This document shows positions 1-38,433 of a DNA stretch of 38,433 nucleotides, piece by piece. Source of the stretch: Sphaerobacteraceae bacterium (lineage in GTDB: Bacteria > Chloroflexota > Chloroflexia > Thermomicrobiales > UBA6265); NCBI GenBank assembly GCA_016781925.1, contig JADDPH010000097.1, forward strand, positions 1 to 38,433, read 5' to 3'. Numbering within the stretch: the first letter of the stretch is position 1; every line of letters starts with the position of its first letter. The translations under genes and the position numbers were made by a program. A model generated the notes under the pieces. The model was given only the letters and a program-made list of their open reading frames with translations. It was not told where the DNA came from and ran no database searches.

Positions 1-743
1 TGATCGGGGTTACGCCCTCCCCGTCGGAGGACACCCTCACTCACGGGACGTTTACTCGGTACGCGATGGCAGAGCCGTATGTCGAAGCGGTCCTTGCAGC
101 CGGAGGGATCCCGATAGTCCTTCCTCCCCAGGACGGCCACGCCGGCGCGCTGCTCGACACCGTTGACGGTCTCCTCCTGAGCGGCGGTGGTGATGTGGAA
201 CCGTCGCGCTTCGGTGACGATGTCGTCCACCCAGCGACGTATGGGCTCCATCCCCTTCGGGATCGGTTCGAACTCGCTTTGACAGCGACTGCATTGGAGC
301 GCGATCTCCCGCTCTTCTGCATCTGCCGTGGGATCCAAGTGCTGAACGTCGCTCTTGGTGGAACGCTCATCCAGCATGTGCCCGACCAGCATCCCCACGC
401 GGCTTCGCACCGTCAGCACGAGGCTGGCCTCAAGCCAGACGATGTCTCTCATCTCGTCCTTGCGGTGCCCGGGTCACCGCTGGAACGCGTCTACGGTCGA
501 CAAGAGATCGGCGTGAACTCCTACCATCACCAGGCGATCAAGGATGTTGCGCCGTCGCTGGAGGCAGCTGGCTACGGCCCGGACGGACTGATCGAAGCGG
601 TGATCGCGCCCCACAGTGGCTTCGTCCTCGGTGTTCAATGGCATCCTGAATTGATGTATCAGCGGCACGTCGAACACTTGGCTCCGTTTCGAGCCTTGGT
701 GCAGGCCGCGATGGTCCGCCGCCTGGCTACCAGCGCCGCGTAG
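1..743 (+). CDS. Gamma-glutamyl-gamma-aminobutyrate hydrolase-like peptidase C26 (5' end cut by window)
   Basis: A class I glutamine-amidotransferase-like hydrolase of the PuuD/peptidase C26 family, which cleaves gamma-glutamyl amide bonds in the cytoplasm. The reading frame is open to the window edge. The codons from base 3 encode IGVTPSPSEDT, the usual N-terminal strand of the family, so the ATG at 66 is internal; the base before the window plus the opening 'tg' could itself be a start codon. Visible motifs are LLLSGGGDVEPSRFG, the nucleophile elbow FCICRGIQVLNVALGG (Cys of CRG) and GVQWHPE carrying the catalytic His and Glu. The family includes PuuD of putrescine degradation, but no other polyamine gene is nearby, so the substrate is open. 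It converges on lon, with a hairpin between them. Confidence 0.88.
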   Translation, partial: IGVTPSPSEDTLTHGTFTRYAMAEPYVEAVLAAGGIPIVLPPQDGHAGALLDTVDGLLLSGGGDVEPSRFGDDVVHPATYGLHPLRDRFELALTATALERDLPLFCICRGIQVLNVALGGTLIQHVPDQHPHAASHRQHEAGLKPDDVSHLVLAVPGSPLERVYGRQEIGVNSYHHQAIKDVAPSLEAAGYGPDGLIEAVIAPHSGFVLGVQWHPELMYQRHVEHLAPFRALVQAAMVRRLATSAA

Positions 744-763
744 CGCTCAGGCGAGATGAAAAC

Positions 764-799
764 GAACGAGGGCGGGAGACTTCTCTCCCGCCCTCGTTC
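764..799. terminator. Bidirectional hairpin terminator between convergent genes
   Basis: A perfect 16-bp stem, 764-779 against 784-799, with loop CTTC. It lies 20 bases after the peptidase stop and 15 bases after the lon stop. On the minus strand the stem is followed by GTTTTC, a short U-tract; on the plus strand only by CTTTC. It probably ends transcription from both sides, best for lon. Confidence 0.85.
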
Positions 800-813
800 C
801 TTTCGCCTCGAGG

Positions 814-3390
814 TTATGTTCGAGCTGCTACCGGCTCTCGGGTTGCGGCCTGATCGCCAATCGCGGGCGCACCACCGGGTCGCTGCGTCATCCGGAACTC
901 GTCCGGCATTGCAGCGGCCAGCACGTCGTCCATCGTTGACGCAAGCACGAAGGTCATCTCCTCGTGGAGTTCCTTGGGTAGGTCGTCAAGATCGACCTCA
1001 TTGCGCTGCGGCAAGACGAAGGTGGTAATCCCCGCCCGCCGGGCAGCCAGCGCCTTCTCCTTAATTCCGCCCACCGGCAGAACCTGCCCGCGTAGGGTGA
1101 TCTCACCGGTCATCGCCACGTCCTCGCGGACCGGAATACCGGTCAGAAGCGAGACCAGGGCGGTCGTCATCCCTACACCAGCAGATGGGCCATCCTTGGG
1201 AATGGCTCCGGCAGGGACGTGGATGTGGAGATCCGACGACTGGTAGAAGTCCGGGTCGAGGCCGAGATCCTTCGCCCTCGAGCGGACGAAGGAGAGCGCC
1301 GCCTGGGCAGACTCCCTCATCACGTCACCGAGTTGCCCGGTCACCGTCATCGACCCCTTGCCCGGCATCCGCGTCGCTTCAAGGAACATGATGTCCCCGC
1401 CGACTCCGGTCACACCAACGCCAATCGCGACGCCGGGCTGGGACGTTCGCGCAGCCAGCTCCTCATAGAAGAAGCGGGGACGCCCAAGGAAGTCACGCAT
1501 CTCTTCGGGGCCAAAGGATGTCGCGACTTCACGTCCTTCGGCGATCCGGGTCGCGATCTTCCGGCAAACGGTGCCAATTTCACGTTCTAGGTTCCGGACG
1601 CCGGCCTCCCGGGTGTAGCCCTGGATCAACGAGAGCAGCCCCGCGTCGGTCCACTCGTACCGGTCTTCGGGCAAGCCGTGGGCCTTGAGTTGCTTCGGCA
1701 CCAGATACCGATGGGCAATGTGCAGCTTGTCCTCGTCGGTGTAGCCGCTGAGATCCAGGATCTCCATCCGGTCTCGAAGTGGGGCCGGAATCGGATCGAG
1801 CAGGTTCGCCGTGGCAATGAACATCACCCGCGACAAGTCGAAGGCGACGTCCAGGTAGTGATCCCGGAAGGAGTTATTCTGCTCCGGGTCCAACACCTCC
1901 AGCAAGGCGGAGGACGGGTCTCCCCGCCAGTCGTTGCCGATCTTGTCCACCTCATCCAGGACGAACACCGGGTCGTTGGTCCCCGCGCGCCGAATAGCCT
2001 GGATGATCCGTCCGGGCATGGCACCCACGTAGGTGCGCCGGTGGCCGCGGATTTCCGCCTCATCCCGCACACCACCGAGCGACATGCGTGTCAATTCGCG
2101 CCCGAGGGCACGGGCGATCGACTGAGCAAGGCTCGTCTTGCCCACTCCCGGCGGTCCCACAAAGCAAAGGATCGGCTCACGCCCGGGGGCGGCACCTTCC
2201 TCCCCCGCGATCTGCTGCTTGAGCTTGCGGACCGCCAGGTATTCCAGGATTCGGTCCTTGATCTTTTCCAGATCGTAGTGATCGTCGTCTAGCACCTGCC
2301 GGGAACGAGGGATGTCGATCTCACCCTCAGTGCTCTTGTTCCAAGGCAAGGTGGTCAGCCAATCGACGTACGTCTTGATCACGCCGTATTCGGCAGCTGC
2401 GGGCGGCAGTTTGCTCAGCCGGTCCAGCTCCCGCCGCGCCTCACGGGCGGCTTCCTCAGGCAATCCCGCCTCGTCGATTTTGGCGCGCAGCTCGGCGATC
2501 TCGGCATCGCCTTCGCCGCCTTCGCCCAACTCCTTCTGAATAGCCTTGAGCTGCTCGCGCAGGTAGTACTCCCGCTGCGTCTTGCTCAGCTCTTCCTGGA
2601 CATCCGTCTGAATTTTCTTGCCCAGCTCCAGAACGTCTAGTTCCTTAGCGATGAAGGTGTTGAGGGTCGTCAGCTTCTCCTGCACTGAGTCCAGTTCAAG
2701 CAGGTGCTGCCGCTCCTCAGCCTCCATCCGGAGGTTGGTTGCAACCAGATACACAAGGTGGCGCGGATCATCGACGTTCAACGCCGCCGTGACCAACTCG
2801 TCGGGAAGATGCGACACCAGTGAGACGAGCCGCTGGAACAGTTCCAGGGTGTTCCGGGTAAGCGCCTGGACCTCCACGGATTCGGCGACCGTCTCCGGCG
2901 CATGCTCGACCCGAGCGGTGAGATACGGCTCCTCACCAACAAACTCGGAGATCCGCATCCGCTCGAGGCCCTGGACGGCGAGACGAACGCTTCCATCCGG
3001 AACGCGCATCATCTGATGGATGGTGGCGATGGTCCCGACGCGGAGTACGTCGTCCGGGCCGGCGCCCTCCTGTTCAGCGTCCTTCTGGAGAACCAACGCG
3101 ACGGTTCGATCACCCGACATCACGTCGTCGATCAGCCGAAGCGAACGGGGCTGCGCCGCCGCGAGTGGCACGACCGTCAGCGGGAACACGACGGTGCCTC
3201 GCAGTGGCAGCACCGGGAGTACTCGAACGGTGCGGCTGCTCTCCCCACCCGGCTCATCTGTCCCGACCGTGTCGGCCTGCGCGGCCGGGGCCGTTTCATC
3301 TCCGCTAGTCGGGCTCGGCTCAGTCACCGGCTCCTCTTCAACAGCTTGATCGAGGGGACCCTGGGTAGGATCGTCGTGGAACATGGTCAT
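814..3390 (-). CDS. lon: ATP-dependent protease LonA
   Basis: A cytoplasmic AAA+ serine protease that unfolds and degrades damaged and regulatory proteins. The 858-residue product begins with a 50-residue Thr/Glu-rich extension, then the Lon N domain (about 57-250), a coiled-coil linker, the AAA+ module with Walker [10 protein letters not shown] (412-420) and Walker [10 protein letters not shown], and the protease domain with the Ser-Lys dyad in PKDGPSAG (Ser about 736) and GGIKEK (Lys about 777). About 40 extra residues follow the protease domain. ATG at 3390 lies three bases after the hsp20 stop, with GGAAGGGAG upstream, so the two genes form an operon; an in-frame ATG two codons later is possible. 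It is longer than E. coli Lon (784 aa) because of both extensions. Confidence 0.97.
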
Positions 3391-3393
3391 GAG

Positions 3394-3864
3394 TTAGCGA
3401 ACTCCCTTCCCCCGCTCACCGTCTTCACCCGGCCGGCGCGGCACGATGGACCGCGGGGACAGCCGGGGCAGCACGATGCGAAGGAATCCGTTGTGATATT
3501 CCGCTTCCGTTTGATCAGCGTTGACCGGAAACGGGATGAAGACATCGGCGCCAAAGGCGCCATAGGGGATGCGAGCCTCGTGGTACGACCGCCGTTCATG
3601 CTGGCGGGAATCGGGACGCTCCCCACGGACCGAAAGCAGATCGCCATCGACGACGACACTTAACCGATCCTCGCTCATCCCCGCGATCTCAGCTTGGACA
3701 ACCAGGGCGTCGTCGGTCTCGAAGACCTCAAGTGGCGGACGCCAGAGGTTGCCCTGACCTGGCGCGGCAGACGGCCGAGCCGGCATCAGCGCCCGAAAGA
3801 CCTCCTCCATCTCCTGCTGTACCCGCTCTGGATCACGGGGCCTTGTCCGGCGAACGACGTACAT
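3394..3864 (-). CDS. Small heat shock protein, Hsp20/alpha-crystallin family
   Basis: An ATP-independent holdase chaperone of 156 residues. A short basic/acidic N arm is followed by the alpha-crystallin domain from about residue 44 (LEVFETDDALVVQAEIAGM) to the closing GFLRIVLPR near residue 128, the family signature. The tail contains SIVPRRP, a possible I-x-I/V anchor for oligomer assembly, and ends very basic. ATG at 3864 has AAGGAG five bases upstream. It is the first gene of an hsp20-lon operon, so chaperone and protease would be made together. A consensus -10 lies about 167 bases upstream, giving a long leader; I see no CIRCE or HAIR operator. Confidence 0.93.
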   Translation of the reverse strand: MYVVRRTRPRDPERVQQEMEEVFRALMPARPSAAPGQGNLWRPPLEVFETDDALVVQAEIAGMSEDRLSVVVDGDLLSVRGERPDSRQHERRSYHEARIPYGAFGADVFIPFPVNADQTEAEYHNGFLRIVLPRLSPRSIVPRRPGEDGERGKGVR

Positions 3865-4030
3865 CCTGGCTCCTTCGTCTCCGTCTGGGGGTGGAGGACC
3901 GCTCCCCGAGAATCAGCCACCGGCACGGCCTCGTCGTCTCGGTGCGGGTGTCATAGGCCATCCGACACTGATTCGTGTCCAGCACTAGCCTGGATCAAAC
4001 ACCCCATCCACCTCCGAGAGGTGTAGGAGG

Positions 4031-4036
4031 ATTATA
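4031..4036 (-). promoter_or_regulatory. Consensus -10 box for hsp20-lon
   Basis: The minus strand reads GAGTATAATCC, a perfect TATAAT. The best -35 at 17-base spacing (TAGCAA) is poor. Transcription would start near 4024 and leave a leader of about 160 nt before hsp20, which includes a small palindrome GACAC-N6-GTGTC at 3963-3978. An activator or a structured leader may compensate for the weak -35. Confidence 0.55.
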
Positions 4037-4339
4037 CTCTGTACATCGGTAAGTTGCTACGACTCGTATAAAGTTTTCAGCCTACCCGATCGGCTAGGTG
4101 AGAGGCCGGAAGGACCGTCGCCAGTGTCCTGTGCAGAATTCGGGCCGCGGGAACTGGTCGGACGTCCCCATTGCTGGACCGTCCCCCAAGGCCGATCTGG
4201 AGCGGGTGCGACACCACGTCCCGAGAAGGTACAGGGACCGAGGAGAGTCTGGTCACCTACACATGCGAACGCCTAGGCTTCCCGTCTCAAGCGTGGTCAC
4301 GAACCTGGGCGGACAGATGTGATTGAGCGGGGAACTACG

Positions 4340-4358
4340 GCCCGGCGGGACGCCGGGC
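4340..4358 (-). terminator. Hairpin downstream of the glycoside hydrolase gene
   Basis: A perfect 8-bp stem GCCCGGCG/CGCCGGGC with a three-base loop, 42 bases after the stop of the minus-strand gene. No U-tract follows on the minus strand, so it may be a weak or U-less terminator. Confidence 0.5.
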
Positions 4359-4400
4359 TTGCCTTGGCTCACGCGCACACTCACGAGGCGTGATTCGGCG

Positions 4401-6419
4401 TCAGGCCGCGTTGAGCGCGCCCTCCTGGTATTCGTTGGAGGGGTTCCATAGCATCCAGCCGCTGGCGCCGAAGTCCTCAGCCGCATCAATCTGGGCCCGA
4501 ACCTCAGCCGCGCCGTAGTCCCGGTATCCCTCAAGCGGCATCGAGAAATCCTGGAGCCACGGTCGGAACTTCAGCGCCGACCCCGGCACCTTCGCCTCAG
4601 CGATCTGCAGGCTTTCGAGGATCGTCTCGTACGGGTAGTCATTTGGGTGCCCTGGCGCCGACTTGATGTTTCCCTCACTGAAGTGGGAGGGATAGATCAT
4701 CATGCAGACGTAGTCCACCAACGGCACGATCTCGGCGAAATTCTGGCCGATCCCCTGCTCGTCGTCGACGAACGCCGTGTAGCCAAAGATGTCCGCCCCC
4801 AGCTTGATCCCTTTCGGTGCCAGCGTATCGTGAGTCAGCTGCAAGAAGCCCGTGATCGCCGCCTGCCGCGCCTCCGCGGTGTACTCCCGTCCGAAGTCGG
4901 CGGTCGTCAGGTCACCATCGGAGGGAAAGCGCACATAGTCGTACTGGATCTCATCGAACCCAAGTTGCGCTGCTTCCAGGGCCAGGTCGACGTTCGCCTG
5001 CCACAACTCCTCGTTGAAGGCGTTCACCCAGCCGACGCCGTCATAGTTACGCCAGAGGTCGCCGGTCACCTCGTCTATCACCGCCAGATCAGGTCGAGCA
5101 TAGGCAACCAGGGGATCCTGGAACACCACCATCCGCGCGATCGCATAGATGTTCCGGTCCTTGAGCTGCTTCAGCACGTCGTTCACATCATAGAGGGGCT
5201 GAACCGTCTCGGCGTCACGAAAGAAGGCGACCTGGCTGTCGTAATAGACGGTGTCTTGCTTGATGTCGACGACAAGCGCGTTCAATTCCGTGTCGTCGAT
5301 AAGTTGGATCAGACGCTCGACTTCGTCGGGGTCTGCCATGGTGTAGCCGTTGGCGTAGATCGCCTTGACCTGAACCCGCTCCAGGGCGGCATTCGCGGTG
5401 CGGTCGGCGGCGACAGGCACCCGCACTTCGGTAAACCCGGAGCCAGTGACAAGCACTTCCGTGACGTCGGCCGCGTTGGTGAGCCGGTACGTGCCGTCGC
5501 CCTGGGTCACTGCCACAGCATCGCCGGCGCTCACGATCGCCCCCTGGACGGGAGCACCGGAAGCATCCGTCACCAGCCCAGCAATCAATGATCGGCGCAT
5601 TGGGAGTTCAATGCGCGTGCGGTTCCCGATCGCTTCCTCGACCACACCGTAATCGCCAGCATCCACGCGTAGGCGGGCTTGGGCGGGAACACCAGTCAGG
5701 CTAAAGGTACCGTCCGACCCGGACATTACCGGGGCTGACGCCGGCACGCCGTCGGCAACTACCGACACGGAGGCGTTGCCGATTGGTTGCCCCGACTGAG
5801 AATCGGTCAGCACCCCGTCGACCCGGTCCGGTCGCAAGGTAAAGGCCTGACGCAGATCGCTCTGCTTGTCCAGTTGCCCCCGTACCGGCTCGTAGTTTTC
5901 CAGGTCGAGGGCGAATGGCACAGCCTCCGCCGGTCGCCGAAGCTTCACCTCGCCGCGCTCGTTGCTCGCGTACGTCTTGCCACCTATCGTGACCGACACG
6001 CCAGAGAGCGCCTGACCGGTGAAGCCGTCCGTCATCGCCAACGTCATCGTTGGAGGACGTGTGGCAGTTTGGATGGCGAAATTGCCAACCAGCAACATCA
6101 CGGGGACCACAAAGAGGAGGCTGTACCACCAGCTCACGGCGTCCCACCGGCGTCGTCGGCCGTCCCCGCCACGACGCGCGAACTCAGGCGCCGCCGAGCG
6201 GCTCTTTCGCCCCAGGGGCCACCGGAAGTTCGGCCGGTTGAGCGTGAGTCTGCTGGATCGGATCAGGGCACACCATCCATCACTGCCGCCGTGATTTGGG
6301 GGAACACTGCGGGGACCGGGCGGGGAGACCGGGGCGCGAGAGATCCCGCTGGCACGGCTGGAATCATATCCGGGAGGATCGTCTGGGAGGCCCAGGCGTG
6401 TTGACGAGATCGCCACCAC
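4401..6419 (-). CDS. Membrane-anchored putative glycoside hydrolase (DUF4015-type TIM barrel) with carboxypeptidase-regulatory-like repeats
   Basis: The C-terminal half (about 350-672 of the longest frame) resembles the DUF4015 putative glycoside hydrolase family, a TIM-barrel fold with GFDEIQYDYVRFPSDG as the clearest motif; Glu490 or Asp494 are catalytic candidates. Upstream are three Ig-like repeats of about 70 residues (123-196, 201-273, 278-347) of the carboxypeptidase-regulatory type, each with the pattern SG-x-P-x-x-x-A-x-V. A hydrophobic segment (about 97-115) after RRRRWD is a signal anchor, so the enzyme is outside the membrane. The start is uncertain. GTG at 6419 has no ribosome site and gives a disordered 90-residue arm; GTG at 6137 has GGTGGGA upstream and would place the anchor at the N terminus (578 aa). 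The substrate is unknown. Confidence 0.85.
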   Translation of the reverse strand: MVAISSTRLGLPDDPPGYDSSRASGISRAPVSPPGPRSVPPNHGGSDGWCALIRSSRLTLNRPNFRWPLGRKSRSAAPEFARRGGDGRRRRWDAVSWWYSLLFVVPVMLLVGNFAIQTATRPPTMTLAMTDGFTGQALSGVSVTIGGKTYASNERGEVKLRRPAEAVPFALDLENYEPVRGQLDKQSDLRQAFTLRPDRVDGVLTDSQSGQPIGNASVSVVADGVPASAPVMSGSDGTFSLTGVPAQARLRVDAGDYGVVEEAIGNRTRIELPMRRSLIAGLVTDASGAPVQGAIVSAGDAVAVTQGDGTYRLTNAADVTEVLVTGSGFTEVRVPVAADRTANAALERVQVKAIYANGYTMADPDEVERLIQLIDDTELNALVVDIKQDTVYYDSQVAFFRDAETVQPLYDVNDVLKQLKDRNIYAIARMVVFQDPLVAYARPDLAVIDEVTGDLWRNYDGVGWVNAFNEELWQANVDLALEAAQLGFDEIQYDYVRFPSDGDLTTADFGREYTAEARQAAITGFLQLTHDTLAPKGIKLGADIFGYTAFVDDEQGIGQNFAEIVPLVDYVCMMIYPSHFSEGNIKSAPGHPNDYPYETILESLQIAEAKVPGSALKFRPWLQDFSMPLEGYRDYGAAEVRAQIDAAEDFGASGWMLWNPSNEYQEGALNAA

Positions 6420-6460
6420 ACGGACACACCGGCAGCATCCTCAAAAAGCCACAGACCAAG

Positions 6461-6469
6461 AGTGTAGCA
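6461..6469 (-). promoter_or_regulatory. Extended -10 promoter for the glycoside hydrolase gene
   Basis: The minus strand reads TGTGCTACACT, a TGn extension joined to TACACT. No good -35 is seen. The predicted start near 6454 favours translation beginning close to 6419, or a long leader if GTG 6137 is used. Confidence 0.45.
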
Positions 6470-6506
6470 CAGCGGCCGTACGCCCCGTTGGCTCGTCCAT
6501 CCGTGT

Positions 6507-6536
6507 TTGACACGTTGCCTAGCACCCAAGGATAAT
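6507..6536 (+). promoter_or_regulatory. Sigma70-type promoter for the polyprenyl synthase gene
   Basis: TTGACA at 6507-6512 and GATAAT at 6531-6536 are separated by 18 bases, the best two-box promoter in the window. Transcription would start near 6543, about 64 bases before the GTG start codon. Confidence 0.75.
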
Positions 6537-6606
6537 CGACCATGAGTGCGTACCGATTTTCACAATCGGCCGGGAACTCGCAGTCGGCAGGCACAGGACA
6601 CGGCGC

Positions 6607-7593
6607 GTGAAAGTGCGGACCCAGGACGTGTTCGAGACGATGCACGCCGACCTGGCCCACGTCGACGCTCGCGTCGCACAGGCCGCCACGGTCGACTTCC
6701 CGATCGTCTCCTCCCTTGTCGGCGAGATCGTGCGAGCGGGCGGAAAGCGGCTTCGGCCTCTCGTCTTGCTGCTCGCGGGTCGTGGCTACCACTACCATCT
6801 CGAACCTCTCGTCACGGCCGCCGCGGGCGTGGAACTGCTCCATACCGCGTCGCTGATCCACGATGACAACATCGACCGTGCTGCCCTCCGGCGCGGGAAA
6901 GCGACCTTGAACTCCAAACTCAGCTCGGGCGCCGTCATCCTCGTCGGGGACTTCCTGTTTGCCCAATCGGCTATGCTCGCCGCCGCGACGGAGAACACTC
7001 GCGTCGTCGCCGTCTTCGCCTCCACCCTGGGCGACATTTGTGATGGGCAGCTTCGGGAGATGTTCGACGCTCATCGGCTGGACCAGACCCGCGAGGAGTA
7101 CGAGCGGCGCATCTTCGGCAAGACCGCATCACTCTTTGCCGGCGCGGCGGAAATGGGTGCCATCCTCGGCGGAGCGCCCGAATCCGACATCCAGGCCCTT
7201 CGGGACTACGGTGCACACCTCGGCCTAGCTTTCCAAATCATGGATGATGTCCTGGACCTTCGAGAAGACACCGCTGAGTTAGGCAAACCCGCCGGCAACG
7301 ACCTGCGCCAAGGCACAGTCACGCTCCCCACCATGCTCTACGCTGCCACGCTCCCAGCAGCGTCCTCCGAAGCTGACGTCCTTCGCGCTGTTGTCGCCGG
7401 AGACCGTGACGATCCGGCGGCAATCGCCGAGGTGGTTGCCAGCATCCGGTCCTCGGGAGCGCTCGTCAGTGCGACGGCAGTGGCTCAGTCCTATGTTGAG
7501 CGCGCGAAGGCCCATCTCCTAGCAGTCCCTGATGAGGAGACACGCGACCTTCTGGAACAGGTCGCCGACTTTGCCCTCGCCCGCTCCACCTAG
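6607..7593 (+). CDS. Trans-isoprenyl diphosphate synthase (polyprenyl synthetase)
   Basis: It condenses isopentenyl diphosphate units onto an allylic primer to make the long all-trans chain of quinones or related lipids. The 328-residue protein shows GGKRLRP (45-51), the first aspartate motif DDNID (86-90) and the second DDVLD (213-217) followed by GKPAGNDLRQG. The size and motif layout match heptaprenyl/octaprenyl/solanesyl synthases rather than the farnesyl type, but chain length cannot be read with certainty. GTG at 6607 has AGGA upstream; GTG 6613 or ATG 6640 are alternatives. It has its own promoter and no menaquinone gene neighbours. The downstream gene converges on it. Confidence 0.93.
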   Translation: MKVRTQDVFETMHADLAHVDARVAQAATVDFPIVSSLVGEIVRAGGKRLRPLVLLLAGRGYHYHLEPLVTAAAGVELLHTASLIHDDNIDRAALRRGKATLNSKLSSGAVILVGDFLFAQSAMLAAATENTRVVAVFASTLGDICDGQLREMFDAHRLDQTREEYERRIFGKTASLFAGAAEMGAILGGAPESDIQALRDYGAHLGLAFQIMDDVLDLREDTAELGKPAGNDLRQGTVTLPTMLYAATLPAASSEADVLRAVVAGDRDDPAAIAEVVASIRSSGALVSATAVAQSYVERAKAHLLAVPDEETRDLLEQVADFALARST

Positions 7594-7707
7594 CCCACTC
7601 CATCTCGGGACGCGCCGGTCGTCCTGACATGGCTCACCTTCGTCGAGGCAGCGACTTCACAACGGGCACATCACCACCCTACAGGTGGGTCCGCTCCTCG
7701 TGCCGGT

Positions 7708-8352
7708 CTACGAGACGGGCGTTGCTGAGTCAGCAACCGACTCAATCGGCAGCACGCCGTCAATCAGCCAGCGGTCGCCCTCGCGGGCAAAGAGAACGAA
7801 CACGGCAATGTCGGGAAGGCTCGTGCCAACCAGGACCGGCTGGACGATGCCTCCAATCCGACCATCAGGCAGGAGCCGCAAATCAACGGGCGCAGTGTAG
7901 GCGAGCTGCTGATCGGCCGGGAGGTCGAGTGGCACGGGCAGGACGGCAGCGAGTTCATTCGATCCTCCGGCGAGCGCCCCTGCCACCAACGCTGCTAACT
8001 CATCGAGATACCGGTCGCTCACCAATGCCACGGCGCGGAACGGATCGCGCGCGTTCGCACACGCCACCAACTCCCGTACCGTCCGCTCGACGGCCACGGC
8101 ATCGGCCGGATCTGGCGGCGGCCCCATCGGCAGCGCATCCCGGTGAGTCGGGGTCGGAATCGTGGCAGGGGTGCTCACGTCAGCTCCGCCTGCCAGGGCG
8201 AGCAACTCCATCGTGTTTCGGGCCGGCACCTGGCACTCCCCGGGCGCCGGAATGTCCAGGCCCGCCGCTGGCGTCGCCGGCTGAGCAGCCACGCGATCCG
8301 CCCCCGTGAGCGCGGCCACGACAAGAACGAGCCAAACGAGGGAGACCCGCAT
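7708..8352 (-). CDS. Secreted hypothetical protein, possible NTF2-like fold
   Basis: I do not recognise a named family. The 214-residue product has a Sec-type signal peptide (residues 1-24, ending GADRVAAQ with an A-A cleavage context) and no lipobox Cys. A Pro/Ala-rich linker follows, then a domain from about residue 85 with helices around a region beginning VRELVACANARDP and a last strand pair containing FAREGDRWLIDGVLPI. That pattern, helices followed by a curved sheet ending in W-x-I-D-G, is common in NTF2/SnoaL-like secreted proteins of actinobacteria and Chloroflexota; this is inference. It lies 85 bases downstream of another minus-strand unknown and may be cotranscribed. Confidence 0.7.
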   Translation of the reverse strand: MRVSLVWLVLVVAALTGADRVAAQPATPAAGLDIPAPGECQVPARNTMELLALAGGADVSTPATIPTPTHRDALPMGPPPDPADAVAVERTVRELVACANARDPFRAVALVSDRYLDELAALVAGALAGGSNELAAVLPVPLDLPADQQLAYTAPVDLRLLPDGRIGGIVQPVLVGTSLPDIAVFVLFAREGDRWLIDGVLPIESVADSATPVS

Positions 8353-8437
8353 CCAGGCACACTCCGATCGACAGGCACGGTCCCCGTCACCATCGGCGAC
8401 GGAAGCGTCGGCCTCAAATCCCGGCAGGAGATGGTTC

Positions 8438-9034
8438 CTAGAGAGCGACGAGGCTCGTCTCGTACATACGTCGGAAGAGCCGCTCCCAGTAGGTGCGCGT
8501 CGGATCGACCGTTTGGAACTCGGCTTCCAATTCCTGCGGCATGTCTGGCGTCAGCAAGATGGTCGCCAGCCGCTGCCGGTAACGCCCGTCGATTGTCTGG
8601 TCCAGCAGATGCGCCTCATGACGGTGCGCTGGCTTCAGTCCAACCAGCACGAGGAGATCTGTGCTGATCATCTGATCATAGGTATTCCGCGTGATCTGAG
8701 TCGCCAGCTCGTACTCCCGCCTGGCTTTCCCGTCCATCATCTCGTCCTCGACGGCCGGCGCCAGCTTGGGCAAGCCGACCTCGTGGACGTAGGCACTGAG
8801 CGCGAAGTCGCGCCAGGGCATGACGTAGGAGGAGACGTCGGAGTCAAGTTCACCTAGGCGATGCTGGATGAATGCCGAAATGCGGGTGGAGCGACCGGGA
8901 GCCGCGTTGAAGATGAACCAGCCCTGCCCCTGGCGAAGTCGTGCGTCAAACGCGTCAAAGTAGAGGCTGAGACGCTGGAGCAGATCCCGATCTTGAACGG
9001 GGGCATGCTCCACGATCGAGGCGGCATCGGCCAT
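8438..9034 (-). CDS. Conserved-looking hypothetical protein
   Basis: I do not recognise this 198-residue cytoplasmic protein. It has no signal peptide or membrane segment. It is mostly helical by appearance, with an early aromatic-rich stretch LSLYFDAFDARLRQGQGW, then FNAAPGRSTR, which looks superficially like a P-loop but lacks the G-K-S/T ending. The C-terminal half is rich in charged helices (QITRNTYDQMIS and ERLFRRMYETSL). ATG at 9034 is preferred over the adjoining GTG because GGGGAGG lies six bases upstream. It has its own candidate promoter and is followed after 85 bases by the secreted protein gene. Confidence 0.7.
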   Translation of the reverse strand: MADAASIVEHAPVQDRDLLQRLSLYFDAFDARLRQGQGWFIFNAAPGRSTRISAFIQHRLGELDSDVSSYVMPWRDFALSAYVHEVGLPKLAPAVEDEMMDGKARREYELATQITRNTYDQMISTDLLVLVGLKPAHRHEAHLLDQTIDGRYRQRLATILLTPDMPQELEAEFQTVDPTRTYWERLFRRMYETSLVAL

Positions 9035-9096
9035 CACGGACCTCCCCGGAACCCTATCTCACCCAAGCCGCGAAGTCGGGGCGATAGCGTCCTCTA

Positions 9097-9126
9097 TCCA
9101 TAGCACACCGACGCTAGGATTGAAAA
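9097..9126 (-). promoter_or_regulatory. Promoter upstream of the 8438-9034 gene
   Basis: On the minus strand TTTTCA and TATGGA are separated by 18 bases, and the -10 is preceded by TGTGC (TGn extension). Transcription would begin near 9090, about 56 bases before the ATG. Confidence 0.45.
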
Positions 9127-9203
9127 CACCCCGGCCACGCCGCCGGCACCTCGCCACCTCCAGGACTCCTGCGCTGTTGGACGCATGGGCGCCCCGTCGG
9201 CGG

Positions 9204-10121
9204 TTAGACGCCGGGCAGGGCCAGCGCCTCAGTGAACAGCCGCATGAACCGTTCCGCGTCGACAGTGGACGCCACGGCAACGGATCCGGGCCCGACGACG
9301 CGTGTTCTCCCTCGCTCCTCCCCCTCGATTGCCACGCTCACCTGTGCCGGGATGCAGCCGACAAGCATGGGGTCGAACGCGACGGCGAGGGCCAACGGGT
9401 CGTGGAGCTGCACGGCATCGAGATCGCGCTCGACAAACGATCGCCGGCATATTCGAGACACGAGGGTCGGCGCAGCCTCGGTGGCACCGGTGGTCGCTTC
9501 CCACATCGAACGGGGCAGCACCACCTGTTGCGTCACGTCGAGCCCTATCGCGATCAACTGTTTGAACGGCGCGGCGAACACCTGCGCTGCCGCTTCCGGA
9601 TCCACGTAGATGTTGAATTCCGCGGCAGGTGTCACATTGCCAGGCACTGAGAAAGCACCGCCCATGACGATGACCCGGTCGATCAGGTCCGGCAAGCGCG
9701 GCTCGACGTTGAGCGCGATCGCCAGATTCGTCAAGGGTCCCACACAGATTAACGTCATCGCGCCCGGCCGCAGATTAGCCAGGCGCACTATCTCCGCCGG
9801 TCCCCGCGTCGGGCCGAGGGCGCGGTCGCTGATTGGCAGCTCCGCGTTGCCCAATCCGTCGGTTCCATGGACAAAGGCAGCATCCTGATGGGGACGCACC
9901 AGCGGCCGGCTCGCTCCACGATGAACCGGCACGCTAGACGCTCCAAGCCAGTCCAACACGGCCAGCGTATTGGTCGTCGTCCGCTCAACGTCGACGTTGC
10001 CCGCCAGCGTCGTCACCGTGACGAGATCGACCCGCGGCGACGCAACCGCTAGGGCGAGCGCGAGCGCATCATCGATTCCAGTATCGACATCGAGGATGAT
10101 CGGAACGGCCCGTCCGTCCAC
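9204..10121 (-). CDS. Inosine-uridine preferring nucleoside hydrolase
   Basis: It hydrolyses the N-glycosidic bond of ribonucleosides to free base and ribose in salvage pathways. The 305-residue protein carries the calcium-binding signature DVDTGIDDA at residues 11-19, the second typical block TLICVGPLTNLAIAL, VIMGGAF and the AAEFNIYVDPEAA segment with the N-x-x-x-D-P arrangement of the family. GTG at 10121 follows the upstream stop by two bases, with GAGGAGGA overlapping the end of that gene, so it is translationally linked to the ThDP enzyme. The conserved active-site His near the C terminus is probably that in AVQLHDPLALA. Exact base preference cannot be told from sequence. Confidence 0.93.
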   Translation of the reverse strand: MDGRAVPIILDVDTGIDDALALALAVASPRVDLVTVTTLAGNVDVERTTTNTLAVLDWLGASSVPVHRGASRPLVRPHQDAAFVHGTDGLGNAELPISDRALGPTRGPAEIVRLANLRPGAMTLICVGPLTNLAIALNVEPRLPDLIDRVIVMGGAFSVPGNVTPAAEFNIYVDPEAAAQVFAAPFKQLIAIGLDVTQQVVLPRSMWEATTGATEAAPTLVSRICRRSFVERDLDAVQLHDPLALAVAFDPMLVGCIPAQVSVAIEGEERGRTRVVGPGSVAVASTVDAERFMRLFTEALALPGV

Positions 10122-10123
10122 CC

Positions 10124-11857
10124 CTAGCTCGTCCTCCTCGCTCCCCCGGCGACAGCCCGGGCTGCCTCGGCGGCGACCCAGGCAGCCACCGGAGGCGTCT
10201 CGGTGATCTGCGACTCCGTCACCACGTCGAGGAACCAGGGACCACCATCCGAAAAGGCCTCTGCCAGGGCTGGCTCCAGGTCGGCCGGGTCCACCACCTG
10301 TCGCGCCCGCAACCCGAATCCCCGCGCAATCGCGGCGTAATCGACCGGCTCAAAATCAACCCCGAAGTACCGATCCCCGTGGTAAAGATGCTGCAGTTCC
10401 TTGATCCAACCGAACGTGCTATTCGAGCACTGCACGATGGTCACCGGCAGATTGAGGCGGCTCACCGTCTCCAACTCCCCGACCGACATTCCGAAGCTGC
10501 CGTCACCTGTTACGCCCACGATGCGCCGGCCGGGCGCGGCCAGCGCCGCCCCAACCACGCCGGGAATGGCGTAGCCCAGACCGCCATGAGCGCGCGGGAT
10601 CACCGTCGTTCTTCCAGCGCGCCGCACCTCGTACTGAGCCGCCAGGTAGGGAGTTGGGGTGCCGGGATCGGCCACGATCACCGCGTCGTCCTCGACCAAT
10701 GCCCGCAGCGTCCGGATCAGCCGCTGTGGCTTGATCGGCTGGGCGTTGCTTGCCCCTTGTGCGGCTATCTCAGCCCAATACCGATCCCGCTCAGCGCCCA
10801 GAGCATCAATGCGTGCCTGGTTTCGGGCCTTCACGCGATCCGGACCGCTGACAGCAGCCAGCAGGTCGATAAGACCAAGCTTGGCATCTCCAGCCAGCGA
10901 CACGATAGTCCGATAGTTGTTGCCCAGCTCCCGTGGCTCGACATCCAGATGGACGACCGTGGGGCCGCCATGAAGGGTCGGCAGCGTCCACCCATGGGTG
11001 GTCGTCGAATCGGTTCGTGTCCCAATCAGCAGGACCAGGTCCGCGGCGCCTAGGCAGGCGTTCGCGTAAGCCCGGGCGCCATTGCCGCCCACGACCCCGA
11101 TTGCGACAGTGCTCGTCTCTGCAACACTTCCCTTGCCATTGATGGAGGTGGCGACCGGAATATTCAACCCTTCGGCAAGGGCGGTCAGCTCCTCCCAAGC
11201 CCCAGAGGTCAGCACACCACCCCCGGCGACCACCACCGGGCGCTCCGCTCCGGCGATCAGGTCGGCCGCTTGTTGGACGAGTGCTGGGTCCGGCCGGGTC
11301 CGGAGGGCTGGAGCATGGCCAAACGTTGGCACGCCGTACACGGCCGCGTCCGGCGTATCGCCTTCCAGCACGTCGCTCGGCAGGGAGAGATGGACGGCTC
11401 CCGGACGCCCAGCGGTCGCCATGCGCAGCGCCCGGCGGGTCATGTCCGCCATCAACGCGGCGTCATTGACCCGTGCGTTCCAGGTGGTGACGGGGCGGAA
11501 CAACGACTCCTGGTCCAACTCCGTCAAGACCCCTCGACCCTGCTGACCCACTGGGGTGTCAGAGGTCAGGCAGAGGAGCGGAATCGCCGACCCTTGAGCC
11601 TCCGCGACTCCTGGCACGATGTAGGTTGCCCCGCCGCCGCTCGGCCCCTCGCAGACTCCAACGCGACCGCTCACCCGGGCGTAGACATCCGCCATAAACG
11701 AAGCCGAGCGTTCGTCTCGGGTCATGACGTGCCCAATCCGGTGCCGCGCGTCGTTGAGGGCGTCGTAGAAGGCCATCCCGGTGTCCCCAGGTAGCCCGAA
11801 CACATCCTCAACACCACTCTCGATCAGGGTTTCGACCAGTGCCCGAGCTCCCTGCAC
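10124..11857 (-). CDS. Thiamine diphosphate-dependent enzyme, acetolactate synthase large-subunit family
   Basis: A 577-residue ThDP enzyme with the three expected parts: N-terminal Pyr domain with the cofactor-activating Glu49 (RDERSASFMADVYAR), a central domain, and a C-terminal PP domain with the ThDP motif beginning GDGSFGM at 451 and closing at Asn479. Retention of Glu49 argues against glyoxylate carboligase, where that position is Val. There is no small-subunit gene (ilvN) and no ilvC nearby, so it is probably not the biosynthetic acetolactate synthase. Substrate is unknown. GTG at 11857 has GGAGGGAGG upstream. It is cotranscribed with the nucleoside hydrolase gene and lies downstream of glycerate kinase, with its own candidate promoter in the gap. 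Confidence 0.9.
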   Translation of the reverse strand: MQGARALVETLIESGVEDVFGLPGDTGMAFYDALNDARHRIGHVMTRDERSASFMADVYARVSGRVGVCEGPSGGGATYIVPGVAEAQGSAIPLLCLTSDTPVGQQGRGVLTELDQESLFRPVTTWNARVNDAALMADMTRRALRMATAGRPGAVHLSLPSDVLEGDTPDAAVYGVPTFGHAPALRTRPDPALVQQAADLIAGAERPVVVAGGGVLTSGAWEELTALAEGLNIPVATSINGKGSVAETSTVAIGVVGGNGARAYANACLGAADLVLLIGTRTDSTTTHGWTLPTLHGGPTVVHLDVEPRELGNNYRTIVSLAGDAKLGLIDLLAAVSGPDRVKARNQARIDALGAERDRYWAEIAAQGASNAQPIKPQRLIRTLRALVEDDAVIVADPGTPTPYLAAQYEVRRAGRTTVIPRAHGGLGYAIPGVVGAALAAPGRRIVGVTGDGSFGMSVGELETVSRLNLPVTIVQCSNSTFGWIKELQHLYHGDRYFGVDFEPVDYAAIARGFGLRARQVVDPADLEPALAEAFSDGGPWFLDVVTESQITETPPVAAWVAAEAARAVAGGARRTS

Positions 11858-11900
11858 GCTTGCCTCCCTCCGTCCCCGTACCCCGCCTCAAAGAGCGCCG

Positions 11901-11909
11901 ACTATACCA
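11901..11909 (-). promoter_or_regulatory. Extended -10 promoter for the ThDP enzyme gene
   Basis: The minus strand reads CCTGGTATAGTC: TGG joined to TATAGT, about 44 bases before the GTG start. No convincing -35 is seen. It would let the ThDP enzyme and nucleoside hydrolase be expressed separately from glycerate kinase. Confidence 0.5.
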
Positions 11910-11959
11910 GGCGCGGCGCCGCTGGCTGGTGGACCGCCACCTGGAGGATCGCGCGCCTG

Positions 11960-13288
11960 TCAGCCGGTAGGTTCCATCCGCACCGCGAGATACAGATCGT
12001 TGACGTTCGTGCCGGTCGGACCGGGGATGACGAGTCCGCCCGCCGCCTCAAACACCGCCCGACTATCGTTGTCCCGTAGGGCGACCGCGGGATCCACGCC
12101 TTTCGCCCGCGCCCGCCCTACGGTGCCACCATCGGCAATCGCCCCGGCCACGCCAGTCGGGCCGTCCTGGCCATCCGTGGCAAGGCTGGCCACGACCCAC
12201 TGGTCATCTCCACGTTCGTCGAGGGCGATTGCCGCCGCGAGCGCGAATTCCGTGTTGCGTCCTCCGATCCCGCCGCCGCGCACGGTCACGGTCGCCTCGC
12301 CGCCACCGAGCAAGACATCGACATCTGGCCCGGCCCGGTCAGCCGTCTCAACCCATGCCTGCCCCAAATCGGACGCTTCGCCCTGGCGCTCACGCCACTC
12401 CACCCGGACCCGGTGCCCCGCCGCTGCCGCGGTCTCCGCGGCCGCTGCAAGCGCCGCATTGTTGTCGCCAACGACGACAAGCATGTCCGCCCCTGGGTTC
12501 GGAGCCGGTTCCCCCTCCTGATCCCGGGCGGTCCGGAGTACATCGAGGACGGCCGGAGGCACCCGATCCACGAGCCCGTACTTGGCCAAGATCCCCAGCG
12601 CCACCTCAGGCCGCTGCTTGTCGGAGATCGTCGGTCCGCTGGCAATCACTCGCGGATCATTGCCGAGCACGTCGGAGAGCACGAGGGTGACGACCGTAGC
12701 CTGATCTGCCGCCCGCCGTAGCCCGCCGCCCTTTACCAGGCTAAGCGGCGTCCGGACCGCGTTCAGGTCGTCGATTGGCGCGCCTGCCCGGAGCAGCAGA
12801 TCTGTCACCATCGCTAGGTCAGCCACAGTCACTGGCGGACGGGGTGCTTCCAGCAGGGCAGAGCCTCCGCCTGAGATGAGGGCCAGAACCACATCCCCGT
12901 CTCCCAGCCCTGCCACCAACTCCAGGACATCCTGGGTAGCGCGGACACCCCGCGCGTCCAGGATCGGATGGGCCGCCTCGGCCACCCGGACGCGTCGTGG
13001 CCGCTCACCCTCGGCATGTCCATCCTTGGTGATGACCAACCCACCGGACACAAGATCCCCCAGGACGGTCTCTACCCCGAGCGCCATCCCGACGGCGGCC
13101 TTCCCGACCCCGACCGTCACCAACCGACCAGGCACCGGCACCCGCCGCCCGCCGACGACGGCGGCATTCCCATCCCGCTCCAGGTGCCGGCGGACGGCCG
13201 CCGAGGGCTCGACTGCCTCCAGCGCCGCCCGGTACCACGCCTCGATGTTCCGCCGGGCGCCGGCGAGGCCGTGATTCCCCTCAGACAT
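11960..13288 (-). CDS. Glycerate 2-kinase, GckA/TtuD (MOFRL) family
   Basis: It phosphorylates D-glycerate with ATP, in this family normally to 2-phosphoglycerate, feeding glycolate, serine or tartrate breakdown into glycolysis. The 442-residue product shows the nucleotide/substrate motif ALISGGGSALLEAP, GPTISD, and the C-terminal MOFRL domain with GGRNTEFALAAAIAL and LATDGQDGPTGVAGAI. ATG at 13288 is preferred to the TTG immediately before it; AGGGGAACGGGGCGG lies upstream. A two-box promoter is visible about 55 bases upstream. The neighbouring ThDP enzyme invites a glyoxylate-to-glycerate reading, but a tartronate semialdehyde reductase is absent from the window. Confidence 0.93.
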   Translation of the reverse strand: MSEGNHGLAGARRNIEAWYRAALEAVEPSAAVRRHLERDGNAAVVGGRRVPVPGRLVTVGVGKAAVGMALGVETVLGDLVSGGLVITKDGHAEGERPRRVRVAEAAHPILDARGVRATQDVLELVAGLGDGDVVLALISGGGSALLEAPRPPVTVADLAMVTDLLLRAGAPIDDLNAVRTPLSLVKGGGLRRAADQATVVTLVLSDVLGNDPRVIASGPTISDKQRPEVALGILAKYGLVDRVPPAVLDVLRTARDQEGEPAPNPGADMLVVVGDNNAALAAAAETAAAAGHRVRVEWRERQGEASDLGQAWVETADRAGPDVDVLLGGGEATVTVRGGGIGGRNTEFALAAAIALDERGDDQWVVASLATDGQDGPTGVAGAIADGGTVGRARAKGVDPAVALRDNDSRAVFEAAGGLVIPGPTGTNVNDLYLAVRMEPTG

Positions 13289-13342
13289 CAACCGCCCCGT
13301 TCCCCTGAGAACTCAGAGCCCCGCCAGGCAGACCCGAACCGA

Positions 13343-13370
13343 TGTCTACACACATCCACCACAGCCTCAA
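13343..13370 (-). promoter_or_regulatory. Promoter for glycerate kinase
   Basis: On the minus strand TTGAGG and TAGACA are separated by 16 bases, with TGTG just before the -10. The expected start near 13336 leaves a leader of about 48 bases. Confidence 0.5.
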
Positions 13371-13392
13371 CAATGGGAGGGATGGCCGCCGA

Positions 13393-14415
13393 TCAAGCAG
13401 CACCCGACCCCCGCAGCGCCTCCAGCACCTCGGCGAGATCAGGTGGCAGCGGCGCCTCGAAGGTTACGTCGCGGCCATCCATAAGGCGCAATCCCAGCTT
13501 GGCGGCATGTAGGAACTGCCGCGTCACCCGCGGCTCATCGTCGCTTTCGCCCGCAGTGCGGCGGCGCCCGTACACCGGGTCGCCGACGACCGGATGACCG
13601 ATGAACGCCAGGTGCACGCGGATTTGGTGCGTCCGGCCCGTCTCGATCTCCACGTCTAGGAGGGAGGCCGTCGGAAATCGCTCCTGCACCGCGAAGTGGG
13701 TCACCGCCGGACGGCCGCGCGTGATCACCGCCATCCGCTGCCGCTGCGCCGGGTCACGCCCAATGGGGGCGTCAACGGTCGCCTCGTCGTCCACGACGAC
13801 ACCGCTCACCAGTGCGGCGTAACCCTTCCGCACCGAGCGATCGTTCCACTGAGCGACGAGTGCGTTGCGGGCCCGGTCCGTCTTCGCCACGACCATCAGC
13901 CCCGAGGTGTCCTTGTCCAGGCGGTGAACGATGCCAGGCCGGTTCGACCCGGCGATAGCGATATCCGGGGCATGGGCCAGCAACGCATTGACCAGTGTGC
14001 CCCGGGGATGCCCGGGTGCTGGGTGGACCACCATGCCGGCGGCTTTGTTCAGGACGATCAGGTCCGCGTCTTCATGGACGATGTCGAGCGGGATCGCCTC
14101 AGGCTCAAGGGCATCTTCGACCAGGGGTGGAGCGTCCACGACGACCACTTCCCCCGGAGTCATCTTGAAGGCGGCCCTCCGCGGTTCCCCATCCACCCGC
14201 ACCCGGCCGACATCGATGAGTTGTTGGACATATGAGCGGCTGAGGTCCTGGAGCGCCTCGGTCACGAAGCGGTCCAGGCGAACGTTGGTGTGCTCTCGGC
14301 CTGGCCGCAACTCGACCACACCGCCGAGCGTCGCGTCGAACTCCTCGTCGGTCGCCGCAAGCAGTGAATCATCGCCGTCGTCGGGGACCGCATTCAACAT
14401 CGCCGCATCGTCCAT
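13393..14415 (-). CDS. RNA pseudouridine synthase, RluA/RluD family
   Basis: It isomerises uridines of structured RNA; RluD itself modifies helix 69 of 23S rRNA. The 340-residue protein has an S4 RNA-binding domain (about 45-95), then the catalytic domain with HRLDKDTSG at 164-172 (catalytic Asp167) and the closing GRTHQIRVHLAFIGHPVVGDPVYG. The frame continues upstream to 14604, but ATG at 14415 is chosen because GAGGTGA lies five bases away and the upstream sequence is lspA coding. The start is five bases from the lspA stop codon, so the lspA-rluD order common in bacteria is kept here, with likely translational coupling. Confidence 0.94.
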   Translation of the reverse strand: MDDAAMLNAVPDDGDDSLLAATDEEFDATLGGVVELRPGREHTNVRLDRFVTEALQDLSRSYVQQLIDVGRVRVDGEPRRAAFKMTPGEVVVVDAPPLVEDALEPEAIPLDIVHEDADLIVLNKAAGMVVHPAPGHPRGTLVNALLAHAPDIAIAGSNRPGIVHRLDKDTSGLMVVAKTDRARNALVAQWNDRSVRKGYAALVSGVVVDDEATVDAPIGRDPAQRQRMAVITRGRPAVTHFAVQERFPTASLLDVEIETGRTHQIRVHLAFIGHPVVGDPVYGRRRTAGESDDEPRVTRQFLHAAKLGLRLMDGRDVTFEAPLPPDLAEVLEALRGSGAA

Positions 14416-14419
14416 CCCA

Positions 14420-14980
14420 TCACCTCTCGGCCGCCGGTGGAGCAGCAGACGGACGCGGCTCGACGTTTGTAGAAAAATCTTGATCGTCTCCCGGTCGCGC
14501 GGACCCAGACGGCTCGACCATAAGATGCCAGGCAAGCAGCACCACGCCGACGGAGATCGCGCTATCGGCAAGATTGAAGTTTGGCCACACCCCGACCTCG
14601 ACAAAGTCCACCACGTAACCCAGCCGAACCCGGTCCACCAGATTGCCCACCGCGCCGCCCAGCAGCAGACCGATGCTGACGGTCAATACGGTGGACGGCT
14701 CATGGACCGTGAGGTAGTAGACGAGGAGGCCAGCAAGCACGAGGGCAGCTAACACCGTGAGGAGAGCACCCTGGCCTCTCAGGATCCCAAAGGCCGCCCC
14801 GGTATTCTCCCCATACTCCAACGCGAGCACCGGCTCGATGATGCCCCAGCGATGCTGCGGTGCCCGGGGGCCGAGCTGATCCTCCACGACCCACTTCGTG
14901 GCCTGGTCAAGCACCAGCACGGCAAATGAGCCAACCAGGAGCCCAACATGCCGCGGTCGTGTGCGCCCTGTGCCCGTAAT
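14420..14980 (-). CDS. lspA: Lipoprotein signal peptidase (signal peptidase II)
   Basis: An integral membrane aspartyl protease that cuts prolipoprotein signal peptides before the lipidated Cys. Four transmembrane segments are visible, and both catalytic Asp motifs are present: GNLVDRVRLGYVVDF and FNLADSAISVG. The NTGAAFGI block is also typical. The usual start is a problem: the frame is open to 15154 but overlaps the upstream zinc-finger gene, and between that gene's stop and the first membrane segment there is no ATG, GTG or TTG. GGAGGAA at 14989-14983 stands just before an ATT codon at 14980, which I give as the provisional start (186 aa). An ATG at 15097 inside the upstream gene is the alternative. 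A C-terminal tail of about 30 residues is extra. Confidence 0.88.
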   Translation of the reverse strand: MTGTGRTRPRHVGLLVGSFAVLVLDQATKWVVEDQLGPRAPQHRWGIIEPVLALEYGENTGAAFGILRGQGALLTVLAALVLAGLLVYYLTVHEPSTVLTVSIGLLLGGAVGNLVDRVRLGYVVDFVEVGVWPNFNLADSAISVGVVLLAWHLMVEPSGSARPGDDQDFSTNVEPRPSAAPPAAER

Positions 14981-15002
14981 GGTTCCTCCGGGGAGGGGCT
15001 CG

Positions 15003-15392
15003 CTAGCGCCCGGCTCGGAGGGCTTGCTCGCGCTCAATCTGGGACTGGCATTCGATGTCGTAGCGGACGAAAGGAAAGGCTTCCAACCGCTCCGCATTGA
15101 TGGGCTTACCGCACCGTCGGCAGATGCCAAACTCGTCGGTATCCAGACGCTCAAGTGCCTCGGTGACCTGCGCCATCACATCCCGCAGGTCACCACTGAC
15201 GGCCAGGATCCGCTCCTGCTCCATCACGTTGCTGCCATCTTCCGCCAGGTGGTTCCCCAGGCCCCCCAGGTTTTGCTCCTGCTCCGCACCCAGCTGGCGA
15301 AGCTCACTATCAAGCCGGTCCAGATCCGCCTGCACCTCGCTCTGGCGGGCGAGGAGCGAGGCCCGCAAAGACTCCCGTGTCGCCGTATCCAT
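15003..15392 (-). CDS. DksA/TraR-type zinc-finger protein
   Basis: A 129-residue protein of the DksA/TraR/YocK group: a coiled-coil hairpin (about 5-80) followed by a C4-type finger. The finger reads ICRRCGKPI with Cys91 and Cys94; the second pair should be C-x-x-C but is YDIECQ, so Asp112 replaces the third Cys and Cys115 is kept. Proteins of this type bind RNA polymerase through the secondary channel or have unknown roles. ATG at 15392 is chosen because the longer frame overlaps murG; ATG 15440 is possible but lacks a ribosome site. It heads the operon with lspA and rluD. Confidence 0.85.
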   Translation of the reverse strand: MDTATRESLRASLLARQSEVQADLDRLDSELRQLGAEQEQNLGGLGNHLAEDGSNVMEQERILAVSGDLRDVMAQVTEALERLDTDEFGICRRCGKPINAERLEAFPFVRYDIECQSQIEREQALRAGR

Positions 15393-15485
15393 ATCCTCGA
15401 CCGTTTCCCCTTTCTCGCGACGCGCTCTATCCCGGATCATCACCGGAGGCGATCCAGTGAAGCCACGTCGCGGCACGTCCGGCCG

Positions 15486-15513
15486 ATGGTAGCACAGCGC
15501 TTGTCGGAGTCGA
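15486..15513 (-). promoter_or_regulatory. Promoter for the zinc-finger-lspA-rluD operon
   Basis: On the minus strand TCGACT and TACCAT are 16 bases apart, and the -10 is preceded by TGTGC, a TGn extension. The start would be near 15479, about 87 bases before the ATG. Confidence 0.5.
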
Positions 15514-15537
15514 CCGGCGGGGAGCCTGGAGCCCTCG

Positions 15538-15543
15538 TATACT
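15538..15543 (+). promoter_or_regulatory. Candidate -10 box for murG
   Basis: TATACT lies 65 bases before the murG ATG, facing away from the zinc-finger operon promoter about 50 bases to its left. There is no recognisable -35 at the normal distance. Confidence 0.4.
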
Positions 15544-15608
15544 CCCGTCCGAACGGCACGCGGCATCCATGATGAGCGGTGGCGGGCAGGGACCGAATCG
15601 GGGGATCG

Positions 15609-16778
15609 ATGAGCGATGATCCGCTCCGCATCATCATTGCCGGCGGCGGGACTGGGGGGCATGTCCTACCGGCACTGGCCGTGATGGAAGAACTGCGGGC
15701 ACGTGATCTGGCGCTCCAACCGCTCTGGATCGGCAGCACTACTGGCGTGGAACGCGAATCAGCGCAACGAGCCGGGATTCCCTACCAGGCCATCGCCACC
15801 GGAAAGCTGCGGCGTTACCTGTCTATCCAGACGCCAGTGGACGCCGCGCGCATCCCGCTCGGGGCGGTGCAGGCCTGGCAGCACGTTCGACGGCATCGGC
15901 CCCACGTGGTGCTCAGCACGGGCGGCTTTGTCAGCGTCCCGACAGTGCTTGCCGCCTCCCGGCTCGCTCCGGTCCTAACTCACGAACAGACCGCGATCCT
16001 CGGTCTCGCCACCCGGCTGAACGCACGGTTGGCCGAGGTCTTGGCCGTCTCCTACGACGAGACCGCCGCCGTCGCTGCCTCTCGCCACCAGCGAGTGGTC
16101 GTCACCGGCAACCCGGTCCGCGCCTCGCTTCGCCTCGGAGATGCCAGCCGGGGCCGCGCCCAGTTCGGGTTCACGGAAGGCTTACCGCTGCTGTACGTCA
16201 CCGGCGGGGCCCGGGGCGCAACGCCGCTGAATGAGCGGATCGCCGCGCTCCTCCCGAACCTGCTGCACCAGTGCCAAATCCTGCACCAGACCGGACCAGC
16301 CTCCGCCAATGCGGACGCCGCCCATCTGGCACGCCTTCGACACAATCTTCCTGAGCCGTTACGATCGCGTTATCACGTCGTCGAATTCGTGCGTGATGAA
16401 TTGCCAGATGTCTACGCCGCGACGGACCTTGTCCTCAGCCGGGCCGGCGCCGGCACCGTGGCGGAGCTTGCCTATCTCGGCAAGCCCGCTGTGCTCATCC
16501 CCTTACCCGGCGCCGGGGGAGACGAGCAGACTCGGAACGGGCGGATTCTCGCGGAAGCGGGCGCGGCGATCCTTCTCCCGCAGGACGAGGCAACCCCGGA
16601 ACGCCTCAGGGAGATGCTGGGAAGCCTCGTGGGCGATCGGAAACGCTTGGAGGACATGGGCCAACGGGCACAGCGGATTGGCCGGCCGGATGCGGCAGCC
16701 CGGCTGGCCGACGAACTCCTGCGCCTCGCCCGCTGGGACAATCGACACCTAACACCAAGGCAACACAGCCCAGGCTAG
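15609..16778 (+). CDS. murG: UDP-N-acetylglucosamine--MurNAc-pentapeptide transferase MurG
   Basis: It adds GlcNAc to lipid I at the inner face of the membrane to make lipid II for peptidoglycan. The 389-residue GT-B glycosyltransferase has GGGTGGHVLPALAV (from residue 12), HEQTAILGLATRLNA in place of the usual HEQN block, VTGGARGATPLNE, and the donor-binding segment SRAGAGTVAELAYLGKP followed by GGDEQTRNGRILAEAGAA. ATG at 15609 with GGGGA upstream is preferred to the GTG at 15579. The gene is alone, outside any mur/fts cluster, which is unusual for murG; a MurG-like paralogue acting on another lipid-linked sugar is possible. Confidence 0.88.
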   Translation: MSDDPLRIIIAGGGTGGHVLPALAVMEELRARDLALQPLWIGSTTGVERESAQRAGIPYQAIATGKLRRYLSIQTPVDAARIPLGAVQAWQHVRRHRPHVVLSTGGFVSVPTVLAASRLAPVLTHEQTAILGLATRLNARLAEVLAVSYDETAAVAASRHQRVVVTGNPVRASLRLGDASRGRAQFGFTEGLPLLYVTGGARGATPLNERIAALLPNLLHQCQILHQTGPASANADAAHLARLRHNLPEPLRSRYHVVEFVRDELPDVYAATDLVLSRAGAGTVAELAYLGKPAVLIPLPGAGGDEQTRNGRILAEAGAAILLPQDEATPERLREMLGSLVGDRKRLEDMGQRAQRIGRPDAAARLADELLRLARWDNRHLTPRQHSPG

Positions 16779-16824
16779 GGTCACGCCAGCGGATCGGCAC
16801 CAAAGCAAGTCAATCCGAGTGGAC

Positions 16825-18189
16825 CTATCCCAGCGCCGCCTCGATCGCTTCCCCAACCGTGCCGACGCGAACGACCTCGATCCCCTCGACACCACGCTCA
16901 CCGCGCCGACCCACTGGCACCGGCGCAACCACCCGGCTGAATCCGAGGCGACCCGCCTCATTCAGCCGCCGCTCGAGTTGATTGACGGAGCGAAGCTCGC
17001 CGGACAGCCCAATTTCTCCGACCGCCACCGTGCCGGAATCGACCGGACGATCCTTAAAGCTGGAGGCCACTGCGATCGCTACGGCCAAATCGGCCGCCGG
17101 CTCCGCGATGCGCAGGCCACCGACGACATTGGCGTAGATGTCCTGGCCGCCCAACCCGAGTCCCACGCGCTTTTGCAACACCGCGACCAGGAGCTGGAGT
17201 CGGTTGCTGTCCAGGCCGTTCGCGCTGCGCCGCGGCAGTCCAAACGCCGTGCTGGTCGTCAATGCCTGGATCTCCACCAGGATCGGCCGGGTCCCTTCCA
17301 TCGTGACCGCCACGGTGGCGCCGGCGGCGTTGCCGCTCCGCTCCTCCAGGAAGGCCTCTGATGGATTCCGCACCTCGCGTAGCCCAACGTCCGCCATCTC
17401 AAACACACCCACCTCATCGGTGGAGCCAAACCGGTTCTTCACGCCCCGCAGGATCCGGTACTGGTGGTAGCGATCCCCCTCCAGATAGAGCACCGCGTCC
17501 ACCATGTGCTCCAGCACCCGAGGCCCCGCGATCGTGCCCTCCTTGGTGACGTGACCGATGATCAGCACCGGCACGTTCCGGGGCTTTGCCCATTGCATCA
17601 AGCGAGCGGTGCACTCCCGTACCTGGGAGACGCTCCCAGCCGCGGACGTGATCTCATCCACGAAGACCGTCTGGATGGAGTCGACGATCAGCAAGCCTGG
17701 ACGCTGTCCTTCGGCGGCCTCCAGGACCTCCGTCAAGTTGGTCTCCGACAGCACCCAGAGATCATCGTGCCCAACGCCGAGACGGTCGGCCCGCAGCTTG
17801 ATTTGCTGCGCCGATTCTTCCGCAGAGACGTACAGGACCGGTCCCACCGTGCCGGCCAATGCCGCTGCGGCTTGCAGCACCAGCGTGGACTTCCCAATGC
17901 CTGGGTCGCCCCCGACAAGCACGAGGGACCCAGGGACGAGGCCACCGCCGAGAACCCGGTTCATCTCCTGGATCGGCACCGCGATCCGGTCCACTTCCGC
18001 GGAGCCGACCGCCGTCAGCGGCTGGGCTCGTGCCGCCGCCCGTGTCTTCGGCCCGCTGGTGCCAGGGCGCCGGTCCTCAATCGTCTCCACCATTGAATTC
18101 CAAGTTCCACACGCGGGGCAGCGCCCAAGATAGCCGGGGCTTGCCGCCCCACACTGCTGACAAATGAATGTCGTCTTTGGCTTCGCCAT
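16825..18189 (-). CDS. radA: DNA repair protein RadA/Sms
   Basis: A RecA-like, Lon-related ATPase that drives branch migration of recombination intermediates. The 454-residue protein has the N-terminal zinc finger (Cys10, Cys13, Cys24, Cys27), Walker A GGDPGIGKST (93-102), the RadA-specific KNRFGS motif (251-256) and a C-terminal Lon-protease-like scaffold domain from about 285, ending GIEVVRVGTVGEAIEAALG. ATG at 18189 has AAGGGA eight bases upstream. It lies downstream of clpC in the same direction, an order also seen in Firmicutes, but a strong hairpin separates the two here. It converges on murG with a 46-base gap. Confidence 0.96.
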   Translation of the reverse strand: MAKPKTTFICQQCGAASPGYLGRCPACGTWNSMVETIEDRRPGTSGPKTRAAARAQPLTAVGSAEVDRIAVPIQEMNRVLGGGLVPGSLVLVGGDPGIGKSTLVLQAAAALAGTVGPVLYVSAEESAQQIKLRADRLGVGHDDLWVLSETNLTEVLEAAEGQRPGLLIVDSIQTVFVDEITSAAGSVSQVRECTARLMQWAKPRNVPVLIIGHVTKEGTIAGPRVLEHMVDAVLYLEGDRYHQYRILRGVKNRFGSTDEVGVFEMADVGLREVRNPSEAFLEERSGNAAGATVAVTMEGTRPILVEIQALTTSTAFGLPRRSANGLDSNRLQLLVAVLQKRVGLGLGGQDIYANVVGGLRIAEPAADLAVAIAVASSFKDRPVDSGTVAVGEIGLSGELRSVNQLERRLNEAGRLGFSRVVAPVPVGRRGERGVEGIEVVRVGTVGEAIEAALG

Positions 18190-18246
18190 TCGTTCAGTCC
18201 CTTACGAGTGGTTGGTCACGAGCAACAGCAGCGACCGCCAAGACGC

Positions 18247-18280
18247 GACGAGGGGGCGGCCATGCAGCCGCCCCCTCGTC
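18247..18280 (-). terminator. Strong hairpin between clpC and radA
   Basis: A perfect 14-bp stem, 18247-18260 against 18267-18280, with loop CATGCA, starting 27 bases after the clpC stop. No U-tract follows on the minus strand. It may end clpC transcription or reduce readthrough into radA. Confidence 0.65.
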
Positions 18281-18306
18281 CAAGCGCCGGTGCGCTTCCG
18301 CTGCCA

Positions 18307-20760
18307 TTAGGAAACGGTAGCAAGCTCCTCGGCCAGCTCTAGCTTCAGCAAATCGTCCTCGACCTCGACCCGAACCGCGTTGCCGGCCTGGAATCGACTG
18401 TTCAACAGCCCTTCCGCCAACGGGTCCTCGATCAAGTTCTGGATGATCCGCCGCAGTGGCCGGGCACCATACGTGTGGTCGTAACCACGGGTGCCCAGCA
18501 GGTCCATCGCCGCCTCGCTCACCTCGAGCGTGATGTCCTGCTCCGCGAGTTGCTTCCGAACTCGGGCCAGTTCCAGATCCACAATCTGCCGGATCTGCTC
18601 CTGCGTCAGCGAGTGGAAGACGATCACACCGTCGATCCGGTTCAGGAACTCCGGCCGGAACGTCTGCTTGAGCTGGTTCATGACCTTGTCGCGCATCTTG
18701 TCGTACTCGCGACGCTGCGTCTTCTCCTCGTCTTCACGGTGAGTGAAGCCGAGGGTCAGGTCGCGGGTGATCTGCTCCGCGCCGACGTTGGAGGTCATGA
18801 TGATGATCGTGTTGCGGAAGTCGACCTTGCGGCCTTTCGCGTCGGCCAGGTTCCCGTCCTCCATGATTTGGAGGAGCATGTTGAACGCCTCAGGGTGGGC
18901 CTTCTCGATCTCGTCGAGGAGGATCACCGAGTAGGACTTCCGCCGCACGGCCTCGGTCAGCTGGCCGCCCTCCTCGTACCCAACGTAGCCCGGAGGCGCT
19001 CCGACCAGCCGGGCCACGGAGTGCCGCTCCATGAACTCCGACATGTCGATCTTGATCAGGTGATCCTCGGACCCGAACATGAACTCCGCAAGCGCCTTGG
19101 CCAGCTCTGTCTTCCCGACGCCCGTGGGGCCGAGGAAGATGAAGCTGCCAATCGGCCGTCGCGGGTTCTTGATCCCCGCCCGCGCCCGGCGCACGGCCTT
19201 AGCGAGGGTCGTGATCGCCTCTTCCTGGCCGACGATCCGCTCGTGCAGGGCGTCTTCCATGTGGAGCAGCCGCTCTGACTCCTCACCGGCGATCCGGACC
19301 AGAGGGATGCCCGTCCACATCGAGACGACCTGCGCCACGTCCTCTTCGGTGACGTAGACCTCATCCTCGGCCTGGGCGTCACGCAGCGCCTGCTCCTGGG
19401 AATCGATCCGATCCCGCAGCTTGCGCTCTCGGTCCCGAAGTTCGGCGGCTAGCTCGAACTCCTGGCCGTTGACGGCCGCCTCCAACTCCCGCTGCATGGA
19501 CTGCAGCCCGACCATCGCCTCTTTGAGGCTCGGTGGAGCAGCCGAACGCGCCATGCGCACCCGAGACGATGCCTCGTCGATCAGGTCGATGGCCTTATCC
19601 GGCATGAACCGATCGGTGACGTAGCGAGCCGCCAGATTCGACGCTGCCTTCAGGGCGTCGTCGCTGATCTTGAGCTTGTGGTGCTCCTCGTAGAGCGAGC
19701 GCACCCCGGTCAGAATCTGGACCGTCTCCTCGACGCTCGGCTCATCCACCTGCACCGGTTGGAACCGCCGCTCCAGGGCGGCATCCCGCTCGATGTACTT
19801 GCGGTACTCGTCAAGCGTCGTCGCACCGATGGTCTGGAACTCGCCGCGCGAGAGGGAGGGCTTCAAGATATTGGCGGCGTCTACCGCCCCCTCGGCCGCG
19901 CCAGCGCCGACGAGCGTATGCAACTCGTCGATGAAGAGGATGCTGCTGGTCTCCTTGACCTCGGCAACGATCTTCTTCAGCCGCTCCTCGAACTCACCGC
20001 GGTACTTAGTCCCAGCAACCAACGCCCCGATGTCAAGCGCCACCAGGCGCTTGTTCTGGAGCTGCTCCGGCACGTCGCCGGACACGATCCGCTGCGCCAA
20101 GCCCTCCACGATAGCGGTCTTCCCAACACCGGGCTCGCCAATCAAGGCCGGGTTGTTCTTGGTCCGCCGCGAGAGGATCTGCATGACCCGCTCGATCTCG
20201 TTTGCGCGTCCGATCAAGGGTCCGAGCTTATTGGCTCGGGCTGCCTCTGTGAGATCGAACCCAAGGGCGTCCATGTACGGGGTCTTCGTCTGGGTCTTGC
20301 CCTGGTTGTACCCAGAACCCTGGCTGACGACCTGCATCACCTGGGCACGGACCTTCTCGAGGTTGACCCCGAGGCTTTCCAGCACGCCAGCAGCAATGCC
20401 CTCGCCCTCGCGGACGAGGCCGAGCAGCAGGTGCTCGGTGCCGATGTAGTGGTGATTGAGGCGCCGCGCCTCGTCCACCGCCAACTCAATGACCTTTTTG
20501 GCGCGGGGGGTCAGGCCGATCTCCCCCATGACCATGGTTTCGCCGCGCCCGATGATGAACTCGACGGCCGAGCGCACCTTCGGAAGCTGCACCCCCATGT
20601 TGCCGAGCACCCGAGCCGCGACTCCGTCGCCCTCACGGACCAATCCCAGCAGCAGGTGCTCGGTGCCGATGTAGTTGTGATTGAAGCGCTGGGCCTCTTC
20701 CTGGGCGAGCGTGAGGACCTTGCGGGCGCGCTCCGTAAACTTGTCGAACTTGTCCGCCAT
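18307..20760 (-). CDS. clpC: ATP-dependent Clp protease ATP-binding subunit ClpC
   Basis: A class I Hsp100 unfoldase that feeds substrates to ClpP. Domains in order in the 817-residue product: two Clp N repeats (1-75 and 80-150, nearly duplicate, each with [15 protein letters not shown]), AAA-1 with Walker [10 protein letters not shown] (208-216), the middle region with a UVR-like motif (about 419-450), AAA-2 with Walker [10 protein letters not shown] (544-552), an LGF loop in DLTLGFTH that would contact ClpP, and the C-terminal D2-small domain. ATG at 20760 has GGGAGAGCTCAGGG upstream. The Firmicute partners ctsR and mcsAB are not adjacent, and I see no CtsR operator in the leader, so regulation must differ. 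Confidence 0.97.
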
Positions 20761-20904
20761 CCCTGAGCTCTCCCGGTGCGCGTTGGACGGCCGCGCGGCT
20801 GTCCCCCTACACCCTTTGTACGTTAGAGATACGAAAAACGCGAGTCTCCGGACCTACGATCCGATCTCGCCGAGCGGTGCATCCACCCCTGCGCCGCCGT
20901 GGGG

Positions 20905-20944
20905 GCGAAAGCGGCAGGCACGTCACCGCGCCTGCCGCTTTCGC
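20905..20944 (-). terminator. Hairpin downstream of the S1-domain gene
   Basis: A perfect 15-bp stem GCGAAAGCGGCAGGC/GCCTGCCGCTTTCGC with a 10-base loop, 62 bases after the minus-strand stop at 21007. No U-tract follows. It lies upstream of clpC, so it probably isolates clpC from the S1 gene. Confidence 0.65.
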
Positions 20945-21006
20945 GTTCATCTTGATGTACCACACCGAGGGTGAGGCCGCCGAAGCGTTGACCACGAACA
21001 GCCGAG

Positions 21007-23052
21007 CTACTGCTCACCGCCCTCGCCACCCGTTCTGTCAGCCGTGGATTCCAAGGGCACCTCGGTCTCCACCTCCGGCATCGGAAGAATGTTCGCGTCA
21101 GGAGAAGCTCCCTCGGCTGAGGCAGCGTCTCCCCCTGAGCCAGATCGCACCGTTGATGCCACGTCTACGATGGTGCTGCCGACGGCTCCCGCAATGGAGC
21201 CGATCGCCCCCGCCACGGTACCCGTCAAGGAGCCGCCCGGAGCCTGCTCTTGCTGGTCGCCCACCTGAGCCTCACCAGTCGAGGCGTCATCGTTCGCGGT
21301 TCCGGTTGCCGCCTCCGCGGCTGGCTCATCGCCCGAAGGTCCATCGTCCGTGTCGTTGGACGACTGCTCCGCGGCCACTTCATCGCTCGCGACCTCGGCG
21401 ACCGTCGCTCCGTCGGCGGTGGCGTCGTTGTCATCGAGGGCACCCGCCATCGCGAAGGCCATCGCCATGGCAGACAGCGGCTCGCCTTCCAGGTCGACCG
21501 GCACATCGGCGGCCGGGCGCTGCTGCTTCTCAGGTCGCGCCTTCTTCACGGGCTGCGGGCGAGGCTCAGCGCGCTCCGCCTCCACGGCCGCCTGGGCGGC
21601 CGCCGTCATCGGAATGCCCGCCGGAGCCGAAGTCTCCTCGACCGGCGCCTCAGCAGCAGGCGCCTCAGGCGCCTGCGTCGCAGCGACGGGCTCGTCGCCA
21701 GCAGCCTCATCTTCCGCGCGAGACGAGCGGCCCGAGCCAATCTCGATGCCCTCAGCCTCAAGCGCCGCCCGGATGCCCTGGACCATCCGATCCCGCTCAG
21801 CAAGCACCTCCTCACCGAACACGGCGACCAGCTCCGTATCGGGAGTGTCGAGCGCCCGGCGCAGGCTCAGGCCCATCCGCCGCCGCTGGGGATCGATGCG
21901 GATGATTCTCAGCAGCAGATCCTGGCCCTCTTGGACCACCTGCTTCGGATGGGTGATCCGCTCGTCGGTCAGCTCCGAGACGTGGATCAAGCCTTCGATG
22001 CCATCCTCGATTCGGGCGAACGCGCCAAAGTTGGCGAGCTGGGTCACCGTCCCGCGAACGAGCTGGCCAACCTCATAGGCGGCAGCCACCCGGCTCCACG
22101 GCTCGGCCTGGGTTCGCTTGATCGAGAGAGCGATCTTCTTTTCTTGGGCGTTGATGCCCAGGACGTAGACATCGACCTCGTGACCGACCCGCAGCACCTC
22201 ACTTGGGTGCCGGACGCGGCTCCAGGACAACTCGGAGAGGTGGACGAGCCCGTCCGCCCCACCAATGTCCACGAAGGCGCCGAAGTCGCAGATGGAGGAG
22301 ACCCGGCCCTTACGAACCTCGCCCTCCTTCAACTCCTCGATCAGCCGCTCCTTCATCACATCGCGGCGTTCCTGGATGGCCTGCCGCTCGGAGAGGATCA
22401 GCCGGTTGCGATGGCGATTGATCTCGATGACTTTCAGCGGCAGCATCGAGCCGATCAAGCGCGCCATGTCGGCCTGCTTGCTCGCGTCGTCGCCGCCACG
22501 GATCTCGGAGACCTGGGAGGCGGGCACGAAGCCGCGCACCCCGTCCAGGTTCACCAGCAGGCCACCCTTGTTGTAGTTGGTGACCTCCGCCTCGATGACC
22601 TCGTTCGCCTCGTGCAACTCCTGCAGCCGCCGCCAGCTCTTCTCCTGCCGGGCGCGGTCGATACTGACGACTGCGTGCCCCTCGTTGTTCTCTGGCTGCA
22701 CGACGAAGACGAGGATGGTGTCCCCGATGGCGAGGTTCTGCCGCTCCTCGGAGGACAGCGTGGAGTACTCCCGAGCCGGGACGATGCCCTCGGACTTCGA
22801 CCCGATATCGACCAGCAGCTCCTCGCGGTCGACGTGCATCACGATGCCGTCCATGACATCCCCGTACTTCAGGGTCTTGTAGTCATGACTCGGATCGTTG
22901 AGGAACTGCTCCATGAGCGAGGCACCGTCCACGGTCTCCATTCCGGCATCGCCGTTCCCGTTGGACGCATCCGCCTGCGCCACTGTCGGTGCGGGGTCTA
23001 TGCTGGAGACCGCCGTAAGGTCCTCGTGCTCGCGAATATCCGTGCCGTCCAT
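21007..23052 (-). CDS. S1 RNA-binding domain protein (ribosomal protein S1 homologue) with long acidic tail
   Basis: Four S1 (OB-fold) domains at about 63-134, 149-225, 242-313 and 328-399 match the core of bacterial ribosomal protein S1, which helps mRNA bind the 30S subunit; domains 3 and 4 carry FGAFVDIGGADGLVHLSEL and FGAFARIEDGIEGLIHVSEL. After a helix (405-440) comes an unusual tail of about 240 residues, Ala/Glu/Asp-rich with a small basic patch (PVKKARPEKQQR near 501-512). Within it, residues 606-641 form a glycine-rich hydrophobic segment with GxxxG steps (GTVAGAIGSIAGAVGS). ATG at 23052 has AAGGAAGG upstream and a clear promoter. It may be the main S1 protein of this organism. Confidence 0.9.
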   Translation of the reverse strand: MDGTDIREHEDLTAVSSIDPAPTVAQADASNGNGDAGMETVDGASLMEQFLNDPSHDYKTLKYGDVMDGIVMHVDREELLVDIGSKSEGIVPAREYSTLSSEERQNLAIGDTILVFVVQPENNEGHAVVSIDRARQEKSWRRLQELHEANEVIEAEVTNYNKGGLLVNLDGVRGFVPASQVSEIRGGDDASKQADMARLIGSMLPLKVIEINRHRNRLILSERQAIQERRDVMKERLIEELKEGEVRKGRVSSICDFGAFVDIGGADGLVHLSELSWSRVRHPSEVLRVGHEVDVYVLGINAQEKKIALSIKRTQAEPWSRVAAAYEVGQLVRGTVTQLANFGAFARIEDGIEGLIHVSELTDERITHPKQVVQEGQDLLLRIIRIDPQRRRMGLSLRRALDTPDTELVAVFGEEVLAERDRMVQGIRAALEAEGIEIGSGRSSRAEDEAAGDEPVAATQAPEAPAAEAPVEETSAPAGIPMTAAAQAAVEAERAEPRPQPVKKARPEKQQRPAADVPVDLEGEPLSAMAMAFAMAGALDDNDATADGATVAEVASDEVAAEQSSNDTDDGPSGDEPAAEAATGTANDDASTGEAQVGDQQEQAPGGSLTGTVAGAIGSIAGAVGSTIVDVASTVRSGSGGDAASAEGASPDANILPMPEVETEVPLESTADRTGGEGGEQ

Positions 23053-23148
23053 ACACCTTCCTTAGACACCGGTGGAAACGCGGGGACTCCCCCACCCATG
23101 GTGGTCCGGTTAAGCGGTCTACCGCGGCCAGGGGAGGTATGCAGGCAA

Positions 23149-23177
23149 AGTATACTGGTGTACCAGAGCCCACGCAA
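23149..23177 (-). promoter_or_regulatory. Promoter for the S1-domain gene
   Basis: On the minus strand TTGCGT and TATACT are separated by 17 bases. The start would be near 23142, leaving a leader of about 90 bases. Confidence 0.6.
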
Positions 23178-23242
23178 CCAAAATAGAGCCTGGCGAGGTG
23201 AAGCGCACCCTCGTCAAGCGCGTCAATAGGACAGGGAACCAG

Positions 23243-24355
23243 CTACCCCGCGGTTGTCAGTGACACCCCCGCAGCCGCGCCCTGTCTGGCAACGTAAGCA
23301 GCAAGCGCCACCAATACATCCCGCAGCGCTGGCTCATGGGCCCAGCCCATATGGCCAATCCGGACAATGGCGTCGGCCAGGTGCGCCTGCCCGTTCTGCA
23401 GCTCGATCCCGTAGTCGCGCCGCATCGCGTCAATCACCTGCGCGGCGGTGATTCCGGCGGGTGGGCGGAACGCGGTCACCGTGTCCGAGGCGTAGGCCGG
23501 GTCAGCGAACAACTCCAGACCAATGTTCCTGAGGCCGGTTCGCGTCAGGTGTCCCAACATACGGTGCCGGTCCCAAACGTGCTCCAGCCCCTCCTCCTCT
23601 ATCAACCCAAGGGCCGCATCGAACGCGTAGAGAAGGGTGAGCGGGGGCGTGGCCGGTGTCATGCCGTTCGCGGCACTGGCCCTCGCGGCGCCGATATCCC
23701 AGAAGAACCGGGGGAAGGTCGAACGCGCGTACGCCTCCCAGGCCCGGCCACCGATCCCCGCGATGAGCAGACCCGGCGGGCACATCCAGGCTTTCTGGGA
23801 GCCGGAGAGCACGAAGTCCACCTGCCAGGCGTCCATCTCAAGCGGTAGCGCCCCGGCGGAACTGACCGCATCGACGATGGTGAGCGCACCGTGATCCACG
23901 GCGACCTGGGTTAAGTCCTTTAGGGGGTTGGTTACGCCCGTCGACGTTTCGTTGTGGGTGAGAAAGACTGCCTGCACCGGCCCGTGAGTCTCCAACGCCT
24001 GGCCGAGAGCGGCGCCGGTGACGGCCTCTCCCCAGGGCACGTCCAACCGCCGCACGTCAAGGCCAAAGGCGAGGCCGGCTTTCGCGAAGCGATCACCGAA
24101 ATCACCGCACACTGCGGCGAGGACCCGGTCGCCCGGTGAGAGCAGGTTGACGATCGCCACCTCCCAGCCGGCCGAGCCGGACGCTGGCCAGATGAAAACG
24201 TCTCCCTCCGTCCGGTGGATCGCTCGAGCGCGCCGCAGTAACTCGGCGTAAAAGGCCCGGAACACGGGTCCACGATGCGGGATCATCTCCCGCCTCATCG
24301 CCTCGACCACCGCGGGCGGCAATGGGGTCGGCCCGGGCAACCGAAAGTTCACCAT
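23243..24355 (-). CDS. Class V aminotransferase, alanine-glyoxylate/serine-pyruvate type
   Basis: A PLP enzyme of fold type I that would transfer an amino group to glyoxylate or from serine. The 370-residue protein begins with LPGPTPLPPAV, the usual family opening, has THNETSTGVTNPL for PLP phosphate contacts, the ring-stacking and pyridine-binding segment IVDAVSSAG (Asp162) and the Schiff-base Lys188 in SGSQKAWMCPPG. Known members include AGT, serine-glyoxylate aminotransferase and the archaeal/phototroph relatives; I cannot choose between them. ATG at 24355 has GGAAGAGG upstream. It is divergent from the permease gene, and 190 bases separate it from the S1-gene start. Confidence 0.92.
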   Translation of the reverse strand: MVNFRLPGPTPLPPAVVEAMRREMIPHRGPVFRAFYAELLRRARAIHRTEGDVFIWPASGSAGWEVAIVNLLSPGDRVLAAVCGDFGDRFAKAGLAFGLDVRRLDVPWGEAVTGAALGQALETHGPVQAVFLTHNETSTGVTNPLKDLTQVAVDHGALTIVDAVSSAGALPLEMDAWQVDFVLSGSQKAWMCPPGLLIAGIGGRAWEAYARSTFPRFFWDIGAARASAANGMTPATPPLTLLYAFDAALGLIEEEGLEHVWDRHRMLGHLTRTGLRNIGLELFADPAYASDTVTAFRPPAGITAAQVIDAMRRDYGIELQNGQAHLADAIVRIGHMGWAHEPALRDVLVALAAYVARQGAAAGVSLTTAG

Positions 24356-24530
24356 GCCTGCCGCCTCTTCCCCCGTTCGATCTCCGCCACAACCCTTTGG
24401 TCCCCACAGTCTACGCCAGCCGGCCGGACTCTACGCCAGGCTCCCGCACGTCGACCATCGATAAGGTTCTACCCATAGGGCGCACTTCCGGCACCGATGG
24501 TCCACCGCCCCCGGCAGAGATCACGTGGCG

Positions 24531-24539
24531 TGCTAGAAT
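24531..24539 (+). promoter_or_regulatory. Extended -10 promoter for the AI-2E-family permease
   Basis: TGCTAGAAT combines a TGn extension with TAGAAT. The start would be near 24546, about 75 bases before the preferred ATG at 24620. The upstream -35 (CCGGCA) is weak. Confidence 0.5.
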
Positions 24540-24566
24540 CGGGACCTCGGTATCCCTGAATGCGAC

Positions 24567-24587
24567 GCGTCGATCACGTATCGACGC
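24567..24587 (+). repeat. Inverted repeat in the permease leader
   Basis: GCGTCGAT and ATCGACGC, a perfect 8-bp inverted repeat with loop CACGT. It lies between the -10 box and the preferred ATG, so it could form an mRNA hairpin or bind a dimeric regulator just downstream of the transcription start. Confidence 0.5.
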
Positions 24588-24619
24588 ACACCAGCCGCCC
24601 GGCCTGCGGCGAGAAGCGC

Positions 24620-25966
24620 ATGGAGGTCACGCTCTCCCCTCGAGCTCGCATCGCCGTCGCCTGGATCGCGGTAGCCGTCGGTGGCTTTGTGCTGTTCGAG
24701 GCCGCGCACGCGCTCCGTCCTTTTGCGTGGGCCATCATCACCGCGTACATCCTCCATCCCCTCGTCGCCGTTATCCACCGCAAGACCCACCTTCCTAAGC
24801 ACCTCATAACGACCTGGCTCTACGTCATGCTGGGTCTGGTCTTCACGATTCTGCTCATCAACCTCACACCACTGCTGGTCAACCAACTCCAGGACGTCCA
24901 AGACCAGATCCCCAGCGCCGTCGAACAAACACGCGACTGGCTGGAGGAGCGCCAGGGCAGCCGCATGAACCGCCTCGGGTTGGAGGCAGACTTCATCGAG
25001 TCGCGGCTCACCAGCTTTGCTGAGGAAGCCGCCGCCCTGCTCAGTTCATCCGCCTTGCCGCTCGTACTGACCACCTTCTCGGTCGCGATTGAACTCCTGA
25101 TCTATCTCATCGCCTCGTTCTACTTCATCGTCTACGGTGACCGCTTCGTCCAAACAATCCGGGACGTGCTCAATCGACGCTATCATCGTGAATTCGACCG
25201 CCTGCTCGTGGACATCAACAACACCCTCGGTGCTTACATCCGGGGCCAGCTGCTGCTCGTGGCCATCATGAGCGTGGCCTCATTTATTGCTCTAAAGATC
25301 CTCCAGGTCGACTACGCCCTCTCGGTCGCGATCGCCACCGGCTTCCTTGAGTTGATCCCGCTGGTCGGCCCCTGGGCCGCTGGCTCGATTGCCGTCTTCA
25401 TCGCCCTGTTCCAGGACACCACCCCGTTCGGCTGGTCCCACGGCACCCTGGCCCTCGTGGTCGGCCTAACCTATTTCGCGCTGCGACAGATGGAGGACGC
25501 CTTTGTCATCCCGCTCGTGATCGGGCGGATCGTCCACCTTCACCCCTTACTCGTCCTCTTCGTTCTCGTGATCGGGACCTCCCTCGGAGGGGTGCTGGGG
25601 CTCATCCTCGCCGTACCCGTGGCCGCCGTGCTCAAGATCGTGATCGGATTTTTCTACGGCAAGCTCATGGCCCGGGAGGTCCGGCATGTTGAGGTTGTCC
25701 GGCATCGCCACGATCTGGAACGTCTGATTGACGGCTTTCCGTCGCGGGTGAACGCCACCGTCGTTCTGCTCCTGGAGCCCGGCATCCTCGCCTGGGACGA
25801 TCTTCCGCTCGTGCAGCGCGTGGTCGATGAAGCGCTGGACCACGCCATTGCCCTCTCGGCCGTCACCCCAGATGCCATCGGTGGCGCGTTGGCCACAGCG
25901 GCGGGCATCCCAACCACGACGATCCCAGCCGCACTTCCGGTAGCGCTGGAACCGGCCGTCCCGTAA
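24620..25966 (+). CDS. AI-2E family transporter (PerM/YdiK/TqsA-like)
   Basis: A polytopic inner-membrane protein with about eight transmembrane segments: two N-terminal pairs, a long extracytoplasmic segment (roughly residues 75-150 with the helix beginning NQLQDVQDQIPSAVEQT), and a C-terminal group with the family motif ELIPLVGPWAAGSIAV and GRIVHLHPLLVLFVLVIGTSLGG. Family members have been linked to AI-2 export, sodium/proton antiport and general solute efflux, so substrate is open. A soluble extension of about 100 residues after the last segment is unlike short members. ATG at 24620 is preferred to ATG 24560 because it lies after the inverted repeat and has GAGAAG upstream; the alternative adds 20 residues. 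Confidence 0.88.
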   Translation: MEVTLSPRARIAVAWIAVAVGGFVLFEAAHALRPFAWAIITAYILHPLVAVIHRKTHLPKHLITTWLYVMLGLVFTILLINLTPLLVNQLQDVQDQIPSAVEQTRDWLEERQGSRMNRLGLEADFIESRLTSFAEEAAALLSSSALPLVLTTFSVAIELLIYLIASFYFIVYGDRFVQTIRDVLNRRYHREFDRLLVDINNTLGAYIRGQLLLVAIMSVASFIALKILQVDYALSVAIATGFLELIPLVGPWAAGSIAVFIALFQDTTPFGWSHGTLALVVGLTYFALRQMEDAFVIPLVIGRIVHLHPLLVLFVLVIGTSLGGVLGLILAVPVAAVLKIVIGFFYGKLMAREVRHVEVVRHRHDLERLIDGFPSRVNATVVLLLEPGILAWDDLPLVQRVVDEALDHAIALSAVTPDAIGGALATAAGIPTTTIPAALPVALEPAVP

Positions 25967-26041
25967 CGCGGGCACAGGGGCAACGCGGCCCCTAAATCGA
26001 GGGAGCCATCCCCAGTCTGCCTGATCATCGTTGTCTGGTCG

Positions 26042-26572
26042 TTACCGGCCCACGTTCCGTAGGTGACGTGGATCGTCGTAGAGAACTAACTCCGGATCGA
26101 TTCGCTCCGCCGTGACGTGGATAAGCCCGACCCCGAAATGTTCTTGCCAGCGCCGGTCCGTTGCCGAGCCGGGATTGAACAGGATTGTCCCGTTCTCCAG
26201 CTCCATCTTCGGAATATGGCTGTGGCCATAGACGACGCAGCCGACCCGACCCGCGAAGCGGCGGCGGGCCTCGCTCCTTGCTGACGCCCCGCCGTGACCG
26301 TGCACGAGCGCAAACGCATGCGGGCCGACATCAAAGGTGAGATGCTCGGGGAGCACCTCACGGAGTTCGGCGTCATCGTTGTTCCCGACCACGGCAAGTA
26401 CGGGAGCGATCTCACCGAGGCCCGCGAGGACGGCGACTGTATTGACATCGCCGGCGTGGAGGATGAGGCCGGCGCCCACCCGCCGAAAGAGATCCGGCAC
26501 CTCCTCGGGCAGCCGCCGCGCCCCTCGCCGGTGAACATGCGTGTCTGAGACGACCCCGATCGTCAACGGCAC
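26042..26572 (-). CDS. YfcE/MJ0936-family metallophosphodiesterase
   Basis: A calcineurin-like phosphoesterase with two-metal chemistry. All five motifs are visible: GVVSDTHVH (Asp, His), LILHAGDVNT (Gly-Asp), VVGNNDDAEL (Gly-Asn-Asn-Asp), LVHGHGG and VVYGHSHIPKM. At 176 residues it matches the small YfcE/MJ0936 type, which hydrolyse model phosphodiesters; the physiological substrate is unknown. The frame is open to a TTG at 26629 that overlaps the upstream aldolase gene end by 17 bases. I choose GTG at 26572, which begins VPLTIGVVSDTH as expected, but neither start has a strong ribosome site. It is likely cotranscribed with the aldolase. Confidence 0.88.
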   Translation of the reverse strand: MPLTIGVVSDTHVHRRGARRLPEEVPDLFRRVGAGLILHAGDVNTVAVLAGLGEIAPVLAVVGNNDDAELREVLPEHLTFDVGPHAFALVHGHGGASARSEARRRFAGRVGCVVYGHSHIPKMELENGTILFNPGSATDRRWQEHFGVGLIHVTAERIDPELVLYDDPRHLRNVGR

Positions 26573-26612
26573 CTCGAACCGCGTCTCAGGACTCAGCTGG
26601 AACCTGTGGCCG

Positions 26613-27518
26613 CTAAACGACAGGGCCAATCTCCGCCTCGCCCAGGATACGCCGCACCTCGCTGGCGTCTCGCTCGTTCAGCGGCTCCAGGGGTGGCCGC
26701 GGCTTGCCCCCCCGCAGCCCGACCGCGTCCATCGCCGCTTTGAGACCAGCGATCCCGAACTGAGTGGTGACGGCCGCATTCGGGGCCAGCGCCCGTTGCT
26801 GGAGTCTTCGCGCCTCGTCGTGGTCACCGGCCTTGAAACAGGTCTCGATCTCCTTGCAGAGTCCGGGGGCAATGTTTCCAAGCGCCAGGATACCGCCGGT
26901 GGCCCCAAGGCAGAGGGCCGGATAGAGGAAACTCGCGGACCCCGCCAGCACACCAAAGCCCGGCGCCGCCCGCGCAACCATCTCTGCAACCTTGGGTGCG
27001 TTCCCTCCCGAGTCCTTGACACCAGCGATGTTGGGGTGCCCCGATAACTCGGCAACGAGCGCTGTTGAGAGGTCCACGCCCGTGTACGTCGTCATGATGT
27101 AGATCAGGATCGGCACCGGGGAGGCATCCGCCACCGCCCGGTAGTGCGCCAGGTAGGCGGCGTGGTCGTACTTGGGCTTGTAGTAGTGGGGCGTCACGAT
27201 CAGAGCGTAGTCGATGCCCAGCGCCGCCGCCCGTCGAGTCAGGTCAATCGTGGCCCGGGTCGATTCCAACCCGGTGCCTGCCATCACCGTCTTCTGCCCG
27301 CCGACCACTGCCACGCCGGCCTCAATCAGCCGCAGCTTCTCGTCGGTTTCCAGCAACGCCGATTCCCCGTTGGACCCCAGGATCACCACCCCATCCAGCG
27401 GGGAGGTGGCATACCAACTCAGGTTGGTGTGGAACGCCTCCAGGTCCAGCCCACCGTCGTCCCCAAATGTCGTCGCCACCGGGGCAAAAACTCCTGCCGG
27501 CACCCGCTCCGCCGTCAT
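26613..27518 (-). CDS. Dihydrodipicolinate synthase family aldolase (HOGA/KDG-like)
   Basis: A class I aldolase/lyase with Schiff-base chemistry. The 301-residue TIM barrel has GSNGESALL where DapA has GTTGES, the catalytic Lys in GVKDSGG, and a Tyr at the DapA Tyr133 position (ILIYIMTTYTG). The Arg that binds substrate carboxylate in DapA is replaced by Tyr, so lysine biosynthesis is unlikely. Relatives act on 4-hydroxy-2-oxoglutarate or 2-keto-3-deoxy sugars acids. ATG at 27518 is preferred over GTG 27536 because GGAGGGAAGGAA lies directly in front. It is separated from the upstream membrane-protein gene by 69 bases that carry a short tandem repeat. Confidence 0.9.
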   Translation of the reverse strand: MTAERVPAGVFAPVATTFGDDGGLDLEAFHTNLSWYATSPLDGVVILGSNGESALLETDEKLRLIEAGVAVVGGQKTVMAGTGLESTRATIDLTRRAAALGIDYALIVTPHYYKPKYDHAAYLAHYRAVADASPVPILIYIMTTYTGVDLSTALVAELSGHPNIAGVKDSGGNAPKVAEMVARAAPGFGVLAGSASFLYPALCLGATGGILALGNIAPGLCKEIETCFKAGDHDEARRLQQRALAPNAAVTTQFGIAGLKAAMDAVGLRGGKPRPPLEPLNERDASEVRRILGEAEIGPVV

Positions 27519-27557
27519 TTCCTTCCCTCCTCCCACGCTCTCGCCTCTACCCTCTGG

Positions 27558-27587
27558 CGTCAGACATCTGACGTCTGACGTCTAACA
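27558..27587. repeat. Short tandem/inverted repeat TCTGACG
   Basis: CGTCAGA-CA-TCTGACG (27558-27573) is a perfect 7-bp inverted repeat, and the right arm is repeated at once (27574-27580), followed by a degenerate third copy TCTAACA. It lies in the gap between two minus-strand genes, just after the stop of the membrane-protein gene. Confidence 0.7.
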
Positions 27588-27935
27588 CTACTTCTCGTCC
27601 AGGACTGAGAAGATGATCCCGCTGGCGACGCTGACGATAATCGAGCCGAAGACCGCTCCCCAGAAGGTGATCTCCATACCCGGCGTGAGCCACGCGGCAA
27701 GGGCAAACAGTCCCGTGTTGAGCACCAAGGAGAACAAGCCAAACGTGAGGCAGGTGAGCGGCAGCGTCAGGATCCGCAGCACGGGCTTGATGTAGGCATT
27801 CAAGACGCCCAGGATGAGCGCGAAGATGAGCACGGCCGTCCTGCTCTCGTACCGCACCAAGCGCTGCTCGGAGAGGGAACCGACCACCAGCGTCGCGATC
27901 ATGTTGGCGATCAGGTAGGAGACCAGACGGACCAT
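27588..27935 (-). CDS. Phage-holin-4-family small membrane protein
   Basis: A 115-residue protein with four hydrophobic segments and the family pattern LGVLNAYIKPVLRILTLPLTCLTFGLF in pieces, ending ASGIIFSVLDEK. The family (PF04020-like) is common as a chromosomal gene in bacteria with no phage nearby, and its function is not established. ATG at 27935 overlaps the upstream stop as TGATG, with GGGAGG seven bases away, so it is translationally coupled to the hydrolase gene. A TTG one codon upstream is an alternative start. Confidence 0.85.
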   Translation of the reverse strand: MVRLVSYLIANMIATLVVGSLSEQRLVRYESRTAVLIFALILGVLNAYIKPVLRILTLPLTCLTFGLFSLVLNTGLFALAAWLTPGMEITFWGAVFGSIIVSVASGIIFSVLDEK

Positions 27936-28762
27936 CAAGCCTCCCTGCCAAGCTTGTCCGGTGTGAGCCAGACCGAGAATCCATCGAACCGGTGGATAAG
28001 AACGTCCCCGTCCATGGCATCGGGAGCCCGCCCCTCCTCAACCGCCTCAAGCGCATCACGCATCAAGGGCAGCAGCGCTGGATCCATGGGGCTGGCATTG
28101 TGGGCCGGGTACGCCCGGTCCACATCACGGGCCAGAGTGGCAAGTCGCATCATAGTCTCTCGATACGTCCCAAGATCCGCGTCTGGGGCCAGGCAATAGA
28201 GCGCCCCCGGATACGCGACATCAGTGCTGAAGAGCGTTCTGCCTTCCCGGTCGAGAAGAACGATCCCACCCGGGGAGTGACCCGGCGCGTGGATGACCTC
28301 CAGCGAGCGTCCGCCAAGGTCCAGTGTCTCGCCGCCGTGGAGCAAACCGGTTGGTGGGGTCGGAGGAAACGCGGCCGTCGCCGGGTCGAAACCGGTTGGC
28401 AGCGGACCCAACAGCCGATCCGGAGTGAAGTTGGGGCGCAGCCGCGCGTTCGGAACTCCGCGCCGTAAGACATCCGCCTCAGATGGATGGATCAGAATCT
28501 CGGCGAAGAGCCCGTTGCCGCCGATGTGGTCCCAGTGGGCGTGGCTGTTGACGACCGTCACCGGCCGGTCCGTCAGGTCGGCGACCAACGTCCGGATGTC
28601 ACCCACGCCCATCCCCGTGTCGATCAGAATCGCCCGCTCCGATCCGACCACGAGATACGATTTGACCTGCTCCTCGTGCAACGGCTCTTCGATGGTGAAC
28701 ACGCCCTCCTCTGGCGCGCTCACGGCAAACCACCCCTGGACCAGGTCTCCCGGCTCGGTCAC
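27935..28762 (-). CDS. Metallo-beta-lactamase-fold hydrolase
   Basis: A 275-residue cytoplasmic zinc hydrolase with the HxHxDH signature (His74, His76, Asp78, His79 in NSHAHWDHIGG), the second ligand region VIHAPGHSPGGIVLLD and a Asp in STDVAYPG. The sequence is of the glyoxalase-II-like general type; no residue pattern points to lactamase, RNase Z or lactonase in particular. GTG at 28762 has AAAGGGAA upstream. It is the first gene of a likely operon with the small membrane protein, aldolase and phosphodiesterase, and is divergent from the HxlR regulator, which may control it. Confidence 0.88.
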   Translation of the reverse strand: MTEPGDLVQGWFAVSAPEEGVFTIEEPLHEEQVKSYLVVGSERAILIDTGMGVGDIRTLVADLTDRPVTVVNSHAHWDHIGGNGLFAEILIHPSEADVLRRGVPNARLRPNFTPDRLLGPLPTGFDPATAAFPPTPPTGLLHGGETLDLGGRSLEVIHAPGHSPGGIVLLDREGRTLFSTDVAYPGALYCLAPDADLGTYRETMMRLATLARDVDRAYPAHNASPMDPALLPLMRDALEAVEEGRAPDAMDGDVLIHRFDGFSVWLTPDKLGREA

Positions 28763-28869
28763 GGATTCCCTTTCTCTACCGTCGGCCGCCGTCCCTGTCG
28801 TTGGAGCCCCCTCAGCGGAGCGCTACCGTTCATGGGCACCCCGTGCCTCAAGGCTGGTCATGAGGGGAG

Positions 28870-28875
28870 ATTATA
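28870..28875 (-). promoter_or_regulatory. Consensus -10 for the hydrolase operon
   Basis: The minus strand reads CCCTATAATCTCC, a perfect TATAAT about 108 bases before the GTG start. No -35 is recognised at 16-18 bases, which suggests dependence on a regulator. Confidence 0.5.
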
Positions 28876-28915
28876 GGGTGATCTCCCACCCCGCCGTGCC
28901 GGGCCGTGCTCCCTG

Positions 28916-28946
28916 TGCTATCCTTTTGACAGTTATGGTCAACTGT
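28916..28946 (+). promoter_or_regulatory. HxlR-gene promoter with overlapping palindromic operator
   Basis: TGC-TATCCT (28916-28924) is an extended -10. Immediately downstream, covering the expected start at about 28931, are two nested inverted repeats: TTGAC-N7-GTCAA (28926-28942) and ACAGT-N8-ACTGT (28929-28946). The position and symmetry fit an operator for the winged-helix dimer encoded just downstream. Confidence 0.55.
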
Positions 28947-28976
28947 GGAACCCACATGAGGCGGGAGGCGAGGCGG

Positions 28977-29408
28977 ATGGCAAGCGCAGGGATGCCGTTG
29001 GCGAGCCGAGGCCGAAGTGCGGCCGCTGTCGCCGAGACGGCGGAGAGCGTAGGCTGCCCGGTGGCCCGCACCGCGGAGATCATTGGCAACAAGTGGACGC
29101 CGCTTATCGTGCGGGACCTCGCGAACGGCCGCAGACGGTTCAGCGAACTGGAGCGGTCCCTCACCGGCATCAGTCCCAAGACGCTCTCCGAGCGCCTCAA
29201 GCGACTTGACGAAGCCGAGGTCGTCGAGCGAGCCTGCTTCGCCGAGGTGCCGCCACGCGTCGAGTACTCCCTCACGCTCAAGGGACATGCCCTTCTCCCC
29301 GTCATCGAGAGCATGCGCGAGTTCGGGAACCGCTGGCTTCCCGCCGACGATTGCTTAGCCTCCGTCCCCGAGGCCGAGTCGGAGCACCTTCCGGCACTCG
29401 TTCCGTAG
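28977..29408 (+). CDS. HxlR-family winged-helix transcriptional regulator
   Basis: A 143-residue DNA-binding protein. The HxlR domain (about 30-120) begins CPVARTAEIIGNKWTPLIVRDL, the family hallmark, with the recognition helix region SLTGISPKTLSERLKRL and a wing ending EYSLTLKGHALLPVI. The N-terminal arm of about 28 residues is Ala/Arg-rich. ATG at 28977 has GGGAGG eight bases upstream; ATG 28956 is a weaker alternative. HxlR proteins are dimeric regulators of detoxification or efflux genes, sometimes with a redox-sensitive Cys; Cys38 or so sits before the first helix and could serve. It is divergent from the metallo-hydrolase operon, which is the natural target besides itself. Confidence 0.9.
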   Translation: MASAGMPLASRGRSAAAVAETAESVGCPVARTAEIIGNKWTPLIVRDLANGRRRFSELERSLTGISPKTLSERLKRLDEAEVVERACFAEVPPRVEYSLTLKGHALLPVIESMREFGNRWLPADDCLASVPEAESEHLPALVP

Positions 29409-29835
29409 TTTCCTCAGTTCGTCGTCTCTCCACCTGTCAATGCTCCTGCTCCGGCTTGCACACGGGTTGGTCACTCCGGTCGGGGGAGGCATGCATCGCC
29501 CAACCCTCCGTGAGGGCACAGCGAACATCGCACACCCACAGGACGATGAATGCGCGAAGTCCTGGTAAGCCACCAGGCACCACAGCCCACTCCTCGGCAC
29601 CGCACCACTGTCTACGCGTCGTCGCTGACGACAACATCGCGACCTTCAGCGTCGGGACTAGGATCGCCGCCTGCAAGATCCTCCACCGTGCGCGCGGGGT
29701 CATGTTCTCAAGGTTTCATGTCCAAGGGATCGCGTCGTGCCGTCGCCACCCGGCTCGGCAGCAAGCGTTCCGCGAACGCCTGGCTATACTTCGCGTCGCA
29801 GTGGACGCGGCGTGATACGACGACGAGAGGGCGGC
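29409..29835. other. Intergenic region upstream of trpS
   Basis: This 427-base stretch has no supported gene. It has two minor hairpins (CCTGGT-N5-ACCAGG at 29561-29577 and GTCGTC-N3-GACGAC at 29618-29632) and a -10-like box close to trpS. I searched by eye for a T-box leader (the conserved TGGnACCGCG block) and did not find it. Short reading frames here are low-complexity and lack ribosome sites. Confidence 0.6.
29765..29790 (+). promoter_or_regulatory. Candidate trpS promoter with overlapping inverted repeat
   Basis: TATACT at 29785-29790 lies 45 bases before the trpS ATG. The spacer upstream has a perfect repeat GCGTTC-CGC-GAACGC (29765-29779), covering the place of the -35, where no consensus is found. 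Confidence 0.45.
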
Positions 29836-30897
29836 ATGGCGGTGCGGCAAGCAGATGTAATGGTGAGCGACATGGCTTCCGGCACGGCAGAGACCGGGCG
29901 TCGGCTCCGGGTCTTTTCGGGCATGCAGCCCTCCGGCAACGTGCACCTCGGCAACTATCTCGGTGCGATCCGCAACTGGGTGGTCCAGCAGGAGCAATAC
30001 GACAACCTCTTCTGCATCGTCGATCTCCACGCGCTCTCCGTGCCGACATCCCCGGACACCTTGCGCGCCAACATCGTCAACCTGGCGAACGGGATGCTTG
30101 CCTCCGGCATCAATCCCGCGGCGTCCATCCTCTTCGTCCAGTCGGATGTCCGCGAGCACGCGGAGCTCTGCTGGTTGCTCAACTCGGTCACGCAGTTCGG
30201 CGAGTTGCGCCGGATGACGCAGTTCAAGGACAAGTCCGGCGGCCAGGAAACCGCCGAAGCGGTCTCCGCCGCCCTCTTTGTCTACCCTGTCCTGCAAGCC
30301 GCCGACATCATTCTCTACGACGCTGACCTTGTGCCCGTCGGCGAGGACCAGAAGCAGCACATCGAGCTGACCCGCGACATTGCCGATCGGTTCAACGCCC
30401 GTTACGGCAAGACGTTCGTGCCCCCCCAGCCCGATATCAAGCCCCAAGGTGCCCGGATCATGGCCCTGGACGACCCCACCAAAAAGATGAGCAAGAGCGC
30501 CACAAGCCCAAACAGCTACATTGCCCTCGCCGACGATGCGGACACGATCCGGCGGAAGATCAAGCGGGCCGTCACCGACTCCGGTGGGGAGGTCCGAGGG
30601 GCGCCGGACAAACCTGCCCTCACCAACCTGCTCACCATCTATAGCCTGCTCAGCGGAGAAGAGATCGAGGTCATCGAGGAACGCTACGCGGGACGGGGCT
30701 ACGGCGCCTTCAAGCAGGACCTTGGCGAGGTTGTGGTCCAGGCCATCTCCCCAATCCAGCAGCGCCGTGCCGAACTAGAGGCTGATCCGAGTCGAACCCG
30801 CGCGATCCTTGCGGATGGTGCTGAACGAGCTCGCGAACAAGCGCAGCGAAAGATGACCTTGGTCCGTGAGCGGGTCGGCCTCGGTCCAGGAGCCTGA
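29836..30897 (+). CDS. trpS: Tryptophanyl-tRNA synthetase
   Basis: A class I aminoacyl-tRNA synthetase that charges tRNA-Trp. The 353-residue protein has the HIGH-type motif in SGNVHLGNYLGAIRNW and KMSKS in DPTKKMSKSATSPN, with the VPVGEDQKQHIELTRDIA block between them, all canonical for bacterial TrpRS. About 23 residues precede the conserved core, including alternative ATG codons at 29860 and 29872 or so; ATG 29836 is chosen for GAGAGG five bases upstream. The frame is open further back, but that extension has no ribosome site. Only one trp-related gene is visible here. Confidence 0.96.
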   Translation: MAVRQADVMVSDMASGTAETGRRLRVFSGMQPSGNVHLGNYLGAIRNWVVQQEQYDNLFCIVDLHALSVPTSPDTLRANIVNLANGMLASGINPAASILFVQSDVREHAELCWLLNSVTQFGELRRMTQFKDKSGGQETAEAVSAALFVYPVLQAADIILYDADLVPVGEDQKQHIELTRDIADRFNARYGKTFVPPQPDIKPQGARIMALDDPTKKMSKSATSPNSYIALADDADTIRRKIKRAVTDSGGEVRGAPDKPALTNLLTIYSLLSGEEIEVIEERYAGRGYGAFKQDLGEVVVQAISPIQQRRAELEADPSRTRAILADGAERAREQAQRKMTLVRERVGLGPGA

Positions 30898-31061
30898 CCG
30901 GCGAAGGCCTCCAAGTCTCGTGGGCGATCAAGGGGGCATCCGGCGGCAACACGCTCCACCTCGGTTCCAACGTCGTCTGAGGCCTCTGATTCCGGTTCAA
31001 CCACCACCCTCGGGACCGCCGCGCAGCTCCGATGTTCGCCGCAGAGAGGAGGAGGGCACCT

Positions 31062-32060
31062 ATGGCATCGCGCACTGCCGGTCGCTCGGCGTCCAGCACG
31101 CAACCCAAATTCGACGAGATGACCCGGAGAGAGCGCGTGATGGCGGCGGTGCGGGGCGAGCCCGTCGATCGCCTCCCGATCTGCTTCTGGCACCACTTCC
31201 AGCCGGAGGGATCCGGCCGCAGGCTCGCTGAGGCGACCCTCCGCTTCTTCGACGAGACCTTTGACCTCGATATCGTCAAGCTGATGCCGGACATCCCGTA
31301 CCCATTTCCGCAACGGTCCATCCAGGCCCCGGATGACTGGCACTTGTTGGAGCCAGTCGACCGTGAGCGATCGCGCTTTTTTGGCCAACGGGTCGAGGCC
31401 GTGCAGGTACTGCGCGACGAGCTTGGCTATGACACCCCGATTGTCGTGACTGTCTTCGGTCCGTTGACCGAGGCCCTCTATTTCGTCGCGGACCGTGAAC
31501 GCTTCTTCGCCCACGCCCAGGAAGCACCAACGAAGGTCCACGAGGCGCTCAGCGTCATCGCGGAAAACCTCCGCGCCCACATTCGGGACGTGATCTCGGC
31601 CGGGGCCGACGGTGTCTTTTTCGCGCTCCAGGGCTGCTCCACCGCGTTCATGCCTGAAGTGCAGTACCGGGAGTTCGGCCGCCCCTACGATCTCCTCGCC
31701 CTTCAAGGCGCCCTCGACGGCTGGCTGAACGTGCTCCACGTGCACGGGGAGCAGGATCTGATGTTTGACTTGGTGCTCGATTACCCTGTCCAGGTCCTCA
31801 GTTGGTCAGACCGGCTCGCGGGACCGAGCCTCCGGGAGGCGCGGGGCATGACCAGCAAGTGCCTCATGGGGGGCTGGCACGAGTTCGGCCCGCTCTCCAA
31901 CGGCCCGCGGGATGCGATCCTCGAAGAGGCCCGGGACGCGGTCGCAAAGACCGGGGGCCGGAAGCTAATCCTCGCCAACGGCTGCTCCATCCCCGACGAC
32001 ACCGATGATCGCTGGCTCCACGCCGCCCGCGAAATCGTCGAGGACCTTGACCTGCCGTAG
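31062..32060 (+). CDS. Uroporphyrinogen decarboxylase superfamily protein (not HemE)
   Basis: A 332-residue TIM-barrel protein of the URO-D superfamily. Recognisable parts are MTRRERVMAAVRGEPVDRLP at the start, GADGVFFALQGCSTA in the middle, and a C-terminal GGRKLILANGCSIPDDT, which resembles the corepressor/methyltransferase-like branch. The HemE substrate-binding block R-x-P-x-W-x-M-R-Q-A-G-R is absent, so it is not the haem enzyme. Relatives include cobamide-dependent methyltransferases (MtaA, CmuA); no corrinoid protein gene is near. ATG at 31062 is chosen for GGAGGAGGG seven bases upstream over ATG 31032. Its function is unassigned. Confidence 0.85.
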   Translation: MASRTAGRSASSTQPKFDEMTRRERVMAAVRGEPVDRLPICFWHHFQPEGSGRRLAEATLRFFDETFDLDIVKLMPDIPYPFPQRSIQAPDDWHLLEPVDRERSRFFGQRVEAVQVLRDELGYDTPIVVTVFGPLTEALYFVADRERFFAHAQEAPTKVHEALSVIAENLRAHIRDVISAGADGVFFALQGCSTAFMPEVQYREFGRPYDLLALQGALDGWLNVLHVHGEQDLMFDLVLDYPVQVLSWSDRLAGPSLREARGMTSKCLMGGWHEFGPLSNGPRDAILEEARDAVAKTGGRKLILANGCSIPDDTDDRWLHAAREIVEDLDLP

Positions 32061-32140
32061 TTTCCAGCATCTGAGAGAAAACGTCCCGGCCATTTAAGCG
32101 AACGACAGGTGGTCCGGATGACGCCCCGGTCGCTTGACCC

Positions 32141-33271
32141 CTACCCGACGCCAGTTCCGACCGGAGTGGCCGCTGGCGCCTTGGCCGCTTCTTTGTCCTT
32201 CTTCTCCATGATCGTGGTGGAGTGACCGGCGTCGAGCCGCGCCTTGGGATCGTAGAAGGTGACGGCGTGATTCACGGCCGTGACCGCCTCGGCTGCTCCG
32301 GTCGCGATCAGCTTGAACTTGGCCGGGTAGGTCGCCACGTCGCCGGCAGCGAAGACGCCTGGGATGACCGTCGCCATCGTCACCTTGTCGACCACAATCT
32401 GGTTGCGTTGTAGCTCGAACCCCCAGCTCTTGAGTGGCCCCAGATCCGCCTTGAAGCCGATGGCCACGATCAACTCCTGGCACTCGACCCGCCGCACCGT
32501 TCCTTCAGCATTGGTGAACTCCACCGCTGTCAGGTGACCGTCAGGACCGGCATGGACGGCGGAAACGGCGCAACCGGGGTAGTTGAGATCGACGCTGGAC
32601 GCCTCCAACTCCCGCACTGTCGCCTCATGGGCGCGGAACTTGGAGCGGTGAATGAGGGTCACCTGCCGCGCCACCGGTTCCAGCGTCACCGCCCAGTCGA
32701 CTGCCGAATCACCGCCGCCGACGATCACCACATCCTTGTCCCGGAAGTCCTCCACCCGCTTGGCAAAGTAGTGAACGCCGTGCCCCTCCAGCTCCCGCAC
32801 CCCCGGCACGTCGAGCCGGGTCGGCTCGAACGCACCGACCCCGGCGCAGACGATCACCGACTTGCTGAACCGCTCGCCCTTCGTCGTTCCCAACCGAATC
32901 AGTCCGTCCTCCAGCCGCTCCAGCTCCAGGACCTCCTCGTTGAGGTGGATCGTCGGGTCGGAGCGTTGCGCCTGGAGCAAACACTGCTCGACAAAATCCT
33001 TAGCCAGCACCTTGGGATAGCCAATGACGTCATAGATGTACTTTTCGGGATAGATCGCGGTGAGGGCACCACCCGGCTCCTCCAGGGCGTCCAAGATCTG
33101 CGTTCGCGCGCCCCTTAGCCCTGCGTAGAAGGCGGCGAATAGCCCCGTCGGCCCGGCTCCGATGACCGTGATGTCAAAGACGTCTTGGGTGGGGTTCAGG
33201 CCCGCAGCCATGGACATCTGGCCATCCTCTGCCGCATGACCGTTGGGGGAAACGCCGTTCTGGTCGCTCAT
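32141..33271 (-). CDS. Ferredoxin/flavodoxin-NADP+ reductase, thioredoxin-reductase-like type
   Basis: A 376-residue FAD flavoprotein with two dinucleotide-binding folds: VIGAGPTGLFAAFYAG near the N terminus for FAD and VIVGGGDSAVDWAVTL in the middle for NADPH, plus the closing FAD segment GVFAAGDVATYPAKFKLI. There is no CxxC redox pair, so it is not a thioredoxin reductase but fits the YumC/TrxR-like ferredoxin-NADP reductase type. An N-terminal arm of 25 residues and a Lys/Ala-rich C-terminal tail are extra. ATG at 33271 has AAAGG upstream; the longer frame to 33430 crosses the promoter region and is rejected. It is divergent from the aminotransferase gene. Confidence 0.92.
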   Translation of the reverse strand: MSDQNGVSPNGHAAEDGQMSMAAGLNPTQDVFDITVIGAGPTGLFAAFYAGLRGARTQILDALEEPGGALTAIYPEKYIYDVIGYPKVLAKDFVEQCLLQAQRSDPTIHLNEEVLELERLEDGLIRLGTTKGERFSKSVIVCAGVGAFEPTRLDVPGVRELEGHGVHYFAKRVEDFRDKDVVIVGGGDSAVDWAVTLEPVARQVTLIHRSKFRAHEATVRELEASSVDLNYPGCAVSAVHAGPDGHLTAVEFTNAEGTVRRVECQELIVAIGFKADLGPLKSWGFELQRNQIVVDKVTMATVIPGVFAAGDVATYPAKFKLIATGAAEAVTAVNHAVTFYDPKARLDAGHSTTIMEKKDKEAAKAPAATPVGTGVG

Positions 33272-33336
33272 CAGGTCGGAGCCTTTCTCTCTTCCTGGGT
33301 GTGGGGGAACCCGAGGGGGAACGTGCCTGTCCCCGA

Positions 33337-33345
33337 ATCTTAGCA
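33337..33345 (-). promoter_or_regulatory. Extended -10 promoter for the flavoprotein gene
   Basis: The minus strand reads GATGCTAAGATT: TGC joined to TAAGAT, about 66 bases before the preferred ATG. The -35 is weak. Confidence 0.45.
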
Positions 33346-33401
33346 TCGCGCCCCGGCATGACCGTTCCGGCCACGCCTTCCTGCTCACGTGTCGGGGCGC
33401 G

Positions 33402-33431
33402 TTGCCCGACTTTCCGTGACCCACGTACAAT
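33402..33431 (+). promoter_or_regulatory. Promoter for the class I aminotransferase gene
   Basis: TTGCCC (33402-33407) and TACAAT (33426-33431) are separated by 18 bases; the start near 33438 gives a leader of about 55 bases with GAGGAGGGA ahead of the ATG. Confidence 0.6.
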
Positions 33432-33492
33432 CGTCGGCAATACCGTTTGTCCCCACTGCCATAGTCCAGAACCAGAGGAGGGACCGTTTCTC

Positions 33493-34725
33493 ATGGCCCA
33501 GGCCCCAACCGCCACCTCGCCCGAGAAACTCCAGACGCTGCTCTCGAAGCGGGGCAAGGACCTTCCCGGGCCCCGGGTCGGCGACCCGCGCAAGTCTGCC
33601 GAGTTGATCTCCTTCTACGCTGGCTTTCCGGACCCGGCTTCCCTCCCAGCCCGTGAGGTGGCGGATGCGACTGTCCGCGCGATGGAGAAGGACGGCTCCT
33701 GGGCCCTCCAGTACGGCAACAGCACCGGCTACCAGGGGCTGGTTGATGTGCTGCTCGCCAAGTTGAAGCGGGATCAGGGGATCGACGCCCGCCGCGAGAA
33801 CGTCCTGATCACCGCGGGCGGCTCGCAAGCGCTGGCCCTGGTGCTGGACGCTTTCGTTGACTGGGATGACACCATCATCACTGAGGCGCCAACCTGGATG
33901 GGAGCGGTGCGTGCGTTCAAGAACGTGGGCGCTCAGCCGGTCAGCATCCCGGTGGACGAGCAGGGGACGGATGTCGAAGCGTTGGAGCGGGAGTTGGTTC
34001 GCCTTCAAGGTGAGGGAATCCGGCCGAAGCTGATCTACGTGATCTCCAACTTCCAGAACCCGAGCGGTATCTCCACCACTCGTGAGCGGCGGGAGCGGAT
34101 TGCGGCGCTCGCCCAGGAGTACGGCACCCTCGTCCTGGAGGATGACGCCTACTACGACCTCCGCTACGGCGGCGAGTTCATCTCTCCGATCTACACGCTG
34201 GATGACAGCGGCTCGACGATGTACCTCGGCACGTTCTCCAAGGTCATGGGCGCGGGAATGCGCCTTGGCTGGTTGATTGCCCCGCCGGAGATCATCCAGA
34301 AGCTCGCGGTCCTGAAGATCGACGGCGGAACCAACGTCTTCGGCTCACACGTCGCCGCCGAGTGGGTGCCCGATCACCTCATCGCGCACGTCGAGCGGCT
34401 CAAGGGCATCTACCGCCACCGCCGGGATCTGATGCTTGAGGCTCTGGAGCGGCACATGCCCGAGGGCACGACCTGGACCAAGCCGGACGGCGGCTTCTTC
34501 ATCTGGGTCACCTTCCCCGATGGGGTGGACACAACCCGGATGCTGCCTCAAGCGCGCGAGCGAGGGGTCGAATTTCTCCCCGGTTCAGCCTGCTACATGA
34601 ATGGCGAGGGAGGCAATGCCCTTCGCCTCTCCTTCTCATTCGCCTCTGACGATCAGATCGACCCGGGCATTCGGGTGATCGGCGAGATCGCGAAGGGCGA
34701 GTTACTGGAGAGCGGGACTCCCTAG
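33493..34725 (+). CDS. Class I/II PLP-dependent aminotransferase (2-aminoadipate/LysN or aromatic type)
   Basis: A fold-type I aminotransferase, 410 residues. It has the glycine-rich TAGGSQALALVLDAF block, ISNFQNPSGIS (Asn-Pro for the PLP hydroxyl), VLEDDAYYDLRY (Asp for the pyridine nitrogen), and the Schiff-base Lys in GTFSKVMGAGMRLGW. This layout is that of LysN/AroAT-like and MocR-type catalytic domains, without a GntR head. The substrate cannot be fixed; 2-aminoadipate, aromatic or branched amino acids are candidates. ATG at 33493 is preferred over the long frame from 33301 because GAGGAGGGA precedes it. The downstream gene is 205 bases away and may be transcribed with it. Confidence 0.92.
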   Translation: MAQAPTATSPEKLQTLLSKRGKDLPGPRVGDPRKSAELISFYAGFPDPASLPAREVADATVRAMEKDGSWALQYGNSTGYQGLVDVLLAKLKRDQGIDARRENVLITAGGSQALALVLDAFVDWDDTIITEAPTWMGAVRAFKNVGAQPVSIPVDEQGTDVEALERELVRLQGEGIRPKLIYVISNFQNPSGISTTRERRERIAALAQEYGTLVLEDDAYYDLRYGGEFISPIYTLDDSGSTMYLGTFSKVMGAGMRLGWLIAPPEIIQKLAVLKIDGGTNVFGSHVAAEWVPDHLIAHVERLKGIYRHRRDLMLEALERHMPEGTTWTKPDGGFFIWVTFPDGVDTTRMLPQARERGVEFLPGSACYMNGEGGNALRLSFSFASDDQIDPGIRVIGEIAKGELLESGTP

Positions 34726-34930
34726 TCGACCGGGTCTCGATGCCGGTCTGTAGGCGAAATCCTTTGGGAGCATTCGTAGCCACTGATCCCTGCCTGTGGT
34801 TCGGATCGCTGCTGGCCGGCGATGTTCTCCAGAACCGTCGCCCATTGCCCCCTGGGTTCCAATCCCCCGATGCTGGAGATGGCTGGTTCAGGCGATCGTG
34901 AGCGGTCGGTAGGAGTGGGGACATCGAGCC

Positions 34931-35887
34931 ATGTTCGAACCACAGGCAGGAGCGGGGCACGTTCGACCGGGAGCACTGCGAGGTGTCTACGCCATCCTGG
35001 CGACGCCATTCCTCCCGGACGGATCCATTGACGAGGCCAGTCTGCGGCGGCTCACGACAGCGACTCTGGCAACAGGGGTTGACGGGGTCACCGTCCTTGG
35101 GGTGGCCGGGGAAGTCCACAAGCTGACGGATGCCGAGCGATCTCGCGTGCTAGCCGCCGTCATTGAGACCGTCGGTGGGCAAGTGCCGGTCGTGGCCGGC
35201 ACCTCCCGGGACGGCACCGATGCCGCTATGGTGGCGGCGCAAGAGACGGAAGCAGCCGGGGCAACCGCGCTCATGGTCGCACCTCCCGCGTTCTCCCAGG
35301 CCGGACCCAGTCTCACCGACCACTACTGGCGGATCGGCGACGCCACGGGTCTCCCGATCGTCCTCCAGGACTTCCCGCCAGCGAATGCCGTCACCCTGTC
35401 CCCTCGCGCCCTGGCCGATCTTGTCGCCGCCGTGCCGGCCATCGTCACCATCAAGCTGGAAGACCCGCCGACGCCGCTTCGCATCGCGCAGACACTCGCC
35501 TTGACGGGACATCAAGCAACGATGCTTGGTGGCCTCGGCGGGGTCTACCTGCTAGACGAACTCCGGCGTGGGGCCAGCGGCACGATGACCGGCTTCGCCT
35601 TTCCTGAGATTCTCGCCGCCATCTGGCAGGCCTGGGACGCCGGCGATACCCGAGCAGCGACCGACATCTACTACAGGTGGCTGCCGCTCATCGCCTTCGA
35701 GGGTCAGCCGAAGATCGGCCTCGCCATCCGCAAGGAACTGCTTCGCCGGCGCGGCTTCATCGACCACGCCACCGTCCGCCAACCCGCCGCAGCGTTGACC
35801 GACGAGATCCGGGAAGATCTCGAGTCCACCCTTGCCGCCCTCAGTCTAGATCCCTTCCGACCGCCGCTGACATTTTCGCCCTCCTGA
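34931..35887 (+). CDS. Dihydrodipicolinate synthase family protein, divergent active site
   Basis: A second DHDPS-fold protein, 318 residues. The barrel has GVAGEVHKLT at the phosphate-sugar-like loop, the Schiff-base Lys in TIKLEDPP, and GGLGGVYLLDEL near the end. In the region where DapA has YNVPSRT it reads QDFPPAN: the catalytic Tyr is replaced by Gln and the substrate Arg by Ala. Lysine biosynthesis is therefore unlikely; relatives with a Q-D-F/Y-P sequence form a distinct subgroup of uncertain function. ATG at 34931 lacks a strong ribosome site (GGAGTGGGG lies upstream at longer spacing). It shares direction with the aminotransferase but is 205 bases downstream. Confidence 0.85.
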   Translation: MFEPQAGAGHVRPGALRGVYAILATPFLPDGSIDEASLRRLTTATLATGVDGVTVLGVAGEVHKLTDAERSRVLAAVIETVGGQVPVVAGTSRDGTDAAMVAAQETEAAGATALMVAPPAFSQAGPSLTDHYWRIGDATGLPIVLQDFPPANAVTLSPRALADLVAAVPAIVTIKLEDPPTPLRIAQTLALTGHQATMLGGLGGVYLLDELRRGASGTMTGFAFPEILAAIWQAWDAGDTRAATDIYYRWLPLIAFEGQPKIGLAIRKELLRRRGFIDHATVRQPAAALTDEIREDLESTLAALSLDPFRPPLTFSPS

Positions 35888-35975
35888 GGGGACCAGGAAG
35901 CCTGCTGGAGCGCCGCGCCTTATGGGTCATTGGGCCAGCCCGGGAACCAGCCGCAGCCGGCGACGCCGTAACTGA

Positions 35976-38252
35976 TTACCGCACCCCCCGGCGTTGCGAA
36001 CTGATCCGGCGAGCCGTCGATCGAGGACGCCGGCGCCAGCCATTCGAGGCGACCCCCGCCACGGTCAGAAGCGCCAAAAGACCCGGCACGGCGATCAACC
36101 ACGGGAGGAGCGTTCGACCGTCATCAACTGGTGCCCCGGCGACGAACCGGGAGAAGTGGTCGAGCGGCGCCGCCACCGCCTCTCGGCGCAGCAGGGAGCC
36201 ATCCAGCCGGTGCAAACGCTCTTGGTCCACCCGATAGATCGCCGTCTCAGACGGCTGAACGTCCGTGCTCAACCTGAGGCTCAACTCCGCGGGGCCGGTG
36301 AGTTGCAGCACAGGAGCACCGGCGGCCCCCGAAACCGTAACGTCAAAGGCAGTCCCGGGCACGAGGTCGACATTCTCTGAAACCGGCAACCACGAATCCG
36401 GAACGGGACGGATGCGGATGGTGACTGGGACCGTAAAGACACCCGGCGGCACGGTTAGTGTCGCACCCGCCGGACTGATGAGCGTGCCTCCCTCGGGACC
36501 CATCGTCGCCGCGACCTCACCTACCACGGTGGGGGTTGGCTGCTGGACGACCGAGGTCGGTACGCTCGGCAATGGAGCCGTCGTCGGCGCAGGAGGAACG
36601 CCAAGGGCTGGCCCGTCCTGGACAGCATTGGAGACTCCGGCCGGCGCGTCTGTGCCTCCCCCTGATGGCTCATCGGTTGGTCTGGACGGGCTCTCGGCCT
36701 TGCCGGTCCCATTCGACGGTTCCGCAGGAGGAAGTGTCTCAGTGGCAATCTGCTCCGCCTGGCCAGCACTGCTCCCGCCCGTCGCCCCTTTCGATGACTG
36801 GTCCGCCGAGGCGCTATCCGCGCCAGCCACGGAGTTGTCCGATTCCGTGGCAGAGCTCGGCGCTCCGGCAGCGAGCGGCAGTTCGACGCTCGGAGGCTCG
36901 ATCTCCTCCTCCGACGGTGTCATCGTCTCGACCTGATCGCCCGTGCCATCCTCGACGGGAGCGTCGCCCACCGGGGCCGGATCGGGGAGATCGACGGCGG
37001 GCTCCACGTCAATGGCGCACTCCACCGTATCACCGCTCATGTCGGTCGCATACACGTATGCGGTGACAGGGGCCGCGACATCAGGCACCTGCCAGGCAAG
37101 GGACGCGGTACCGTCCTGGGGCAATGAGCCGACCAGGGTCCCACCACCATCGGCTTCAGGATCAAACAGGGTGTTTGGCGACTGGCTTGACCATGAGCCG
37201 TGGGTGACATCCATCATCAGGCTGCCACTGCCATACAACGTAACGATGGCGAGATCGCCGCCGGTCGCGACTGCCGGGCAATCGAGCGACGCGGAGACAG
37301 GCGGTGGCTCAACCGGTGCCCCGAGGACGAGGGTGGACGCCGAGGCCAGCCACTCCCCACTGTCAGGATCGATGACGACGAAGGTGACGGTGACGTCCGC
37401 GGTCGTCTCGGGTGCCTGCCAAGCGATCGCGAACCCGCCCACTCCGGCGTAGGTACCGTCTCCGGTCTCCACGAAGACACCCGCGTCAGCCTCGAGGAGC
37501 GCTCCGCTGACACCCTCCACGCCGACGGACGCGATCTCCCCTGATGCGACGGTCTCGGGCACAGCGAGAGACGGCGGCAGAACGTCGACAGGAGCTTCAT
37601 CTCCGTCGCCGCTGTTCCCTTCGCCGTCCCCGCTCCCGTCGTCCACGGCGCCACCGTCGCGACCTTCGTCGTTATCACTTGGGACGTCGCCGTCGCCGGC
37701 ATCCTCCGGGGGCGTCAGAACTTGAAGAGCGTTCGCAAGGGATATGCTGTCGGTCTCGGCCAGGTTTTGGCTGCTGACGGAGTAGCCCACGTCACGGACC
37801 TGCCAGTAGACGAGGTCGTACGCGGGCGTCACGTCATGGTACGCGGGGTAGCCTTGAACGTCCGCGTTTTGGACGAGTTGATTGTTGCGGTCGTACCAGG
37901 AGAAATCAGGGATGGCACCGCCGACGGTGCCAGTGATTTCGAGGAAAGTCGGTGGGGTACCGGGGAGCATCCAGTAGAGGCTGTAGTAGCCCCCGCTGGC
38001 CCCGACTCGAGGTTCCCCTGAGAAGGGGGCTGGAACCCATCCCGGCACCAGGACATCGAACCCCAGGTCCAGCATGGCGGCCGTGTCCGCACTCATCCAC
38101 TCAGGAGCCGCCCGCATGTCACTGGCGACCATAGCTGGACCGGGGGCAGCCGCGGTGGGAACCACCGAGTGATACCCGCAGCCAAGGAGCGCGAGGAGCG
38201 ACAGCAGCGCGAGCAACCGGGTACTCGCGCCTGCCGATCCGTCATGTCCCAT
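35976..38252 (-). CDS. Large surface lipoprotein with DUF4367-like, low-complexity and ZU5-like regions
   Basis: A 758-residue extracytoplasmic protein. Residues 10-25 form a lipoprotein signal ending LALLGC, so Cys25 should be lipidated. An N-terminal domain (about 55-180) has strands and a V-x-G-Y-x-A-Y pattern like DUF4367 proteins of sporulation and sigma-factor control; this is inference. Two Ig-like strands sets follow an acidic Gly/Asp linker (about 187-223), and a Ser/Pro/Thr-rich stretch runs to about 570. A ZU5-like domain (about 580-700) shows EGGTLISPAGATLTVPPGV. A hydrophobic segment (about 715-736) and a very basic tail of 19 residues end the protein, which would give a second membrane anchor. 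ATG at 38252 has GAGGA upstream. No family assignment for the whole. Confidence 0.8.
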   Translation of the reverse strand: MGHDGSAGASTRLLALLSLLALLGCGYHSVVPTAAAPGPAMVASDMRAAPEWMSADTAAMLDLGFDVLVPGWVPAPFSGEPRVGASGGYYSLYWMLPGTPPTFLEITGTVGGAIPDFSWYDRNNQLVQNADVQGYPAYHDVTPAYDLVYWQVRDVGYSVSSQNLAETDSISLANALQVLTPPEDAGDGDVPSDNDEGRDGGAVDDGSGDGEGNSGDGDEAPVDVLPPSLAVPETVASGEIASVGVEGVSGALLEADAGVFVETGDGTYAGVGGFAIAWQAPETTADVTVTFVVIDPDSGEWLASASTLVLGAPVEPPPVSASLDCPAVATGGDLAIVTLYGSGSLMMDVTHGSWSSQSPNTLFDPEADGGGTLVGSLPQDGTASLAWQVPDVAAPVTAYVYATDMSGDTVECAIDVEPAVDLPDPAPVGDAPVEDGTGDQVETMTPSEEEIEPPSVELPLAAGAPSSATESDNSVAGADSASADQSSKGATGGSSAGQAEQIATETLPPAEPSNGTGKAESPSRPTDEPSGGGTDAPAGVSNAVQDGPALGVPPAPTTAPLPSVPTSVVQQPTPTVVGEVAATMGPEGGTLISPAGATLTVPPGVFTVPVTIRIRPVPDSWLPVSENVDLVPGTAFDVTVSGAAGAPVLQLTGPAELSLRLSTDVQPSETAIYRVDQERLHRLDGSLLRREAVAAPLDHFSRFVAGAPVDDGRTLLPWLIAVPGLLALLTVAGVASNGWRRRPRSTARRISSQRRGVR

Positions 38253-38433
38253 GGGATCGTCCTCTCGGTGCTGCGGCTTAACGCAGGCCCGCTAGGCAGA
38301 GACCAGCTCGGTGAAGCCACCCGCAACACTGCCGCGAACGAGCGAGTGGCTAAGGTACCACCCGCACGCATCCCTTGACGACTAGGCACCGCAACTGCAC
38401 AAGGCAAGCCGGGGGCGACCAGGACCGTGTTTG

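Follow-up and report, generated by a model that had tools for sequence, protein, structure and literature searches.

To our knowledge, few bacterial genes besides infC start at AUU or AUC. Only two of the three AUU bases pair with the initiator tRNA, and gene callers restricted to ATG, GTG and TTG misplace or lengthen genes with AUU or AUC starts. The AUU start of Escherichia coli pcnB was reportedly described by Binns and Masters in 2002. According to the accessible part of one source, rejection of AUU-type pairs by IF3 is the basis of the infC feedback, and E. coli pcnB is the other known AUU start (PMC9410913). The accessible part of a second source gives about 10% of the AUG reporter output for AUU and AUA starts in Staphylococcus aureus in poor medium (PMC13009471), and that of a third reports that in E. 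coli an excess of IF3 inhibits re-initiation where no Shine–Dalgarno (SD) sequence is present (PMC2268962). Our literature search, with most subscription journals lying outside its coverage, returned no paper describing lspA with an AUU or AUC start.

We analyzed a 38,433-nucleotide stretch of DNA from a Sphaerobacteraceae bacterium (contig JADDPH010000097.1; termed the window), on which lspA lies between a dksA-like gene and a pseudouridine synthase gene (Table 1). LspA scored 128.8 bits against PF01252 (cut-off 25) and 100.9 bits against TIGR00077 (cut-off 73.95), and the gene is the sole match in this 82% complete draft genome. Its translation shows GNLVDR and FNLADS, corresponding to the GN..D and N.AD motifs, which we take to represent the two catalytic aspartates. 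By Pfam and NCBIfam the product is a sound signal peptidase II, predicted to cleave lipoprotein signal peptides. The dksA-like protein matched PF01258 with 38.1 bits, its best NCBIfam match being TIGR02890 (77.2 bits, under the cut-off of that model), and the pseudouridine synthase scored 301 bits against TIGR00005. The latter gene is probably the third gene of an operon, with lspA as the middle one.

Table 1 Features of the lspA locus (positions refer to the window)
Feature	Position	Strand	Remark
lspA, signal peptidase II, read from ATT	14420..14980	-	186 codons + stop
lspA stop TGA	14422-14420	-	
Proposed lspA start codon ATT (AUU)	14978..14980	-	ATC at the equivalent place in the congener
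Shine-Dalgarno-like GGAGG	14985..14989	-	4 nt before ATT; not in the congener
GGAGGAA stretch	14989-14983	-	Upstream of the lspA ATT
dksA-like upstream gene, DksA/TraR-type C4 zinc finger protein	15003..15392	-	Start inferred
dksA-like gene stop TAG	15005-15003	-	22 nt before the lspA ATT
Rival lspA start TTG inside dksA	15035..15037	-	Common to the congener
Rival lspA start ATG, from the original prediction	15095..15097	-	ACG in the congener
RluA/RluD-type pseudouridine synthase gene, downstream of lspA	13393..14415	-	Start inferred from the congener

Frame reading confirmed the original prediction that no in-frame ATG, GTG or TTG lies between the TAG of the dksA-like gene and the first membrane segment of LspA, and the positions it had given for the upstream stop, the GGAGGAA stretch, ATT 14980 and ATG 15097 were correct. 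The first canonical codons downstream are GTGs within the first membrane segment, from which the conserved Asp of LDQ becomes residue 5 or 3, whereas the nearest one upstream in the lspA frame is TTG 15037, 35 bases into dksA. Counted from ATT, this Asp is residue 25, the median being 22 in 52 lspA genes with exactly one SD-supported canonical start. Position 17 of TIGR00077 corresponds to LspA residue 19 on the same count, the model thus beginning about two residues past ATT. Codon scores upstream and downstream of ATT showed hardly any difference. Judged from the sequence comparisons detailed below, translation of lspA quite probably starts at AUU 14980.

The genus sample consisted of two genomes, that of the window (G000) and that of a congener (G001), the LspA proteins of which are 73% identical. 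The congener lspA likewise has no canonical start and carries ATC in the ATT column of an ungapped alignment, the gap to the dksA stop being 22 nt in both species. An AUN codon is thus kept at the start column between the two, ATT in one and ATC in the other. The stretch between the dksA stop and ATT differs at 9 of 24 bases, distributed as 3, 4 and 2 over the three codon positions; it displays no third-position bias and gives no apparent sign of coding, whereas inside lspA the differences fall mostly at third positions. No SD of at least 4 bases was found before the congener ATC, which constitutes the main weakness of the AUU case. The 3′ part of dksA contains unusually few silent changes between the two genomes, and an equally quiet block is found in the middle of the gene; the two blocks with almost no silent differences span 15018–15083, running up to lspA, and about 15200–15260.

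For the occurrence among relatives we took a census across the order and class; of its 120 loci, 117 yielded a total of 133 distinct lspA genes with the full catalytic pattern, which excluded L068 as well as L018, L020 and L137, the latter three having canonical codons. Genes were scored as devoid of a canonical start if no ATG, GTG or TTG put the Asp at 12–43, which held for 4 of the 133 (window, congener, G032 and G039). On a broader set of 80 loci of named genomes the corresponding number was 1/80, the single case (L096) having an ATG at Asp position 52, as has L091, another Dehalococcoidia locus. An alignment-based pass yielded 5/109 (window, congener, G039, L096 and L043, the last with an ATG at Asp position 12). 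A census with a looser motif (19 of 156 lspA genes without a canonical start) was discarded, 15 of its cases being wrong frames or a wrong Asp by eye.

G032 and G039 form a genus (g21) of the same order and another family, and their lspA features a strong SD, AAGGAG, six nucleotides before ATC and no canonical start. The start site comprises 18 identical columns, CAAGGAGTGTTCCATCAA, amid variable flanks in the comparison of these two genomes. As other members of both families have canonical lspA start candidates, two separate gains of the AUN start are probable, and its recurrence in a second genus is modestly surprising. In g21, lspA is divergent from murG and the dksA-like gene is absent between them (L029 in G039, L131 in G032). 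Close to where murG begins, a conserved block may contain a start and SD of its own. That the conserved g21 block represents murG coding sequence was rejected by eye, as the TTG start of murG, with its GGAGG, lies further in and the block is upstream of it. At one more locus (L007, G013), the lspA ATT and the TGA of the dksA-like gene overlap (TGATT), the sole canonical alternative being a TTG inside dksA. Because this TTG gives Asp position 42, the gene was counted in the canonical class; it is a possible third AUU case.

The GGAGGAA preceding ATT had originally been described as a good ribosome site. The stretch is indeed present, but its GGAGG by itself does not exceed chance expectation, as GGAGG at a spacing of 3–10 precedes 1.9% of random positions, and the 4-nt spacer to ATT is short. 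Calculated per codon, the combination of SD and AUN was not enriched in the window genome (2/285 AUN versus 80/8122 other codons) nor in G039 (2/447 versus 51/8630). With codons near canonical starts excluded, an SD preceded 3 of 79 AUN and 25 of 2047 other codons, a weak difference that was not significant (p = 0.08). Since the SD motif is not beyond chance, the weight of the AUU case lies on conservation. The predicted minimum-energy structure places the AUU and most of GGAGG within a 12-nt open loop, and the start region showed no special stability compared to shuffled sequences (z of 0.74 for the window and −1.19 for the congener). Masking of GGAGG by an upstream CCUCC, considered as a further feature, was not supported by the predicted fold.

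An initiation at TTG 15037 within dksA would create an overlap of 35 nt and add 19 residues to LspA. This is a normal start codon, kept in the congener, and relatives of genus g7 (G007, G023 and G027) appear to use overlapping GTG starts for lspA near the dksA end; however, the g7 GTG position reads GAG in the window and GCG in the congener, and no SD is found upstream of the TTG. Moreover, the TTG owes its existence to the Ile-Glu codons of dksA (ATT GAR), the congener dksA reading ATT GAA over it. Between the TTG and the dksA stop 4 of 33 nt differ between the two genomes, and all four differences are silent in dksA and residue-changing in the lspA frame, indicating that the overlap is constrained for dksA only and leaving an N-terminal LspA arm unsupported. 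The Asp would be shifted to position 44 compared to the median of 22, although 4 of the 52 SD-supported lspA genes have it at 44 or beyond. On balance, we consider a start at this TTG unlikely. The original prediction had overlooked this nearer codon, proposing ATG 15097 as the alternative to ATT, with an arm of 40 residues, 39 on our count, read from the overlapping frame. The ATG is in frame and its frame is open, but it reads ACG in the congener and has no SD upstream, and in four family relatives (G010, G015, G020 and G027) this frame meets a stop at most 41 codons from the conserved Asp. The scarcity of silent changes in the 3′ part of dksA would suit such an arm, yet it is not unique to the arm region, given the equally quiet block elsewhere in dksA. 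Comparison of the start regions of relatives thus supported no conserved arm, rendering this start highly improbable, and of the two starts originally put forward it is ATT that gained support, from the ATC of the sister species and that of the second genus.

Other entry points close to or within lspA were weighed as well, comprising ACG 14977, a CTG, the GTGs of the first membrane segment and a frameshift entry from dksA. For ACG 14977 the spacer to GGAGG amounts to 7 nt, better than the 4 nt of ATT, but the congener reads AAG at this place. The GTGs have the merit of being canonical codons, but no SD precedes them, and a start there would leave LspA without most of its first membrane segment. 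No slippery site was seen by eye at the dksA end. We regard this group of starts as very unlikely. A conversion of ATG to ATT by a sequencing, assembly or binning error, of which the original prediction had allowed for a sequencing error, would be compatible with the draft state of the window genome; nevertheless, the congener, a separate genome, independently has no canonical start at the equivalent place and contains a different AUN codon, so that an error of this kind is hardly credible.

Having weighed these alternatives, we return to the start at AUU 14980 and to other genes with AUN starts in these genomes. In the order, infC starts with ATT, ATC or ATA at the same place in all 30 loci read (L191–L220; counted by eye), with ATC in the window genome and ATA in the congener. 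The codon shifts among these three between close relatives and is always AUN; at some of the loci (for example L205, L210 and L220) a GTG or TTG precedes it by two or three codons. Under strict criteria, a scan of 288 G039 genes returned lspA and infC as its two AUN matches, and the same type of SD plus AUN scan in the window genome gave lspA and an AI-2E family transporter. Extended to 480 genes of the window genome, the scan added a CNNM/CorC protein, the weaker matches having an adjacent canonical start or short frames. The sensitivity of these SD-based scans is limited, as infC of the window genome was not called as a gene and is missing from the 480-gene list, and infC of G039 was recovered under one SD rule only. 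An initial gene-start scan, marking 5/264 genes of the window genome and 8/288 of G039 as devoid of a canonical start, was rejected, its hits being broken or frameshifted frames by eye, with lspA and infC absent.

The AI-2E transporter gene (L153; contig C3 of the window genome, position 1998, plus strand) exhibits AGGAGG five nucleotides before ATC, and its first canonical codon is a GTG 84 nt further on. The same AGGAGG-5nt-ATC arrangement is found in the congener (L291), an in-frame stop lying 33 nt upstream in the window genome and 24 nt upstream in the congener. The homologs in G011 (L292) and G019 (L295) have AGGAGG and ATC too, but also an ATG 12 and 27 nt on, respectively. For the CNNM/CorC-type gene (L321; contig C40 of the window genome, position 191, plus strand) GGAGG lies five nucleotides before ATT, likewise a candidate start, shared with G019 (L324, AGGAG-6nt-ATT) and G011 (L323). 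The contig of the window genome that carries this gene shares 97% identity with G011, and misbinning is possible. That AUU and AUC starts in this order extend beyond infC and mark a small, IF3-responsive set of envelope genes for membrane proteins throttled together by IF3, comprising LspA in two genera with separate gains, the AI-2E transporter and the CNNM protein, is a speculative and rather doubtful idea.

In the mechanism we propose, initiation at AUU would use the ordinary initiator fMet-tRNA and would be carried out either by ribosomes that have just terminated on the dksA-like gene, at the TAG located 22 nt upstream, or by 30S subunits that GGAGG has captured. Terminating ribosomes feeding a start 22 nt past the stop may enable the congener to do without an SD. 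The third-base mismatch would weaken initiation and allow IF3 to reject it, resulting in a low LspA output that would track IF3 activity. Based on the IF3 rejection of AUU-type pairs, the reporter output in S. aureus and the inhibition of re-initiation in E. coli, we infer that LspA synthesis is low and IF3-sensitive, and the use of AUU in the cell as well as the coupling to dksA are to be understood in the same conditional sense. If this holds true, weak start codons have been kept to limit a membrane protease, encoded by the single lspA found here, and have arisen in two genera. The similar weak start of the relatives probably keeps LspA at a low level and responsive to a single translation factor there as well. 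Comparison with a congener would then offer a cheap route to more genes with AUU or AUC starts.

Among the known systems, infC of E. coli and many bacteria, encoding IF3, shares the AUN start with lspA, that of infC being rejected by IF3. The original prediction had drawn this comparison, which is apt as far as the codon is concerned, given the ATC and ATA of infC in the window genome and its sister; its autoregulation, however, is not transferable, because LspA is not IF3 and no closed feedback loop would arise, and unlike infC the lspA start is canonical in most relatives. The pcnB gene of E. coli resembles lspA as a non-infC gene with an AUU start, by which, in the accessible part of the source, it is kept low (PMC9410913); it is a different gene, for which experiment provides the basis, whereas comparison alone does so for lspA. 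In S. aureus, cvfC1 (AUU) as well as ccpN and citZ (AUA) have conserved AUN starts, and the accessible part of the report describes extended SD motifs for them (PMC13009471), in contrast to the window lspA with GGAGG only and the congener with none; lspA further differs from these genes in probably being the middle one of an operon. With translational coupling and re-initiation, as far as the accessible part of the source describes them (PMC2268962), lspA has in common the short gap after an upstream stop, although for lspA a coupling is suggested by the 22-nt spacing alone. Judged by its sequence, the lspA AUU start joins a known kind, namely genes with AUU, AUC or AUA starts that are discriminated by IF3, and a response of LspA synthesis to IF3 is predicted.
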